Source: Paludisphaera soli (lineage in GTDB: Bacteria > Planctomycetota > Planctomycetia > Isosphaerales > Isosphaeraceae). Taken from it: 64,000 nucleotides of DNA. The translations under genes were made by a program, and so were the position numbers. The notes under the pieces were generated by a model, which was not told the DNA's origin, searched no databases, and saw only the letters and a program-made list of their open reading frames with translations. Positions 1 through 64,000 of the stretch are shown in pieces (position 1 is the stretch's first letter; every line of letters begins with the position of its first letter). Location of the stretch: NCBI RefSeq assembly GCF_011064595.1, contig NZ_JAALJI010000026.1:1-64000 (forward strand), read 5' to 3'.

Positions 1-80
1 CCGGCGAGGGCCAGGGCCGCCAGCAGGGCCAGGCGGGGCAGCTCCGACCCCCGGAAGAACGGGCTCGGTCGATCATGCAT
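1..80 (-). CDS. Hypothetical protein, N-terminal fragment (cut by window edge)
   Basis: An ATG at 80 opens a frame that runs off the left edge, so only about 26 residues are visible. It begins MHDRPSPFFRGSE, followed by a hydrophobic stretch rich in Leu and Ala that could be a signal anchor. It starts 6 bases after the stop of the second ExbD gene and is therefore probably the last visible member of the ExbB-ExbD-ExbD operon. No family can be named from so little sequence. The start was chosen because it is the first ATG after the exbD stop and leads straight into the hydrophobic segment. Confidence 0.5.
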   Translation of the reverse strand, partial: MHDRPSPFFRGSELPRLALLAALALA

Positions 81-86
81 GGCGGC

Positions 87-566
87 TCAGCCTCCCTCAT
101 CGCCCCGCAGCTCGTCGAAGCTCAGCTTGGGCTCCTTCTTCGCCTTGATGAACGCGTTGGTGAAGGCGTCGATGACCGTCATCAGCTCGGCGTAGCGGAG
201 GTTCGGGTCGACCTTGATGAGGGTCTGGTCGAACGGCGAGTCGGGGTCCTGGAGGTGCCGGTCCAGCTCCTCTTGCAGGGCGGCCGGGTCGTTCGACACG
301 TCCACGTCGGCCACGTTCACCTGCACCAGGCGGCCGGCGTCGTCGGCCCGGAGGACGACCGGGAGCGTCCGCAGGGTGGCCGGCAGCTCGTTTGAAGCGG
401 CGGCGTCGGCCGGCGCGGCCGCCATGGCCGTCGCGGGCTGGGGGGGGAGCAGGTTCATCACGAACTGCCCCTCCACCGGCGCGGCGCGGTAAGTCAGCAC
501 GAAGAAGGTCAGGAGCTGGAACGCCATGTCGAGCATCGGCGCGACCGGCACGTCCGGCCCTTCCAT
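87..566 (-). CDS. exbD: ExbD/TolR biopolymer transport protein (second copy)
   Basis: A protein of 159 residues. ExbD/TolR proteins are single-pass inner-membrane partners of ExbB/TolQ that use the proton gradient to energise outer-membrane import or envelope integrity. The N-terminal helix (about residues 8-27) carries the family's essential membrane aspartate, Asp13, in the context APMLDMAFQLLTFF. The rest is a periplasmic domain ending in a charged tail. The start at 566 is supported by GGAGGG 5-10 bases upstream. It lies 98 bases downstream of the other exbD and is read after it. The N-terminal cytoplasmic tail is very short. An Ala/Pro-rich linker at about residues 41-60 is an unusual insertion. 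Partner and substrate cannot be told from the sequence. Confidence 0.85.
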   Translation of the reverse strand: MEGPDVPVAPMLDMAFQLLTFFVLTYRAAPVEGQFVMNLLPPQPATAMAAAPADAAASNELPATLRTLPVVLRADDAGRLVQVNVADVDVSNDPAALQEELDRHLQDPDSPFDQTLIKVDPNLRYAELMTVIDAFTNAFIKAKKEPKLSFDELRGDEGG

Positions 567-664
567 CTCGATCCCTCCGCGTCGACGTCGCACGGCGCGT
601 CCCCCTTGGTCTCGGTCTGATGCTCGCGTTCGGATGGCTGGATGGATCGGTCGATCGGCGGCGG

Positions 665-1138
665 TCAGCTTCGGATCATGGCCTTGAGGGCGAACTTGCG
701 GAAGCCCTGGGCCTGGCAGGCCTTGATGATCCCCAGGACCGAGCCGAACGTCGTCTCCTTGTCGGCGCGGAGGATGATCGTGGTCGGCAGGCCGGCGGCC
801 GCCGGGTCGAACTTCACGCCCGACGCCTTGAGGCCGAGCTTCACCAGGTCGGCCTGGTGGCGGATCGTCTGGACGGCCTGGTCGATCCCCTGGGCCTCGT
901 CGCCTTGCAGCAGCCGGCCCTCGGAGTCGACGTTGAGGACCAGGCGGTCCTCGGCGATCCGCGAGTCGTCCTCCACCGGCCGGGCGGAGCCGGCGTCGGG
1001 GAGGTTGATCCGCTGGTCGTAGTTGTCGCTGGCGAAGTTGATCACGAGCATGAAGAACGTGATGAGCTGGAAGACGATGTCCAGCAGCGGCGTCAGGTTC
1101 GGCTCCGCCTTCTCCTTGGAGATCACTCCCCCGCTCAT
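665..1138 (-). CDS. exbD: ExbD/TolR biopolymer transport protein (first copy)
   Basis: A 157-residue protein with an N-terminal tail, one transmembrane helix (about residues 14-37) carrying the conserved proton-path aspartate Asp20 (motif NLTPLLDIVFQLITFF), and a periplasmic domain with the usual late motif, here TTIILRADKETTFGSVLGII. It sits 36 bases downstream of the ExbB/TolQ-like gene and upstream of a second, divergent exbD. Two different ExbD subunits behind one ExbB is a common arrangement in Planctomycetes, where the motor may contain both. The family call is firm; the transported substrate is unknown. Confidence 0.9.
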   Translation of the reverse strand: MSGGVISKEKAEPNLTPLLDIVFQLITFFMLVINFASDNYDQRINLPDAGSARPVEDDSRIAEDRLVLNVDSEGRLLQGDEAQGIDQAVQTIRHQADLVKLGLKASGVKFDPAAAGLPTTIILRADKETTFGSVLGIIKACQAQGFRKFALKAMIRS

Positions 1139-1174
1139 CGTGGCGACTCCCCGATCTGGGCTGGGCTGGGCGGT

Positions 1175-2080
1175 TCAGGAGGCGGTCGGCTTGGACGTCG
1201 AGGTGGTCTTGGCGGCGGCGACCAGCGAGTTGATCGTGCGGTCGGCCACGCGGTTGGCCTCGATGCTCATCGCGGCCACTCGGTTGCGGAAAAAGGCGAA
1301 GAAGAAGATCGCCGGGACCGACAGCGACACCCCTTCGAGCGTGATGAACAGGGCCGTCGAGATGCCCGCGGCCACCTTGTCGGGGCGGGGCTGGGCGCCG
1401 GCGGCGGTGGCGATCTCGCGGAAGCTCTCGATCATGCCCCAGACCGTGCCGACCAGCCCGATCATCGGGCCGAGCGTGCCGATGGTCGCCAGGTAGCTGA
1501 TCTTCATCTCCAGCTCGGTGACGATCTCGGCCGAGGTCGTCGCCATCGCCTCCTTGGCCTCGGCCCGGCCGTTGGGGAGGTTGGCGATCCCGGTGCGGAC
1601 CAGCCGCGCCAGGAACGAGTCGTTGTCCCGGCAGAGGTCGTAAGCCTCCTGGAACTTCTTGTCGCGGATCGCCGCTTCGAGCTTCTCGACCAGCGGCGGC
1701 GGCACGGCCTCGCTCACGCGGTACTCGATGAACAGCCGGATCACCAGCGCGGTGAAATAGACCGACAGGAAGACGAGGAAGACGCCGATCGGCCCCGAGG
1801 CCCGGATGGCCCACTGGAGCATGTTCTCGGGCGCGGCCGGGGCCGAGCCCTCCTCGCCGGCGGCGGGCGCGGCCCCCTCCTCGGCCGGGGCGGGGGCCTC
1901 GGCGGCGGGCTCCGGCGCGGGCTCGGCCGGGGCCTCGGCCGCGGGGGCTTCCTCCTTCGCCGGCTCCTGGGCCGACAGGCTCGCCGCGCCCCCGGCCGCC
2001 AGCCAGATCAAGAGGGCGGTCGCCGTCGAGAACGCCAGCCACGCCCCGCCCGCCAGGCGGGCCTCCTGTCGCAGACGCAT
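1175..2080 (-). CDS. exbB: MotA/TolQ/ExbB proton channel family protein
   Basis: A 301-residue inner-membrane proton channel subunit expected to form the pentameric motor around the ExbD proteins encoded just downstream. In order: an N-terminal hydrophobic segment (about 13-36) that looks like a signal peptide or anchor, a low-complexity Ala/Pro/Glu linker (about 38-86), a transmembrane helix (about 96-120), a cytoplasmic region, and the two conserved ExbB helices, GTLGPMIGLVGTVWGMIESF at about 201-220 and a second at about 241-266. The extra N-terminal segment and acidic linker are absent from classical E. coli ExbB. The start at 2080 has a purine-rich GGGGGGAG 6-13 bases upstream and a convincing promoter lies 79-107 bases upstream. 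Confidence 0.88.
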   Translation of the reverse strand: MRLRQEARLAGGAWLAFSTATALLIWLAAGGAASLSAQEPAKEEAPAAEAPAEPAPEPAAEAPAPAEEGAAPAAGEEGSAPAAPENMLQWAIRASGPIGVFLVFLSVYFTALVIRLFIEYRVSEAVPPPLVEKLEAAIRDKKFQEAYDLCRDNDSFLARLVRTGIANLPNGRAEAKEAMATTSAEIVTELEMKISYLATIGTLGPMIGLVGTVWGMIESFREIATAAGAQPRPDKVAAGISTALFITLEGVSLSVPAIFFFAFFRNRVAAMSIEANRVADRTINSLVAAAKTTSTSKPTAS

Positions 2081-2158
2081 GAAACGCTCCCCCCGACCGG
2101 CTCCCAGGGCCGCCGGAAACCTCGATGTGCCTCGACCGAACGCCCGCCCCGCGGATTC

Positions 2159-2187
2159 ACTATCCGACGCCCGCCCGGCGCTGTCAA
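2159..2187 (-). promoter_or_regulatory. Sigma-70-type promoter of the exbB-exbD-exbD operon
   Basis: Read on the minus strand this is TTGACA, a 17-base spacer, then GATAGT. The -35 hexamer matches the consensus perfectly and the -10 differs in two positions. Transcription would start near 2152, leaving a leader of about 70 bases before the exbB start at 2080. Confidence 0.65.
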
Positions 2188-2267
2188 TCCGCCGGAATTC
2201 GGACCCGGGCCGCTCTCCGCTACAATCTACGACGTCCCGCCCGCCGTGCGACCGGGCCGAAGCCAGG

Positions 2268-3527
2268 CTATCGGAAATCCTCGGCGTGGGCGATGACGAA
2301 GCGGGTCGCCCCGGCGACGAGGCTCTCCTCGCAGGCGTACCATCGACCTGCCAGCTCCTCCAGGGCCTGCCCGTGTCGCCGGCAACGTCGTCCGACGTCC
2401 GCGCGACGCCGGGCCGGCCTCCACCATCCTCCCACCATGAGGCCGACGGCCTTCCGGGCGATCGAGGCCCGTTCGACGAACCCCATCGCCTCCAGACCCT
2501 CCAACGCCAGGTGCCATTCATCCTCGGCCGTGCAAGTGAAGAAGTGATCGAACCCCCCATTGCCGACCAATCCGTCCAGCGCAATAACCGCTTCGTACCA
2601 GACCTCGTACCGAGTGCGACTCGCCCTCGGCTTCCGTTCGAGCCGCGCCTCCAAATCGTGCAGGCCGTGATAAGCGAGCAGGCCCTCGCTCGCCCCCTGG
2701 GCGGGGAACTCGTCCGGGCCGTCCAGCAGTCTTTCGAGTGCGGCCAGATCGCGCGGATCGCGATGCGACCCCAGGAGCGGAAGTGTTGGGGCCAGCAAGC
2801 CGTCCGCCGGATGCAGGTCTCCGCCCGGCTCCAACCGTCGAATGAAATCGACGAGTCGGTTTCGCGGCACGAGGACGCCGGCCTCGGCGAGGGCCGAGAG
2901 GGCGCCGGCGAACCAGTCTGGCGGGGACTGCCAACGTGATTCGGCGGCCAGGTACTCGACGGCCCGCTCGCGGTCGATCGCCAGCAGGAGCTTCGCCTCG
3001 TCCCGGCCGCTTCGAGCCGTCTCGTGCTTCGACCGGACCTCCTCGAACATCTCCGCGACGCTCCGCTCCGGGATCCGCCCCAGCCGGGCCGCGACGAGCA
3101 GCCCCTCCATCGCCGCAACGGCCATGCGCTCGTCGAGGTCTCGAAACGCCCGGCGCAGGAAGGGGAGTGCGTCCTCGGTCGCGAGCTTGCCGTACATCCG
3201 CGCCGCCTTCGCCCGGACGGCCTGCATAGGATAGACGAAGAAAGGGGCGAGCCGCGACGCGGCCTCGTGGGGCGGGGCGTCCCCGAGCAGGTCGCAGGCC
3301 CGGTCGAAGGGAGCCTCGCAGATCATGACGCCGCCGGGCCGATCCGCGAGGCGATCGCGGATCGACTCGTCCGCCAGCAGGTCGAGCACCGGGCCGTGGA
3401 CGCGGTCGCCGAGCGCCCGCAACTCCTCCGGCACCGGTGTCTGGGGCTCGTCGGATGAGTCGTCGAAGACGAAGCGTCGGACTTCCTCGGCGATGCGGGC
3501 GTCCCTCCAAAGCTCGGGATCCGTCAT
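2268..3527 (-). CDS. DMP19 (DUF4375) domain protein with HEAT-like N-terminal region
   Basis: A 419-residue soluble protein. The C-terminal part contains the DMP19/DUF4375 signature, GLVGNGGFDHFF followed by an acidic helix and GLEAMGFVERA (about residues 310-350). Members of this family are poorly understood; one eukaryotic-parasite member was described as a DNA mimic. The N-terminal 200 residues are helical, with repeats reminiscent of HEAT/armadillo folds (for instance AVRAKAARMYGKLATEDALPF). No signal peptide or membrane segment is visible. It stands alone between the exbB promoter and a DUF1080 gene. The last 50 residues are Arg-rich and less family-like. Function unknown. Confidence 0.7.
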   Translation of the reverse strand: MTDPELWRDARIAEEVRRFVFDDSSDEPQTPVPEELRALGDRVHGPVLDLLADESIRDRLADRPGGVMICEAPFDRACDLLGDAPPHEAASRLAPFFVYPMQAVRAKAARMYGKLATEDALPFLRRAFRDLDERMAVAAMEGLLVAARLGRIPERSVAEMFEEVRSKHETARSGRDEAKLLLAIDRERAVEYLAAESRWQSPPDWFAGALSALAEAGVLVPRNRLVDFIRRLEPGGDLHPADGLLAPTLPLLGSHRDPRDLAALERLLDGPDEFPAQGASEGLLAYHGLHDLEARLERKPRASRTRYEVWYEAVIALDGLVGNGGFDHFFTCTAEDEWHLALEGLEAMGFVERASIARKAVGLMVGGWWRPARRRADVGRRCRRHGQALEELAGRWYACEESLVAGATRFVIAHAEDFR

Positions 3528-3600
3528 AGGACAGGACCCTTCTGGACGCCCGTGTTCGCCGATCGGCGGCGTACCGGAACAACGAGGCGACGATCGCAGC

Positions 3601-4344
3601 TCACTTCAGTTCCTTGATCGCGATGTTCCGGAACTGGACGAGGCTGGGAGGGCCGGTCCATTCGCCGGCGGAGTTCTTCGCGCCGTGGTGCTGGAGGGCG
3701 AGGCGGCCTTTCGCGGGGAGGTCGGGGATCTCGGCGGCCTCGATGACGACGACGCCGTTGAGGACGGTCGTCACGGTGTTCCCCTTCACGGTGATCTCGA
3801 ACGTGTTCCACTCGCCGACGGGTTTGTCGGCCTGGTGCTTGGGGGTCACGGCGGCGCGGAGTTCGGGGGAGGTGGCGGGGTCGGTGCGGAGGCCGTACAT
3901 CTCGCCCGAGCCGATGGGCCAGCACCAGATGTTGGCCTGGTACGTCCCGTCGCCTCGGAGGAAGACGCCGGAGTCGGAATCCGGCAGCGCGAGCTGGAGC
4001 GGCTTGCCGTGGATGTCGCGGGCGTGGCTGCCGTCGGGGAGGATGTACGGGATGTGCTTGTTGATGAACGGAGTCTCTTTGATCCGCCAGTCGATCCGGA
4101 GCGTGAAGTCGCCGTACTCGCGCTCGGTCCAGAGATTCTTGTCCCCCTTCGCCTCGCTCTCGGCGTCGTAGTCGATCGCGCCGTCGACGACCTTCCAGTG
4201 GCCGCCGTCCCCCTCGGGGACCGTCCAGCCGGCGAGGTCCTTGCCGTTGAAGATCGGGGTGAAGCCGTCGGCGTCCTCGGCCCGGGCGGCCGAGATCGTC
4301 AGCAAGCCCAGGGCGGCGATCGCGGCGAGGCGGATTCCGGTCAT
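3601..4344 (-). CDS. Secreted DUF1080 (3-keto-disaccharide hydrolase-type) protein
   Basis: A 247-residue protein with a clear signal peptide (about residues 1-22, ending SAARA before ED). It consists of one DUF1080 domain, a concanavalin/LamG-like beta-sandwich found in very many copies in Planctomycetes. Recognisable landmarks are FTPIFNGKDLAGW after the signal peptide, a central GVFLRGDGTYQANIW, and NTFEITVKGNTVTTVLNGV near the C-terminus. The family includes 3-keto-glycoside hydrolases and carbohydrate-binding proteins, so a role in periplasmic sugar breakdown is likely but unproven. A longer in-frame ATG exists at 4482, but the start at 4344 places the signal peptide at the N-terminus and has AGGAGA 8-13 bases upstream. 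Confidence 0.85.
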   Translation of the reverse strand: MTGIRLAAIAALGLLTISAARAEDADGFTPIFNGKDLAGWTVPEGDGGHWKVVDGAIDYDAESEAKGDKNLWTEREYGDFTLRIDWRIKETPFINKHIPYILPDGSHARDIHGKPLQLALPDSDSGVFLRGDGTYQANIWCWPIGSGEMYGLRTDPATSPELRAAVTPKHQADKPVGEWNTFEITVKGNTVTTVLNGVVVIEAAEIPDLPAKGRLALQHHGAKNSAGEWTGPPSLVQFRNIAIKELK

Positions 4345-4604
4345 CGGTCGGTCTCCTGTCGGCGTCCGTCGGATTCCCATCCCGGCGAGTCCGGGCCGAC
4401 CTATCGTGGCCTCGCGGCGAGGGCGTCGCAAGGCGCCCTCGCCGAGCGAGTCGGCCGCGAGGATGGGGCCGCCCTCGCGCAATCCCGGAGACGCCCGGAT
4501 GCATCCCGCGACCCGAGGCCATGATCACGATAAGGGATGCTCCGCGCGGGGCGGATCGCCGGCGGCCGAAGCGACGTGGAGAAGACTCGCATAACACGCG
4601 AATG

Positions 4605-4719
4605 CGCGCCGAACGAACCCAATCTCCGGGGGCGAAACGCGATGTTAAGTTGTTTTATCGATATGGCTTGCGTCGATTGGGTTCGTTCTCGGTCGGCGCG
4701 AACGGACCCAATTTTCGGA
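4605..4719. repeat. Three-armed palindromic repeat, copy 1
   Basis: A left arm GAACGAACCCAAT (4611-4623) is repeated in perfect inverse orientation at 4676-4688 and again directly, with one change, at 4700-4712. The last two form a hairpin with an 11-base loop. The same arrangement, with identical spacing of the left arm and the hairpin, recurs 226 bases further on. Confidence 0.7.
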
Positions 4720-4830
4720 TTCGCGACTCGGCCATTCCGCCGCATCGGGACGAGCGTCGGGGCCAGTCGATCCAGGGGCCGTCACCCCGGCGAAATTCTG
4801 CGGGGAGCCCTGTCGGATCGGACTCGAAAG

Positions 4831-4945
4831 CGCGCCGAACGAACCCAATTTCGTGGGCCGATCTCAGTAGGTAACATCAAGGAGATAAATGTTTTACGTC
4901 GATCGGCTTCGTTTTCGGGTCGGCGCGAACGAAGCCGATTTCCGG
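4831..4945. repeat. Three-armed palindromic repeat, copy 2
   Basis: It has the same 115-base layout as copy 1: left arm GAACGAACCCAAT at 4838-4850, and a hairpin whose arms are 4902-4913 and 4928-4939 (ATCGGCTTCGTT with AACGAAGCCGAT, a perfect 12-bp stem). The stem bases differ from copy 1 on both sides in a compensated way, so the structure is conserved while the sequence is not. It lies immediately downstream of the phosphatase stop codon at 4960. Confidence 0.7.
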
Positions 4946-4959
4946 GCGGCTCCGGGCGT

Positions 4960-6915
4960 TCAACGGAGTTCCGGGGCGATGCCGGCGGCCTGGCGGACTT
5001 CGGGGTCGCTCGGTCGTTCGACCAGGGTTTCGGGGCCGGCGGGCTTCTCGATGACGAACGAGTCGGCGACCTCGCCGTCGCGGGTCCAGGCGCGGTAGGT
5101 GAGGCGGCGGGAGGTCTCGTCGATCTCCATGGTCTGATAGGTTGCGGTCCGGGTGCGGCCGACCTCGATGTAGTCGCGCGAAGGCTGGTCGTCGACGAAC
5201 TTGTCGCCCGAGACGGCGACGACGTAGGTGGTCCCTTCCGCCGAGGTCGAGACCCGCTGATGGCCGCGCATCGGGGGCGTGCGGAGGTAGGCGTGGTCGT
5301 GCCCCTGGAGGACAATGTCGACGTGGTGGCGGTCGAAGACGGGGACCCAGTGCTCCCGGATGACGGGGTTGTCCCGGGTCGGGTGGGAGGGGTAGATCGG
5401 GTGGTGGAACATCACGAACTTCCAGTCGGAGCGGGTGTTCGCGAGGGCCTCGTCGAGCCATTCCGCCTGCCGACGCGCCTGGTCGTCGCTCATGACGGCC
5501 GAGGTGCTGTCGAGCACGGCGAAGAAGGCGCCGCCGTAGCGGAAGCTGTAGGCCAGGCCGGGGGTCAGGCCCGGCGGGCCGTCCTGAGGGAGCCGGAAGA
5601 CCGAGTTGTAGAGCCGGGGGCCCTGGTCCAGGTACTCGTGGTTGCCGGCGGCCGGCATCAGCGGGACGCGGTCGAACACCTGCGCCGCGCGGAGGAAGAA
5701 ATGGTCCCAGTTCGTCCGCTCGTTGCCCCGGTCGACGAGGTCGCCGGCCAGGAGGATGAAGTCCAGGCCGGGGTGGCGCCGGGAGGCGGCCGTGAGCAGC
5801 GTCCCCCAGGATTCGAAGCCGGTCTGGGCGTCGCCGAGGTAGAGGAACTCCATCCGCCTCGGGCGCGCGGGGCCGGTCTTGATCGTCCGCCAGGAGCCCC
5901 AATTGGCCGGAGAGCCGTCGCCGACCGAGTAGTAATACGTCGTGTCGGGCTCCAGGCCGTCGACCGTGACGGCGTGACGCAGGACGACCGGGTCGTTGAG
6001 CAGGCCGTCGCAGCGGATCGGGCGGGCGTCCCCCTGGATGGTCCGCATGCCGACCAGGTCGGGGGGCGAGGTCGGGTCGTCCTCGGGCGTCTTGTACTTC
6101 GCCGGGGCGATGCGGACGACGCTCGACGTGACCCGGAGGGAAGTCCGCCAGCTCAGGACGAGCTGCCGCGTCGGGTCCTCGCCGAAACTCACGACCATCT
6201 GGTCGGGCAGGTTCGTGGAGGCGGAATGCGTCTTCCAGACCCGTCCACGGGCCAGCAAGGCCGCGTGGCGACGATCGTGGGCGGGCTGGAGCAGGACCGA
6301 GCCGTCGAGTTCGTCGGGGATCGCGCGGATCGGCCGGTGGCCGTCGTTCGACGCGCTCACGCCGTCGCGGGCGACGACCGCTTTCCAGGTCGCTCCCTCG
6401 TCCGCGACCAGCGCGAGCGCGGCCGGATCGAGGGCCTCGCGACCCGGGAAGGGGCGGACGAAGGCGACGTAGTGGGCCTCGGGCGAGCGATCCAGGCCGT
6501 TGACCCCCAGGCCGATCCAGCCGGCGGGGAACGTCTTCCGGTGCACGTCCCAGGCGAGCCCGTCCACTTCGATCGTCAGGCCCGACGGGCGAAATCCCTG
6601 CTCGGCCAGCCAGAAGGGGGGCGACTTGGGAGGGGCGGCGACGGCGACCATCACCGGGACCTCGGCCCGGAACCGCACGGCGTCGCGCCCGAGGGCGTCG
6701 CGTTCCGAGGCTTCGAGCCACGGGAGGAGCAGGGCCTGGCGGGTCGCGGCGGCGGTCAGCTCGCGTTCCGACTTCACCTGGCTGAGCCGGACGCCCGCAG
6801 CGTCGAGGGTCGCGCGGGGGCCGGGGAGGGCCTCGATGGGCGCGGCGTCCCGGCAGCCGGCGCAAGCCAGGGCCATCAAGACGAACCAACCCCGGCATCG
6901 CTTCCATTCGTGCAT
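4960..6915 (-). CDS. Purple acid phosphatase-like metallophosphoesterase, probable lipoprotein
   Basis: A 651-residue exported protein. Residues 1-21 form a signal peptide ending ACAGC, a plausible though imperfect lipobox with Cys21. A unique N-terminal region runs to about 230, a fibronectin-like purple-acid-phosphatase N-domain spans about 235-345 (VLSWRTS, GLEPDTTYYYSVGDG), and the calcineurin-like domain follows. Its metal-binding motifs are all present: GDAQ (361-364), GDLVDRG (391-397), GNHE (425-428), HHP (504-506) and GHDH (538-541). It should hydrolyse phosphoesters at the cell surface and may supply phosphate to the Pst system encoded 9 kb away, although no Pho box is visible in front of it. 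The start at 6915 is preferred over one at 6972 because of AGGAGGG upstream and the signal peptide. Confidence 0.85.
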   Translation of the reverse strand: MHEWKRCRGWFVLMALACAGCRDAAPIEALPGPRATLDAAGVRLSQVKSERELTAAATRQALLLPWLEASERDALGRDAVRFRAEVPVMVAVAAPPKSPPFWLAEQGFRPSGLTIEVDGLAWDVHRKTFPAGWIGLGVNGLDRSPEAHYVAFVRPFPGREALDPAALALVADEGATWKAVVARDGVSASNDGHRPIRAIPDELDGSVLLQPAHDRRHAALLARGRVWKTHSASTNLPDQMVVSFGEDPTRQLVLSWRTSLRVTSSVVRIAPAKYKTPEDDPTSPPDLVGMRTIQGDARPIRCDGLLNDPVVLRHAVTVDGLEPDTTYYYSVGDGSPANWGSWRTIKTGPARPRRMEFLYLGDAQTGFESWGTLLTAASRRHPGLDFILLAGDLVDRGNERTNWDHFFLRAAQVFDRVPLMPAAGNHEYLDQGPRLYNSVFRLPQDGPPGLTPGLAYSFRYGGAFFAVLDSTSAVMSDDQARRQAEWLDEALANTRSDWKFVMFHHPIYPSHPTRDNPVIREHWVPVFDRHHVDIVLQGHDHAYLRTPPMRGHQRVSTSAEGTTYVVAVSGDKFVDDQPSRDYIEVGRTRTATYQTMEIDETSRRLTYRAWTRDGEVADSFVIEKPAGPETLVERPSDPEVRQAAGIAPELR

Positions 6916-6960
6916 GTTCCGCCGTCCCTCCTGGATCTGGCGCGTCGACTTGAGGAAAGA

Positions 6961-6988
6961 TAGATACCGCATCGGGCCGAGTCTTCAA
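6961..6988 (-). promoter_or_regulatory. Possible promoter of the metallophosphoesterase gene
   Basis: On the minus strand this reads TTGAAG, 16 bases, TATCTA. The spacing is slightly short and both hexamers are imperfect, but it sits 46 bases before the ATG at 6915 in the only intergenic gap available. Confidence 0.35.
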
Positions 6989-7024
6989 ATGGCGATTTGC
7001 CGAGAAGCCACGCCCTTCCCCCTG

Positions 7025-8083
7025 ATGAGACGACGCATGCCGCCGGCCGAACTCGCCCGATTCGCCCAGATCCCGCTCGCCTGGGCCGCTGGCGAGGAAG
7101 TCGACCTGAGGATCTGGGCGGTCGTGGTAGGCCTCGGGATGGCCCTCCTGGCGGTCGAACTGGCCCGGCTGGGACTGCGGGCCCGGCGAGCCTCGCGCGA
7201 CTCGGCGAATCGCGAGGTCGCGACCGGGCCGATCGACAATCCGGCGCTGGGCGTCGTGGACCTTGACCTTGCGCCGAAGGAAGGGAACCCGCACGACCCT
7301 CGCTATTCCCGCTACGTGGGGCCGTTTCGCGACGACCAGCGGACCGACGAGCGGCCGGCGATGCCCTGGCGGCGGGTCGCCTGCCCGCCTTTGCGGGGGC
7401 GGGTCGCGCTGGTCTCTCTGTTCGTCGGGGCCGACGGCGTGGGCTGGAGCGAGGAGGAGGTCGCCCGGCACCTGGCGGCCCTCGACCGCGCGGCGAGGTG
7501 GATGGAGCAGGAGGCCGGCCGGTATGGCGCGAGCCTCGGCGTGGGGACGGCCGAGGTGTATTTTCAGGTGGACGGCGAGACGACCCCCGAGGTGGACATG
7601 GTGGTCGCCCAGAGCGGCGGCGAGGTCGGCCTGTTCGAGGCCGACATGACCGTCCGCGCCCTGACCCTGATGAGCCGGGCCGCCGCCGAGCTGGGATTCC
7701 GCGACGCGGTGGACTTCGTCCAGGAGGTCGCCGCGAGGCTCCCCGGATCGACCGCGGCCTGGCTCCTGCACCTGCGGCTGGCCGGGCGGTCGTTCGCCGT
7801 GCCGCTGGATCGGACCGAGCTGGACGGCGTGGGCCTGGCCTTCTGCCACGCCCGCCAGGCCAACTTCACCGAGCCCCTGATCCGCCCCCCCGCCCCCCGC
7901 GCGGCGGTGCTCGCCCACGAGGTCCTCCACCTCTTCGGCGCCCAGGACAAGTACGGCTGGCCGCTCTCCCACTTCCCTCCCCGCACCGTGACCCGCCGCG
8001 ACGTGATGCGCCTCGACACCGAGCGGCTTTCCGAACTCCGGGTCGACCCCCTGACCGCGGGCGAGCTGGGGTGGACCCCCTGA
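7025..8083 (+). CDS. Membrane-anchored zinc metallopeptidase-like protein (HExxHxxGxxD)
   Basis: A 352-residue protein with one predicted membrane helix near the N-terminus (about residues 29-51) followed by a soluble domain. The sequence HEVLHLFGAQD (298-308) fits the zinc-binding HExxHxxGxxD signature of metzincin-like peptidases, in which the third ligand would be Asp308. No named peptidase family is recognised beyond this signature, and the substrate is unknown. It diverges from the phosphatase gene. The start is uncertain: in-frame ATGs at 6989, 7025 and 7037 all lack a good ribosome binding site. The middle one is given because it keeps the anchor helix near the N-terminus. The motif assignment is sound; peptidase activity is inference. 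Confidence 0.65.
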   Translation: MRRRMPPAELARFAQIPLAWAAGEEVDLRIWAVVVGLGMALLAVELARLGLRARRASRDSANREVATGPIDNPALGVVDLDLAPKEGNPHDPRYSRYVGPFRDDQRTDERPAMPWRRVACPPLRGRVALVSLFVGADGVGWSEEEVARHLAALDRAARWMEQEAGRYGASLGVGTAEVYFQVDGETTPEVDMVVAQSGGEVGLFEADMTVRALTLMSRAAAELGFRDAVDFVQEVAARLPGSTAAWLLHLRLAGRSFAVPLDRTELDGVGLAFCHARQANFTEPLIRPPAPRAAVLAHEVLHLFGAQDKYGWPLSHFPPRTVTRRDVMRLDTERLSELRVDPLTAGELGWTP

Positions 8084-8141
8084 ACCTTCGGCCGACGCAA
8101 GGCGTCCGTAGATTCGTCGGATCGCCATCGCTCGATGCGGC

Positions 8142-8170
8142 TGGATTCGGGGCCCGCGCCGGGATACGAT
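8142..8170 (+). promoter_or_regulatory. Possible promoter of the 8255 membrane protein gene
   Basis: TGGATT, 17 bases, TACGAT, ending 84 bases before the ATG at 8255. Only the spacing and the -10 element are persuasive. Confidence 0.3.
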
Positions 8171-8254
8171 GGCCGCGGAATCCTCTCCCCCCGTTGGTGC
8201 ACTGACGCGTCCCGCCTCCCGCGTCCCGTTTCGGCTCCCGACCGAGGAGCAACC

Positions 8255-9961
8255 ATGTCCCAGTCGCCGCCGGCCTCCCTGCACGACCCCGACTTCGACG
8301 AGCCCGGGACGGCCGCCGTCAAGGCGGTCAAGGCCGAGGGCCTGGCTCACGCCGGTCGGCCCGACGACGCTTCGGGGGCCGGGATCTGGGGCCACTCGCG
8401 GCTCCTGCTGGCCCGCCTCGCGCCCGCTCCGCTGGCCCCCCTCGTGCTCCGTCCCCCATCCGGGGGGCTGATCGCGGACCTGGCCCGCGTCTATGCGACT
8501 ATTCTTCTGGTGGGATTGAGCCAGCTCCTGGCCTGGTTGCGGCTCGTCGAGTTGGGGCTCCGGGGGCCGGCCGGCCTCGGGAACGCTTCGGCCGTCTGCG
8601 ACGCGAAGGCCGGTCCCGGGGAATCGGCGGGGGCGTCCGATCCGCTGGTCTTCCGTCGCGTGGGGGACGTCGTCCGAGTCCGGACCCGCGAAGGGGTCGG
8701 CCGGATTGCGGTCGTCCGCGAGAAGGCGGGGGGGATCCGGATCCAGATCGCCCCGCCCCCCCGGGCGTCCGCGGGCGAGTTGAGCGTCGGGGATCTCGGG
8801 CTCCTGGCGTTGACGGGGTGTCTCGGCTTCCTGGCGATCGTCCTCGTCCGCACGGTCCGCGAGCAGTTCCGCATCACCGAGGTCGTCGTCCTGCGGGGGG
8901 GCTGGATCGGGATCCGGCGCCCGGGGTCGGAACGCGGCCACGAGAGCCATCCGCTCTCCGAGGTCCGCGACCTGGGTTGCGGGCGGTCCACGCCCCTCCT
9001 CTGGGCCCTGATCGCCGGCGAAGTGGGCTCCGTCGGAGGGCAGGGCGGCCTGCTCCGGTCGATTCGGGGCTGGAATCCGTTCCGACGGCCGACGATCCGG
9101 TTCGGGTGCCGGGGAGAGACGGTCCGGTTCGGCGACGCCTTGTCGCGGGACGAGGCCCGGTACGTCGTCTCGCTCCTCCGGGCCGGGATGGAGGGGGCCG
9201 GGCAGCCCGGGCAGGCCCCGGGGGACGCGGCGATGAAATCCTGGGACGCGAAGGGGGCGGGCGACTGGCCGGCGATCCCCTGGCAGGTCCGGGCCATCGT
9301 CTATCTCGGCCTCTGGACGGGAGTCGGGGGCGGCCTGCTGGCGATCGCCGAGCTTCGCCGACTGTCCCGGCCCGACGCCGCCGAGGACCTCGCCGTGATC
9401 CTCGGCGAAGGGACGGCCCGGGGGGCGATCCCGCTCGTCTGGGGGGACTGGGGGCACATCCGATATCGGATCGGCGGCGGCGACGGGCCGGGGGGAGGCT
9501 ATTCGTCGGGAGGGACGATCTCCGTGACCCCCGGCGGGATGAGCTTCGTGGAGATCGGCGGGATCGGCGAGCTTCGGGGCCGTATCGACGACCTTCGGGC
9601 CCTCGGCAACGGCCTGGTCTTCCGGGGCGAACGCGCCCGCTGGGCCCTGCGGCTCCTGAACCTCTGGGCCCTGACCCGGGCCGCGGCGACGATCGCCGCC
9701 TGCGTGGCGACGGTCCGGCGTCATCCTCGGGCTCGGCCGGCCCTAACCGCCCTGGCCTGCCTGGGCCTGGCCGAGGGGCTCGCCTGGATCGGGCTGACGA
9801 GCGTCCGCGAGCCGGTCCTCGCCCTAAGCCTGATCGCCCCGACCCTGGTCTTGGTCGCGCTCGGCCGCCCGGACGTCCGATCGTATTTCCTTCGAGGCGG
9901 CGGTTCGTCGCCGGGGGAGGCCGATCGAGTCTGGGCCGAGGCCGCGCGCGACCTGGCGTGA
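8255..9961 (+). CDS. Hypothetical multi-pass membrane protein
   Basis: A 568-residue protein that I do not recognise. Hydrophobic segments that could span the membrane occur at about residues 70-95, 185-205, 345-365, 470-490 and two more in the last 70 residues. The soluble parts between them are rich in Gly and Arg, and two stretches (around 205-300 and 385-460) look like beta-rich membrane-associated domains. The start at 8255 has GAGGAG 6-11 bases upstream. It lies between the metallopeptidase and menG, and menG has its own promoter, so no shared role is indicated. Codon use matches the neighbours. No catalytic motif was found. Confidence 0.6.
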   Translation: MSQSPPASLHDPDFDEPGTAAVKAVKAEGLAHAGRPDDASGAGIWGHSRLLLARLAPAPLAPLVLRPPSGGLIADLARVYATILLVGLSQLLAWLRLVELGLRGPAGLGNASAVCDAKAGPGESAGASDPLVFRRVGDVVRVRTREGVGRIAVVREKAGGIRIQIAPPPRASAGELSVGDLGLLALTGCLGFLAIVLVRTVREQFRITEVVVLRGGWIGIRRPGSERGHESHPLSEVRDLGCGRSTPLLWALIAGEVGSVGGQGGLLRSIRGWNPFRRPTIRFGCRGETVRFGDALSRDEARYVVSLLRAGMEGAGQPGQAPGDAAMKSWDAKGAGDWPAIPWQVRAIVYLGLWTGVGGGLLAIAELRRLSRPDAAEDLAVILGEGTARGAIPLVWGDWGHIRYRIGGGDGPGGGYSSGGTISVTPGGMSFVEIGGIGELRGRIDDLRALGNGLVFRGERARWALRLLNLWALTRAAATIAACVATVRRHPRARPALTALACLGLAEGLAWIGLTSVREPVLALSLIAPTLVLVALGRPDVRSYFLRGGGSSPGEADRVWAEAARDLA

Positions 9962-9985
9962 ATCCGGGCTTTCGGGCGGCTCACC

Positions 9986-10014
9986 TTGCCGATCGGCGGG
10001 CTCGCCGCGACAAT
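9986..10014 (+). promoter_or_regulatory. Promoter of the menaquinone operon
   Basis: TTGCCG, a 17-base spacer, GACAAT. It ends 45 bases before the GTG start of menG and shares its -35 hexamer with the mqnE promoter 3.3 kb downstream. Confidence 0.55.
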
Positions 10015-10059
10015 GTGTTCAGACAGGATCGAAACCCAGGACCCCCCGGACGACGCCCC

Positions 10060-10827
10060 GTGCCCACCTCCGAAACCGCGACGCCCCCGCTCACACCGAC
10101 CTCGTCCGAGGACAAGTCGAACCAGCGCGTCCGGCGGATGTTCGCGTCGATCGCCAAGCGGTACGACCTGCTCAACCACCTGCTGAGCCTGAACATCGAC
10201 CGTTCCTGGCGGCGCTTCACCACGCGGACGGTCCCCCCGTCGCCGGGCGTGCCGGTCCTCGACTGCTGCACCGGCACGGCGGACCTGGCGCTGGAGTACC
10301 ACAAGGCCGGGAAGGGCCGGTCGCCGATCGTGGGGGCCGACTTCTGCCGCGAGATGCTCCTCGTCGGCGACAAGAAGGTCCGGAAGGCCAAGGCCGAAGG
10401 CCTGGTGACGCTGGTCGAGGGGGACGCCCAGCATCTGCCCGTGCCCAGCGACACCTTCGGGGTGGTCAGCGTGGCCTTCGGCCTCCGGAACGTCCGCGAC
10501 ACGGTCGCCGGGCTGGACGAGCTGATCCGGGCGGCGAAGCCGGGGGGCAAGGTGGCCGTCCTGGAGTTCTCCCGCCCCCGGGGCCGCGTCCTGGGGCCGA
10601 TCTATCTCGGCTTCTTCCGCAAGATCCTCCCCCGGATCGGCCAGGCGATCGCCCCGAACCAGGACTCGGCCTACCATTACCTCCCGAAGACGGTCCTGGA
10701 GTTCCCCGACGGCCAGGAGCTGCTGGACCTGATGGGTTCGCGAGGGCTCGTCGACCTGGAGATGCACCCGCTGACCTTCGGGATCGCGACGCTCTACGTC
10801 GGCGTCAAGCCGGCCGCCCGATCATGA
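10060..10827 (+). CDS. menG: Demethylmenaquinone methyltransferase
   Basis: A 255-residue SAM-dependent class I methyltransferase of the MenG/UbiE family, which methylates demethylmenaquinone in the last step of menaquinone synthesis. Family landmarks are MFASIAKRYDLLNHLLSLNID near residues 27-47 (UbiE motif FDxIAxxYDxxN), the SAM-binding loop VLDCCTGTADLAL at about 66-78, and FGLRNVRD about 90 residues later. The GTG start at 10060 is chosen because the first ATG would fall inside the family's N-terminal motif. It lacks a strong ribosome binding site. The gene overlaps the following ubiX-like gene by four bases (ATGA), so the two are translationally coupled. In a genome using futalosine genes the menaquinone role is preferred over ubiquinone. 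Confidence 0.9.
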   Translation: MPTSETATPPLTPTSSEDKSNQRVRRMFASIAKRYDLLNHLLSLNIDRSWRRFTTRTVPPSPGVPVLDCCTGTADLALEYHKAGKGRSPIVGADFCREMLLVGDKKVRKAKAEGLVTLVEGDAQHLPVPSDTFGVVSVAFGLRNVRDTVAGLDELIRAAKPGGKVAVLEFSRPRGRVLGPIYLGFFRKILPRIGQAIAPNQDSAYHYLPKTVLEFPDGQELLDLMGSRGLVDLEMHPLTFGIATLYVGVKPAARS

Positions 10828-11438
10828 CGACCGAGCCTCCCCTCGTCCTGGCGATCACCGGAGCCAGCGGCGCGCTCTACGCCCTGGCCCTGCTCAGGAC
10901 GCTGCTGGGCCTGGGCCGGACGGTCCACATGACGATGAGCCCGAGCGCCGTCGAGGTCTTCCGGGCCGAGGTGGGCCGCGCCCCCTCGCTCGACGCCTTC
11001 CGGGCCGAGGATCTGCTCGACGAGCCTGGGCCTGGGAAGCTGGTCTACCACGACCACCGGAACTTCTCGGCGGGGATCGCCAGCGGGTCTTTCCTGACCG
11101 CCGGCATGGTGGTCGTCCCCTGCAGCATGAGCACGCTGGGCTCGATCGCCCACGGCATCACGACGAACCTGATCACCCGCGCGGCCGACGTCCACCTTAA
11201 GGAGCGTCGCAAGCTGATCCTGGTGCCTCGCGAGACCCCCCTGAGCCTCGTCCACCTGGAGAACATGGTGCAGGTCACCCGCGCCGGGGCGATCGTCCTC
11301 CCCGCCGCGCCCGCCTGGTATCACCGACCCAAGGGGCTGGAGGACATGGTCGCCTTCGTCGTCGGCCGGATCTGCGACCAGCTCGGAGTCGCCAACCGCC
11401 TGATCCCGCGATGGGGCGAAGGGGAGGGGGCCGACTGA
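10824..11438 (+). CDS. mqnM: UbiX-family flavin prenyltransferase (menaquinone-associated)
   Basis: A 204-residue protein of the UbiX/Pad1 family. These enzymes prenylate FMN to make the cofactor of UbiD-type decarboxylases. Visible motifs are ITGASGALYA at the N-terminus (flavin phosphate loop), PCSMSTLGSIAHG in the middle, and a C-terminal RETPLSLVHLENM. In futalosine-pathway organisms the UbiX/UbiD pair is named MqnM/MqnL and removes the carboxyl group after prenylation. Its place between menG and mqnP supports that reading. No ubiD/mqnL gene is in the window. It overlaps menG by 4 bases and the next gene by 1 base (TGATG). Confidence 0.88.
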   Translation: MTTEPPLVLAITGASGALYALALLRTLLGLGRTVHMTMSPSAVEVFRAEVGRAPSLDAFRAEDLLDEPGPGKLVYHDHRNFSAGIASGSFLTAGMVVVPCSMSTLGSIAHGITTNLITRAADVHLKERRKLILVPRETPLSLVHLENMVQVTRAGAIVLPAAPAWYHRPKGLEDMVAFVVGRICDQLGVANRLIPRWGEGEGAD

Positions 11439-12316
11439 TGGCCGACCCCTCCTCAAGCCTGGCCGCCGGCCGGGTCGTGCTGATCACCGGCGCATCGGCC
11501 GGGCTGGGCGCGGCGATCGCCCGCGAGGTCGTCCGCCGGGGCGAGGCCCGGGCGCTCGTCCTGGTCGCCCGCCGGGCCGACCGCCTGGACGCGCTCGCAG
11601 CCGAGCTGCGAGGGGTGGCTCCCGGCGTCGAGGTCCTGACGATCTCGGCCGACCTCTCCGAAGCCGACGCGTGCAGGAGGACGGCCGAAGAGGCGGTCGC
11701 GCGGTTCGGCGGCGTCGACGTGCTGGTGAACAACGCCGGCCTCGGCCTGCCGACCCTGTTCGCGGATTCGCCCGTCGAGGACCTGGTGCGGCAGGTCGCG
11801 GTCAATCTCACGGCCCCGATCCTGCTCACGCGGCATCTAGTCGGCACGCTCACCGCGAGGCGGGGGACGGTGATCAACATCGGCTCGGCGATCACCTGCG
11901 TGGCGAACTCGGCCCTCGGGGCCTACGGCGCGACCAAGGCCGGGCTCGCCTACTGGAACGACGCGATCCGCCGCGAGCTGGAGCGCGACGGCGTGACCGT
12001 CTGCCTCGTCGAGCCGGGGCCCATCAAGACCGAGTTCTCCGACGCCTTCCAGAAGCTCGCCCGCGACGGGGCCCGGCCGCACCCGGTGGTCGAAACCCCC
12101 TCGGGCTGGATGACCGCCGACGTGGACGACGTGGCGCGGCGGGTCGTCGGCCTGCTGTCGCGGCCGAAGCGTCGGCTCTCCGTCCGACGCCGGATGGTCT
12201 GGCCGTTCCGGGCGATGGGGGCGCTGGCCTGGGCGTTCCCGGCCCTGGGGGACTGGTTCGTCACCCGCGTTTTCGGCGTGGATCAGGCTTCGGGACGCGC
12301 CCGGGAGGCTCGCTAA
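11438..12316 (+). CDS. Short-chain dehydrogenase/reductase in the menaquinone operon
   Basis: A 292-residue classical SDR. The NAD(P)-binding glycine motif TGASAGLGAAIAR is near the N-terminus, NNAG follows the fourth strand, and the catalytic Ser precedes a YGATK (YxxxK) dyad. The tail beyond the catalytic region is longer than usual and carries a hydrophobic segment, FRAMGALAWAFPALGDWFV, that could bind the membrane. An ATG at 11438 overlapping the ubiX-like stop by one base is used; it gives a standard SDR N-terminus. The substrate is unknown. Tight packing among menaquinone genes suggests a quinone or isoprenoid-related role, but that is inference from position only. Confidence 0.8.
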   Translation: MADPSSSLAAGRVVLITGASAGLGAAIAREVVRRGEARALVLVARRADRLDALAAELRGVAPGVEVLTISADLSEADACRRTAEEAVARFGGVDVLVNNAGLGLPTLFADSPVEDLVRQVAVNLTAPILLTRHLVGTLTARRGTVINIGSAITCVANSALGAYGATKAGLAYWNDAIRRELERDGVTVCLVEPGPIKTEFSDAFQKLARDGARPHPVVETPSGWMTADVDDVARRVVGLLSRPKRRLSVRRRMVWPFRAMGALAWAFPALGDWFVTRVFGVDQASGRAREAR

Positions 12317-12321
12317 ACGTC

Positions 12322-13200
12322 ATGTCGATCGCACTGCGGCGCGTCCGCGACTATCTGGAGCTGGTACGGTTCAGCCACACGCTGTTCGCGCTGCCGTTCG
12401 CCCTGCTGGGGGCCGTGCTGGCGGCCTGGGGATCGGACGGACTGGAGGGGAGGCCCCGCGACTGGCTGGGAATCTTGCTCTGCATGGCGACGGCCCGCTC
12501 GGCGGCCATGGCGTTCAACCGGCTCGTCGACCGCGACGTGGACGCCAAAAACCCCCGCACCGCCGGCCGGCACATCCCCCGGGGGGCGCTCTCGCCGGCG
12601 GCCGTGGCGTTGTTCACCCTGGCCTGCGCGGGGGCGTTCGTCGCCTCGACCCTGATCTTCCTGCCGAACCCCTGGCCGCTGCGGCTCTCGGTCCCGGTGC
12701 TGCTCTGGCTGCTGGCCTACTCGTACACCAAGCGGTTCACCAGCCTGGCGCACTTCTGGCTGGGGGCCTCGCTGAGCCTTTCGCCGATCGCCGCCTGGAT
12801 CGCGCTGCGGGGCGACGTCGCCTGGGCTCCCGTCCTGCTCGGCCTGGCCGTCTTCTGGTGGGTCTCCGGCTTCGACCTGATCTACGCCTGCCAGGACGCC
12901 GAGTACGACCGGAGCGTCGGCCTGAACAGCGTGCCCGCACGGCTGGGGGCGGCCGGGGCCCTGCGGCTGGCGGCCTTCTGCCATGCCCTGATGGTCGTCG
13001 CCCTCGTCGGACTAGGGCTGTTCTACCCGCTGGGCCCGATCTACTACGCGGGGGTAGCCGCCGCCGCCGCGCTCCTGGTCTACGAGCACTCCCTGGTGCG
13101 GCCGGACGACCTGGACCGTGTCAACGTGGCCTTCTTCCACGTGAACGTCATCATCAGCGTCGGGCTGCTGGCCGTCACGATCCTCGACCTGATCGTCTGA
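12322..13200 (+). CDS. mqnP: UbiA-family prenyltransferase, menaquinone pathway
   Basis: A 292-residue integral membrane prenyltransferase with about eight hydrophobic helices. The first aspartate-rich motif is NRLVDRDVDAKN (Asn66, Asp70, Asp74) and the second is DLIYACQDAEYDRSVGLNS, both needed to hold the Mg-pyrophosphate of the polyprenyl donor. The subfamily resembles the UbiA-like enzymes called MqnP that prenylate the naphthoate product of the futalosine pathway. The start lies 5 bases after the SDR stop. Together with menG, mqnM and mqnE it makes the most complete pathway block in the window. Confidence 0.88.
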   Translation: MSIALRRVRDYLELVRFSHTLFALPFALLGAVLAAWGSDGLEGRPRDWLGILLCMATARSAAMAFNRLVDRDVDAKNPRTAGRHIPRGALSPAAVALFTLACAGAFVASTLIFLPNPWPLRLSVPVLLWLLAYSYTKRFTSLAHFWLGASLSLSPIAAWIALRGDVAWAPVLLGLAVFWWVSGFDLIYACQDAEYDRSVGLNSVPARLGAAGALRLAAFCHALMVVALVGLGLFYPLGPIYYAGVAAAAALLVYEHSLVRPDDLDRVNVAFFHVNVIISVGLLAVTILDLIV

Positions 13201-13243
13201 CGCGATGGGTTCGGCCCCTCCCGCGGCAATGTCGCGGCAGACG

Positions 13244-13272
13244 TTGCCGTAGGATTCAATCAGGACTAAAAT
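13244..13272 (+). promoter_or_regulatory. Promoter of mqnE
   Basis: TTGCCG, 17 bases, TAAAAT, ending 55 bases before the ATG at 13328. Optimal spacing and a five-of-six -10 match make this one of the better promoters in the window. It implies that mqnE can be transcribed independently of the menG-mqnP operon. Confidence 0.6.
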
Positions 13273-13327
13273 TCCAGAAACCGCCCGGGCTCGCGGGCCG
13301 AACCGCTATTCGAGGATGGGAGCTGCA

Positions 13328-14476
13328 ATGGCCGACGACGTCGCTCGTCTGAAGGTGATTCGCGAGAAGGTGGAGGCCGGAGAGCGGCTCAGCTTCGAAG
13401 ACGGCCTGGCGATGGAGGCGTCGAGCGACATCCTGGAGCTGGGGGCGCTGGCCAACCTCGTCCGCGAGCGGAAGAACGGCAACCTCGGGTTCTACAACGT
13501 CAACACCCACATCAACCCGACCAACGTCTGCGTCTACACCTGCGACTTCTGCGCGTTCCGGGCCGACCTGGACGAGCCCAAGGCCTACGTCCTCTACCGC
13601 GACCAGGTGACCGAGCGGGCCCGCGAGGCGAGCGCCCGCGGCGCGACCGAGATGCACATCGTCGGCGGGCTGCACCACAAGCTCAAGCTCGACTACTACT
13701 GCGACGTCATCCGCTGGATCAAGGATGTCGCCCCCGAGATCCACGTCAAGGCGTACACCGCCGTGGAGATCGAGTTCTTCGCCAGGATCACCCGCGTCTC
13801 GACCGAGGAAGTGCTGAAGCGCCTGATCGACGCCGGCCTGGGGAGCCTCCCCGGCGGCGGGGCCGAGATCTTCCACCCCGAGGTCCGCGAGAAGATCTGC
13901 GGGGCCAAGGCGACGACCGAGCAATGGCTCGACGTCCACCGCACCGCCCACCGACTGGGGCTGCATTCGAACGCCACGATGCTCTACGGCCACATCGACG
14001 GCCCGGTCCACCGCATCGACCACATGGTCCGCCTCCGCGAGCTGCAGGACGAGACCGGCGGCTTCCAGACCTTCATCCCGCTGGCCTTCCACCCGGACAA
14101 CTCCGAGATGGCCGACATCCCCAAACCCTCGGGGATGATGGACCTGAAGACGATGGCCATCAGCCGGCTGATGCTGGACAACTTCCCGCACATCAAGGCC
14201 TACTGGGTCATGCTCGGCCTCAAGACCGCCCAGGTCGCCCTGGCGTTCGGGGCCGACGACATCGACGGCACCGTAGTCCACGAGAAGATCTACCACGAGG
14301 CCGGGGCCGAGACCCCCCAGGAAGTGACGGTCGACGAGATCCGCCGCCTGATCGCCGAGGCCGGTCGCGTCCCCATCGAGCGCGACACCCTCTACCGCGA
14401 GATCCGCCGCGAAGGGGGCCGCTGGACGGCCGGCTCCAAGATCAAGACCCCCGGCCTGGTCGTGCTGAACTCCTGA
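13328..14476 (+). CDS. mqnE: Aminodeoxyfutalosine synthase (radical SAM)
   Basis: A 382-residue radical SAM enzyme. MqnE joins 3-enolpyruvyl-benzoate (the product of MqnA) to the adenosyl radical to form aminodeoxyfutalosine, the first committed intermediate of the futalosine menaquinone route. The iron-sulfur cluster motif CVYTCDFC (Cys68, Cys72, Cys75) is present. Further family-like stretches are HIVGGLHHK, LPGGGAEIFHPEVR and HSNATMLYGH. Length fits the family. An in-frame ATG 12 bases upstream (13316) is possible, but the one used has GGGAG at a better distance. Its presence shows that this organism makes menaquinone by the futalosine route and not the classical Men route. Confidence 0.93.
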   Translation: MADDVARLKVIREKVEAGERLSFEDGLAMEASSDILELGALANLVRERKNGNLGFYNVNTHINPTNVCVYTCDFCAFRADLDEPKAYVLYRDQVTERAREASARGATEMHIVGGLHHKLKLDYYCDVIRWIKDVAPEIHVKAYTAVEIEFFARITRVSTEEVLKRLIDAGLGSLPGGGAEIFHPEVREKICGAKATTEQWLDVHRTAHRLGLHSNATMLYGHIDGPVHRIDHMVRLRELQDETGGFQTFIPLAFHPDNSEMADIPKPSGMMDLKTMAISRLMLDNFPHIKAYWVMLGLKTAQVALAFGADDIDGTVVHEKIYHEAGAETPQEVTVDEIRRLIAEAGRVPIERDTLYREIRREGGRWTAGSKIKTPGLVVLNS

Positions 14477-14574
14477 TCGATTGGCCTTGCCCGTCTCCCG
14501 GGCCCCTGGCATCCTCCCGGCGATCGCCGGCGCGCACGAGGCGCGTCGGCCGTCCTGGCCGAAAGGATGCGGGC

Positions 14575-15414
14575 ATGCAACCGATCTTGTTCGAACTTCT
14601 GGGCTTCAAGGTCCACGCCTACGGCCTGATGATGGCCCTGGCCTGCTCCTCGGCCCTGGGAATCTCGGTCTGGCGGGCCCGTCGCGAGGGGATGGACGCC
14701 GACGTCGTCTATGAGCTGGCGACCTGGCTGTTCTTGGGGGGCGTCGTCGGCGCGCGGGCCCTCTACGTCCTCGTCTGGCCCGAGTCGCTCCGATCGCCGC
14801 TCGACCTGTTCCGGGTGTGGGAAGGGGGCGGGGTCTTCTACGGCTGCATCCTCGGCGGCCTGGGCGGGACGCTGCTGTACCACCGGCGAAAGCCCTTCCC
14901 GTTCCTGAAGATGGCCGACGTCGTCGCCCCGGCGCTGGCGGTCGGGGCCTTCTTCGGCCGGATCGGCTGCCACCTTAATGGCTGCTGCCACGGCGCGGTG
15001 ACGGAATCCGCCTGGGGCGTCCGCTTCCCCGCCGGCTCGCACGCCTGGGCCGAGCACGTCGATCTCGGCCTGATCCCGCCCGAGGCCGCCTGGTCGCTGC
15101 CGGTCCACCCGACCCAGCTCCTGGCGGCGTTCGCAGGCCTCGCGCTCCTTGTCGCCCTGACGGCCTACTTCCCGTTCCGGCGTCGGCCGGGGCAGGTGAT
15201 GGCGCTCTTGATGATCGCCTATCCGATCAGCCGGTGGCCCGTCGAGATGCTCCGCGGCGACGACCCGGGCCTGGTCGCCGGCCTGACGATCTCGCAGCTC
15301 ATCAGCCTGGCCCTCTGCGCGGCCGGCGCGGCCCTCTGGCTGCGGCTCCGAAGCGAGGAAGGCGGGCCGACGCTGGCCGCGGCCGCCCGGGAAGCCCGGG
15401 TCGTCCCCACCTGA
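14575..15414 (+). CDS. lgt: Prolipoprotein diacylglyceryl transferase
   Basis: A 279-residue inner-membrane enzyme that transfers diacylglycerol from phosphatidylglycerol to the lipobox cysteine of prolipoproteins. Seven or so hydrophobic helices are visible. Landmarks are HAYGLMMALA near the N-terminus (family HxYGLxxxxG), GGGVFYGCILGG, the Lgt signature region GRIGCHLNGCCHG at 128-140, and HPTQL with a following helix. The Cys-rich signature variant is often seen in Planctomycetes. AAAGGA lies 6-11 bases before the ATG. It would modify the several predicted lipoproteins in this window (PstS, the phosphatase, the TolC-like protein). The stop lies 12 bases from the convergent arfB gene. Confidence 0.92.
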   Translation: MQPILFELLGFKVHAYGLMMALACSSALGISVWRARREGMDADVVYELATWLFLGGVVGARALYVLVWPESLRSPLDLFRVWEGGGVFYGCILGGLGGTLLYHRRKPFPFLKMADVVAPALAVGAFFGRIGCHLNGCCHGAVTESAWGVRFPAGSHAWAEHVDLGLIPPEAAWSLPVHPTQLLAAFAGLALLVALTAYFPFRRRPGQVMALLMIAYPISRWPVEMLRGDDPGLVAGLTISQLISLALCAAGAALWLRLRSEEGGPTLAAAAREARVVPT

Positions 15415-15426
15415 GTTGGGCCGGGG

Positions 15427-15852
15427 TCACTCCCCGTTTGGGCCGGGGTCCTTGCGGCGGGCCTTGGTCTCGCTGTGCTTCTTCTTGGACGCCAGCCGGC
15501 GCTTCTGGGAGCCGAGGGTCGGCCGCGACGGGCGTCGCGGCTTGGGGCGCTCGCAGGCCTTGGCGACCAGTTCGACCAGGCGCTCGACGGCCTCGCGTCG
15601 GTTCGTCTCCTGGGTCCGCCCGGCCTGGGCGAGGATCGAAAGGAAGCCGTCGGCACCGATCCGACGCCCCGCCAGCGTGAACAGCCTCCGGCGCACATCC
15701 TCGGGCAGCGACGGCGAGTTCGTGGCGTCGAACCGCAGGCGGACGGCCGTGGAGACCTTGTTGACGTTCTGGCCGCCGGGGCCCGAGGATCGGATGAACT
15801 CGAAGTCGAGCTCCCCCTCGTCGAGCGACACCCGTTCGTTGACTTCGATCAT
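15427..15852 (-). CDS. arfB: Peptidyl-tRNA hydrolase ArfB (stalled-ribosome rescue)
   Basis: A 141-residue protein with the class I release-factor GGQ loop (SSGPGGQNVNKVST, Gly26-Gly27-Gln28) and a Lys/Arg-rich C-terminal tail after about residue 105. In ArfB (YaeJ) that tail enters the empty mRNA channel while the GGQ loop hydrolyses the stalled peptidyl-tRNA. There is no codon-recognition domain, which separates it from RF1/RF2. The ATG at 15852 is preferred; an upstream start at 15900 would add 16 residues not expected in the family. It is transcribed convergently with lgt and divergently from pstS. Confidence 0.9.
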   Translation of the reverse strand: MIEVNERVSLDEGELDFEFIRSSGPGGQNVNKVSTAVRLRFDATNSPSLPEDVRRRLFTLAGRRIGADGFLSILAQAGRTQETNRREAVERLVELVAKACERPKPRRPSRPTLGSQKRRLASKKKHSETKARRKDPGPNGE

Positions 15853-15968
15853 GGCGTGCCGTCCAGCCGTCCCGAGATGAGCCACTCCGCGTCCCCACAT
15901 CTCAAGTGTATCCCGCCCGCCTCGAAATCGCCCCGGAACTTCGCAAGGCGGTCGGGGCGCGGGACATC

Positions 15969-16011
15969 CTCACGGCGGCTTCATGGATTCTTCACGATCG
16001 CCGGTTAGACT
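15969..16011 (+). promoter_or_regulatory. Candidate Pho box and -10 element of pstS
   Basis: Three elements recur with an 11-base period: CTCAC at 15969, TTCATG at 15980 and TTCACG at 15991. A TAGACT -10 element follows at 16006-16011 with no -35 hexamer. E. coli PhoB sites also consist of direct repeats with an 11-base period replacing the -35. The middle 17 bases (TTCATGGATTCTTCACG) recur almost unchanged in front of phoB. The last repeat starts 97 bases before the pstS ATG. Confidence 0.6.
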
Positions 16012-16087
16012 GAAGCGGAAGCGAACGGGCGGGCCGCCGAGCGGCGGCGCGTCCTCGAACCCTCCCTGACACGAGGATGAGCGACCC

Positions 16088-17083
16088 ATGCGGTCTTGGC
16101 GCGAACGAGCCTGGCTCCCGGCCCTCGGTGCGGCCCTGGCGGTCGTAGGCGGGTGCGGCGGCGGCGACGTCACCCCGACGGAGACGATCATCATCGACGG
16201 CTCCAGCACCGTCTTCCGGATCAGCAAGGCGGCCCAGGAGGCCTTCGCCGAGGTCGACCCGGACGTCACGGTGGTCGTCGACAACCACGGCACCGGCGGC
16301 GGCTTCAGCCGCTATCTCCAGGGCGAGGTCGACATCGTCGACGCCTCGCGCGACGCCAAGCCCGACGAGGAATCCAAGGCGAAGAGCCAGGGCATCGAGT
16401 GGACCCGCCTGATCGTGGGCTACGACGGCATCACCCTGGCGACCAACGACAAGAACGACTTCGCCAAGTCCCTCACCGTCGAGCAGCTCAAGAAGCTCTG
16501 GGAGCCCGGCTCGACCGTCCGGACGTGGAAGGACCTCGACCCTTCGTGGCCCGACCGCAAGATCGTCCTGTACTCGCCCGACAACGACTCCGGCACCTTC
16601 GAGTTCTTCACCGAGGCGATCGTCGGCAAGGCGGGGAGCCAGCGCGAGGGAGTCCAGCAGAGTTCGGACGACAACATCCTGATCAACGGCGTCGCCGGCG
16701 ACCCGGACGGCCTCGGATACTTCGGTTACGCCTATTACGCGGCCAACCGCGAACGCCTGCACGCCCTGGCCGTGCAGGCCGGGCCCGACGCCCCGGCCGT
16801 CCTCCCCAGCCCCGAGAGCATCGCCGACAAGAGCTATCGCCCGCTCTCGCGCCCGCTCTACCTGTTCGTCAAGAACTCGGCGACGCGGCGGCCCGAGGTG
16901 GGGCGATTCCTGAAGTTCTACCTCGACAACATCTCGACGCTCGCCGTGAAGGGCGGTTACGATCCACCGACGCCGCAGGACGACCTCGCCAACCGCACGG
17001 CGCTCGCCCGGCCCATGTCGGCGGGGGACGCCGCGGCGCCGGATCCGACGCCGACGTCCGCCCCGGCGCCCGCGACCCCGTGA
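16088..17083 (+). CDS. pstS: Phosphate ABC transporter substrate-binding lipoprotein
   Basis: A 331-residue periplasmic phosphate-binding protein. The signal peptide ends in the lipobox VVGGC (Cys at about 22), so it should be a lipoprotein. The mature N-terminus TIIIDGSSTVFRI and the motif NHGTGGGFSRYLQGEVDIVDASR carry the Ser/Thr and acidic residues that cradle phosphate in PstS proteins; DNDSGTFEFF is the third typical segment. The C-terminal 50 residues are Pro/Ala-rich and outside the fold. GAGGA lies upstream of the ATG, and a candidate Pho box precedes the gene. It is the first gene of pstSCAB. Confidence 0.92.
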   Translation: MRSWRERAWLPALGAALAVVGGCGGGDVTPTETIIIDGSSTVFRISKAAQEAFAEVDPDVTVVVDNHGTGGGFSRYLQGEVDIVDASRDAKPDEESKAKSQGIEWTRLIVGYDGITLATNDKNDFAKSLTVEQLKKLWEPGSTVRTWKDLDPSWPDRKIVLYSPDNDSGTFEFFTEAIVGKAGSQREGVQQSSDDNILINGVAGDPDGLGYFGYAYYAANRERLHALAVQAGPDAPAVLPSPESIADKSYRPLSRPLYLFVKNSATRRPEVGRFLKFYLDNISTLAVKGGYDPPTPQDDLANRTALARPMSAGDAAAPDPTPTSAPAPATP

Positions 17084-17133
17084 GCGAGCGACCCCCTGAA
17101 GACCGTCCCGTCCCCGGCCCTTCCGACACGATC

Positions 17134-18102
17134 ATGACTCAAGACGCGTCGACTCCGCCGAACACCCCCCCGCCGGAAGTCGACGCGTGGGGCGGGCAGT
17201 CTCGGATCTCGGCCCTCGCCGAGGTCCTCGCCCCCGTGCTGCTGGCCGCCTGCGGCCTCGTCACGGTCCTGACGACGATCGGCATCCTGCTGGTCCTGGC
17301 GGTCCAGAGCGTGGAGTTCTTCCTGAAGGCCGGCATCGGCGTGGGCGAGTTCCTGTTCGGGACGGTGCTCAAGCCCGAGGCTTCGCCGCCGAAGTTCGGC
17401 ATCCTGCCGCTGATCTGGGGGACCTTCCTGATCGCCCTGGGGTCGTCGCTCATCGCCCTCCCGATCGGCCTGATGAGCGCGATCTATCTGAGCGAGTACG
17501 CCCCCCGAGTCGTCCGGGCGGTCCTCAAGCCGACCCTGGAACTGCTCGCCGGCGTCCCCACGATCGTCTACGGCTACCTGGCCCTGCTTTTGATCACGCC
17601 GTTACTCAAGACGGTTTTGGAGCCGCTCGGCTTCCGGGTCGAGCAGTTCAACGCGCTCTCGGCGTGCATCGTCGTGGGGGTGATGATCGTCCCGCTAGTC
17701 TCGTCGCTGAGCGAGGACGTCCTCTCCGCCGTCCCCCAGGGCCTCCGCGAGGCGGCCTACGGGCTGGGGGCGACGAAGTTCGAGGTCTCGACGCGGATCG
17801 TGCTGCCGGCCGGGCTCTCGGGCGTGGTGGCCTCGTTCATCCTGGCGATCAGCCGGGCGGTGGGCGAGACGATGGCCGTGGTCCTGGCGGCGGGCATGAT
17901 GCCCCAGATCACGCTCAACCCGCTGACCTCGGTCGAGACGATGACGACCTACATCGTCCAGGTCATCGGCGGCGAGGCGTCGTACGGCACGCCCAAGTAC
18001 CTCTCGCTCTTCGCCGTCGGGCTGGCGCTCTTCGGGATCACGCTGACGCTCAACATCCTGTCCAGCCTGGTGCTCAGGCGTTACCGCGAGGTCTACCAAT
18101 GA
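17134..18102 (+). CDS. pstC: Phosphate ABC transporter permease PstC
   Basis: A 322-residue inner-membrane permease with six predicted helices and the EAA loop of ABC importers, visible as LREAAYGLGATKFEVSTRIVLP. A typical GVPTIVYGYLAL precedes it. It pairs with PstA to form the phosphate channel. The ATG at 17134 is 50 bases after pstS. A GTG at 17080 overlapping the pstS stop is an alternative that would add 18 residues and couple translation. Neither has a clear ribosome binding site. Confidence 0.9.
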   Translation: MTQDASTPPNTPPPEVDAWGGQSRISALAEVLAPVLLAACGLVTVLTTIGILLVLAVQSVEFFLKAGIGVGEFLFGTVLKPEASPPKFGILPLIWGTFLIALGSSLIALPIGLMSAIYLSEYAPRVVRAVLKPTLELLAGVPTIVYGYLALLLITPLLKTVLEPLGFRVEQFNALSACIVVGVMIVPLVSSLSEDVLSAVPQGLREAAYGLGATKFEVSTRIVLPAGLSGVVASFILAISRAVGETMAVVLAAGMMPQITLNPLTSVETMTTYIVQVIGGEASYGTPKYLSLFAVGLALFGITLTLNILSSLVLRRYREVYQ

Positions 18103-19046
18103 GCGACGCGGCGGCCGACTCGTTCCGACCGCACCGCCGGATGCGGCGCTGGCTGGGGCCGGTCTTCGGCGCGGCCTGCTTCGTGGCGACCCTGACCGGC
18201 GTCGTCGTGCTCACGGTGCTGATGGGGGCGATCCTGGCGGCCGCGCTCTCCGGGCCCCCCCACTCGCCCTGGCACGACCTCGGGGCCAACCTCCGCGAGC
18301 TGTCCGCGCTGCTGGGGCGACTCCTGGCGAACCGGCAGTCGAGCGACCCGGCCGTCGCCGGCTACCACGTCGGGGTGATCGGCAGCCTCTGGCTGTTGGG
18401 GCTGGTCGCGGCGATCGGCATCCCGGTGGGGATCGGCGCCGGGGTGTTCCTGGAGGAATACCTGCCGGCGGGGCGGATCCGGCGGATCATCCAGACCAAC
18501 ATCGCCAACCTGGCGGGCGTCCCGTCGATCGTCTACGGCATCCTCGGGCTGGCGCTGTTCGTGCGGGCCTTCGGGGTCCGCGGGCTGGCGCTGGGGCCGT
18601 CGCTCCTGGCCGGCGTGTTGACGCTCGGCCTGCTGATCCTGCCGACGATCGTGATCACGACCCAGGAGGCCCTGCGGACGGTCCCCTCCTCGCTCCGCCA
18701 GGCGGCGTTGGCCCTGGGGGCGACGCGGTGGCAGGTGATCAGCGGCCACGTCCTGCCGGCGGCCCTGCCGGGGATCATGACCGGGACGATCCTGGGGCTC
18801 TCGCGGGCCGTGGGCGAGACGGCGCCGCTCCTCATGGTGGGGGCGGCCGGCTCGCTGCTGAGGGCGCCGCGGGGCCCGCTGGACCGCTACACGGCCCTCC
18901 CGGTGGAGATCTACAACTACGCCAAGGAGCCGAATCGAGATTTCCAGGCGGTCGCCGCCGGCGGTATCCTGATCCTGGTGGTGCTGCTGCTGTCGATGAA
19001 CGCGGTCGCCATCCTGATCCGGAACCGCTTCCGTCGCGCCCGCTGA
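18099..19046 (+). CDS. pstA: Phosphate ABC transporter permease PstA
   Basis: A 315-residue permease, partner of PstC. It has six hydrophobic helices and the EAA loop [37 protein letters not shown] mirrors the equivalent PstC segment. A soluble loop (about residues 50-90) between the first two helices is longer than in E. coli. The gene overlaps pstC by four bases (ATGA), which indicates translational coupling. The C-terminal [19 protein letters not shown] is the last helix. Confidence 0.92.
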
Positions 19047-19089
19047 GTCGATCGATCGAGCCCCCTCCTCCAACCCCGGCGACCCGCCC

Positions 19090-19959
19090 ATGAACGCCTC
19101 CGAGAGCCGCGTGCAGCAGGCCCCGCCCGTCCCCGACGCCGAGGCGGCAGACCTCGCGCCGCCGACGCCCCGGCCCGACGATCCGACGGTCCTGCAGACC
19201 CGCGGGCTCCACATCTGGTACGGCCGTTCGCTCGCCCTGAAGCACATCGACATCGACATCCCCCGCCACAAGATCACCGCCATGATCGGGCCGTCCGGCT
19301 GCGGCAAGAGCACCCTGCTGCGCTGCTTCAACCGGATGAACGACCTGATCGCCGAGGCCCGGATGGAGGGGGAGATCCGCTTCGACGGCGAGTCGATCGC
19401 CGGCCCCAAGGTCGACGCCGTGGCGCTCCGGCGGCGCATCGGCATGGTCTTCCAGAAGCCGAACCCGTTCCCCAAGAGCATCTACAACAACATCGCCTGG
19501 GGGGCGCGGATCAACGGCTACCGCGGGGACATGGACGACCTGGTCGAGCGTTCGCTCCGCCGCGCCGCCCTGTGGGACGAGGTCAAGAACAAGATCCATC
19601 GCTCCGGCCTGGAGCTGTCCGGCGGTCAGCAGCAGCGGCTCTGCATCGCGCGGACGCTGGCCGTGGAGCCCGAGGTGATCCTGATGGACGAGCCCTGCTC
19701 GGCGCTCGACCCGATCTCGACCGCCCGGGTCGAGGACCTGATGGACGACCTCAAGGACGACTACACGATCGTGATCGTCACCCACAACATGCAGCAGGCC
19801 CGCCGCGTCAGCGACATGACCGCCTGCCTCATGCCCGACGAGGCCGCGACCGACGGCCAGCGCACCGGCGTCCTCGTCGAGTTCAGCCCCACCGACCTGC
19901 TCTTCACCAACCCCAAGGACAAGCGGACCGAGGCGTACATCACCGGCCGCATCGGCTGA
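19090..19959 (+). CDS. pstB: Phosphate ABC transporter ATP-binding protein
   Basis: A 289-residue ABC ATPase that powers phosphate import through PstCA. It shows Walker [10 protein letters not shown] (67-75), followed by the PstB-typical [11 protein letters not shown], a Q-loop in [11 protein letters not shown], the signature [16 protein letters not shown] and Walker [14 protein letters not shown]. About 35 poorly conserved Pro/Ala-rich residues precede the domain. The start lies 43 bases after pstA. A weak 6-bp stem followed by a T-rich stretch just after the stop (about 19967-19997) may end the operon. Confidence 0.95.
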
Positions 19960-20091
19960 TCTCGGCGCCGAGCGTCCGCCTCGGCTTCCGTCTTGTCGTT
20001 CCCCCCGCCGACGGGTAGCCTGGTCTGTTCGACTCCACGCCCGCGATCCGCCTCGCGGCACCCCAACTCGACCCTCCGATCCGGACGCGCA

Positions 20092-20805
20092 ATGGGCATC
20101 CTCGATTATTTCTCAAGGGGTTACGTCATCAACCTGCCGTCCCGGACCGACCGCAGGCGCGAGACGGAGGCCATGTTCCGTCGCGTGGGGCTGGTGGATT
20201 GGCGGGAGCACATCGAGTTCCACGCGGCGACCCGCCCCCGGTCGGCAGAAGGGTACGCCAGCCTCGGGGCCCGCGGCGGTCTGCTGAGCCACACGGCGGT
20301 CCTCCGCAAGGCGCTCGACCAGGGGGCGAGGAACGTGCTGGTGATGGAGGACGACCTGGAGATCTCCCCGGAGTTCGTCGCCAAGGGCGAGGCCATCGCC
20401 GAGGCGCTGGACCGCGAGGAATGGGGCTTCGCCTACTTCGGCCACTGCCTGGACGACCTCGGCGAGCCGATCCCCGGCCGCCCGCTCCAGCGCTACGACG
20501 GCCCGATCCTGCTGGCCCACTTCCTGGCGGTCAACGGGACGGTCCTGCCTCGCCTCGTCGAGTTCATGGAGTCGGTCGACAAGCGGCCCGCCGGCCACCC
20601 CGACGGCGGCCCGATGTTCGCCGACGGCGCCCTGACGTTCTTCCGGATGCGAAACCCCGACGTGCTGACGCTGGCGGCCAACCCGAACCTGGGCCTCCAG
20701 CGTTCCTCGAAGAGCGACATCACGACGAGGTGGTTCGACGAGATCCCGGGGGTCGGCGCGGTCGCCCGGCCCCTCCGGCGGGTGAAGAGGTGGCTCAAGC
20801 GATAA
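20092..20805 (+). CDS. Glycosyltransferase family 25 (LPS-type) protein
   Basis: A 237-residue cytoplasmic glycosyltransferase of the GT25/LgtB type. The N-terminus GYVINLPSRTDRRRETEAMF is the family's first motif. GGLLSHTAVLRKAL corresponds to the conserved GCxxSHxxxxxxxL, and VLVMEDDLEIS is the metal-site motif. GT25 enzymes usually add galactose to LPS cores; donor and acceptor cannot be read here. The C-terminus is basic (RPLRRVKRWLKR), which fits membrane association. It lies 132 bases after pstB with no sign of belonging to the Pst operon. Confidence 0.82.
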   Translation: MGILDYFSRGYVINLPSRTDRRRETEAMFRRVGLVDWREHIEFHAATRPRSAEGYASLGARGGLLSHTAVLRKALDQGARNVLVMEDDLEISPEFVAKGEAIAEALDREEWGFAYFGHCLDDLGEPIPGRPLQRYDGPILLAHFLAVNGTVLPRLVEFMESVDKRPAGHPDGGPMFADGALTFFRMRNPDVLTLAANPNLGLQRSSKSDITTRWFDEIPGVGAVARPLRRVKRWLKR

Positions 20806-20879
20806 TCCGCCGGCCGCGACCCGAGGACCCTCGCATCCCCGCCCCGCCCCCGCACACCGTTCGACGGGCCATCACGAGC

Positions 20880-22097
20880 ATGTCCGACTGGCGAGACCCC
20901 CTGGACCGCTGGATCGATTCGAGGGCCGATCGGCTTCGGGAGATCCGTCGCCACCTCCACGCCCATCCCGAGCTGAGCCGCGAGGAGTACCAGACGACCC
21001 GATTTCTCGCCGACCGGCTCGAAGAGGCCGGGATTCCCTACTCGCTGGTCCCTTCGCGGCGGGGGATCCTGGCGGGTAACCTCGACGCCGGCCGGCCGAT
21101 CGTGGCCTTCCGCGCCGACGTCGACGCCCTGCCGATCGCCGACGCGAAGGACGACGTCTCCTATCGGTCGACCCGCGACGGCGTCATGCACGCCTGCGGG
21201 CACGACGCCCACGCGACGATGGCCCTCGGGGCGGCCGAGGCCCTCTGGGCCTGCCGCGACGTCCTCCCGGCGCGAATCCTCTGGCGGGCCGTGTTCCAGC
21301 CCGCCGAGGAGGTGGGCGAGGGGGCCCGCGAGATGGTCGCCGCCGGCGCGATGGAGGGGGTCCGGGCCGTGGCGGCCCTGCATGTCGACCCCGAGCGGCC
21401 GGTCGGCCGCGTCGGCTGCCGTCGCCACGAGATGACGGCCTTCTGCCACGACCTCGACGTCGTCGTGCGGGGGGTCGGCGGCCATGCGGCCCGCCCCCAC
21501 CAGGCCAGCGATCCGCTCCTGGCCGCCGCCCAGTTCCTCGCGACGGTCTACCAGGCGATCCCCCGGAGCGTCGACTCGCGCGACCCCACCGTCGTCACCT
21601 TCGGCAGCCTGCACGCCGGGACCGGGGGCAACGTCATCGCCGAAGAGGCCGTCCTCCGGGGCACGATCCGCACGCTGTCGCGCCAGGCCACCCAGCGCGT
21701 CGCCGAGCGGCTGAAGCAGATCGCCGACGGCCTGGGCGAGGCGACTGAGACGTCGATCGAGCTGACCCTGAGCCACGGCACCGACGGCGTGTTCAACGAT
21801 CCCGAGGTCACCGCCGTCTGCACCCGTGCCGCCGCGGAGATCCTCGGGGCCGGCCACGTCGACGAGATCCGCCTCCCCAGCATGGGGGGCGAGGACTTCT
21901 CGGGCTACCTGGCGGAGGCCCCCGGCTGCCTGCTCCGCCTCGGCACGGCGACGCCTGGCAACCCCGCGCACCACCTGCACTCGCCGTCCTTCGACATCGA
22001 CGAGCGGGCCCTGACGCTCGGGGCGAAGCTCCTCGCCCGGTCGGCCGTGCTCATGGCCGAGGCCTTCGCGGTGCCCCTCGACGACGCGGGTTCATGA
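20880..22097 (+). CDS. M20D-family amidohydrolase/aminoacylase
   Basis: A 405-residue metal-dependent amidohydrolase of the IAA-amino-acid hydrolase/hippuricase group. Metal-binding residues are visible in HACGHDAHATM (Cys and His ligands), PAEEVGEG, ALHVDPERPVG, and the C-terminal HHLHSPSFDID. The dimerisation domain includes GVGGHAARPHQASDPL. Members hydrolyse N-acyl amino acids or related amides. No signal peptide is present, so it is cytoplasmic. The gene's stop codon lies inside the candidate Pho box of phoB. Confidence 0.88.
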   Translation: MSDWRDPLDRWIDSRADRLREIRRHLHAHPELSREEYQTTRFLADRLEEAGIPYSLVPSRRGILAGNLDAGRPIVAFRADVDALPIADAKDDVSYRSTRDGVMHACGHDAHATMALGAAEALWACRDVLPARILWRAVFQPAEEVGEGAREMVAAGAMEGVRAVAALHVDPERPVGRVGCRRHEMTAFCHDLDVVVRGVGGHAARPHQASDPLLAAAQFLATVYQAIPRSVDSRDPTVVTFGSLHAGTGGNVIAEEAVLRGTIRTLSRQATQRVAERLKQIADGLGEATETSIELTLSHGTDGVFNDPEVTAVCTRAAAEILGAGHVDEIRLPSMGGEDFSGYLAEAPGCLLRLGTATPGNPAHHLHSPSFDIDERALTLGAKLLARSAVLMAEAFAVPLDDAGS

Positions 22098-22143
22098 ATT
22101 CTTCGCGCAAGGTTCATCTCGGCGACAACGCCGGCTGTACACT
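22091..22143 (+). promoter_or_regulatory. Candidate Pho box and -10 element of phoB
   Basis: Three direct repeats with exact 11-base spacing begin at 22091 (TTCATG), 22102 (TTCGCG) and 22113 (TTCATC). A TACACT -10-like element lies at 22138-22143. The last repeat begins 94 bases before the phoB ATG, nearly the same distance as in front of pstS. The site suggests autoregulation of phoB. It overlaps the stop codon of the amidohydrolase gene. Confidence 0.6.
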
Positions 22144-22206
22144 TGAGTGCGGTGACGAACGCCCGCGGGCCCACCCCCCCCGCCTCGCTCAACGGACCCG
22201 ACGCCC

Positions 22207-22914
22207 ATGCCCAAGCCGAAAATCCTCATCGTCGAAGACGAGCGGTCGCTGGTCGAGATCCTCTGCTGCAACCTCGAGCGGGAAGGATACGAGACGATCG
22301 TCGCCGGCGACGGAGTCGAGGGGCTCCGGCAGGCCCAGCTCAAGTCGCCCGACCTGATCGTGCTCGACCTGATGCTCCCGCTGAAGGGGGGCTTGGACGT
22401 CTGCCGCGAGCTGAAGGCGAGCCCCCGGACCAGGGACGTCCCGGTCGTCATGGTGACCGCGCGGGGCGAGGAGTCGGACCAGCTGGTGGGCTTCGCCACG
22501 GGCGCCGACGACTACGTGACGAAGCCCTACAGCATGAAGGTGCTGATCCAGCGGATCAAGAAGGAGCTGCGTCGCGCCCAGGCCCGCGAGGAGACCCCCG
22601 CCGGCTCCCAGATCGCCAGCCAGGGGGTGATGATCGACCGCCACAGCCATCGTGCGTTCTATCGGGATCAGGAGCTGATCCTGACTCCCACCGAGTTCCG
22701 CCTGCTGGAAGTCCTGCTCCGGCAGATCGGCCGGGCGTTCACCCGCTACGAGCTGATGGACGCCGCCATCGGCGAGGACGCCGTGGTCCTGGAACGGACG
22801 ATCGACGTCCACGTCAAGAGCCTCCGCAAGAAGCTGGGGGAGGCGGGCGACCTCATCGAAACCGTCCGGGGCGTGGGATATCGATTCCACGAGCCGCGGC
22901 TTGTGGGCGCCTGA
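22207..22914 (+). CDS. phoB: Phosphate regulon response regulator PhoB
   Basis: A 235-residue OmpR/PhoB-type response regulator. The receiver domain (1-120) has the acidic pair Glu10-Asp11, the phosphoacceptor Asp54 in LIVLDLMLP, and Lys106 in DDYVTKPY. The winged-helix DNA-binding domain (about 135-230) has LTPTEFRLLEVLL and the C-terminal TIDVHVKSLRKKLG plus VRGVGYRF. The YVTKPYSMKVLIQRIK linker region fits PhoB better than other OmpR members. Proximity to pstSCAB and a PhoR-like kinase supports the assignment. Its 3' end overlaps the convergent csrA gene by 62 bases. Confidence 0.88.
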   Translation: MPKPKILIVEDERSLVEILCCNLEREGYETIVAGDGVEGLRQAQLKSPDLIVLDLMLPLKGGLDVCRELKASPRTRDVPVVMVTARGEESDQLVGFATGADDYVTKPYSMKVLIQRIKKELRRAQAREETPAGSQIASQGVMIDRHSHRAFYRDQELILTPTEFRLLEVLLRQIGRAFTRYELMDAAIGEDAVVLERTIDVHVKSLRKKLGEAGDLIETVRGVGYRFHEPRLVGA

Positions 22915-23125
22915 CCGCGTCGTCGCCGGCCGCTTCGTCGTTTCGCGACCGCCGGGCCGACGTCTCCGCCGAGCGTTCCGGCACGAGTTCGGCCCGGACC
23001 ACCGACACCTCGCGCGGGGCCTCGATGCCCAGTCGCACCTGGCCCCCCTCCAGCCGCACGACCGTCACGCAGACGTCGTCGCCGATGTAGAGCCTTTCCA
23101 TGAGCTTCCGCGTCAAGACCAGCAT
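22853..23125 (-). CDS. csrA: Carbon storage regulator CsrA with long C-terminal tail
   Basis: A 90-residue protein. The first 47 residues are a full CsrA RNA-binding unit: MLVLTRKLMERLYIGDDV with the key Leu4 and Arg6, and LGIEAPREVSVVRAEL with Arg44. CsrA dimers bind GGA motifs in mRNA leaders and block translation. The remaining 43 residues form a polar, Arg/Ala-rich tail not found in E. coli CsrA. It is read convergently with phoB and the two coding regions share 62 bases, so the tail is encoded opposite the phoB stop region. The ATG at 23125 is the normal family start; a longer frame to 23206 is not supported. Confidence 0.9.
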   Translation of the reverse strand: MLVLTRKLMERLYIGDDVCVTVVRLEGGQVRLGIEAPREVSVVRAELVPERSAETSARRSRNDEAAGDDAVRRPQAAARGIDIPRPGRFR

Positions 23126-23433
23126 GGCGTGGTGTCCCCTCGTTCGTCCCTGATGCCCGTCCTCAGCCTCGGGGCTCCCGCCGCGGAAGCGACCGGCTCC
23201 GCTCATCAGGGTGTCTGCTGGAAATCTAGGTCACGACCCCCTAGGATTGGGAGTCGATCGGAGAGAATGCGCAAAATTTCGGAGTCGCCTCCGCGTGCGG
23301 CGACGCGACCCGGCGCCCTCCGATCCCGGAGGCCCTCCCTCCCGCGAGCCTCCCGCCCCACGGGCGCGAGGAGTGCCGGGGTCGGCCCCGGCCCGGTCTG
23401 GTCCGCGATCCGCATTGCTGGGAAAGGGTGACG
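23126..23433. other. Intergenic region between divergent csrA and trxB
   Basis: 308 bases that should hold the csrA and trxB promoters and leaders. GGAAAGG directly before the trxB ATG is a good ribosome binding site, and GAGGGG precedes csrA. No confident -35/-10 pair, terminator or RNA gene was found. Confidence 0.5.
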
Positions 23434-24465
23434 ATGTCTGCTGCTCATTCGGCCGTGATCATCATCGGCTCGGGGTCCGCCGGGCTCACCGCCGCCATCT
23501 ACGTCGCGCGGGCCAACCTGGCCCCGCTGGTCCTCGAGGGGAGGGAGCCGGGCGGTCAACTCACGCTCACGACCACGGTCGACAACTTCCCCGGCTTCCC
23601 GGAGGGAATCGAGGGCCCCGACCTCATGGACCGGATGCGCAAGCAGGCCCAGCGGTACGGGGCCGAGACGCGCTGGGAGACCGTCTTCGAGGCCGACCTC
23701 TCGAAGCGGCCGTTCACGATCAAGACGACCGACGACCCCTCCGGCGACCCCTCCAGCGGCGACATCCGCACGTACACCGCCGACGCGCTCATCATCGCCA
23801 CGGGTGCCGCGGCCCGCTGGCTCGGCATCGAGGGCCCGTACAAGGGCAACGGCGTCACCACCTGCGCCACCTGCGACGGGGCCCTCTACAAGGGCAAGGA
23901 GATCGCCGTCGTCGGCGGCGGCGACTCGGCCATCGAGGAGGCCACGTTCCTCACCCGGTTCGCGACCAAGGTCACGCTCATCCACCGCCGCGAGGACTTC
24001 CGCGCGTCGAAGATCATGCAGGACCGCCTGAAGGACCATCCCAAGATCGAGTACGCCCTCAACTCGGTCGTCGAGGAGATCCTGGGCGACGCCAGCGACG
24101 GCGCGCCGCAGCTCCAGGGGGTCCGGCTCCGTTCCACGGCGGACGACTCCAGCCGTGACCTGAAGATCGCCGGGCTGTTCCTGGCGATCGGCCACGACCC
24201 GAACTCGACCGTCTTCAAGGGACAGCTCGCGATGACGCCTGAGGGCTACATCCTGAACCGGACCGCCCTGGCCTGGAAGGACGACGGGGCCCCGGACGGG
24301 CTGCTCGAAACGCTCCCCAACTACGGCACCGCGACGAGCGTCGAAGGGGTCTTCGCCTGCGGCGACGTGGTCGATACCCACTACCGGCAGGCCATCACCG
24401 CCGCCGGCTCAGGATGCGCCGCGGCGATGGACAGCGAGAAGTGGCTCGAAACGCAGCACAAATGA
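23434..24465 (+). CDS. trxB: Thioredoxin reductase
   Basis: A 343-residue FAD/NADPH flavoprotein that reduces thioredoxin. The FAD motif GSGSAGLTAAIY lies near residue 12, the redox-active CATC (Cys144, Cys147) is followed by DGALYKGKEIAVVGGGDSAIEE (the last part is the NADPH motif), and the C-terminal GVFACGDVVD is the second FAD motif. Length and domain order match low-molecular-weight TrxB. The ATG at 23434 is preferred to a GTG six bases upstream because of GGAAAGG spacing. An acidic Asp/Ser-rich insertion at about 98-111 is slightly unusual. Confidence 0.94.
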   Translation: MSAAHSAVIIIGSGSAGLTAAIYVARANLAPLVLEGREPGGQLTLTTTVDNFPGFPEGIEGPDLMDRMRKQAQRYGAETRWETVFEADLSKRPFTIKTTDDPSGDPSSGDIRTYTADALIIATGAAARWLGIEGPYKGNGVTTCATCDGALYKGKEIAVVGGGDSAIEEATFLTRFATKVTLIHRREDFRASKIMQDRLKDHPKIEYALNSVVEEILGDASDGAPQLQGVRLRSTADDSSRDLKIAGLFLAIGHDPNSTVFKGQLAMTPEGYILNRTALAWKDDGAPDGLLETLPNYGTATSVEGVFACGDVVDTHYRQAITAAGSGCAAAMDSEKWLETQHK

Positions 24466-24490
24466 GGAGGCCCGCCCCGCGCCTTCCGGT

Positions 24491-25792
24491 TCAGGTCGGG
24501 GGCGCGGCGGCGGCCTGGGCGCGGGGGAGCCGGACGAGGAACCGCGAGCCGGAGCCGAGCCGGCTGGTCACCTCCACCCGCCCCTCGAGCGACGAGACCA
24601 GGTGCTTGACGATGGCCAGGCCCAGGCCCGTCCCCCCCAGCTCGCGGCTCCGCGCCTTGTCGACGCGGTAGAACCGCTCGAAGATCCGCGCCTGGTCCTC
24701 ACGCGGGATGCCGACGCCCGTGTCGCTCACCTCGACGGCCACCTCGGCCGCCGAGGCCGAACAGACGACCGCCACGCGCCCGCCGGGGGGCGTGTACTTG
24801 ATCGCGTTGTCGATCAGGTTGTCGACGATCTGGCGGACCGCCTCCTCGTCGGCGAGGACCGTGACCTGGAGCCCCAGGCCTCCGGCGTCGATCGTCAGGG
24901 CGAGGTCCCCGGCCTCGGCGCGGTCGCGATGCGCTTCGACGCAGCGTTCGAGCACCGGGACGAGCGCGAGCGGCTCGTGCCGGAAGACGTCCTGGTTGGC
25001 CTCCAGGCGGGCGAGGCTGAGCATATCGCGGATGAGGGCGTCGAGCCGGTCGACCTGCTCGTCGATCCGTTCGAGGAACCGCCGGTTCACCGACGGGTCC
25101 TCCAGCGCCCAGTCGAGGAGGGTCTCGGCGTAGGCCTTGATCGACGCCAGCGGCGTCTTGAGTTCGTGGGAGGCGTTGGCGACGAAATCCTGGCGCATCC
25201 GTTCGAGGCGACGAAGGTCCGTCACGTCGTGGAACACGAGCACCGCGCCGGCGGTGGGATCTCCCGGCAACGGCGAGCCCCGGACGGCCAGGATCCGCGG
25301 CGCGGGCCGGAGGCCATCCCGACCCGGAAGCGCGAACTCGGAGAGATAGGCCTCGGGGTAGTTCAGCCGGAACGTCGCCTCGACGGCGTCCTGCACCTGC
25401 GGGCTCCGGATCAACTCGGGCATCAGCCGTCCGACCGAGGAGGCGTCCAGGCCGAACAGGGCGTCGGCGCTGGCGTTGGCGAAGAGGAGCCGCCTTCGGG
25501 GGTCGACGGCGAGCACGGCTTCCGCCATCGCCCCGAGCACCACCCGGAGCTGCTGGCGGTCGGCCTCGAGCCGGCGGGTCCGCTCGTAAAGCTCCGGGGC
25601 CGCGGCGTTGAAGGCGGCGACCATGGCCCCGAGCCTCCCCGCCGGCACGGTCAGGACCTGTCGCGCTCGCCGCCCCTCGGACAGCCTCCCCAGGCCCCTT
25701 GCGACTTCATCCGCAGCACGGGCCCGCCGCAGGGCGGTCGCGACGGCCGCGACCGCCGCGATCAGGACGAGGGCCGTTGCAAAGTAAGCCAT
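24491..25792 (-). CDS. phoR: Sensor histidine kinase PhoR
   Basis: A 433-residue membrane histidine kinase. It has one N-terminal helix (about 3-22), a HAMP-like or linker segment, a PAS domain (about 82-190, ending VLVFHDVTDLRRLE), the dimerisation domain with His209 in FVANASHELKTPLASIKAYAETLL, and the ATPase domain with N, G1 and G2 boxes (NLIDNAIKYTPPGG, DTGVGIP, GGTGLGLAIVKHLV). A single short membrane anchor with no sizeable periplasmic sensor is typical of PhoR, which senses the Pst transporter state. It is convergent with trxB and 1.6 kb from phoB, not in one operon with it. A good promoter lies 49-77 bases upstream. Confidence 0.87.
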   Translation of the reverse strand: MAYFATALVLIAAVAAVATALRRARAADEVARGLGRLSEGRRARQVLTVPAGRLGAMVAAFNAAAPELYERTRRLEADRQQLRVVLGAMAEAVLAVDPRRRLLFANASADALFGLDASSVGRLMPELIRSPQVQDAVEATFRLNYPEAYLSEFALPGRDGLRPAPRILAVRGSPLPGDPTAGAVLVFHDVTDLRRLERMRQDFVANASHELKTPLASIKAYAETLLDWALEDPSVNRRFLERIDEQVDRLDALIRDMLSLARLEANQDVFRHEPLALVPVLERCVEAHRDRAEAGDLALTIDAGGLGLQVTVLADEEAVRQIVDNLIDNAIKYTPPGGRVAVVCSASAAEVAVEVSDTGVGIPREDQARIFERFYRVDKARSRELGGTGLGLAIVKHLVSSLEGRVEVTSRLGSGSRFLVRLPRAQAAAAPPT

Positions 25793-25840
25793 CTTCGCCC
25801 ATCCGAGACCCGTCCGCTTCTCTCATCATCACGTCCTTTC

Positions 25841-25869
25841 AGTATCAAATCTTCCGCCGAGCGGGTCAA
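25841..25869 (-). promoter_or_regulatory. Promoter of phoR
   Basis: On the minus strand this reads TTGACC, 17 bases, GATACT. It closely resembles the exbB promoter. The -35 overlaps the last codons of the upstream diguanylate cyclase gene, so phoR can be transcribed alone. No Pho-box repeat is seen beside it. Confidence 0.6.
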
Positions 25870-26600
25870 CGGTCGAGGGCCGGCCTGGGCTCGCGGACGA
25901 GTGGGGTCGAGGCCCGCGACAGCTCGTCGGCGTGGGTCACCCGGTTGCGGCCCTGGCGCTTCGAGTGGTAGAGCGCCAGGTCGGCGTTCTCGACCAGGCT
26001 CGCGGCGGAGGTCTGCGGGCCGATCTCCTTGTGGCGGATCGTGGCCGCGCCGAAGCTCGCGGTGACCGGCCGGACCTCCCACGAGCGGGCCTCCAGGGTG
26101 CGTCGGACCCGCTCGGCCATCGCCATGGCGCCGGCCCGGCCGGTCCCCGGCAGTAGGATCGCGAACTCCTCCCCGCCGTACCGCGCGACCACGTCGTGGT
26201 CGCGGGCGCAGCGGCGGACGATGGACGCGACCTGGCGCAGAACCTCGTCCCCCGCGGCGTGCCCGTGGGCGTCGTTGAACGACTTGAAAGCGTCCACGTC
26301 CATCAAGACGAACGAGAGCGGCAGGCGATGACGCACCGCGAACGAAAACGAGACGTCGAGGGAATCGATCAGGAACCGGCGGTTCCAGAGGTCGGTCAGG
26401 CCGTCGGTTGAGGCGACGCGCTGGAGGCGGTCCAGGTCGTCCTCCAGGCCGTTCCCCTTGGTCCGGAGCGAATCGATGGTCGCGTAGGCCTCCTCCAGCC
26501 GCGACCGCAGCCGGTGGATCTCGGCGAGGAGGGCCGGCTCCGCCTCGCCGTCGGTCCCCGAGCCTTTGCGTTCATCCCATCGGTCGTCGAACCAGCTCAT
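25866..26600 (-). CDS. Diguanylate cyclase (GGDEF domain)
   Basis: A 244-residue cytoplasmic protein. An N-terminal segment (about 22-62) is predicted coiled coil, followed by one GGDEF domain. The active-site loop is GGEEF (142-146), a catalytically competent variant. The allosteric inhibition site RxxD (Arg133-Asp136) lies exactly five residues before it, so cyclic di-GMP product inhibition is expected. DGLTDLWNRRFL and MDVDAFKSFNDAHGHAAGDEVL are the GTP- and metal-binding segments. There is no sensor domain apart from the coiled coil, which may dimerise the enzyme. It lies upstream of phoR on the same strand, with a separate phoR promoter. Confidence 0.88.
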   Translation of the reverse strand: MSWFDDRWDERKGSGTDGEAEPALLAEIHRLRSRLEEAYATIDSLRTKGNGLEDDLDRLQRVASTDGLTDLWNRRFLIDSLDVSFSFAVRHRLPLSFVLMDVDAFKSFNDAHGHAAGDEVLRQVASIVRRCARDHDVVARYGGEEFAILLPGTGRAGAMAMAERVRRTLEARSWEVRPVTASFGAATIRHKEIGPQTSAASLVENADLALYHSKRQGRNRVTHADELSRASTPLVREPRPALDR

Positions 26601-26860
26601 AGGGCTGTGGCCTTCCCGTGCGTGGTCAGGCCCTCGGTCGGCGTCGTCCAGGCCTCTTCCCCGGGGGCCTTCACCCGTGGGCGGGACGTCGCGGAATCCC
26701 CGACCGGGGGCGACGAAGAGAGCCCGGCCCGACGGCGGCGCCCCCCCTCGCTATCACGAGAATAGGCCGGCGCGCCCGTCAGGGGGACGACGTTTCGAGT
26801 TTTCTGCGTGATGGGGGATTTGCTGCCTGCACGCAACGATGTCGCTGCCGATCGATGCGG

Positions 26861-27673
26861 TCAGCTGCTGGCGCTTCGATAGGAGCGGAGCGCGACGTGG
26901 AAGAATCGCCTGCTGACCCAGAGCGAGGCCAGGGCGACGGTCACGGTCCACGCGACCATGCCGGGGTCCAGCACGCGCACCATCACGTTCGCCGGCACGT
27001 TCGAGACCAGCAGGATCGGGATGATGAACGTGAAGACGTTGCCCAGCGGCTCGGCCCATCGCCCCGAGAAGATCTCGCGGGGGTAGCGGGCGAGGCTGGA
27101 GAAGAGCCACCACATCTCCATCAGGCTGGTGTTGCGGACCATCCAGACCGAGACCGAGGTCAGCATCATCATGAAGCTGTACGCGATGGCGACGCCGCAG
27201 GCGAAGGTCGCGAAGAAGGCCGCCACCCGCGTGGGGTCGAACACCCAGCCCTTCTGCACCAGGGCGATGATCATGAGGATCGCACCCATGACCAGGTTCG
27301 GCGCGGTCCCCCAGTCGATCCGGCGGCAGGAGATGAGGAACTGCTCGTCGATCGGCTTGAGCAGCAGGAAGTCCAGGTCTCCCGTCCGCACCAGTTCCGC
27401 GAACTCGTTGCAGTTCTCCAGGAACAGGGTCTCGATCAGCCCGTTCAGGGCGAAGAAGCACCCGACGAAAAAGAAGTAATCGGGCTCGCTCCAATTGGCG
27501 ATGTGGCTGGTCTTCGCGAAGACGGTGCGGTAGAAGGCGATCAGGATGCCCATCCAGAGCAGCTCGACCGACACCTTGACCAGGAAGTTGCCGCGGAAGG
27601 CCATCTCGCGGGCCAGGGTGAAGCGGGCCAGCCCGCCCATCAGCCGCGCGTATCGGGTGACGCCAGGGACCAC
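26861..27673 (-). CDS. ABC-2 type transporter permease (DUF990-like), second subunit
   Basis: A 270-residue membrane protein with six predicted helices and no ATPase motif. It belongs to the ABC-2 permease group that works as a heterodimer with the protein encoded immediately upstream (COG3694/COG4587 type). The start is GTG at 27673, only 3 bases after the previous stop, with an excellent GGAGG ribosome binding site inside the preceding gene. The conserved segment LDFLLLKPIDEQFLIS is typical of the family. The exported substrate is unknown. Confidence 0.82.
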   Translation of the reverse strand: MVPGVTRYARLMGGLARFTLAREMAFRGNFLVKVSVELLWMGILIAFYRTVFAKTSHIANWSEPDYFFFVGCFFALNGLIETLFLENCNEFAELVRTGDLDFLLLKPIDEQFLISCRRIDWGTAPNLVMGAILMIIALVQKGWVFDPTRVAAFFATFACGVAIAYSFMMMLTSVSVWMVRNTSLMEMWWLFSSLARYPREIFSGRWAEPLGNVFTFIIPILLVSNVPANVMVRVLDPGMVAWTVTVALASLWVSRRFFHVALRSYRSASS

Positions 27674-27676
27674 GGC

Positions 27677-28571
27677 TCAACCTCCGTAGGCGCTGTAGCG
27701 CCGCAGGCCTGCGCGGTAGAGCGTCCGCGCCAGGACGAGGAACGCGACCGCCCAGAACAGTTCCAGGCCCAGGTGGAGCAGGAGCTCCGTCCCCCGGATC
27801 TTGCCCTGGAACACCACGGCCGGGAAGTACGCCATGTACTGGAAGGGCAAGACCTTCAGGATTCCCGCCCAGGGCTGCGGCAGCAGGTCGAGCGGCAGCA
27901 TGTGGCCGGAGATGAAGAAGTTGAGCGTCATCACGATGTACAGCAGCGACGTCACTTCCAGGAACCAGAAGCCGACCATCCCCACGCTGACCTCGAAGTA
28001 GAAGCCGACCATGAACGCGAGGATCAGCGAGACCGCATACGCCAGGAGCGTGAGGGGGTCCGGGAAGCCGTCGAAGTAGCCGCGGCAGAGGTAGAACAGC
28101 ACCGCGTACGGCACGAACGACATCGTGATGTAGGCGACCTTGTGCGCCACCCGCGACGAGAGCAAGTAGCCGATGAGGTCGAGCGGCTGGATCAGGTAGC
28201 GCTTCAGCGTCCCCTCACGGACCTCGCGGGCGACGCCGCCCGCCAGGCCGGGCATACTGGAGAACATCCGGCTGATGTTGGTCAGCAGGAGGTAGGCGAT
28301 CATCTCGCGGTAGTTGAAGCCCCCCAGCTCGGTCTGTCCGGAGCCTTCGTAGATCGCCCTCCAGAGGAGGATCGTGGTGACGATCGGCAGGAAGCGGAGG
28401 ATCGTGCCCAGCAGGAAGTCGCTCCGGTAGGTCATCCGCTCGATGAGGGCCACGCGGAAGATCCGTGCGTACTTGACCATCGAGGGGAGGAGGGCGGGGC
28501 GTGGAGGGGCCGGGCCGGGGGCCTCCGGTTGGATCGGCGGGAGGGGGCGCGGGAGGGGCGCTGTGGTCGCG

Positions 28572-28585
<14 letters not shown>
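27677..28585 (-). CDS. ABC-2 type transporter permease, first subunit
   Basis: A 302-residue permease with a Pro-rich cytoplasmic N-terminus (about 1-34) and six hydrophobic helices. VREGTLKRYLIQPLDLIGYLL is the counterpart of a segment in the other permease, which is consistent with a pseudo-symmetric pair. Its ATG at 28585 overlaps the end of the ATPase gene by 14 bases, so all three genes are coupled. The family is linked to export of polysaccharides, lipids or drugs, with no more precise clue here. Confidence 0.82.
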
Positions 28586-29564
<979 letters not shown>

Positions 29565-29635
29565 GGGACGCGGTTTCCTCGCGGGCGTGGCGTTGCGATG
29601 CGTGGTGTTCCGTCGGTCGGTCGACGGTCGACGGG

Positions 29636-31643
<2,008 letters not shown>

Positions 31644-31659
31644 TCCCGGGGTCGTCGGA

Positions 31660-34179
<2,520 letters not shown>

Positions 34180-34261
34180 CGCTGGATCCCAGCCCCCATC
34201 CTGTGCTTCGTCTCGATCGCGGCCTCATGCCCGACAGATCAAACCAACTCCTGAGATCGCC

Positions 34262-34291
34262 ACAATACCAATAATCGGCCTCCGACCGCAA
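34262..34291 (-). promoter_or_regulatory. Possible promoter of parC
   Basis: On the minus strand this reads TTGCGG, 18 bases, TATTGT, inside a stretch of about 60 bases that is clearly more AT-rich than anything nearby (about 34255-34320). Confidence 0.4.
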
Positions 34292-34366
34292 TTGATACTG
34301 TACAAAATTACAATTCACCGCCGGGGGAGACGGGAGAAGATGGGTGAATACGGGGCCGTAGGCGGC

Positions 34367-35206
34367 TCAGGCGTGGTCGGCGTACATGGCTTCCAGATTC
34401 CGCCGCAGGCAGTCAAGGCTCCGCCGGGCGGTCTCCTCGGCACCGGGGGAGAAGTCGAAGACCTCGACGGAAACCCAGCGGTCGTAACCGGATTCGACGA
34501 GAGCCTTGAGGATGGGGGCGAAGTCGACGTCCCCCATGCCGGGGCCTTGCAGGTTGACGTCCTGGGCGTGGAAGTGGCCGGCGGATCGGGCGTGGCCACG
34601 GATCAGTTCGGGGACCGTGGCGTCGGTCTCGCCGCTCTGGGCTTTCACGTCCATGTGAAGCTTGAAGCGGGGGTGGTCGACCTGGGCGATCAGGGCTTCG
34701 GCCTGGGCGCAGGTGTTCAGGAAGTTCGTCTCGGAGGGTGCCAGAGGCTCCAGGCAGAGGTCGATCCCGAGGTCGCCCACCCGGGGCATGATCCGCCGGA
34801 AAACCTCCAGCGCGTAGCCTTCGGCCTCCTCGTAGGACACTCCCGGCAGCAGGTCGCGCTGCTTCGGAGAGCCCAGGACCAGGAGCGATCCGCCGAGGTC
34901 GCGCGCGGCCTCGGCCAGCGCCAGGAAGTAATCTCCCGTGCGGAGCCGGATCTCGGGGTCGGGGGAGGTGAGGTAGAATCCCTCGGTCTTGGCGAGCAGC
35001 CAGTGGAGGCCGATCGTCGTCAGGCCGGCGTCCTCGATGGTCCGTCGAATCTCGCGTCGCTGCTCCGCCGAGAGGTCCGTGATGAGCGGGGCGAGGGTGA
35101 ACGGGGCGAGTTCCAGGCCGTCGTAGCCAAGTCCTCGGACGGTCTTGCAGACGTCCTTGAGGTCCCAGCCTTCGAACAGTTCGTTGCAGATTCCGAGTCG
35201 GATCAC
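34367..35206 (-). CDS. Sugar phosphate isomerase/epimerase-like TIM-barrel protein
   Basis: A 279-residue cytoplasmic protein of the xylose-isomerase-like TIM-barrel superfamily (AP_endonuc_2). Typical strand-end motifs are GYDGLELAPF, DLCLEPLAP, FKLHMDVKAQ and a C-terminal WVSVEVFDF, which usually place metal ligands (Glu, Asp, His) at the barrel mouth. The start is GTG at 35206, four bases after the folD stop, with GAGG upstream, so it is co-transcribed with folD. No close match to a defined enzyme such as IolE or Hyi is evident. Confidence 0.78.
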   Translation of the reverse strand: MIRLGICNELFEGWDLKDVCKTVRGLGYDGLELAPFTLAPLITDLSAEQRREIRRTIEDAGLTTIGLHWLLAKTEGFYLTSPDPEIRLRTGDYFLALAEAARDLGGSLLVLGSPKQRDLLPGVSYEEAEGYALEVFRRIMPRVGDLGIDLCLEPLAPSETNFLNTCAQAEALIAQVDHPRFKLHMDVKAQSGETDATVPELIRGHARSAGHFHAQDVNLQGPGMGDVDFAPILKALVESGYDRWVSVEVFDFSPGAEETARRSLDCLRRNLEAMYADHA

Positions 35207-35210
35207 GGGG

Positions 35211-36086
35211 TCAACCTCGGCGTTCGACGGCGAGTTCCGCCGCGTGAAGCGTGTTGCGAAGAAGCATGGCGACGGTCATCGGCCCGACGCCGCCGGGGAC
35301 GGGGGTGATCTTCGACGCGACCTGCGAGACCTCGGCGAAATCGACGTCGCCGCAGAGCTTGCCGTCGGCCTTGCGGTGGATGCCGACGTCGATCACCACG
35401 GCGTGCGGCTTGACCCAGTCGGCCTTCACGGCCTCGGGCACGCCCATGGCGGCGATGAGGATGTCGGCCTCGCGGGCGAAACGCGCCGGCTCCCGGGTCC
35501 CGGTGTGACAGACGGTCAAGGTGGCGTCGGCCCCCGGGCCCTTTTGCAGGAGCAGGAGCGCAACCGGCTTGCCGACGACCTGCGATCGGCCGAGCACGAC
35601 GACGTGGGCTCCGCGCGTGTCGATCTCCGCGTCCTTAAGCAGCTCGATGATCCCCAGGGGGGTGCAAGGGACGAACCGGGGAGTACCCTGGGCGAGCAGT
35701 CCGACGTTCAGGGTGTGGAAGCCGTCGACGTCCTTGAGCGGGTCGACGCGTTCGATGATCGTTCGGGAATCCAGGTGCTTCGGCAGGGGGAGCTGGACGA
35801 GGATGCCGTGGACCGCCGGGTCGGCGTTGAGGCGGTCGACGGCGGCGAGGACCTCGTCCTGGGTCGACTCGGCCGGCAGGCGGACGACGTCGCCGTTCAT
35901 GCCGGCGGCCTTGACGGCGTTCTCCTTGTTGCGGACGTAGACCCGGCTCGCCGGATCCTCGCCCACCAGGACGACCGACAACCCAGGCGTGACGCCCGTT
36001 CGGTCGCGGAACTTCGCCACCTCGCCGGCCAGTTCGCCCCGGATCCGCTCCGCCAGGCCCTTCCCATCCAGGATCACAGAAGGCAC
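35211..36086 (-). CDS. folD: Methylenetetrahydrofolate dehydrogenase/cyclohydrolase
   Basis: A 291-residue bifunctional enzyme that interconverts 5,10-methylene- and 10-formyl-tetrahydrofolate. Recognisable motifs are SRVYVRNKENAVKAAG (with the catalytic Tyr and Lys), GILVQLPLPKHL, KDVDGFH, the Rossmann segment VVVLGRSQVVGKPVA, and ITPVPGGVGPMTVAMLL near the C-terminus. The length matches FolD. The start is GTG at 36086. It leads a two-gene unit with the downstream TIM-barrel protein. Confidence 0.95.
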   Translation of the reverse strand: MPSVILDGKGLAERIRGELAGEVAKFRDRTGVTPGLSVVLVGEDPASRVYVRNKENAVKAAGMNGDVVRLPAESTQDEVLAAVDRLNADPAVHGILVQLPLPKHLDSRTIIERVDPLKDVDGFHTLNVGLLAQGTPRFVPCTPLGIIELLKDAEIDTRGAHVVVLGRSQVVGKPVALLLLQKGPGADATLTVCHTGTREPARFAREADILIAAMGVPEAVKADWVKPHAVVIDVGIHRKADGKLCGDVDFAEVSQVASKITPVPGGVGPMTVAMLLRNTLHAAELAVERRG

Positions 36087-36205
36087 GTGTCAAGTTCCCC
36101 GAGAGCCAAAATCCCCGGCCGCCGAGTCGCGACCGCGGCGCCTCATTATGACGCATGCTTCCGAAGGAGGCGAGGGGGCCGGGCGCGATCGGAGCGTCGG
36201 GCGGG

Positions 36206-37573
36206 TCAGGGCTGGCCCGGAGGAGCCGCGCCGGCCGCACCGCCCGTGCCGGGGTCGGGGAGGCGGACCAGCGTGTACTGGAGTTGCTGGCCGTCCGGAG
36301 TGTGGACGAGCATCGTCGTCTGGTCCTTGACCAGATTGGCGATGCCGGCCTCGTAGATGGGCGTCTTGTCGCCGCCGATCGTCCAGGCGACGCGCTGCGA
36401 CTGGCGGTCGACCGAGCCCGCGACGGGCGTGGCCTCCTTCGTCTTGAGATTGTGGTAGTTGCCGCGAATCGCCCCCTTGTCGCTGATCGCGAGCTGGAAG
36501 AAATCGTTGGGCTGCGCGTCGGGGTCGACGATCATGGCGAACACGCCGATCGGCTGCCATTGCGTGTTCGCGTCGGGTTGGGGCTCGCCGGCCGCGGCGA
36601 TCTGCCCGGCCTGGTCGGCGTATTCCTGGGGCGTCCCGGCCGGGTCGCCGTTGACGTAGACGGCGTCGGGCTGGGCGACGACGTTGCCGCCGTAGTCGTA
36701 AGGGACCGGCTGCTCGGCCAGGCCGACCTGACCGGCGACGGCCCCGTAGCCCGGGTTCGCGTACAGCGAGGGATCGCTCAGGTTCGTCGGCTGCCAGGCA
36801 TTGGGATATCCCGCATACATGGCGGGCGTGTACGCCGGATAGGCGTAGGACGCGGCGACCACGGCGTTCCTCTGGGCCGCGAGAGCGGCAGTCGACGCGT
36901 AGTAAGTCCCGTAGTAGGGACGAGCGACGCCATACGCCCCGGGGACGCCGGCCGCGCCGAAGCCCGCGCCGGGCAGCACGCCCGCTCCGCTGGCCGGCCC
37001 GCCCACGCCGCCCGCCCCGACGCCCGGCCGTCTAGCCCCCGCGCCGGGAAGCGCGCCGATCCCGCTGGCCGGCCCGCCCACGCCGCCGGCACCGATGCCC
37101 GGCCGCCCAGCCCCCGCGCCGGGAAGCGCGCCGATCCCACTGGCCGGCCCGCCCACGCCGCCGGCACCGACGCCCGGCCGCCCTGAAGCCATCCCCGGCT
37201 GGGCCGAGCCTCCTTTTCCGTAAGGTCCCATACCGGGGGCACCACCCGACATGCCGCCCTGGCGACCGCCGCTGGGGAGTCCGCCACCGAATCCCGCACC
37301 ACCGCCGCCCTGCTGCATGCCGCCGCCGTAGCCGCCGCGTTGCATGCCGCCCCCATAGCCGCCTTGCTGCATGCCGCCGTAGCCGCCGCCGCGTTGCATG
37401 CCGCCGCCACCGCCGCCCTGCTGCATGCCACCGTAGCCGCCGCCGCGTTGCATGCCGCCGCCACCGCCGCCTCGTCCTCGACCACCACCGCCTCTCTGGG
37501 CGAAAGTTCGGGAATCGAGCGTGACGAAGAGGGTCAGGGCCAGGACGGGGAGGGTCGCGTGTCTGAGGCGCAT
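36206..37573 (-). CDS. Glycine-rich repeat surface protein with planctomycete C-terminal domain
   Basis: A 455-residue exported protein. Residues 1-26 are a signal peptide (ending TFAQ). Residues 27-92 are almost pure Gly with MQRGG/MQQGG repeats, residues 131-205 are three tandem 25-residue units, and a Tyr/Ala-rich stretch (about 206-290) follows. The last 130 residues form a globular domain beginning WQPIGVFAMIVDP and containing IRGNYHNLK and WTIGGDKTPIYEAG. That domain recurs in Planctomycete proteins annotated loosely as mu-protocadherin-like cell-surface proteins; this is recalled from family knowledge and could not be searched here. Likely a surface or matrix component. The start was set at the signal peptide, not at an upstream ATG at 37636. 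Confidence 0.75.
   Translation of the reverse strand: MRLRHATLPVLALTLFVTLDSRTFAQRGGGGRGRGGGGGGMQRGGGYGGMQQGGGGGGMQRGGGYGGMQQGGYGGGMQRGGYGGGMQQGGGGAGFGGGLPSGGRQGGMSGGAPGMGPYGKGGSAQPGMASGRPGVGAGGVGGPASGIGALPGAGAGRPGIGAGGVGGPASGIGALPGAGARRPGVGAGGVGGPASGAGVLPGAGFGAAGVPGAYGVARPYYGTYYASTAALAAQRNAVVAASYAYPAYTPAMYAGYPNAWQPTNLSDPSLYANPGYGAVAGQVGLAEQPVPYDYGGNVVAQPDAVYVNGDPAGTPQEYADQAGQIAAAGEPQPDANTQWQPIGVFAMIVDPDAQPNDFFQLAISDKGAIRGNYHNLKTKEATPVAGSVDRQSQRVAWTIGGDKTPIYEAGIANLVKDQTTMLVHTPDGQQLQYTLVRLPDPGTGGAAGAAPPGQP
36959..37183 (-). repeat. Three tandem 75-bp coding repeats
   Basis: Three consecutive units of 25 codons (residues 131-155, 156-180 and 181-205) encode variants of GRPGVGAGGVGGPASG followed by IGALPGAGA. 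The first two are nearly identical and the third has diverged at its end. Confidence 0.8.
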
Positions 37574-37632
37574 GATGAGGCTCCGATCTTCGAGATCCGG
37601 CGGCTTCGCGGGATGGTCGGCCTGATGATCGC

Positions 37633-38586
37633 TCACTCGACGGTCTTGACTCGGGCGACCTTGACGGGGGCCAGGTCTGGCAACGCAACGTCGTCAAGCT
37701 GCCGATCGATGGACTGCCAGGTGAACAGGTCGTCGTTCACCCGACGGAGGATGTTGGTCTCGATGAGCGTCCGCCCGTCGGCGAGGGATCCCGACGATTG
37801 CAGGACCCAGTGGTCGCCGTCGGCGGTCCAATCGGCCTCGCTGACGCCGCCGTCGGCCTCGAACGTCCAGGTGTGGAGCGCACCGGTCTCGGGATCGACG
37901 CCGGTCACCTGCGAGCCCGTGAGGGCGATCTCCTTTTCCCGAATGCTGAACTGAGAGTGCAGGAACTTCTTGCCGGGAGACCACGCGTAGGTGGTGCGGA
38001 TCTCGGTCCCTTGCCCGACCACCGACTTCCACTCTCCGACCAGCCAGGAGAGGTCGGCGACCGAGACCCGTTCCTCGCTCGACTCGCCCATCTGGGCGAT
38101 GAGCCATCGGCCGTCCTCGCGGACGAAAAGGACCTTGAACCGGGACTGGGAGGCGGGGGCCGCCGAACCGCGGCGCACGACCGCCGAGCCTTCGGCGATC
38201 GCCGCCCCGCTCCCCAGGAAGCGGAGCGTCCCGACGCGGGAGTCCGCCTTCACCTCGGGCGTCCTGGCGAAGAACGCCTCGAACCCCTTCTCGAGCGCGT
38301 CGCGCCCGCGGACGGTCTCGATCGCCTCGCCCTCGTACTCGCCGTCGGTCGTCCAGTGGGCGGCGAGGGCCTTCGCGTCTCGGGACTTGAACGCCTTGAC
38401 GAACGACTCCATCGTCGACCGGATCGCCTCGCGATCCTCCGGGCGGTCGGTCGCCTGGGACGGCGACGGCGCCTGCGCCAGGGCGGCGGCGCCCGGACCG
38501 ACCTCGACCTGGAGGCACGACAGGACGCCCGCGATGGCCAGGGGTGTCAAGAAGCACGTGATCCGCGAAGGGGGCGGGAGGAACAT
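37633..38586 (-). CDS. Secreted SgcJ/EcaC-type (NTF2-like) protein
   Basis: A 317-residue protein with an N-terminal signal peptide (about 1-38, ending AALAQA). Residues 50-175 form an NTF2-like SgcJ/EcaC domain (EDREAIRSTMESFVKAFKSR, VLFVREDGRWLIAQM). A second region follows that resembles a DUF1579-like lipocalin or heme-binding barrel (VGEWKSVV, HTWTFEADGG). Proteins with this pairing are common in Planctomycetes and have no known activity. It is 59 bases upstream of the glycine-rich gene on the same strand. GAGGA precedes the ATG. Confidence 0.78.
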   Translation of the reverse strand: MFLPPPSRITCFLTPLAIAGVLSCLQVEVGPGAAALAQAPSPSQATDRPEDREAIRSTMESFVKAFKSRDAKALAAHWTTDGEYEGEAIETVRGRDALEKGFEAFFARTPEVKADSRVGTLRFLGSGAAIAEGSAVVRRGSAAPASQSRFKVLFVREDGRWLIAQMGESSEERVSVADLSWLVGEWKSVVGQGTEIRTTYAWSPGKKFLHSQFSIREKEIALTGSQVTGVDPETGALHTWTFEADGGVSEADWTADGDHWVLQSSGSLADGRTLIETNILRRVNDDLFTWQSIDRQLDDVALPDLAPVKVARVKTVE

Positions 38587-38969
38587 GATCGGCGGTCCTC
38601 GTGAAATGAGCGGATTCTGAGGCGATCTTCAGGTTAGCATGGCGCACAACTCGGATATACAACCGACGCTCGCCCGCGCGATTTCTCCACGTTCCCGGCG
38701 AGCCGATGGAACGGGCTGTCGCTCCACGCCGAGAGGGCCTGCCGATTCAAGTGGCGGGCGTCGAGTCCAGGACGATGCGAGCCGCCGCCGTGCGCGTTAG
38801 TCTCGGTGTGAAGTGCCCGACGTCTCAGCATCGACTCGCGGCTCCTCGGCCCAGGGCGGTTCGAGAGCTTCCCCTGGGCCGCTTCCGGCTCAATCCGGCC
38901 CGATCGGGCGGCGTCGCCCGACTCGCGAGACGTGCCGACGGACGCTCCGCATCGAAGGAGCAACCCACG
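38587..38969. other. Intergenic region between the NTF2-like and CZB genes
   Basis: 383 bases between divergent genes. It should hold both promoters. I found no confident -35/-10 pair, no riboswitch that I recognise and no coding frame with a family match. GAAGGAG is the ribosome binding site of the CZB gene. Confidence 0.45.
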
Positions 38970-39347
38970 ATGGTCGAATCAGCGAGCCTTGATCATGCGA
39001 TCGCCGCGCACGCCAAGTCGAAGTTCCGCCTGCGCGAGGCCATCAAGACGGGCCGGAGCGAGTGGTCGGTCGAGAACGTGCGACCCGACGACCAGTGCGA
39101 GTTCGGCAAGTGGTTGAACGCGTTGCCCCTGTCGGATCGAATGCGGAAGGAGTGGCGGGAGGTGAAAGTCCTGCACTCGCAATTCCACACGGCCGCGGCG
39201 TCCGTGCTGGAATCTGCCACCTCCGGCCGCATGGTGGAGGCCGAGGCCGCGATGGCCCCCGGCGGCGCGTTCTCGGATATCTCCACGAAACTCGTGAGGC
39301 ACATCACGGACTGGAAGAAGGCCGCGGCCGGCGGCGGGCACGGTTGA
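38970..39347 (+). CDS. Stand-alone CZB (chemoreceptor zinc-binding) domain protein
   Basis: A 125-residue helical protein that consists almost entirely of a CZB domain. The zinc-binding pattern is visible: His14 in AAHAKSKFRLREAI, Cys43 in DDQCEFGKWLN, and two histidines in VLHSQFHTAAA. In chemoreceptors and diguanylate cyclases CZB senses zinc or oxidants such as hypochlorous acid. Here it has no receptor, GGDEF or membrane segment, so it must act by binding another protein or as a soluble sensor. The ATG at 38970 has GGAG 10-13 bases upstream. The neighbours give no clue to a partner. Confidence 0.75.
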   Translation: MVESASLDHAIAAHAKSKFRLREAIKTGRSEWSVENVRPDDQCEFGKWLNALPLSDRMRKEWREVKVLHSQFHTAAASVLESATSGRMVEAEAAMAPGGAFSDISTKLVRHITDWKKAAAGGGHG

Positions 39348-39402
39348 GGCGTCCGGGCCGCCCTCCCCAGCCGTCGCAGTCGGGAGCGAGCCCGGTCGCG
39401 GA

Positions 39403-39567
39403 TCAGAATAGCCCGTCGATCCAGCTTCGGATCCACGGGAAACGCGCCCCCAGCGCCGAGTGGACGTAGGCGACCGACCACGCCGCGACCCAGGCCAGCA
39501 CGATCCAGCCGCGCACGTCCGTCGTTCGCGAGGGCAGTTCAGGATGCGGGGTTGAAGTCGTGTTCAT
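39403..39567 (-). CDS. Small single-pass membrane protein at the end of the glycan operon
   Basis: A 54-residue protein beginning MNTTSTPHPELPSRTTD, with one hydrophobic helix (about 20-38) containing WIVLAWVAAWSVAY. It ends RSWIDGLF before a TGA. Its ATG lies inside the last codons of the upstream glycosyltransferase (29-base overlap, different frame), the same overlapping style as the other genes of this operon. It is too small for automatic calling but has a sensible start, stop and composition. Function unknown; it could be a membrane adaptor for the glycosyltransferases. Confidence 0.5.
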   Translation of the reverse strand: MNTTSTPHPELPSRTTDVRGWIVLAWVAAWSVAYVHSALGARFPWIRSWIDGLF

Positions 39568-40888
39568 AAGCGATCTCGAGCCCTCGAGACGGGGTGGGTC
39601 GGCGGGCCGGCTCGGCGCGGTTCGCCCGGGTCAGCCAGCGCCGTGAGGCCCTGTAGACGCGGTCGGGGTCCAGCCCGGTCATGCAGGGGTGATCGGGCAG
39701 TGGGCAGGTCTTCTGGTGGCAGGGGCGGCAGGGGACGCGTTTGCGGAGGACCAGGGAGCGCGTCGACCAGGGCCGCCATTGCATCGGGTTGTTCGTGCCG
39801 CTGAAGAGGATCACCGAGAGCGCGCCGGCGGAGGCCGCGAGGTGGGCCGGACCCGAATCGGCCCCGATGAACAGGTCGGTACGTTCCAGCAGGGCCGTCG
39901 TCTGGGGGACCGACAGGCGGCCGGACCAGTCGACGAGCCGATCGTGCGGGGCGAGGATCCGCGAGAGCGGCGGGTCCTCGGGCCCTCCCACGATGACCAC
40001 GCGCCAGCCGTCTTCGAGGAACCGCTCGACGAGGGCCTTCCAGTGCCGCTTCGGCCAGCGCTTGGCGGCCGTGCCGGCGCCCAGGTGGACGGCCAGCATC
40101 GGCGGGTGAGGGCGGAACTGCTCGGCGTTCAGCCGGCCGTCGGCCTCACCGCCGGAGATCGCCCGCGAGGGGCGTTCGCGGCGACGGCCCGAGCGTCGGG
40201 GCCAGGCTTCGAGAAGGCGGGCGGCGACCTCGGCCCGGTCCTCGTCCCGGACGTGCACCAGGGCCCGCCCGCCGAAGTCGGGCTCGATCCCCAGCGGCTC
40301 GAGCAGGGCGAGCCGCGAGCGGACCTCGTGTCGGCCCGGCGTCCACTCGGCCACGTCGGAGAGCAGGAAGGAACCGCCCCCCATCGCGAATCCGACGCGA
40401 CGCGCCACTCCGCCGATCGCCAGCACGAGGATCGAGAGCACGTCGCCCCGGACGTCGATGCCCAAGTCGTAGCGAGCCTCCCGCAGGGACGAGCCGAGCC
40501 GCCAGACCTCGCCGAGGAGGCCCCGCCGCGAAGGGCTGCGCTCGAACCAGGTCCGTTCGGCGATGCGCACCCGCGCCACGTCGGCGTTGGACTCGAAGAC
40601 CTCGTGGTTGCTCGGAGAGGCCAGGACGTCGATCTCGGCCCGGGGATAGGCCTCGCGCAGGTGGGCGATGAGCGGTGCGGTCAGGACGGCGTCGCCGAGA
40701 TGGTCGAGCTGGACCACGAGGATCCGACGCGGGGATTCGACCACGCGAGGGGGGCGCAGCCGCCGCCAGAGCGGCGCGACGAGGCCCCCGGCCGCGTCGA
40801 ACGCGCGCACCAGGATCCGCCATCGCAGCTTGCTGTAGCGATAGCGTCCCGTCCGAACAGGCTTGAGGTCAGTCGGCGACCTGCTCAT
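39539..40888 (-). CDS. Glycosyltransferase family 9 (heptosyltransferase-like)
   Basis: A 449-residue GT9 enzyme, the family of ADP-heptose:LPS heptosyltransferases. N-terminal landmark: RILVVQLDHLGDAVLTAPLI. C-terminal landmarks: LFIGADSGPAHLAAS, LFSGTNNPMQWRPW and a Cys-rich CRPCHQKTCPLPDHPCM followed by DRVY. About 60 basic residues precede the domain. It starts 20 bases inside the upstream gene with GGAGG just before the ATG. The acceptor is unknown, and it may use a hexose or heptose donor. It works with the glycosyltransferases encoded upstream. Confidence 0.85.
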   Translation of the reverse strand: MSRSPTDLKPVRTGRYRYSKLRWRILVRAFDAAGGLVAPLWRRLRPPRVVESPRRILVVQLDHLGDAVLTAPLIAHLREAYPRAEIDVLASPSNHEVFESNADVARVRIAERTWFERSPSRRGLLGEVWRLGSSLREARYDLGIDVRGDVLSILVLAIGGVARRVGFAMGGGSFLLSDVAEWTPGRHEVRSRLALLEPLGIEPDFGGRALVHVRDEDRAEVAARLLEAWPRRSGRRRERPSRAISGGEADGRLNAEQFRPHPPMLAVHLGAGTAAKRWPKRHWKALVERFLEDGWRVVIVGGPEDPPLSRILAPHDRLVDWSGRLSVPQTTALLERTDLFIGADSGPAHLAASAGALSVILFSGTNNPMQWRPWSTRSLVLRKRVPCRPCHQKTCPLPDHPCMTGLDPDRVYRASRRWLTRANRAEPARRPTPSRGLEIAYEHDFNPAS

Positions 40889-41993
40889 AAACCTCCGCCG
40901 TAAGCTTGGCGACTCGATCCCAAAGGTAGTTCGAAGCGACGTGGGCCGCAAGGCCAGGTCGGGGCCCTTCTCGCCAGGCTCGCGCGAGGGCCTCGCCGAT
41001 CTCGTCGAGCCGCCAGGGGCGCGCGTAGGCGGCGCGATCGCCGAAGTACGACCTCGTCGACCCATGGGGCGTGACGACCACGGCGGCCCCGGCCAGGGCG
41101 GCCTCCAGAGCGGCCAGCCCGGGCGTCTCGAACCAGCTGCACAGGGCGAAGACCCGAGCGGCCGAGTATGTCGAGACCAGGAGCGGGTCGTGGTGGTCCA
41201 GCCCCTCCAGCCAGACCACGCGGTCGCCCCCCTCGCGTCGGCACTGGCGCTCGTAGGCCTCGTGCTGCGGCGGGGCCTCGCCGACGACGACCAGCGGGTA
41301 TCCCAGCCGCCTCGCCGCCCGGATCACGCCGAGCGGGTTCTTGCGGGGCTCGATCCGGCCGACGAACAGGACGAACTCGAAGTCACCGACCCGCTCGCGG
41401 AAAAGGCGGGGAGATCCCCATCCGAAGTCCGGCAGGACGCCGTTCGGGACCACGCTGATCCGCTCGCGAGGCACGCCGAACAGGCGGGCGAGCTGATCGG
41501 CCTCCTCTTCCGAGTTCGGCAGCACGCGGTCGGCCAGCCGCAGGAGGTCGCGGCGCCAGCCAGGGAGGGATGGGAAGCCGCGGCGTAGGGCCCAGGCCCC
41601 GAGCGCCCCCAGCTTGCGGGTCGCGTTCGGCTCCAACGCCCAAAGCGCGCGCGGCTCGTACCAGCAGATGGGGGAGAGGACGACCGGCACCTCGCGAGCC
41701 TTCGCGGCCCGGGCCAGCTCCAGCCCTTCGCGCGACATCCCGAACAGATGGAGCAGCCGCGCGTCGTCGAGTCGGTCGGTCCAGGGGGAGAAGAGCCGGA
41801 CGGAGACGTCCAGATTCTCCAGGTGCCGACCCGTCTGGATTAGTTGGTTCTCGCCCCCGCCGGGGGCCTGGAAGGCCGACGAGGGTGCGTGCAGGTACGC
41901 CGAGCCGGCCGGGAACGGCCCCTGCGAGCGGGAGGCCCGCCATTGCGCGGCGGTCGGCTCGGTGTCGAAGGTTTCGAGGGGTCGGTCGTCCAT
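40869..41993 (-). CDS. Glycosyltransferase family 4 protein
   Basis: A 374-residue GT-B enzyme of family 4. VPNGVLPDFGWG and LFVGRIEPRKNPLGVIRAAR are the nucleotide-sugar-domain landmarks, and WFETPGLAALEAALAG carries the ExxG...E motif that binds the donor. The N-terminal 90 residues are weaker. The ATG overlaps the preceding stop by one base (TGATG), which indicates translational coupling. A cytoplasmic or peripheral membrane enzyme that probably extends an envelope glycan. Confidence 0.85.
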   Translation of the reverse strand: MDDRPLETFDTEPTAAQWRASRSQGPFPAGSAYLHAPSSAFQAPGGGENQLIQTGRHLENLDVSVRLFSPWTDRLDDARLLHLFGMSREGLELARAAKAREVPVVLSPICWYEPRALWALEPNATRKLGALGAWALRRGFPSLPGWRRDLLRLADRVLPNSEEEADQLARLFGVPRERISVVPNGVLPDFGWGSPRLFRERVGDFEFVLFVGRIEPRKNPLGVIRAARRLGYPLVVVGEAPPQHEAYERQCRREGGDRVVWLEGLDHHDPLLVSTYSAARVFALCSWFETPGLAALEAALAGAAVVVTPHGSTRSYFGDRAAYARPWRLDEIGEALARAWREGPRPGLAAHVASNYLWDRVAKLTAEVYEQVAD

Positions 41994-43489
41994 CAACTCG
42001 TCCCCGTCCTCGGAAGTTTCCAGCGTCGTAGGCCCTTCTTCACGCGCCCGGCGATCGTCGCGGAGGGGATCTCGTCGATGGGCGTCTCGGTCTCCCAATC
42101 GATGGCCTGGCGGATGATCTGTTTCAGCGACGGGTTGCGACGGTCGGGCTCGGGAGGTCGGACGGAGCGTCGCGCGGGCTCCGGCCGACGGTCGTAGGCG
42201 AGCGTGCGCAGGTCGAGGACCGTCCTCGGCCCGTTCAGCGGCAGGAGGCAGCGGAAGTCGCCGCGCTGGACTTCCAGAGCAACCGGATAGCGCGCGTCCC
42301 AGTCTTCGAACTGGACCTCGTAGCGTCCCGGCCCGCGGGGGATGGCGAGCCACTTCCGCGAGGCCCGCCAGCGCCACCATCGGGCCATCTCGGTCAGGGT
42401 CGTGCGCCAGACCAGCGGCTGACGTCGGAGCGTCGCGGCCAGGGCCAGCGGGACCTCGGGCATCCGGCCGAGCCTGCGCTCGGGATGGCCGTAAACGAAG
42501 GCCGGCTCGCCCGCCGCCACCTTCTCCTCCACCACGCGTGCGAGGTGTTCGGCGACGACCCGCCCGCCGGTCGCCCCGGCGTCGAGGAACAGCCCCTCGC
42601 AGATCGGATGCACGGGGACCTGCAGGACCTTCGAGAATCGCCCGTCCTTCCACGGGAAGAATGGGAAATCGTCGTAGCCGAGCTGGAAGTCGGTGGAGTA
42701 CGAGTAGCCGAGCGACTCCAGCGCGTCGTCGAGCGAGGCGTTCCAGCGGCCGTGGGGCGCGGCGAAGCCTTCGACCGGGAAGCCCTGGGCGCGGAGGATG
42801 CCGTCCGCTCGTTCGAGGTTGCGGAGGTTGGCCTCGCCGTCGCGGTGGATGTAGTGGTAGTGGCCGTGCGACTGGGCGTCACGGCCCGCGAGGTTCGCCA
42901 GGACTTCGGCCTCGTGCTGATAGGCGTTGGTGCTGACGAAGTGCGTGCAGCAGTCGTCCAGCAGGTTCCGGCCCAGCGCGAATCGGAAGTAGTCCTCGGC
43001 CGCCGGCTCGTCGAGGTCGACGCGGAGGTTGAACGCCGAGCGATAGGGGTGCGGAAACGGGGCGAGCCGCATCCAGAGGCCGTCGCGGGCCGCCACGGCC
43101 TCGCGAAGCCGGGCGATCAGGCGTTCGCGGATCCACGCCTTGGGGTGTCGCGCGACCCGCTCGTGAAGCGTCCAGCCCTGGACTTGCCACGCGCCCCGCA
43201 TCGGCCGATCGTCGATCAGGGCCTGGAACGGGTCGATGGGCTCTCCTTCGCGGAGCGAGTCCACGTCGATCGCGACGTGGGCCGAGGTGAGCAGGGCGCG
43301 CATCGCCGACGCCGACTCGCGACGGCCGTCGAAGAGGACGAACCGACCGCCCCGGAAGGCGAACGGATGCGCATCGCGGATCGACTCGTAGGCGATCCCC
43401 TCCTGCCCCAGGATCAGTTCCAGTCCCGGCGGGGTCTTCCACAGCAGGAAGGGCAGGGCGGCGGCGTTCGGGCCGAGGATCTCAGACAT
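41993..43489 (-). CDS. Polysaccharide deacetylase-like protein
   Basis: A 498-residue protein whose central region (about 160-360) looks like a NodB/CE4-type fold: NLRVDLDEP occupies the place of the metal-binding aspartate motif, SHGHYHYIH gives the two histidines, and GFAAPHGRWN resembles motif 3. No signal peptide is present, so it would act on a cytoplasmic or membrane-facing intermediate. A tail of about 130 residues after the domain is basic and of unknown fold. The start overlaps the methyltransferase gene by 8 bases. Catalytic competence is uncertain because motif 1 deviates from the usual TFDDG. Confidence 0.7.
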   Translation of the reverse strand: MSEILGPNAAALPFLLWKTPPGLELILGQEGIAYESIRDAHPFAFRGGRFVLFDGRRESASAMRALLTSAHVAIDVDSLREGEPIDPFQALIDDRPMRGAWQVQGWTLHERVARHPKAWIRERLIARLREAVAARDGLWMRLAPFPHPYRSAFNLRVDLDEPAAEDYFRFALGRNLLDDCCTHFVSTNAYQHEAEVLANLAGRDAQSHGHYHYIHRDGEANLRNLERADGILRAQGFPVEGFAAPHGRWNASLDDALESLGYSYSTDFQLGYDDFPFFPWKDGRFSKVLQVPVHPICEGLFLDAGATGGRVVAEHLARVVEEKVAAGEPAFVYGHPERRLGRMPEVPLALAATLRRQPLVWRTTLTEMARWWRWRASRKWLAIPRGPGRYEVQFEDWDARYPVALEVQRGDFRCLLPLNGPRTVLDLRTLAYDRRPEPARRSVRPPEPDRRNPSLKQIIRQAIDWETETPIDEIPSATIAGRVKKGLRRWKLPRTGTS

Positions 43490-44183
43490 CGCCGCCCCCC
43501 TCGCCGCGCGCGACCCAGAGGGCCATCAGCCGGGCCGACGGCACCTTGCGGAACAGCATCAGCCGCTTCTCGACCGGCGAGAGCAGGTGGACGACCCGGA
43601 CGTCGGGGAAGGACTTCAGCAGCTCCTTGCGCAGGCGGCTCGGCCAGAACCACCGCTCGCGGGCGGGGCCGTCGGTCGGGTACATCCAGAGCCCCCGGCG
43701 CTCGTCGATGAATTTCACCACGGCGCTCGGCATCCAGGGCCGCTCGGCGTTGAACGAGGCCAGGCTCTTGTCGACGATCGCCAGCGCCCCCCGCGGCGCC
43801 AGGACGCGTCGCGCCTCGGCGATCGTGTCGTCCCAGCTGGCCGGGTCGAGGTGCTCGAAGACCTCGACCGCGACGACCGCGTCGAAGCTCCCCGAGCGGA
43901 ACGGCAGGCTTCGCGCGCTGCCTCGAACGCGATCGATCCCGTCGGCGTCGGCGAGCATGGCCGTCGACAGGTCGACCCCCGCGACGATCGCCCCGCGCTC
44001 CTGGAGGGCGCGGGAGAACCGCCCCTTGCCGCAGCCCAGGTCCAGGACCCGAAGGCCCTCGACGGGGCCGATCGCGTCGAGCACGCCGCGAAGGCGGTAA
44101 TCCTCGGGGTCGACCGAGTCCTTGAAACGCCAGTGCAGCGCGTCGAACCGGAACGTGACTTCCGCCTCGTGAGCCGAGATCAT
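43482..44183 (-). CDS. Class I SAM-dependent methyltransferase
   Basis: A 233-residue methyltransferase. Motif I is VLDLGCGKGRFSRAL (46-60), motif II FDAVVAVEVFEHL and motif III RRVLAPRGALAIVDKS. These place it in the UbiG/Methyltransf_11 type, which often modifies sugars or lipids in glycan clusters. Its ATG overlaps the upstream stop by four bases (ATGA). A longer frame to 44516 runs through the upstream gene and is not used. The substrate is inferred to be an intermediate of the surrounding pathway. Confidence 0.8.
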   Translation of the reverse strand: MISAHEAEVTFRFDALHWRFKDSVDPEDYRLRGVLDAIGPVEGLRVLDLGCGKGRFSRALQERGAIVAGVDLSTAMLADADGIDRVRGSARSLPFRSGSFDAVVAVEVFEHLDPASWDDTIAEARRVLAPRGALAIVDKSLASFNAERPWMPSAVVKFIDERRGLWMYPTDGPARERWFWPSRLRKELLKSFPDVRVVHLLSPVEKRLMLFRKVPSARLMALWVARGEGGGDV

Positions 44184-44944
44184 GCGACCTCCATGTGGTC
44201 CAGTTCCCGCAACTTCCATGTGCGGACCGCCGCCGAAACACCAGACAACGCGCAGAACATCAGGCCCTCGAGCCCGTCGCGGAACCCCTGCTTGTACAGG
44301 TACAGCTTGAGGAACAGCCAGGCCGGGCGGAGCGTCAGGTCCCTCGCCCGGAAGCGGGCACCGGCCCGGTACAGGTCGCGGGCTTCGAGCGACGTGTACT
44401 GGTCGATCTTGCGCAGGAAGACCTGCACGTCGGGAAGCGTGCGGTGCTCCAGGGGGGCGGCCATCCGGCCGACCTCGCCGTCGAGCCGCACGGTTTCGTG
44501 CACTCGCCCCGTCCACTCGCCGCAGTCGCGACGGAAGAGTCGAAGCGGCAGATCTTGCTGGGTGCCCGAGTAGCCGAACGGCCGGCCGAGGATCTCGCTG
44601 CGGATGGGGATGCGGAAGCCGACCTGGGGGAGATCCGGGTCGGAGAGGGCCTCCTGGATCTCGACGGCCAACTCGGGCGTGGCCCGCTCGTCGGCGTCGA
44701 TCGAGAGGACCCAGTCGCCCGAGGCCGCCTCGCGGCCCGCATTGCGCTGCGAAGCGAAATCGTCGAAGCGACGGACCAGAACGACGTCGGCGAGCCGACG
44801 CGCCACGTCCAGCGTGGCGTCGTCGCTCGACGGATCGACGACGACGATCCGCTCGTACGCGAAACCCAGCGACGCGAGGCAGCCGGGAAGGTTCGCCTCC
44901 TCGTTCCGCGCGACGATCAGGGCGGAGATCCGGGGCTCAGGCAT
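44180..44944 (-). CDS. Glycosyltransferase family 2 protein (WaaE/KdtX-like)
   Basis: A 254-residue GT-A enzyme. It has ISALIVARNEEANLPGCLASL at the N-terminus, RIVVVDPSSDDAT, the metal-binding DxD-type ILSIDADER (visible as VLSIDADERATPE), and GEWTGRVHETVRL. These segments resemble the beta-glycosyltransferases of LPS cores (WaaE/KdtX group). The basic hydrophobic C-terminus could associate with the membrane. It overlaps the CDP-alcohol transferase gene by 8 bases. Confidence 0.83.
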   Translation of the reverse strand: MPEPRISALIVARNEEANLPGCLASLGFAYERIVVVDPSSDDATLDVARRLADVVLVRRFDDFASQRNAGREAASGDWVLSIDADERATPELAVEIQEALSDPDLPQVGFRIPIRSEILGRPFGYSGTQQDLPLRLFRRDCGEWTGRVHETVRLDGEVGRMAAPLEHRTLPDVQVFLRKIDQYTSLEARDLYRAGARFRARDLTLRPAWLFLKLYLYKQGFRDGLEGLMFCALSGVSAAVRTWKLRELDHMEVA

Positions 44945-46001
44945 GGGCCGCCCCCTTGCGCGCGATCCCCGCGAACGCCCTCAAGGAGAAGTAGGCGGCG
45001 TAGACCACCAGCGCCGCGTCGAGACGACCGACGGCCGCCAGGACGATCCAGAGGTGCCAGCGAAGGTCGGCGTGGCCCAGGGCGGCGACCAGCCGGCGGA
45101 CCGGCCCCGCGACCGAGGCGAGCCGGCCGCTCCGGGCGGATCGGGGGGGGGCCGCGTCTGCGAGCGTCGACTTCTCCAGATCCTCGCCGGTCAGCGATTG
45201 GATCAGGAACATGTATTTGCCCGAGGCGAACAGCATCCCGAGGACGAGCCAGGTCGGGGACCCGGTGGCGACGAAGGACGCCCAGGCGATCGCGGCGTGG
45301 AGCGCGACGTCGGCCAGTTCGTCGAGCACCTGGTCGAGCCACCGGCCGAACGCCGTGCAGGCGCCCTGGAGGCGGGCCAGGCGGCCGTCGGCCGTGTCGA
45401 GCACCAGGGCTGCGGCGAACGCCAGGGCGGTGGCCGCCCGACCGGTCCAGCCCAGTCCTCCGCAGGCGACGGCCGCGACGCCGGAGAGCATCAGCGCCCC
45501 AGCGCCGAGCGTCAGCGCGTTCGGGCCGACGCGCGAATGCTGGAGCGAGGCGGCGAGGCGTTCGGCCAGCGGGAACGCCCAGTAGCGTCCCAGCGGCTGA
45601 TAATTCAGGCGGCGGTTCAGTTCCTGCTCGGCGCCGGCAAGGGATTCGGGGCGGTCCAGCCGCCAGAAGGCGGCGGACTCGGGGTCGCGGCCGCGGCTCA
45701 GGGCGCGCCGGAGTCGCCGACCGTCGTAGAGGCGGTCGGTGCGGAGGACCGCGCCGTCGGCGGGCATGTCCTCCACGAACTCGACCCGGACGGACCCGGC
45801 GTCGTCGAGCAGCGGGGCGACGTCGGCCGATCGGCCGCGGGCCGCGAGCACGGCGATGACGCTCCCGGGGCCGACGATCTCCCGCGCCTGTTCGACCAGG
45901 CGGGAGAGCACAGGGCGGCCCAGCACGACCTCGGCGGCGATCAGCCCGCGAGGCCCGCGAGGGCGGGCGTCGATCACCAGATTGCGGGCCGGAGCGGCCA
46001 T
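44937..46001 (-). CDS. CDP-alcohol phosphatidyltransferase with nucleotidyltransferase-like N-domain
   Basis: A 354-residue membrane protein. The complete CDP-alcohol phosphotransferase signature DGxxARx8Gx3Dx3D is present (Asp205, Gly206, Ala209, Arg210, Gly219, Asp223, Asp227), preceded by VGPNALTLGAGAL, with six or so hydrophobic helices. The first 115 residues are soluble and look like a degenerate nucleotidyltransferase fold (GLIAAEVVLGRPVLSRLV). This layout recalls bifunctional inositol-phosphate cytidylyltransferase/phospholipid synthases, but the expected nucleotide loop is not intact. It would join a phospho-alcohol to a CDP-activated partner to make a phospholipid or polar-lipid precursor. 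It is the first of the seven coupled genes of this operon. Confidence 0.8.
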   Translation of the reverse strand: MAAPARNLVIDARPRGPRGLIAAEVVLGRPVLSRLVEQAREIVGPGSVIAVLAARGRSADVAPLLDDAGSVRVEFVEDMPADGAVLRTDRLYDGRRLRRALSRGRDPESAAFWRLDRPESLAGAEQELNRRLNYQPLGRYWAFPLAERLAASLQHSRVGPNALTLGAGALMLSGVAAVACGGLGWTGRAATALAFAAALVLDTADGRLARLQGACTAFGRWLDQVLDELADVALHAAIAWASFVATGSPTWLVLGMLFASGKYMFLIQSLTGEDLEKSTLADAAPPRSARSGRLASVAGPVRRLVAALGHADLRWHLWIVLAAVGRLDAALVVYAAYFSLRAFAGIARKGAAHA

Positions 46002-46088
46002 CGGTTCGCCTCCCTGCGGTTCGTCGCCCCCGGTCGGTCCCGACGCCCTCGCGATTCCTTCGCGACGAGTCGCCGGATCGTTACGCGC

Positions 46089-47036
46089 TCACCATTCGAA
46101 TCGATGAAAGAAAGCTTCCTGACGCTCGATCCAGCCGACGCTCCCTTCGTGGAGGGTCCGTCGAGCCCGTACGACGTCGCGCCATCGCGAGGCCGCCTCG
46201 ACGAACGCCGTCGCGAAGCCGCGACGACCGGGGGCGAGCGACCCGAGGAGGCGGATCGGCAGCCATCCCAGGTGCTTCGCCAGCCTCGCGCCGCGGAGGT
46301 TCTTCCAGGCGAAGATCAGGGTGTTGCGGACCGCCAGGCCGTCGCAACGCTCCTCGCCCAGCTCGGGGGCGAAGGTCGCGAAGCCCTTGTGGTAGGCCGT
46401 CGAGCCGGGGACGTAATAGCCTCGCAGCCCGGCCATCCAGGCGCGGAAGCCGAGGTCCAGGTCCTCGATCCGGCCGGGGTGGAAGATGGGGTCGTAGCCG
46501 CCCAGCTCCAGGAACCGGACCCGGTCGACGGCCAGCACGGGGCCGGCGGCGGCGGTGAGGTCGGCGTGGTCGACGAGCGCCTCGTGCCCCGGGACGCGGC
46601 TCATCCCCTGCACCAGGCCGAAGCGAGTCCGGACCCTCGTCCGCATCCCTTCGTAATGCCGACCGTCGAACGTCCAGCACTGGGGTGCCGAGAAGAAGGC
46701 GTCGTCGTGATCGGCGAACGCGTCGAGCAGCGGGCCGACGGCGTCGGGGGCGAGCTTCACGTCGTTGTTCAGCAGCAGGACGACGGGCTCGTCGAGCATC
46801 TTCAGAGCGTCGTTGAACGAGGCGAGCCCGCGATTCGGCAGGCGGATCACCCGGACCTGGGGGTGGCGGGAGGCCAGCCAGGGCAGCGAATCGTCGGTCG
46901 AATCATTGTCGACGACGATCACTCCGCATGGAGCCGGCGATCGACGCGCCGCCTCGACGACGGAGGGGAGGCACTCCTGGAGGAGGGCCCGGCCGTTGTA
47001 GTTCAGCACCAGGATCTGGGTGCGATCGGGCGACAA
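46089..47036 (-). CDS. Glycosyltransferase family 2 (rhamnosyltransferase-like)
   Basis: A 315-residue GT2 enzyme of the rhamnosyl/galactofuranosyl type. QILVLNYNGRALLQECLPS, VIVVDNDSTDDS and VVLLLNNDVKLAPDA are the nucleotide and metal-binding segments, and LDLGFRAWMAGLRGYYVPGSTAYHKG is the usual C-terminal block (the catalytic ED lies just before it). The start is a TTG at 47036; no in-frame ATG precedes the first conserved strand. An 87-base gap separates it from the coupled genes downstream, which may be in the same transcript. Confidence 0.82.
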   Translation of the reverse strand: MSPDRTQILVLNYNGRALLQECLPSVVEAARRSPAPCGVIVVDNDSTDDSLPWLASRHPQVRVIRLPNRGLASFNDALKMLDEPVVLLLNNDVKLAPDAVGPLLDAFADHDDAFFSAPQCWTFDGRHYEGMRTRVRTRFGLVQGMSRVPGHEALVDHADLTAAAGPVLAVDRVRFLELGGYDPIFHPGRIEDLDLGFRAWMAGLRGYYVPGSTAYHKGFATFAPELGEERCDGLAVRNTLIFAWKNLRGARLAKHLGWLPIRLLGSLAPGRRGFATAFVEAASRWRDVVRARRTLHEGSVGWIERQEAFFHRFEW

Positions 47037-47184
47037 GGGTTCCGTCCCTGGTTCGTCGTGGTGTGTCGTGGCGTCGGAGACTGCAGCGGCCGATCGGACG
47101 GACCCGCGGGACCTCCCGTCCTCGCTCGCCCGGGCGACCTTTCGGCCGCATTCCCCGAGATGGGTGGCGTACGATACGAAACGC

Positions 47185-47212
47185 CGCGGACCCGGTCAAG
47201 GCCGGGTCCGCG
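47185..47212 (-). terminator. Probable intrinsic terminator downstream of the TAT-exported TIM-barrel gene
   Basis: A perfect 11-bp stem (CGCGGACCCGG with its complement) with a 6-base loop, extendable by four pairs around one bulge. It lies 29-56 bases after the stop at 47241 and is followed on the minus strand by a short GTTTCGT. The U-tract is weak, so efficiency is uncertain. Confidence 0.5.
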
Positions 47213-47240
47213 GGCGTCTGAGACTGTCGCGAGGAGGCGG

Positions 47241-48197
<957 letters not shown>

Positions 48198-48231
48198 GGA
48201 CGACTCCCTGGGAAAGTGGGGCGGTTGAGAT

Positions 48232-49056
48232 TCAGGCGAAGGCGATCGACCCCTCGTCGAGGATCCGTTTGAGCGCGTTGGCCGCGTCGGCGAAGCGTTC
48301 GGGGCCGGTGAAGCCGTAGGAAAGCTCCGCGACGGTGAGGTGCGGCTCCAGCACGACGAAGCCGTCGTAGCCGGTCCGTACGGCGTCTTCCAGGAGTCGG
48401 GGGATGTGACCGTCCCCCTCGCCGGCGGGGACGTTGCGTCGCTGGGCCTCGCTGTAGTCCTTCACGTGGAAGTGGCCAACATGCGGGCGGAGCAGGGCCC
48501 AGGCGTCGTCGATCGGCTGGCCGACCTCGACGTAGTTCGCCGGGTCGAAGGCGTGCGAAAGGGCCGGCGAACCGACCGTCGCGAGGATGTCGCGGACGCG
48601 CTCGGCGTGGTCGCCGTAGATGCCCTTCTCGTTCTCTAGGAACAGCCTCACGCCGCGGTCGTGGGCGATCGAGGCCAGCTCGGCCATGCGATCGACGACG
48701 GCCGAGCGATGGTTCGCGGGGTCGTCGCCCGGGGGCATGTAGAAGCTGAAGACGCGGATCCGGGGGCATTCGTAATGGTCGGCCACGTCGAGCGCGCGGG
48801 CGAAGCGGGCCAGGTGCTCGTCGAACGGGTCGGTGATCTTGATCTTGCCGATCGGCGATCCGATCGCGCTGAGGCCGAAGCCGGCGTCCCGGAGCCGGTC
48901 CCGGAACTCGCGGTGCTGCTCCTCGGAGAGATCGAGGACGTTGGTGCCGTGGATCGCGCGGAACTCGATGTGCTTGACGCCGTGCCGGGTCAAGACCTCG
49001 ATCTGCTCCCGCGGGTCCTGGGAGATCTCGTCGGCGAAGGCGCTGAGGCGGATCAT
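48232..49056 (-). CDS. Sugar phosphate isomerase/epimerase-like TIM-barrel protein (cytoplasmic)
   Basis: A 274-residue protein beginning MIRLSAFADEISQDP, the standard start of one subgroup of these barrels. The strand motifs HIEFRAIHGTN, RIRVFSFYMPPG, LFLENEKGIYGD, HAFDPANYVEVG and VLEPHL fit a metal-dependent isomerase/epimerase. There is no signal peptide. Paired with the exported barrel downstream, it may handle the same sugar after uptake. A TATGAT -10-like hexamer lies on the minus strand at 49114-49119, but no convincing -35 accompanies it. Confidence 0.83.
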   Translation of the reverse strand: MIRLSAFADEISQDPREQIEVLTRHGVKHIEFRAIHGTNVLDLSEEQHREFRDRLRDAGFGLSAIGSPIGKIKITDPFDEHLARFARALDVADHYECPRIRVFSFYMPPGDDPANHRSAVVDRMAELASIAHDRGVRLFLENEKGIYGDHAERVRDILATVGSPALSHAFDPANYVEVGQPIDDAWALLRPHVGHFHVKDYSEAQRRNVPAGEGDGHIPRLLEDAVRTGYDGFVVLEPHLTVAELSYGFTGPERFADAANALKRILDEGSIAFA

Positions 49057-49237
49057 CGGGGCGGGTCTCGCGTCGCGTCGGTCGTGTCGTCTGGTTCGCT
49101 CACCTTCCTCGCGATCATAGCACTTCGGAGAGAAACCTCCAGGGGCCGGTGGTGCGAGGCGCGGCTTCGGAGTACGATACGGCCGGTCGACCGACGAAGA
49201 CCCGGATCAACCGCCCGGCATCTTGGGACGCCTGCTC

Positions 49238-49708
49238 ATGTGGACGCTCTTTTTCACGTTCGTGGTCTACTGGCTCGTGGCCTTCGTGGGCTGCTTCACC
49301 GTGGTCGAGATGGCGCAAGACGCCCTCTACGACGAGGTGACGCCGCGTGCGGGCCTGAAAGTGACCCTGGCCTCGCTGATCTTGGCGGCGACGATGACCT
49401 ACTTCCATCCGTCGTTCGACTCGATGTTCACGGCGAACATCCTGGGCACGGTCTTCCAGGCGATCATCTGGTTCGGCGTCTTCACGCTCGTCCTCCAGTT
49501 CCACCCGTGGCACGCGCTGGGGCTGGGGCTGCTGCTGATGTGCCTGGTCTCGCCGCTGGCGACCATGGGCGTCGACAGCATGCTCGCCCCGGACGCCCAG
49601 GCCTCCCGCGTCCGCGCCGGGACCACGCCGGCGGTCACGAAGCCGGTCCGCGAGTCGCTCGCGCCCGCCGGGGCCGCCCCCAAGGCGGCCGCTCCCGCAA
49701 CCCCCTGA
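49238..49708 (+). CDS. Hypothetical membrane protein
   Basis: A 156-residue protein with four hydrophobic segments (about residues 2-24, 43-60, 70-90 and 92-115) and a polar Ala/Pro/Thr-rich C-terminal tail after about 120. The helices contain few charges. I recognise no family. The ATG at 49238 begins directly with the first helix; a TTG at 49223 is possible. No ribosome binding site is evident. It faces the patatin gene convergently, with 16 bases between the stop codons. Confidence 0.55.
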   Translation: MWTLFFTFVVYWLVAFVGCFTVVEMAQDALYDEVTPRAGLKVTLASLILAATMTYFHPSFDSMFTANILGTVFQAIIWFGVFTLVLQFHPWHALGLGLLLMCLVSPLATMGVDSMLAPDAQASRVRAGTTPAVTKPVRESLAPAGAAPKAAAPATP

Positions 49709-49724
49709 GACGCGATCCCTCGGC

Positions 49725-52052
49725 TCAGTCCAGGATCCAATGCCCCTCGTACGTCGTGTCGGGGTCGGGGCCGATGATCTGCCAGCCGACCACGGCGCCG
49801 TCCAGGACCTCGAACATCCGCGTCGGCCTGATCGGCCGACGTTCCTCGGGCGCGTCGATCTTGTAGCCGATCAGGCTGAGACGGCCCGCGGGCCTCCGGC
49901 TGGGCATCAGGATCCACATCGACGCCACCTTCGTGACGCCGTTGCTGACGTGGACGAGCGAATTGACCCCGACGCGCCCCGCGCGGATCTCGGGGCCGCG
50001 ATAGATCTGCTCGACCACGACCTCGACCACCTCGCCGTGCGGGACGCCGCTGAAGTCGAGGTCCAGCTCCCAGCGATACGTCACGCCGTCGCCTTCGGTC
50101 GGCTCGGGCTCCGTACGCCTGAGGACGGGGGAGAGGTTCTTGTTCAGGAAGTTCACCACGAGGTCCGGCGACCGGCTGGTGAGATGGAACCTCAGGTGGT
50201 CGCCCGCGTTCTCGACCTCGGTCCGGCGCACCAGGTAGCGACGATGCTGGTAGACCTGAGGCTCCGAGGCGGCCGGCCAGGGGGCCGCGGATCGCTCCCA
50301 TCGACGCAGGTCGACGATGTGCGAATCGCTCAAAAACTCGAAGCCCCGGTAGTCGGTCGGGGCGAAGCGATCGGCGGGGACCGGCGTGAGGCCGTCCAGG
50401 CTCGCCACCGGGCCGTCGCGGACCAGGCTCAGGAGCCGGGCCTCGTCCGGGCTCCCCTCGGCCACGAGCCCCAGCGCCTGCCGAACGCCAGTGCTGCTGA
50501 CGTAAGTCCGATAGAGCAGGTAGGGGCCGGCGAGCAGGAGGAGGAGCATGAACGGCAGGAAGACGTAGGTCATCGCGTCCCGCCAGTCGAGGAGCGTGCT
50601 GAAGATGCGTCGCGAGGCCGAGGCTTGCAGTTGCCTGGCCAGCACCGTCCCGTCATTGGCGGGGCGGTCGCGCCAGCTCAGGATGCGGCCGAGCTTTCGC
50701 GGCTTTTCCGGCATCGGGTCCCAGGGCGGGCCGTCGGGGAGGACGTCGCCGAAGACGTCGGGCCTCGAGCGGCAGGCCTGACGCGCGACGCAGTATCCGT
50801 GGCGGACCAGGCTGCGGATCTCGGTCGACGAGAAGCGGTCGAGGTCGGTGCGCATGCCGACGATCTGTCGTTGGATCACCGGCAAGGGGGCGGTCGGGTC
50901 CTCCTCGGGCTCCACCAGGCGATAGATGGGCGTGAAGAGGAATCCCGCCGCCGCGCCGAAGATCTCCTTCTCCAGCTGCCAGACGCGGTCCATGAGGATG
51001 TCCGAGGCTCGCATGGCGGTCTGGATCAGGCCGCCGCTGAAGGCGTCGCGGGTGATGCTCAGCTTGGCACCGGCGTCGCTGGCGATGACCACGTCGAACT
51101 CCGAGACGCTGGGTCGCACAGACGGCGGGGCGCCGGGGACGTGGTCGGGGACCGCGCCCGTGCCGTCGCCGGGCTCCGCGTCCTCGGCTTCCACCACCTG
51201 GCCATTCGAATCGCGACCCGACGGCCGGCTCTGGACGGGCCCCCCCGCGCCGACGGCGGCCGGCTCCAGGTCGGCTTCCTCGGGCTCCTCGACCTCCACC
51301 TCGCGGCCGTCGGCGTCGGTGGGGCGGCAGGTCTCCGACCAGCATCGCTCGATGAACCGGAAGGCCCGGATCCCCAGGTTGTCGAACACGCCTCCGTCGG
51401 TGAACGCCTGATGCGAGAAGGCGGCCTCGCTCGCGCCGATGTCCTGGGATCGGACCTGGATCGGCGGGAAGAAGCCGGGGAACGCCGACGAGGCTGCGAC
51501 GGCCAGGGGGATCGTCGCCAGGCCGGCCTGGATCCGCTCGAACTGGATTCGATCGCCCGGGAGCCTGCGCTGCAGGATCAGCCCGGAGCGGGTGAACGAG
51601 GTGATGCAGCCCTCGCTCAGGTTCGTGGCCAGGATGTGGAGCTCGGGCTTGTCGGGCAGTTCGTAGAGGCAGGTGTCGCCGTAGAGGTGCTTCTGGTAGT
51701 GGTATTCCAGCATGCCGGCCCGGGTGTAGCGGCGGTTGACGGGCCGGCGCGTCAGCCATCGAGGGGCCGTGGCCAGGACGGCGAACGGATAGCGGCGGAC
51801 GATCCGGTTGCGGACGTCCATCCGGACGAAGTCCAGGATCTCCTTCGCGGCCTTGTCGAACTCCTCGGCGGGGCCGTTGTAGCGGTCCCAGTTGAGCACG
51901 AGGTGAGCGGCGAGGATGCTCCCGCCGGAGACCGAAGTGATGTGCGAGACGTTCTCCAGGGCCCCGGCGTCGCGGAGGAACCGGATGATGCCCAGATGAT
52001 AAAGGGTCGCGCGGAAGCCGCCCCCGGACAGGGCCAGGCCGATCTTGGGCAT
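49725..52052 (-). CDS. Patatin-like phospholipase, membrane-associated
   Basis: A 775-residue protein. The N-terminal patatin domain has the oxyanion loop LALSGGGFRATLYHLG, the nucleophile Ser42 in SVSGGS and the catalytic aspartate Asp219 in FTDGGVFDNLG, so the Ser-Asp dyad is complete. An acidic, low-complexity insert (about 245-310) interrupts the domain. A hydrophobic helix pair near 490-520 (VFLPFMLLLLLAGPYLLY) anchors it, and about 250 residues follow that may form a beta-rich domain. No signal peptide is present, so the active site is probably cytoplasmic. It probably hydrolyses acyl esters of membrane lipids. It lies 215 bases downstream of hpnG but with no evidence of a shared operon. 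Confidence 0.85.
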   Translation of the reverse strand: MPKIGLALSGGGFRATLYHLGIIRFLRDAGALENVSHITSVSGGSILAAHLVLNWDRYNGPAEEFDKAAKEILDFVRMDVRNRIVRRYPFAVLATAPRWLTRRPVNRRYTRAGMLEYHYQKHLYGDTCLYELPDKPELHILATNLSEGCITSFTRSGLILQRRLPGDRIQFERIQAGLATIPLAVAASSAFPGFFPPIQVRSQDIGASEAAFSHQAFTDGGVFDNLGIRAFRFIERCWSETCRPTDADGREVEVEEPEEADLEPAAVGAGGPVQSRPSGRDSNGQVVEAEDAEPGDGTGAVPDHVPGAPPSVRPSVSEFDVVIASDAGAKLSITRDAFSGGLIQTAMRASDILMDRVWQLEKEIFGAAAGFLFTPIYRLVEPEEDPTAPLPVIQRQIVGMRTDLDRFSSTEIRSLVRHGYCVARQACRSRPDVFGDVLPDGPPWDPMPEKPRKLGRILSWRDRPANDGTVLARQLQASASRRIFSTLLDWRDAMTYVFLPFMLLLLLAGPYLLYRTYVSSTGVRQALGLVAEGSPDEARLLSLVRDGPVASLDGLTPVPADRFAPTDYRGFEFLSDSHIVDLRRWERSAAPWPAASEPQVYQHRRYLVRRTEVENAGDHLRFHLTSRSPDLVVNFLNKNLSPVLRRTEPEPTEGDGVTYRWELDLDFSGVPHGEVVEVVVEQIYRGPEIRAGRVGVNSLVHVSNGVTKVASMWILMPSRRPAGRLSLIGYKIDAPEERRPIRPTRMFEVLDGAVVGWQIIGPDPDTTYEGHWILD

Positions 52053-52267
52053 ATTGTCGCCTCCCTTCCCTTTCGCGTCGGCGCAGGGATTCGCGGCTGT
52101 CGAGAATCACGTCCATTTCCCCTCGTCCGGCGGGAGCCGGGCGAGTGGTGCGGCGACGTCGGATGAGGTAGGTCGCCCTGAAACGCCGCGCGGGGCTCTC
52201 GTTGACCTCGATGCGCGGGCTCGGGCGATCTCAATGCAACCGGCGCGCCGGCGTGACGGGCGGCGGC

Positions 52268-53041
52268 TCAGGTCAGGCCGCGTAAGAAGACCTGGAGGCC
52301 GTCAGCGAGGCGGTCGGCCGCTTCGAGTGCGTGGGCGTGTAGCGACCAGAAATCCTTGAGCGACGAAGGTCGGCCCACGAGCGCGCGCAGGGCCGCGCCG
52401 ACGCGGTAGCTGCCGGATGTGTTCAGCAGGCGGCCGACCTCGGGGGGGAGGTCCGTCCGGGCGTCGTCGCTGACGACCCGGAGCGAGAGGAATGGGACGC
52501 GACGTTCGCGGGCGGCGACGGCCGCGGCGAAGGTCTCCATGTCGATCAGGTCGGCCTGGTGCTCATTTCGGAGCCTGGCCTTTTCGGCTGCGGACGTCAC
52601 GACGTGATCGACGAGGAGCAGCCGGCCGACCGATCGGATGCCGGGGACGGGCCCGACGAGGCCGGCGGCGATCTCGACGACCTCGCCCGACCCGTCGATC
52701 AGCGAGCGCGGGGCGATCAGGTCGTTGCGGTTCAGGGCGGGATCGAGCGCGCCGGCGAAGCCGGCCGAGACGATCACTTGCGGCCGGTGACCGGCGAGCA
52801 GGTGCTCGACGCCCCGACGGGCCGAGGCTGCGCCGACGCCCGAGGCCAGCACGGCGAGGATTCGGCCCTCAAGCTCCCCCTCGACCACCGTCAGCCCCCG
52901 GGCGGCGTAGCGCCGGACTCGGGCCAGCTTGTCGATCAGGTGGCCGGCCTCCATCGGCATCGCCATGACGACGCCGACGTCGGCCGGGGAGGGGGCGGGG
53001 GCCAGTCGCTGGGGCTCGGGGTCGATCAAAGGAACTGCCAC
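52268..53041 (-). CDS. hpnG: Hopanoid-associated nucleoside phosphorylase HpnG
   Basis: A 257-residue phosphorylase-superfamily protein. HpnG removes adenine from adenosylhopane to give ribosylhopane phosphate or ribosylhopane, the next step after HpnH. Visible segments are VGVVMAMPMEAG (first strand), ASGVGAASARRGVEHLL, VSAGFAGALDPAL and IDMETFAAAVAA with the conserved Met-Glu pair. The start is uncertain: GTG at 53041 (16-base overlap with hpnH) is given because the first strand must be included. TTG at 53029, overlapping the hpnH stop as TTGA, is the alternative. ATG at about 52966 would cut off the first strand. Confidence 0.8.
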   Translation of the reverse strand: MAVPLIDPEPQRLAPAPSPADVGVVMAMPMEAGHLIDKLARVRRYAARGLTVVEGELEGRILAVLASGVGAASARRGVEHLLAGHRPQVIVSAGFAGALDPALNRNDLIAPRSLIDGSGEVVEIAAGLVGPVPGIRSVGRLLLVDHVVTSAAEKARLRNEHQADLIDMETFAAAVAARERRVPFLSLRVVSDDARTDLPPEVGRLLNTSGSYRVGAALRALVGRPSSLKDFWSLHAHALEAADRLADGLQVFLRGLT

Positions 53042-54027
53042 TTGACCATCTTGAGGGTGTCGCCGAGGCGGCTGTTCACGCCGAGGGCGGCCGAGGTCTC
53101 GAAGCCCGAGTGCATCATGCAGTTCTCGCAGCGCGGGTCGTTGCCCGGGCCGTAGTCCTCCCACTCGGTCTTGTTGATCAGGTCGCCGAAGGTCGGGTGG
53201 TGGATGTCGGTGATGAGGTAGCAGGGGCCCTTCCATCCCTTGATGTTGCGGGTGGGGTTGGCCCAGGCGGTGCAAGACAGCTCGCGCTTGCCCTGAAGGA
53301 ACTCCAGGTAGATCGGCGACGAGTAGAATCGGTACTTGCGGAACATGGCCTCGGCCGCCCGGAACTTGGCCCGGATGTCGGCGCGGGTCATGAACATCTC
53401 CTTGGAATCGACCGCGGCGTAGCCGTAGCCGGGGGAGATGAGGAAGCCGTCGACGTCCAGGCTCGTGAGGTAGCCGAACAGCTCGTCCAGCTCCTTCATG
53501 TCGGTCTCCTGGAAGACCGTCGTGTTGGTGCAGACGAGGAAGCCGGCCTCCTTGGCCGCCTTCACGCCGTCGATGGCCGAGTCGAAGACGCCCTGACGCT
53601 CGACGGCGATGTCGTGGCTCTCGCGCATGCCGTCGAAGTGGACGTTGAAGAAGAACCGGGAATTCGGCTTGAAGTCCTGGATCTTCTTGCGGATGAACAT
53701 CCCGTTTGTGCAGAGGTAGACGACCTTCTTGCGCTCCAGGATCTTGGCGGTCAGCTCGCCGATGCCGGGGTAGATCATCGGCTCCCCGCCGCAGATCGAC
53801 ACGACCGGCGCGCCGCATTCGTCGACCGCCGCGAGGCACTCGTCGATCGAGAGCTTCTGCTTGATGGTCTGCGAGTACTCGCGGATCCGCCCGCAGCCGG
53901 TGCAGGTCAGGTTGCAGGCGTGGAGCGGCTCCAGCATCAGGACCATCGGGAACTTCTTGGCCCGGGAGAGCTTCTTCTTGGCGATGTAACCGGCGATTCG
54001 GCTCGTCATCTGCAGTGGAAAACGCAT
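53026..54027 (-). CDS. hpnH: Adenosyl-hopene synthase HpnH (radical SAM)
   Basis: A 333-residue radical SAM enzyme that adds the 5'-deoxyadenosyl group to diploptene, the first step of bacteriohopanetetrol side-chain synthesis. The cluster motif is CNLTCTGC (Cys38, Cys42, Cys45). The N-terminus MRFPLQMTSRIAGYIAKKKL is almost diagnostic of HpnH. A C-terminal Cys-containing GNDPRCENCMMHSGFE agrees with the family. It lies 69 bases downstream of the squalene-hopene cyclase and overlaps hpnG. Confidence 0.93.
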   Translation of the reverse strand: MRFPLQMTSRIAGYIAKKKLSRAKKFPMVLMLEPLHACNLTCTGCGRIREYSQTIKQKLSIDECLAAVDECGAPVVSICGGEPMIYPGIGELTAKILERKKVVYLCTNGMFIRKKIQDFKPNSRFFFNVHFDGMRESHDIAVERQGVFDSAIDGVKAAKEAGFLVCTNTTVFQETDMKELDELFGYLTSLDVDGFLISPGYGYAAVDSKEMFMTRADIRAKFRAAEAMFRKYRFYSSPIYLEFLQGKRELSCTAWANPTRNIKGWKGPCYLITDIHHPTFGDLINKTEWEDYGPGNDPRCENCMMHSGFETSAALGVNSRLGDTLKMVKWQFL

Positions 54028-54095
54028 GCGGCGATCACTCCCTTGTTCTGCTTGCGCGACCTGACCGAATCGGGGGCGAAATGGGATGGGGACCG

Positions 54096-56120
54096 TCAGA
54101 CCAGAGGCCGGGGGTCGGCCGGGATGCGGCTGGCCAACGCCCCGGGCGCGAGGCTCCGATCCCGGGCGAGGGCCTGGCCGTAGCGGGCGATCGCCATGAG
54201 CGGGAAGGAGACGCTGTAGAGGTGGTACTTGAGATAGAAGACCTTGGGGAACCCGGTCCCGGTGAACTCGGGCTCGTCCCACGAGCCGTCCTCGAGCTGC
54301 GAGTCGACGAGGTACTGGATCCCCCGGGCGACGGCCTCGCCGTCGACGCGGCCGGCGGCGATCAGCCCGAGCACGGCCCAGGCGGTCTGCGAGGCGGTCG
54401 GCGTCCCCGTGCCTTTCAGGGCGGGATCGTCGTACGTCCCGCAGGTCTCGCCCCAGCCGCCGCAAGGCTGCTGGACCGACTCCAGCCAGTCGGCCGCCCG
54501 CACCAGCGCCGGGACGTCCATCGGGTGGTCGATCGCCTTGAGCCCCTGGAGGACCTGCCAGGTCCCGTAGATGTAGTTCACGCCCCAGCGCCCGTACCAG
54601 CAGCCCTCGGGCTCCTGCGTCCGCCAGAGGTAATCCAGGCCCCGGGCGACCGCCGGGTGGTCGAGTCGGAAGCCGAGGGCGCCGAACAGCTCGATCTGGC
54701 GGGCCGTGATGTCGGCGCAGCTCGGGTCGAGCATGGCGTTGTGGTCGGCGAACGGGACCTTGGTGAGGACCTCGTTGTCGATGTCCACGTCGAACGCCGC
54801 CCAGCCGCCGTCGCGGTTCTGCATCGCGAGCAGCCAGTCGGTGCCGCGGCGGATCGCCCCGGCGATCGGCGGCTCGTCGGCGGCCGGCGAGCGGAGCAGG
54901 GCCATCAGCACCATCGCCGTGTCGTCGATGTCCGGATAGAAGGCGTTGGCGTACTCGAACGGCCAGCCGCTCGGCTCGACGCCCGGCCGGCGGACGGCCC
55001 AGTCTCCCGGCCTCCGCAGCTCCTTCGAGAGCAGCCACTCGGCCGCCCTCTCGACGGCCGCCGCGTCGGCCGGCTCGTCGGCGTCGGAGATCGCGATGGC
55101 CGTGATCGCCGTATCCCAGACGGGGGACACGCAGGGTTGGAAACGGGTCGTCTCCCCCTCGTCGATCCGCAGGTCGTCAAGGTGTCGCCAGGCCCAGGTC
55201 ACCGACGGCGAATCGGGCTCATACCCCAGGCAGTGGAGCGCGAGGATCGTGTAGATCATCGGCGGGTAGATCGCCCCCAGGCCGTCGGAATCCTCGAAGT
55301 GCTCGACCATCCAGCGGTGCGCCTCGCGCAGCCCCCGGCGTCGCAAGGCGGCCGGCGTGACGCGGTCGGCGAACTTCAGGCCCCGATCCACCGCCAGGAA
55401 GAACCGGCCCCACGAGAACAGGGGCGGTCGGGGACGGGCCCAGGACCGGGGACCGTCGAACAGCTCGGCGATGCCCCGCTCGGGCTGGACCCTCCGCACC
55501 GGCTTGAAGTGCGACACGATGGAGAGCGGCACGACGATCGAGCGGGTCCACGAGGACATCGCGCTCAGGCTGAAGCCGAACCGCGAGGGGATCAGGGCCA
55601 TCTCGGGGGGGACGATCGGGCACTCGTCGTACGAGATCTCGCCGAGCAGGGCGAGATAGAACCGGGTGAAGCTGTTGCTGGCCCCGGCCCCGCCCAGGGC
55701 GAGGATGACTTCTCGCGCCTTGACCATGGCCGGGTCGTCGGCCGGCACGCCGGTCAGCTTGAGGGCGAAGTAGGCCTCCACCGAAGTGCTCACGTCGGCC
55801 GGCCCGCCGGGGTAGGTCGGCCAGCCGCCGGTCGGCAGCTGGTGCGCCAGGATGTAGCGTGCACAGCGCCGGCAGACGTCCTCGCGCTCGCGGCCGAAGA
55901 AGGCCAGCAGGAGGATGTATTCGGATTCGAGGATCGTGTCGCCTTCGAGTTCGCCGACCCAGTGGCCGTCGTCCTTCTGGCGGGCGAGCAGCCAGTTCCG
56001 CGTCCGGTCGAGGGCGGCTTCGTGACCGCTGGCTGCGGGAGCCTCGCGACGCAGCGACGACCGGACGAAGGTATGGGCCGCATCGCCCTGAGAAGCGCCT
56101 CCCTCCTTGTTGGCGATCAT
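54096..56120 (-). CDS. shc: Squalene-hopene cyclase
   Basis: A 674-residue class II terpene cyclase that converts squalene to hopene or hopanol, the precursor of membrane hopanoids. The catalytic acid motif is present as Asp397-Ile-Asp399-Asp400 in FYPDIDDTAM. Several QW repeats are visible (QLPTGGW, QNRDGGW, QEPEGCW, QPCGGW, QLEDGSW). Length and repeat number fit the family. The enzyme is a monotopic membrane protein. It heads shc-hpnH-hpnG. Upstream there is a candidate promoter (TTGATC, 18 bases, TAGGAT). Confidence 0.95.
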   Translation of the reverse strand: MIANKEGGASQGDAAHTFVRSSLRREAPAASGHEAALDRTRNWLLARQKDDGHWVGELEGDTILESEYILLLAFFGREREDVCRRCARYILAHQLPTGGWPTYPGGPADVSTSVEAYFALKLTGVPADDPAMVKAREVILALGGAGASNSFTRFYLALLGEISYDECPIVPPEMALIPSRFGFSLSAMSSWTRSIVVPLSIVSHFKPVRRVQPERGIAELFDGPRSWARPRPPLFSWGRFFLAVDRGLKFADRVTPAALRRRGLREAHRWMVEHFEDSDGLGAIYPPMIYTILALHCLGYEPDSPSVTWAWRHLDDLRIDEGETTRFQPCVSPVWDTAITAIAISDADEPADAAAVERAAEWLLSKELRRPGDWAVRRPGVEPSGWPFEYANAFYPDIDDTAMVLMALLRSPAADEPPIAGAIRRGTDWLLAMQNRDGGWAAFDVDIDNEVLTKVPFADHNAMLDPSCADITARQIELFGALGFRLDHPAVARGLDYLWRTQEPEGCWYGRWGVNYIYGTWQVLQGLKAIDHPMDVPALVRAADWLESVQQPCGGWGETCGTYDDPALKGTGTPTASQTAWAVLGLIAAGRVDGEAVARGIQYLVDSQLEDGSWDEPEFTGTGFPKVFYLKYHLYSVSFPLMAIARYGQALARDRSLAPGALASRIPADPRPLV

Positions 56121-56234
56121 GCGTTCTCGATCCTCTGGTTCTCGGCGTGTTAGGGTCGCGGCCTCTCGGGCAATCGACGATGAGTCCCGGCGCGCGGGCA
56201 GGCTTCGGAGAGGCCCTCCCGTGAGTGGGAGGTC

Positions 56235-56264
56235 ATCCTAAGCGGCTCGCCGAGATTCGATCAA
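56235..56264 (-). promoter_or_regulatory. Possible promoter of the shc-hpnH-hpnG operon
   Basis: On the minus strand this reads TTGATC, 18 bases, TAGGAT, ending about 115 bases before the shc ATG. Confidence 0.4.
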
Positions 56265-56369
56265 GATCAAACCCCCTCAAGATTTGCGACCTAATGACCG
56301 ACGGTCGCGTCGAGGGGGCCGAGAGTTTGCCTAGCTTCTTCAGAGTCGCGCGGTGTGGGGGGAGGGGCC

Positions 56370-57638
56370 TCAATCGGCCGTGAAGGTGGACTCGATCCGG
56401 AAGTCGCGCAGCAGGGGGATCGACCGCAGCAGGGCTTCGAGCCGGGCCGGATCCTCGCCGAGGGACAGCGTCCCTCGGACCTGCACGAGGTCTCCCTGAA
56501 CCCGGACCCGGTCGACGTGCGCGGAGTCGCCGACGTGGCGGCGGACCTGCCCCAGGAAGTAAGGCTCCAGGTCGTCCGGTCGTCCCTTCGTCCGCAGCGG
56601 GTTGGGGCGGTTCTCGTCGGGGAGCGGGAACTCCAGCTTGTCGACGACCTCGCGAACGCCCGGCGTCTGCTGCGCGGCCCGGTACGCCAGCATCGCCTCG
56701 TAGGCCGACGGCACCTTGCCCGAGATCGTCGCGACGTCCTCTCGCGCGGACACCTCGACGGCCTGGTCCTTGAGGGCGGGGCGACGGCCGAAAGCCTGTT
56801 CGATCCGTGCCTTGAGCCCCCCGCCGCCTTCGCGGGCCGCCGGTGCCGGGCGGGGAGTTTCGGCCGGGTCGACGGCCGGGGGGGGCGGCGGCGGGACGGG
56901 CCGCTGGAGCTCGATCGGCCGGCCGTCGACGGGCTGAGGGGGCGGCGGGGGCGATTCCCGGCTCGCGACCCTCAGGTCGCTGGCGACGCGGGTTACGCCG
57001 GGCACGCTCATGGCTTCCTGTTCGATCAGTCGCTTGTCTTCCTCGCTGGCGACGACGCCGCTGAGCGACACCTGGCCGTACTCATCGACGGTGAGCTGGA
57101 GCTGACCTCGGGCCGGGGCGGAGGCCCGGCGCAGTCTCGCGTCCGCGGTCGGGGCGGCAGAGGTCGCGTCGGGGCGACTCGCGGATCGCATCGGGAAGCT
57201 CAGGATGGGTGGCTCGAGGCCGAAGAACGGGTCGTCGAGTCGGCCGAACAGGGGTTCGGGATAGACGAAGTATGGGGAGGGGCCGACGGGGGCCGCCGCG
57301 ACGGCGGACGCCGCCGAGTAGGTTTGCTCGATTGCGACGCGATGGGCCTCGTTCGTGTCGATCACCAGGTCGTCGTGCGGGACGAGGCCCAGGTCGATGA
57401 CCGTCCGGATCGCCAGGTCGTGCACGGCCTTGGTGCCGACCTTCCCGGACAGGATGATCTCGCCCTGCCGGCCGACGTCGACCCGGATCGCGTAGGGGAG
57501 GGTGAGCGGGTTCGCCCGGAGCGCGTCGACCACGGATTGCTCGGGGGCGACGCGCGGTTGTTCGAGGGCGAAGTTCGGCCGTGGGGCCGGCGCGGCGGCC
57601 AGGGCCGCGAGGACGAGGAGTCGAAGGCGTCGGGACAT
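56370..57638 (-). CDS. BON-domain periplasmic protein
   Basis: A 422-residue exported protein with a signal peptide (about 1-24). Four stretches look like BON repeats, which bind phospholipid surfaces: about 32-92 (VVDALRANPLTL, IILSGKVGTKAVHDLA), 165-220 (VSLSGVVASEEDKRLIEQEA), 275-330 (VATISGKVPSAYEAML) and 345-420 (a less clear one). Between the second and third lies a Pro-rich linker. The protein probably acts at the outer membrane or in the periplasm. It has its own promoter and is separated from the TolC-like gene by a terminator. Confidence 0.78.
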   Translation of the reverse strand: MSRRLRLLVLAALAAAPAPRPNFALEQPRVAPEQSVVDALRANPLTLPYAIRVDVGRQGEIILSGKVGTKAVHDLAIRTVIDLGLVPHDDLVIDTNEAHRVAIEQTYSAASAVAAAPVGPSPYFVYPEPLFGRLDDPFFGLEPPILSFPMRSASRPDATSAAPTADARLRRASAPARGQLQLTVDEYGQVSLSGVVASEEDKRLIEQEAMSVPGVTRVASDLRVASRESPPPPPQPVDGRPIELQRPVPPPPPPAVDPAETPRPAPAAREGGGGLKARIEQAFGRRPALKDQAVEVSAREDVATISGKVPSAYEAMLAYRAAQQTPGVREVVDKLEFPLPDENRPNPLRTKGRPDDLEPYFLGQVRRHVGDSAHVDRVRVQGDLVQVRGTLSLGEDPARLEALLRSIPLLRDFRIESTFTAD

Positions 57639-57706
57639 GGGATGCTCGCCCCTTCCTTGTCGACGTGCTGAGCGCGGTGCGGGGGAGGTAAGCCCCTCGA
57701 TTGGAG

Positions 57707-57734
57707 TCTATCGGCGGCCGTCGAGGGGCGACAA
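57707..57734 (-). promoter_or_regulatory. Promoter of the BON-domain gene
   Basis: On the minus strand this reads TTGTCG, 16 bases, GATAGA, with the -10 ending 69 bases before the ATG at 57638. Confidence 0.5.
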
Positions 57735-57777
57735 GGCGATCTCGATCGTTCCGGTGGAGGAGTCGTAACGAACGACG

Positions 57778-57810
57778 AAAGGCCGACGCCCGGGTTGGGC
57801 GTCGGCCTTT
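57778..57810 (-). terminator. Intrinsic terminator of the TolC-like gene
   Basis: A perfect 14-bp stem (AAAGGCCGACGCCC with its complement) and a 5-base loop, beginning 37 bases after the stop at 57847. The stem ends in three T residues, with more T's (CGTCGTTCGTT) just downstream on the minus strand. The symmetric A/T ends would let it work on either strand. Confidence 0.75.
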
Positions 57811-57846
57811 CGTGGAGTCGCACGGCTTCGAGTCTTCGGCCCGCCG

Positions 57847-60183
57847 TCAGGGCAGGGGCGGGAGGTCGACGGCCTCGGGAAGCTCGGGGAGTTCCTCGGC
57901 GGCCGGGGCCGGGGCCGGGGCCGGCTCCGGCGTCGGGCTGGCTGGGGGAGGCCCGGAGGCCGGGACTGCGGCGGGATCGGTCCGGGGGGCGTCGGCCGGC
58001 TGGGCCTCGGGGGCCGCGGTCGGCGTCTGCGAGAGGATCGGGGCCTCGCCCGCCGGGCGGTAGGGGGGGATCGGGGTCGGCGGCGGTCCGAGCGGGCCGA
58101 TCGGGGCCGGCATCGCGGGGAGCGGGTCGCCTTCCTCGAGGTTCGGCGGCGGCTGGGGCGTCACCGGATCGGGCGAGGAGGGGCCGACGATCCGCTCGGG
58201 ATACATCGGGCCGTCCGGCGCGATCGGGATCTGCTTGTGGCCTTCCTGGATGTCGCGGGCCTGGACGTAGGCCTTGCGGGGGTTGGGGCCTTCGGCGACC
58301 GCGATGTTGTTGTAGGCCAGGAGCGTCCCCTTGGCTTCTTCCAGGGCGATGATCGAGATGTTGTAGGTGGTCTTGTACTGCGCCTCCAGGGCCACGGCCT
58401 GGGCGTACTGGCTGACGGCGTCGAGGAAGCGGTCGATGGTGATCCGGCCTTCTTCGTAATAGGCCCGCTGGGCGGCGAGCCGTTCGGCCGCGGCGGCCCG
58501 AAGCCGCGAGGCGGTCTTGAACTGCTTGTAGTTGGCGTCCACTTCCAGGAAGAACCGGCTGAGCGAGTGGACCGTCTGGTGGATGACCTGCTGGAGGTAG
58601 GCCCGCTGCCGGAGCAGGGTGTACTGGGCCTGCCGGGTGCTGGCCAGCGGGGCCCGCATGCCGAGCGGCATCTGGAACGACCAGCCGACCTGCCAGGTCC
58701 GGAAGTTGTTGTAGAAGCCGGGGTTCCCCGCGACGCCCGCGGCCCGCTGCTGTGCGGCGACCACCGGTTCCAGGGCCTTGATCGTCGCCCCCGTCATGAC
58801 CGCCTCGGCCGAGTCGAGCGAGTCGCCGAAGCCGTTGAACTGGTAGAGGACGTTCAGGCTGAGCTGGGGGAGGAGCTGGTTGCGGGTGATGAGGAGCTGG
58901 AGCTCGGCGATCCGCACCAGGAGCTGCTGCTGGACGATGTCGGGCTGGAAGGTCACCATCTGGGCGAGGCTCGAATCCCAGTCGGGCTCCAGGCGGGCCT
59001 CGGTCGGCGGCGTGACCGGGATGATCCGGCGGTTGTCGGCCGGGGGGAGGCCCAGGATGTTGCGGAGCTGCCGCTCGGTGGTGATCACGTCGGCCGTCTT
59101 GGTGACCAGGTCGAGGTTGAACTGCTCCAGCCGCTGCTGGGCCTCGGCGACGTCGGCCACGGTCCCCTTGCCGACGACCAGCTCGGCCTGCTCGCGGTTG
59201 ACGATCTCGCGGGCCAGCTCGACGGCCTTCTCGGCCGACCAGAGCTGGACGTGCTGCTGGGCCAGGGCCCAGTACTGCTGCTCGATCGACCGGACCTGGG
59301 CCATGACGGCGGCCTTGAAGCTCCAGACGGCGGCGTCGGCGTTGAGCCGGGCCACGACGATCGGGGCGCGGTTGGCCTCCAGGCCCACCGGCGGGCCGGC
59401 CGGCTGCCCGGGCATCGGGGCGCTGCCCATCAACGGCTGGGTCAGCGAGAGCTGCAGGTTCGTCGTATACGCCGACGGCGTGACGAGGAACGTGCTGTTC
59501 TGATACAGCCAGTTGACGTTGTGGACGATGCCGAGCTGGGCGCCGGTGGCGGTCCGCTTCTGCAGGCCGACCTGGAAGTTGGCCGACTCCTGCACCGAGA
59601 TGACCGGCGTCCGGGTCCCGGCGAGCTGGAACGTACCGCCCTGGATCGCGTTGTTGAACGGCTGGGAGCTCTTGCCCCAGGTCATGTTCGTGATGAACGC
59701 GGTGTCGAACGTGCTGAGCGCCTGGGCGATCTGGGTCTCCTGGACGGCCGGGTCGTAGACCGACGCCAGCGAGCCCGAACCCAGGGCGCTGGCGATGCCC
59801 GCCCCGGCCCCGGTGTTCAACGGCTGCGGCTCGAAGCCGCCGACCGGGATGCCCTGGGCACCGAAGGCGATGACCCGGACGACCTCGGAGTTGTCCAGGC
59901 CGATCCGGATCGCCTCCTGGAGCGTCATCGGCCAGATCTCGTCGGCCTCGGGGTCGTTGGTGGTCCGGGGCTTGGCGATCTTGGGGATCGGCAGCGGGGC
60001 GCCGCTCGACAGGAAATCGGCCTGCTTGACCTCCTTGTCCTCCAGCGCCATCTTCCCCATGTTGTCGTGGGGGACGGACTTGGACTGGTCGATGTAGGGA
60101 AGTCTCTGGCAACCGGAGGAGCCCACCCAGGCCGCCAGCACGGCCATATGAGTCCATCGGTTCCTGCGTAAGGTCAATCGCAT
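57847..60183 (-). CDS. TolC-family outer-membrane efflux lipoprotein
   Basis: A 778-residue outer-membrane factor. The N-terminal signal ends WVGSSGC, a lipobox-like site, as in many TolC-like factors of type I and RND exporters. The core (about 90-640) contains two OEP-type repeats: WSFKAAVMAQVRSIEQQYWAL with a long helix and VVGKGTVADVAEAQQRLEQFN, and later RQAQYTLLRQRAYLQQVIHQTVHSL with EEGRITIDRFLDAVSQYAQ. A Pro/Ala-rich tail of about 130 residues follows the barrel and is unusual. No inner-membrane or fusion-protein genes are adjacent, so its partner is elsewhere. Confidence 0.85.
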   Translation of the reverse strand: MRLTLRRNRWTHMAVLAAWVGSSGCQRLPYIDQSKSVPHDNMGKMALEDKEVKQADFLSSGAPLPIPKIAKPRTTNDPEADEIWPMTLQEAIRIGLDNSEVVRVIAFGAQGIPVGGFEPQPLNTGAGAGIASALGSGSLASVYDPAVQETQIAQALSTFDTAFITNMTWGKSSQPFNNAIQGGTFQLAGTRTPVISVQESANFQVGLQKRTATGAQLGIVHNVNWLYQNSTFLVTPSAYTTNLQLSLTQPLMGSAPMPGQPAGPPVGLEANRAPIVVARLNADAAVWSFKAAVMAQVRSIEQQYWALAQQHVQLWSAEKAVELAREIVNREQAELVVGKGTVADVAEAQQRLEQFNLDLVTKTADVITTERQLRNILGLPPADNRRIIPVTPPTEARLEPDWDSSLAQMVTFQPDIVQQQLLVRIAELQLLITRNQLLPQLSLNVLYQFNGFGDSLDSAEAVMTGATIKALEPVVAAQQRAAGVAGNPGFYNNFRTWQVGWSFQMPLGMRAPLASTRQAQYTLLRQRAYLQQVIHQTVHSLSRFFLEVDANYKQFKTASRLRAAAAERLAAQRAYYEEGRITIDRFLDAVSQYAQAVALEAQYKTTYNISIIALEEAKGTLLAYNNIAVAEGPNPRKAYVQARDIQEGHKQIPIAPDGPMYPERIVGPSSPDPVTPQPPPNLEEGDPLPAMPAPIGPLGPPPTPIPPYRPAGEAPILSQTPTAAPEAQPADAPRTDPAAVPASGPPPASPTPEPAPAPAPAAEELPELPEAVDLPPLP

Positions 60184-60652
60184 GGCCAGCCGTCCTTGAC
60201 TAAGATCGCCATGTGACGCGTCATCCGAGGCGTGGGATCACGCCGCGCCATCCCTGGCTTGGCTCACGGAGTCTACCGCCCACGACTCGACCGCCGCCGT
60301 CGCATTCGGGCCGACTCGGTCGCGACCCTGCTCCAACACCCACGAGGGCGGCCGGGACGAGGTGCGAGCGCCGACCCTTCGTGCCGTAAACAAGTTGTCG
60401 TCTTCCGTTCATCCGATGGTGCGATCCCGAGACCCCCCGAGAAGTGGACGGGGAATCGGGCTGTCGAATGGTATCGGACGTCCGTGTTCTGAGACTTGAA
60501 GCGATGAGGCGGATCTTACGGATTGTTCCGATTCCGCTCCAGGCGAAAAAACGAAGGACGGCGCGGACTCCGAGGATTCCCCGGCTTCCGCCCCCCCCGC
60601 AACGACTTAAAGGGACGAGAACGCTCAAGTCGTTCCCGAGTCCCCTCCGGAA
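60184..60652. other. Intergenic region upstream of the TolC-like gene
   Basis: 469 bases between two genes on the minus strand. Frames here have no family features. It includes a perfect 10-bp palindrome near the TolC-like start (60214-60223) and, near the Mpo1-like gene, an 8-bp inverted repeat (AACGACTT with AAGTCGTT) about 20 bases after that gene's stop; neither is strong enough to call a terminator. Confidence 0.5.
60214..60223. promoter_or_regulatory. Possible operator palindrome (TGACGCGTCA)
   Basis: A perfect palindrome 31 bases before the TolC-like start codon, in the position where an operator could overlap the promoter. One ten-base site could occur by chance in this GC-rich sequence. 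Confidence 0.25.
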
Positions 60653-61012
60653 TCACCGAGGGCGTCGATCGCCGACGGGGACGTTCGACGCAACGCCCTG
60701 GGCGAAGGGGCCCGCCCCGGGAGGGTATTCCACATAGGGGAGGCCGAACAACCGCTTGAAGTAGATGACCTCGCCCGGGTCGGTCCCCTCCAGGTAATGT
60801 CCCGCGAATTGCAACGCGAAGCCCCCCAGGAACAGACCCAGGGCCAGGACGAAGATGGAGAAGGAGACGAGGTAGACGTAGACCGGGAACAGCAGCACGC
60901 CCAGGATCGTCAGCGGGATGCCGACCAGATGGAGGACGAAGCTTACGGCGCTGAGGTGCCGGTCGAGCCAGTGGACGACCAGGGGATGCGGCGGTTCGGG
61001 CGGGGCGATCAT
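60653..61012 (-). CDS. Mpo1-like (DUF962) membrane protein
   Basis: A 119-residue protein with two or three hydrophobic helices (about 21-45 and 48-68) and the segment ALQFAGHYLEGTDPGEVIYF, which matches the conserved GHxxxEgxxP pattern of the Mpo1/DUF962 family. Yeast Mpo1 is a dioxygenase of 2-hydroxy fatty acids using His residues in such motifs. Family membership is likely but the N-terminal His motif is less clear, and the protein is shorter than most members. It is read divergently from lpxK. Confidence 0.6.
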   Translation of the reverse strand: MIAPPEPPHPLVVHWLDRHLSAVSFVLHLVGIPLTILGVLLFPVYVYLVSFSIFVLALGLFLGGFALQFAGHYLEGTDPGEVIYFKRLFGLPYVEYPPGAGPFAQGVASNVPVGDRRPR

Positions 61013-61052
61013 GGAGCGGCCTGGGGGTCCGGGGTTGCGGTCGCGGTGCGGG

Positions 61053-61081
61053 TTGACGCTCGTCCTCGCTTGCGGTTAGCC
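61053..61081 (+). promoter_or_regulatory. Promoter of lpxK
   Basis: TTGACG, 17 bases, TTAGCC, ending 89 bases before the GTG start. The -35 is strong and the -10 is weak. Confidence 0.45.
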
Positions 61082-61170
61082 TCCTCATCCATCTTAGCGG
61101 CGGACGCGACGATCCGGCAGTCGGACGCCGAACCGCCGCGCGGGTTCGATCGGGAGAGGACGTCGCACGC

Positions 61171-62244
61171 GTGGGCCGCATCGATCCCGAAGGTTTCCTC
61201 AAGCTGGTGCGGGGCGAGACGCGGGGGCCGCTGGCGACGATCGGCCGCCTGGGCCTCGGGCTCGGGGCCGTCGGTTACGGGCTCGGCGTCGCGGCCCGGA
61301 ATGCGGCCTTCGACCGAGGCTTCAAGACGATCCACCGCGCCCGCGTGCCCGTGATCTCGGTGGGGAACCTCACCCTCGGCGGGACCGGCAAGACGCCGAT
61401 GGTCGAGTGGCTGGCCCGCTGGTATCGTGAGCGGGGCGTCCGCGTCTGCCTGATCAGCCGTGGTTACGGCCGGGCCGACGCGGTCAACGACGAGGCCCTC
61501 GTGCTGGAGGAGAACCTCCCGGACGTCCCCCATCTCCAGGACCCCGACCGCGCGCGGCTCGCCGAGGTAGCCGTCGACGAGTTGGAGACCGAGCTGATCC
61601 TCCTCGACGACGGCTTCCAGCACCGACGATTGGCCCGCGACCTCGACGTGGTGCTGCTCGACGCGATCGACCCGTTCGGCCTGGGCCGGCTGTTCCCTCG
61701 CGGCCTGCTCCGGGAGCCGCCGCGATCGCTCCGGCGGGCGGATGCGGTGGTGATCACTCGCGCGGACCTGATCTCGGCCGACCGTCTCTCCGCGATCCGA
61801 TCGGCGGCGAGTCGACTCAACGGCGCTGCGCCGATCCTGGAGGCCCGCCACGCCCCTCGCGACCTGGTGGACGGCGAGGGGGACGCCTCGCCGCTCGACG
61901 GACTCGCCGGCCGGTCGGTCGCCGCCTTCTGCGGGATCGGCAACCCCGAGGGGTTCCGCCGGACCCTCGACTCGCTCGGCTGCCGGATCGTCGACCTGCG
62001 GCCGTTCCCGGACCATCACCCCTACTCCGCGGCCGACGTCGCCGACCTCGCCCGCTGGGCCGAGGCCGCGGGCGCGGATCTCGTCTTGACCACGCAGAAG
62101 GATTCGGTGAAGCTCCGCCTCTCGAATCTCGGGCCCGCGCCTCTCCGCGCGCTCCGGATCGGGCTCGAAATCCTGGGAGACTCCGCGCCGCTGGAAGTCC
62201 GGCTGGCCTCGCTGCTCCCGGAGGACCCGCCGATCCGGGAGTGA
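61171..62244 (+). CDS. lpxK: Tetraacyldisaccharide 4'-kinase
   Basis: A 357-residue membrane-associated kinase that phosphorylates the 4' position of the lipid A disaccharide. The N-terminus has a hydrophobic segment (about 25-40). The P-loop is GNLTLGGTGKT (65-75). DDGFQHRRLARDLDVVLLD and DLVLTTQKDSVKL are further LpxK motifs. The GTG start is the only one that includes the N-terminal anchor. With the heptosyltransferase-like gene and epimerase downstream, it is strong evidence for a lipid A-containing outer membrane. Confidence 0.92.
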   Translation: MGRIDPEGFLKLVRGETRGPLATIGRLGLGLGAVGYGLGVAARNAAFDRGFKTIHRARVPVISVGNLTLGGTGKTPMVEWLARWYRERGVRVCLISRGYGRADAVNDEALVLEENLPDVPHLQDPDRARLAEVAVDELETELILLDDGFQHRRLARDLDVVLLDAIDPFGLGRLFPRGLLREPPRSLRRADAVVITRADLISADRLSAIRSAASRLNGAAPILEARHAPRDLVDGEGDASPLDGLAGRSVAAFCGIGNPEGFRRTLDSLGCRIVDLRPFPDHHPYSAADVADLARWAEAAGADLVLTTQKDSVKLRLSNLGPAPLRALRIGLEILGDSAPLEVRLASLLPEDPPIRE

Positions 62245-62322
62245 GGGACGCGAGGTTTCCGGAGATCGAGCACCCCGGCACGGATCGCCGGACGCAACCG
62301 CCAGGGAAGGGCCCGGCCTCGA

Positions 62323-63420
62323 ATGAACCTCGTCGTCTTCTGCCCCAGCCTCATCGGCGACACCGTCATGGCCACGCCCACCTTCCGCGCCCTGCGGAAG
62401 GAGTTCCCCCGGGGCCGCCTGACCGCCGTCGTCAAGCCGAACGTCGCCCCCGTCCTTGACGGGCTCGACTGGTTCGACGAGATCCTCCCTTTCCATCCGC
62501 GATCGAAATCGCGCGAGCATCAGACGCCCGCCTTGCTCCGGCGGCTTCGGGCCGATCGACCCGACGTGGCCGTCCTCCTTCCCAACTCCATCCGAACCGC
62601 GTGGATCTCCTGGCGGGCCGGGATCCGGCGGCGGGTCGGCTACGACCGCTACGCCCGGGGATGGCTGCTGACCGACCGGCTGGCTCCGCCCCGCGACGCG
62701 AACGGCAAGCTGCTGCCGTGCCCGATCGTCGAATACTACCTCGGCCTGGCCCACGTTCTGGGTTGCCCCGGCGACGGCGTCCGCCTGGAGCTGGCGACCA
62801 CGCCCGCCGACGAGGCCGCGGCCGACGAGGCGTGCGAGGCTCTCGGGGTGGACACCTCCGCCGGGCTCGTCTGCCTGAACACCGGCGGGGCCTTCGGACC
62901 GGCCAAGGCGTGGCCCGTGGAGTCGTTCGGAGTCCTGGCCCGCCGGCTCGCCGAGGAGGCGGGCGTCGCCGTGGTCGTGCTCTGCGGCCCTTCCGAGCGC
63001 GAGGAGTCGCGGCGGATCGCCCAGCTGGCCGCCCATCCCGGGGTCGTCAGCCTGGCCGATCGTCCCCTCAGCCTGGGTCTCTCCAAGGCCCTGGTGCGGC
63101 GGGCCGAGCTGCTGGTCACCACGGATTCCGGCCCCCGACACTTCGCCGCCGCGTTCGGGACGCCTGTCGTCACGCTTTTCGGGCCCACTCGTATCGAATG
63201 GACACGCACGAATCATCCCCACGCCCTACATTTATATCATCCGGTCCCTTGCGGACCGTGCCAGCGTCCCGTGTGCCCGCTGGGCCACCACCGCTGCATG
63301 AAGCTGCTGACGCCCGACCGCGTTTACGACGCAGCGCGGCGGATGCTGTCGGGCCGTCGTAGTCCGCGATCCACAACTTTGCAACAAGGGACGAAGGAGT
63401 CCTCATGGCGACCTGGCTGA
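62323..63420 (+). CDS. Glycosyltransferase family 9, heptosyltransferase II-like
   Basis: A 365-residue GT9 enzyme. LVVFCPSLIGDTVMATPTFR is the N-terminal landmark. The C-terminal half shows LVTTDSGPRHFAAAFGTPVV, LFGPTRIEWTRTN and CGPCQRPVCPLGHHRCM, the Cys-rich motif typical of the RfaF group. It lies 78 bases downstream of lpxK on the same strand and overlaps the following epimerase gene by 16 bases. It probably transfers a heptose or other sugar to the LPS core or to a related glycolipid. The last 25 residues extend past the usual family end. Confidence 0.85.
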   Translation: MNLVVFCPSLIGDTVMATPTFRALRKEFPRGRLTAVVKPNVAPVLDGLDWFDEILPFHPRSKSREHQTPALLRRLRADRPDVAVLLPNSIRTAWISWRAGIRRRVGYDRYARGWLLTDRLAPPRDANGKLLPCPIVEYYLGLAHVLGCPGDGVRLELATTPADEAAADEACEALGVDTSAGLVCLNTGGAFGPAKAWPVESFGVLARRLAEEAGVAVVVLCGPSEREESRRIAQLAAHPGVVSLADRPLSLGLSKALVRRAELLVTTDSGPRHFAAAFGTPVVTLFGPTRIEWTRTNHPHALHLYHPVPCGPCQRPVCPLGHHRCMKLLTPDRVYDAARRMLSGRRSPRSTTLQQGTKESSWRPG

Positions 63421-64000
63421 TCACAGGAGCGGGCGGATGGCTCGGGGGCTGCGTCCTGGACGCCCTGGCGCGGGCGTCGGACGCGGAAGACCGGATCGTG
63501 GTCATTGGGAGGAAGCGACCGGACGCCTTGTGCGGCGCGCTCTTCGTCGCGGCCGACCTGACCGACCCGGACGGGTTGACCCGGACCGTGCGCGACGTCT
63601 CCCCCGACTACGTGGTCCACGCCGCGGGCAAAACTCCCCCGGCCGCGGACGAGGAGATGTACGAGACCAACTTCTGGGGCACCGATCGGCTGCTGAACGC
63701 ACTTCGGTCCTTGAACCGGACCGTCCGCGTGGTGGTCGCGGGCTCGGCCGCCGAGGTCGGCACCGTCGCCGCCGCCGACCTGCCGGTCGTCGAGGACCAT
63801 CCTTGCCGGCCGATGACCGCGTACGGCCGCAGCAAGATGATGGCGACGGCCTCGGCCCTGGCCGGTCGCGGGCCGCTGGAGGTCGTCGTCGGCCGGGTCT
63901 TTAACCCGATCGGTCCGGGTATGCCCGAATCCCAGGCTTTCGGGCGGTTCGCCGCCCAGCTCGCCGCGCCCGACGTCGACCCGATCACGGTCCGTGCGGG
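63405..64000 (+). CDS. NAD-dependent epimerase/dehydratase (cut by window edge)
   Basis: The first 198 residues of an extended SDR. The NAD motif TGAGGWLGG is at residues 7-15, and YVVHAAGKTP, VVAGSAAEVG and the catalytic YGRSK follow in family order. The ATG has GAAGGAG upstream and overlaps the preceding gene by 16 bases, so the two are coupled. Probably a nucleotide-sugar epimerase or dehydratase supplying the neighbouring glycosyltransferase. The substrate cannot be determined from the visible part. Confidence 0.85.
   Translation, partial: MATWLITGAGGWLGGCVLDALARASDAEDRIVVIGRKRPDALCGALFVAADLTDPDGLTRTVRDVSPDYVVHAAGKTPPAADEEMYETNFWGTDRLLNALRSLNRTVRVVVAGSAAEVGTVAAADLPVVEDHPCRPMTAYGRSKMMATASALAGRGPLEVVVGRVFNPIGPGMPESQAFGRFAAQLAAPDVDPITVRA

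Follow-up and report, generated by a model that had tools for sequence, protein, structure and literature searches.

Plasmid iterons are direct repeats that stand in helical phase next to AT-rich DNA, RNAs of the CsrB/RsmZ type carry a repeated short motif, and matS is the set of sites for the protein MatP. Noc, SlmA and MatP each combine tens of dispersed short sites with one DNA-binding protein that acts on the nucleoid. For Noc about 70 NBS sites are given, and for SlmA 24–52 SBS sites (PMC4726725). The sites of these systems are palindromic and are depleted near the terminus. REP and BIME sequences are high-copy intergenic repeats, and the cited part of PMC2817692 describes a 5' GT(A/G)G head before the REP hairpin.

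In this paper we analyse a family of repeated elements from Paludisphaera soli and its relatives that partly resembles each of these systems. Like the sites of Noc, SlmA and MatP, the loci are dispersed over the chromosome (80 in the genus mate SH-PL62, and 58 in P. borealis, counted over its first 7.12 Mb), and one DNA-binding protein would act on the nucleoid through them. Unlike those sites, the repeated arms are asymmetric and grouped, and they are accompanied by an AT-rich core, a promoter-like block, even spacing and, in P. borealis, a helical register. The arms share with plasmid iterons the arrangement of phased direct repeats beside AT-rich DNA, but they occupy 58 to at least 85 loci per genome. 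They are high-copy and intergenic, as REP and BIME are, but they have no GT(A/G)G head (the consensus foot before the middle arm reads TTGCGTC in a 50-copy alignment), they do not preserve a palindrome, and their loci are evenly spaced rather than clustered. As in the CsrB/RsmZ RNAs, a short motif is repeated in a possibly transcribed, untranslated unit; unlike those RNAs, there are at least 85 loci, no conserved hairpins, and a motif that is C/G-degenerate.

Our searches of open-licence papers on such repeats and on planctomycete non-coding RNA brought up no earlier description of this repeat; in the cited portions of the genome paper on P. borealis and SH-PL62, the word ‘repeat’ is used for CRISPR and for one partly duplicated gene (PMC5352709). 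The condensed nucleoid of Gemmata has liquid-crystalline order, as the cited part of PMC3440768 reports. A set of loci that is phased locally and evenly spaced globally gives a direct handle on how planctomycetes fold such an unusually condensed nucleoid.

The window locus and the arm family

The window is the whole stretch of DNA analysed, 64,000 nucleotides of about 70% GC (G000:C117:1-64000) from the P. soli assembly, which comprises 7.97 Mb in 197 contigs. The original prediction placed two copies of an element of about 115 bp here, with a common arm geometry, and both are found, at 4609–4712 (copy 1) and 4835–4939 (copy 2), between two minus-strand genes. Each consists of two direct-repeat arms, L and R (CGAACGAASCCAAT), plus a partial inverted arm, M. 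The features of the locus are as follows.

3601–4344, minus strand: neighbour gene, from a codon-usage gene call; presumably 3-keto-disaccharide hydrolase/DUF1080-like
4497–4540, plus strand: promoter-like block, which fits a 44-bp motif found de novo in 84 left flanks, the window locus included
4610–4623, plus strand: arm L of copy 1 (CGAACGAACCCAAT), from repeat search and family alignment
4645–4672, plus strand: AT-rich core of copy 1 (TTAAG ... CTTGCG), where the family alignment conserves AA and, some 22 bp away, TTGCG
4675–4688, minus strand: middle arm M of copy 1, an inverted, partial motif, from complementarity to L
4699–4712, plus strand: arm R of copy 1 (CGAACGGACCCAAT), differing from the motif at one position, from repeat search
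4836–4849, plus strand: arm L of copy 2, from repeat search
4872–4898, plus strand: AT-rich core of copy 2 (TAAC ... TTTTACG), from sequence and family alignment
4902–4913, minus strand: middle arm M of copy 2, from complementarity to R
4926–4939, plus strand: arm R of copy 2 (CGAACGAAGCCGAT), from repeat search
4960–6972, minus strand: neighbour gene, from a codon-usage gene call, with relatives detected; we take it to be metallophosphoesterase-like

Arm R of copy 2 lies 21 bp from the end of this convergent metallophosphatase-like gene. In copy 1, L and M show 100% complementarity along 14 bp with 50 nt between them, and the M–R stem has one mismatch; in copy 2, M and R show 100% complementarity along 12 bp with 14 nt between them. 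With up to two mismatches, the 14-mer occurs five times in the 64-kb window, always at this locus, against an expectation of 0.34, and none of 100 shuffles reached that number.

A search for further copies found many, both in the same genome and in relatives. Copy 1 as a query gave at least 46 matches in the P. soli genome (40 of 124 candidates scored). This genome contains 233 exact occurrences of the arm CGAACGAASCCRAT and none of its reversed control. The arms form at least 85 clusters. Within our Isosphaeraceae set, 28 of 45 genomes carry at least one exact arm and 8 carry at least ten. The genus mates have 141 exact arms in SH-PL62 (G031; chromosome of 6,507,102 bp), 118 in P. borealis PX4 (G028; 7,497,544 bp), 12 in G030, 4 in G029 and 1 in Planctomycetales bacterium 71-10 (G032, whose 29,370-bp contig is like MKTT01000005.1). 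Since exact arms are so few in the last three of these five genomes, this form of the element is not essential to the genus. In a sample of the phylum, 18 of 392 genomes, P. soli included, are positive for CGAACGAASCCAAT, and the others have one to three matches each, i.e. background.

In some other genera of the family the arm occurs in tandem arrays with other periods. One long array of 24-bp period in a relative (L116, G011:C1:3704500-3707500) is preceded by ATCTTTGACAATTT, which we take to be boxA-like. Two arrays of 54-bp period (L114 in G020:C117, L120 in G016:C233) lie inside ORFs predicted by a gene-call model that had this window as its training set, and may thus be coding in part in those genera.

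The neighbourhood of the metallophosphatase gene was compared among the genus genomes as well. No element is seen there in SH-PL62, G029 and P. borealis; one with altered arms is present in 71-10 and G030. In 71-10 a long inverted repeat (GTAAGGGTGGTCCGGGCGGTCCGCCCGGAC...), a different repeat, stands upstream of the variant element (L125, ~2130-2330).

A locus contains at least two copies of CGAACGAASCCAAT in the same orientation, and in most cases these flank a single AT-rich core. The arm, 14 bp long, is asymmetric, not palindromic, and in none of 85 clusters are strands mixed. Most elements have a core in which AA and TTGCG are about 22 bp apart. In the P. soli genome, the distance from L to R is mostly 70, 82 or 90 bp. 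These length classes differ in their further parts: an M-like arm is found in 75 of 92 pairs of the 90-bp class versus 1 of 31 pairs of the 70- and 82-bp classes, and a second half-motif after R in 10 of the 92 versus 23 of the 31, where both totals include a few pairs formed between neighbouring elements. The hairpin is therefore absent from the shorter classes, and the L–M inverted repeat is essentially restricted to the 90-bp class. In P. borealis, 29 of 43 loci contain an AT-rich interval, 27 of them exactly one; 24 of the 31 such intervals measure 81–83 bp, and the further arms, which bring a locus to as many as eight, stand outside the interval. A minority of arms, at L028, L029, L034, L092 and L174, are preceded by AAAGTGG or a similar word instead of GCGCGCC/GCGCG.

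Stem variation, helical register and spacing

The two window copies differ on both sides of the hairpin stem such that pairing is kept, and from this it had been predicted that structure is conserved over sequence. The copies do differ in this way, but the change affects a C/G position of the arm motif, and in the family it is not compensatory. We refer to this variable position, occupied by C or G, as S. Across 83 elements (22 pairs without a recognisable M are excluded), S varies independently in L, M and R. The tables involving M leave out 12 of the 83, in which a site is neither C nor G. Of the 71 elements that remain for the comparison of M with R, 38 match and 33 do not (Fisher p 0.33); p is 1.0 for L versus M and 0.12 for L versus R. 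The same independence was seen in a first pass on 49–50 copies.

Pairing as a whole behaves in the same way. In the 83 elements, M pairs with its own R at 83.5% of positions, compared to 83.2% for shuffled R arms (p 0.26), and with its own L at 83.6% compared to 83.0% (p 0.10). In an alignment of 50 of 53 copies, the paired cells amount to 85.0% for M–R (84.7% shuffled) and 84.8% for L–M (85.1% shuffled), M–R covariation is 0.118 against 0.121 in shuffles, and RNAalifold returns no pairs. The many-copy alignment thus shows no excess of covariation. We reject an RNA or cruciform kept by compensatory change on the independence of S, on pairing like that in shuffles, and on the empty RNAalifold result. 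Two copies with apparently compensated stems can mislead: what passes for compensation when only two are compared is, across 83, the noise of a single degenerate C/G position in the motif.

Among 210 otherwise exact arms, the class to which this tally is confined, S is G in 111, C in 99 and never A or T. No convincing pairing partner for S was found within its own L arm (best p 0.004 in 112 tests). Associations of S within R reach p down to 8e-6 in 94 tests, and they probably follow the length classes. Between orthologous loci, 6 of the 14 L arms that were compared have a different S, as do 3 of 8 arms from four orthologous pairs with a single element on each side. Because S is always C or G and has no pairing partner, we infer a protein that reads double-stranded DNA.

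The distances between arms point to the helix as well. In the 43 P. borealis loci they are concentrated at 45, 56, 67, 79, 90, 101, 112, 123 and 135 bp, with a core interval of 82 bp. For 150 intervals that are unique per locus, the best period between 5 and 20 bp is 11.25 bp (z 35.5); jittered controls average z 4.2, and none of 1000 reaches the observed value. When intervals are divided by base composition, not by length, the 113 AT-poor ones have a period of 11.25 bp, a phase of 0.00 and z 46.2, compared to an average null maximum of 4.3 (0 of 1000 reach the observed value). This period is near the helical repeats of 11.60 and 11.08 bp per turn obtained from lac looping in vivo, as quoted in the cited part of PMC1762422.

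The SH-PL62 intervals have a period of 11.15 bp (35 values); taken by themselves, the 12 AT-poor values of that genome do not reach significance (p 0.09). All P. soli intervals together give 10.95 bp, mostly from one class, and the AT-poor ones give 11.0 bp at phase 0.28 (33 values, z 11.2); neither the 70-bp nor the 82-bp core interval falls on the 11.25-bp grid. Phasing by integer turns is thus shown for P. borealis only. The distance from the upstream block to the arm has a period of 11.1 bp when the three genomes are pooled (83 values, z 14.6), a best period of 6.7 bp in P. soli alone, and no significant period in P. borealis (10 values, p 0.57). Twenty values from the arrays of other genera give raw scores of z 2.3 at 11.25 bp and 4.8 at 10.8 bp. 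The P. borealis cores of 82–83 bp (e.g. L174, L183, L194) correspond to about 7.3 turns at 11.25 bp, off the grid of the other arms.

In three genomes, loci are also spread along the chromosome more evenly than a random placement would give. Compared to a random model with a 3-kb exclusion, gaps shorter than 25 kb are rare: 3 against 18.9 expected in P. soli (83 loci, 59 gaps), 5 against 19.4 in SH-PL62 (80 chromosomal loci), and 1 against 9.5 in P. borealis (58 loci, first 7.12 Mb). The coefficients of variation of the gaps, with random values in brackets, are 0.51 (0.87), 0.67 (0.94) and 0.72 (0.95), respectively; for P. borealis, P is 0.012 on variation and 0.0002 on short gaps. The P. soli set combines complete arm lists for 11 contigs and for C110 up to 535 kb with pair and BLAST lists for 12 further contigs; the SH-PL62 set holds the 138 chromosomal arms of 141 (three are on other contigs); and the P. 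borealis set holds the first 100 of 118 arms, so that its loci number at least 58. Each set is built from exact arms, and its locus count is for that reason too low. Because P. soli and SH-PL62 share positions, the three results are not independent of one another. Available slots are not limiting, since 464 kb contain 79 intergenic regions of at least 250 bp, or one every ~6 kb. We also considered a polarity of the elements towards the replication terminus and rejected it: strands are mixed along SH-PL62 with no rule seen. GC skew in 20 sampled SH-PL62 windows has no clear turning point.

Loci that are multi-site, phased and evenly spread are easier to reconcile with a DNA-binding protein that associates with itself and acts chromosome-wide than with either a folded RNA or a mobile repeat. 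Our leading interpretation, which we put forward tentatively and as something short of probable, is that the element belongs to a set of docking loci distributed over the whole chromosome, each offering several sites to a DNA-binding protein that recognises a specific sequence and associates with itself. Such docking loci would probably serve chromosome organisation. The protein would bind the arms on one face of the helix; once bound, it would oligomerise and bend or loop the AT-rich core, and the set of loci might then anchor or partition the nucleoid. In a bolder form of the idea, which we consider possible and rather doubtful, the loci would be a quasi-even network of anchor cassettes, each with phased arms around one AT-rich core and coupled to a dedicated promoter, where a planctomycete protein forms a nucleoprotein knot every 65–125 kb on average and provides a ruler for folding the condensed nucleoid.

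The upstream block and transcription

We searched 84 left flanks, taken from 86 loci, for motifs de novo. The motif obtained is 44 bp long and has a log-likelihood ratio of 762, compared to 147–157 in three shuffled sets, which kept single-base composition only and were given 12 restarts of 40 rounds versus 60 of 60 for the real set. It contains a 10-box-like yATnnT (2.07 bits for the A and 2.14 for the T) with TYSSCA 16 bp ahead. Scores of at least 10 occur in 64 of the 84 flanks and lower scores in the other 20; in 54 of those 64, the predicted transcription start lies 65–115 bp before L (75–80 bp in 23). The window block scores 18.6, with a 35-like GATGCA at 4498–4503, a 10-like CATGAT at 4520–4525 and a predicted start at ~4532, 78 bp from L.

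In order to assess the motif on loci that had not shaped it, we retrained it without 18 loci located between convergent genes. Scores of at least 8 were found in 14 of these 18, and in 14 of 20 SH-PL62 loci, a set that partly depends on the training loci since many are orthologous. No such score occurred on the opposite strand, in right flanks or in shuffles (whose scores are means of five). Across 464 kb, the block at a score of at least 10 has eight matches, five before arms and three weaker ones elsewhere (two inside genes). It precedes just 1 of 140 gene starts and is therefore specific to the element, not a general promoter sequence. We take the block to be a putative promoter, and a likely one. 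It transfers poorly to P. borealis, where 7 of 43 loci score at least 8, compared to 1 of 43 on the other strand. This poor transfer and the near absence of exact arms in three genomes of the genus are the strongest facts against an important role for the element.

If the block is a promoter, the element might belong to a large family of non-coding RNA genes of ~190–200 nt, from promoter to R, whose arms bind protein or RNA much as a CsrB-type sponge does. Several observations agree with RNA genes. The block is found in those 14 of 18 convergent-gene regions, where an mRNA promoter is unexpected. By the gene positions of our own codon-usage caller, no cluster out of 85 falls within a predicted gene, 80 of 83 clusters have at least 119 bp between L and the gene closest to it, and in 36 of 50 cases R has a convergent stop at a distance of 0–40 bp. 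Moreover, a word that we take to be boxA-like follows the block in 10 of 86 left flanks (about three of the ten are poor matches by eye), compared to 3 on the other strand, 0.65 in shuffles and 2 in right flanks; among 154 gene upstream regions, 2 contain it.

The body of the putative transcript, however, does not behave like a conserved RNA. From predicted start to R, the mean fold z is −0.59 (first 40 of 61 copies), and no shared fold was visible by eye among 14 folds. Rfam gives no gathering match in the window; at relaxed settings there are two matches left of the arms, with E 0.076 and 2.5, far below the cut-off. C and G are exchanged at S without a partner, the P. borealis arms are phased at 11.25 bp, and the interior is hardly kept between orthologous loci (40% identity, against 36% for non-orthologous ones). 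The last comparison also led us to reject the idea of a guide RNA with the variable interior as guide. We therefore regard RNA genes as unlikely. In the docking-locus interpretation, the upstream block would drive a short untranslated transcript that enters the protein complex.

Age of the loci and mobility

The comparison of positions covers 20 SH-PL62 loci and 43 of at least 58 P. borealis loci. Of the former, 14 share an orthologous neighbour gene with an element locus of P. soli, where a rough estimate from random intergenic slots gives ~1.3 by chance. For these 14 pairs, the two arms are 96% and 94% identical, values that are partly set by construction, given that arms were found with at most one mismatch. 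The flanks are 30–31% identical without gaps, a low estimate since some flanks do align, and the block is 52% identical in seven orthologous pairs compared to 47% in non-orthologous ones; at multi-element loci, the pair compared is the one with the best block score and need not be the orthologous copy. The elements do look as though they are under selection, as had been suggested: recognisable arms persist beside an orthologous neighbour at these 14 loci while the surrounding sequence has largely diverged. In a small but unbiased sample, 20 SH-PL62 windows held four P. soli element neighbourhoods, two with arms and two without, the window locus among the latter. When the 43 P. borealis loci are compared with 86 P. 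soli loci, eight have a neighbour in common; against the 20 SH-PL62 loci, none do. Since eight is a lower bound, it suggests no more than that positions may change over long times.

A set of old mobile-element remnants, now fixed, whose insertions were kept apart by target immunity, would account for some of these patterns, since even spacing is what immunity would leave and only those 8 P. borealis loci, at a minimum, share a P. soli neighbour. We nonetheless find this origin improbable. No recent, near-identical copies were seen among 88 elements: the best-scoring pair reaches 77.7% identity over 260 bp in a ranking by the number of identical letters, which leaves room for higher similarity in shorter stretches, and interiors of equal length are at most 71% identical in 813 pairs. 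A single 100% entry of that ranking comes from overlapping windows on the same locus. Dead copies would not keep arms within one mismatch at 14 of 20 SH-PL62 loci beside flanks of 30–31% identity, and the helical phasing speaks against remnants as well. The suggestion of REP-like mobility lacks support in view of the same 77.7% pair, the neighbours shared with SH-PL62, and the single M-like arm in 31 pairs of the shorter classes.

Finally, a palindrome of the REP/BIME type, an element that stabilises mRNA 3' ends or an RNA fold maintained by compensating changes would suit many copies outside predicted genes and the hairpin possible in the 90-bp class, but each is very improbable given that covariation is absent, that the M-like arm is confined almost entirely to one class (75 of 92 pairs, 1 of 31 in the others), and that 35 of 85 clusters have no gene end at all on the R side.

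Six loci (L002, L066, L094, L095, L097 and L109) have a different left half, mostly without the promoter-like block. Repeated CACGGGTTC...GAACCCGTGGCACCC palindromes stand beside their arms, and these palindromes look like a second, separate repeat family.
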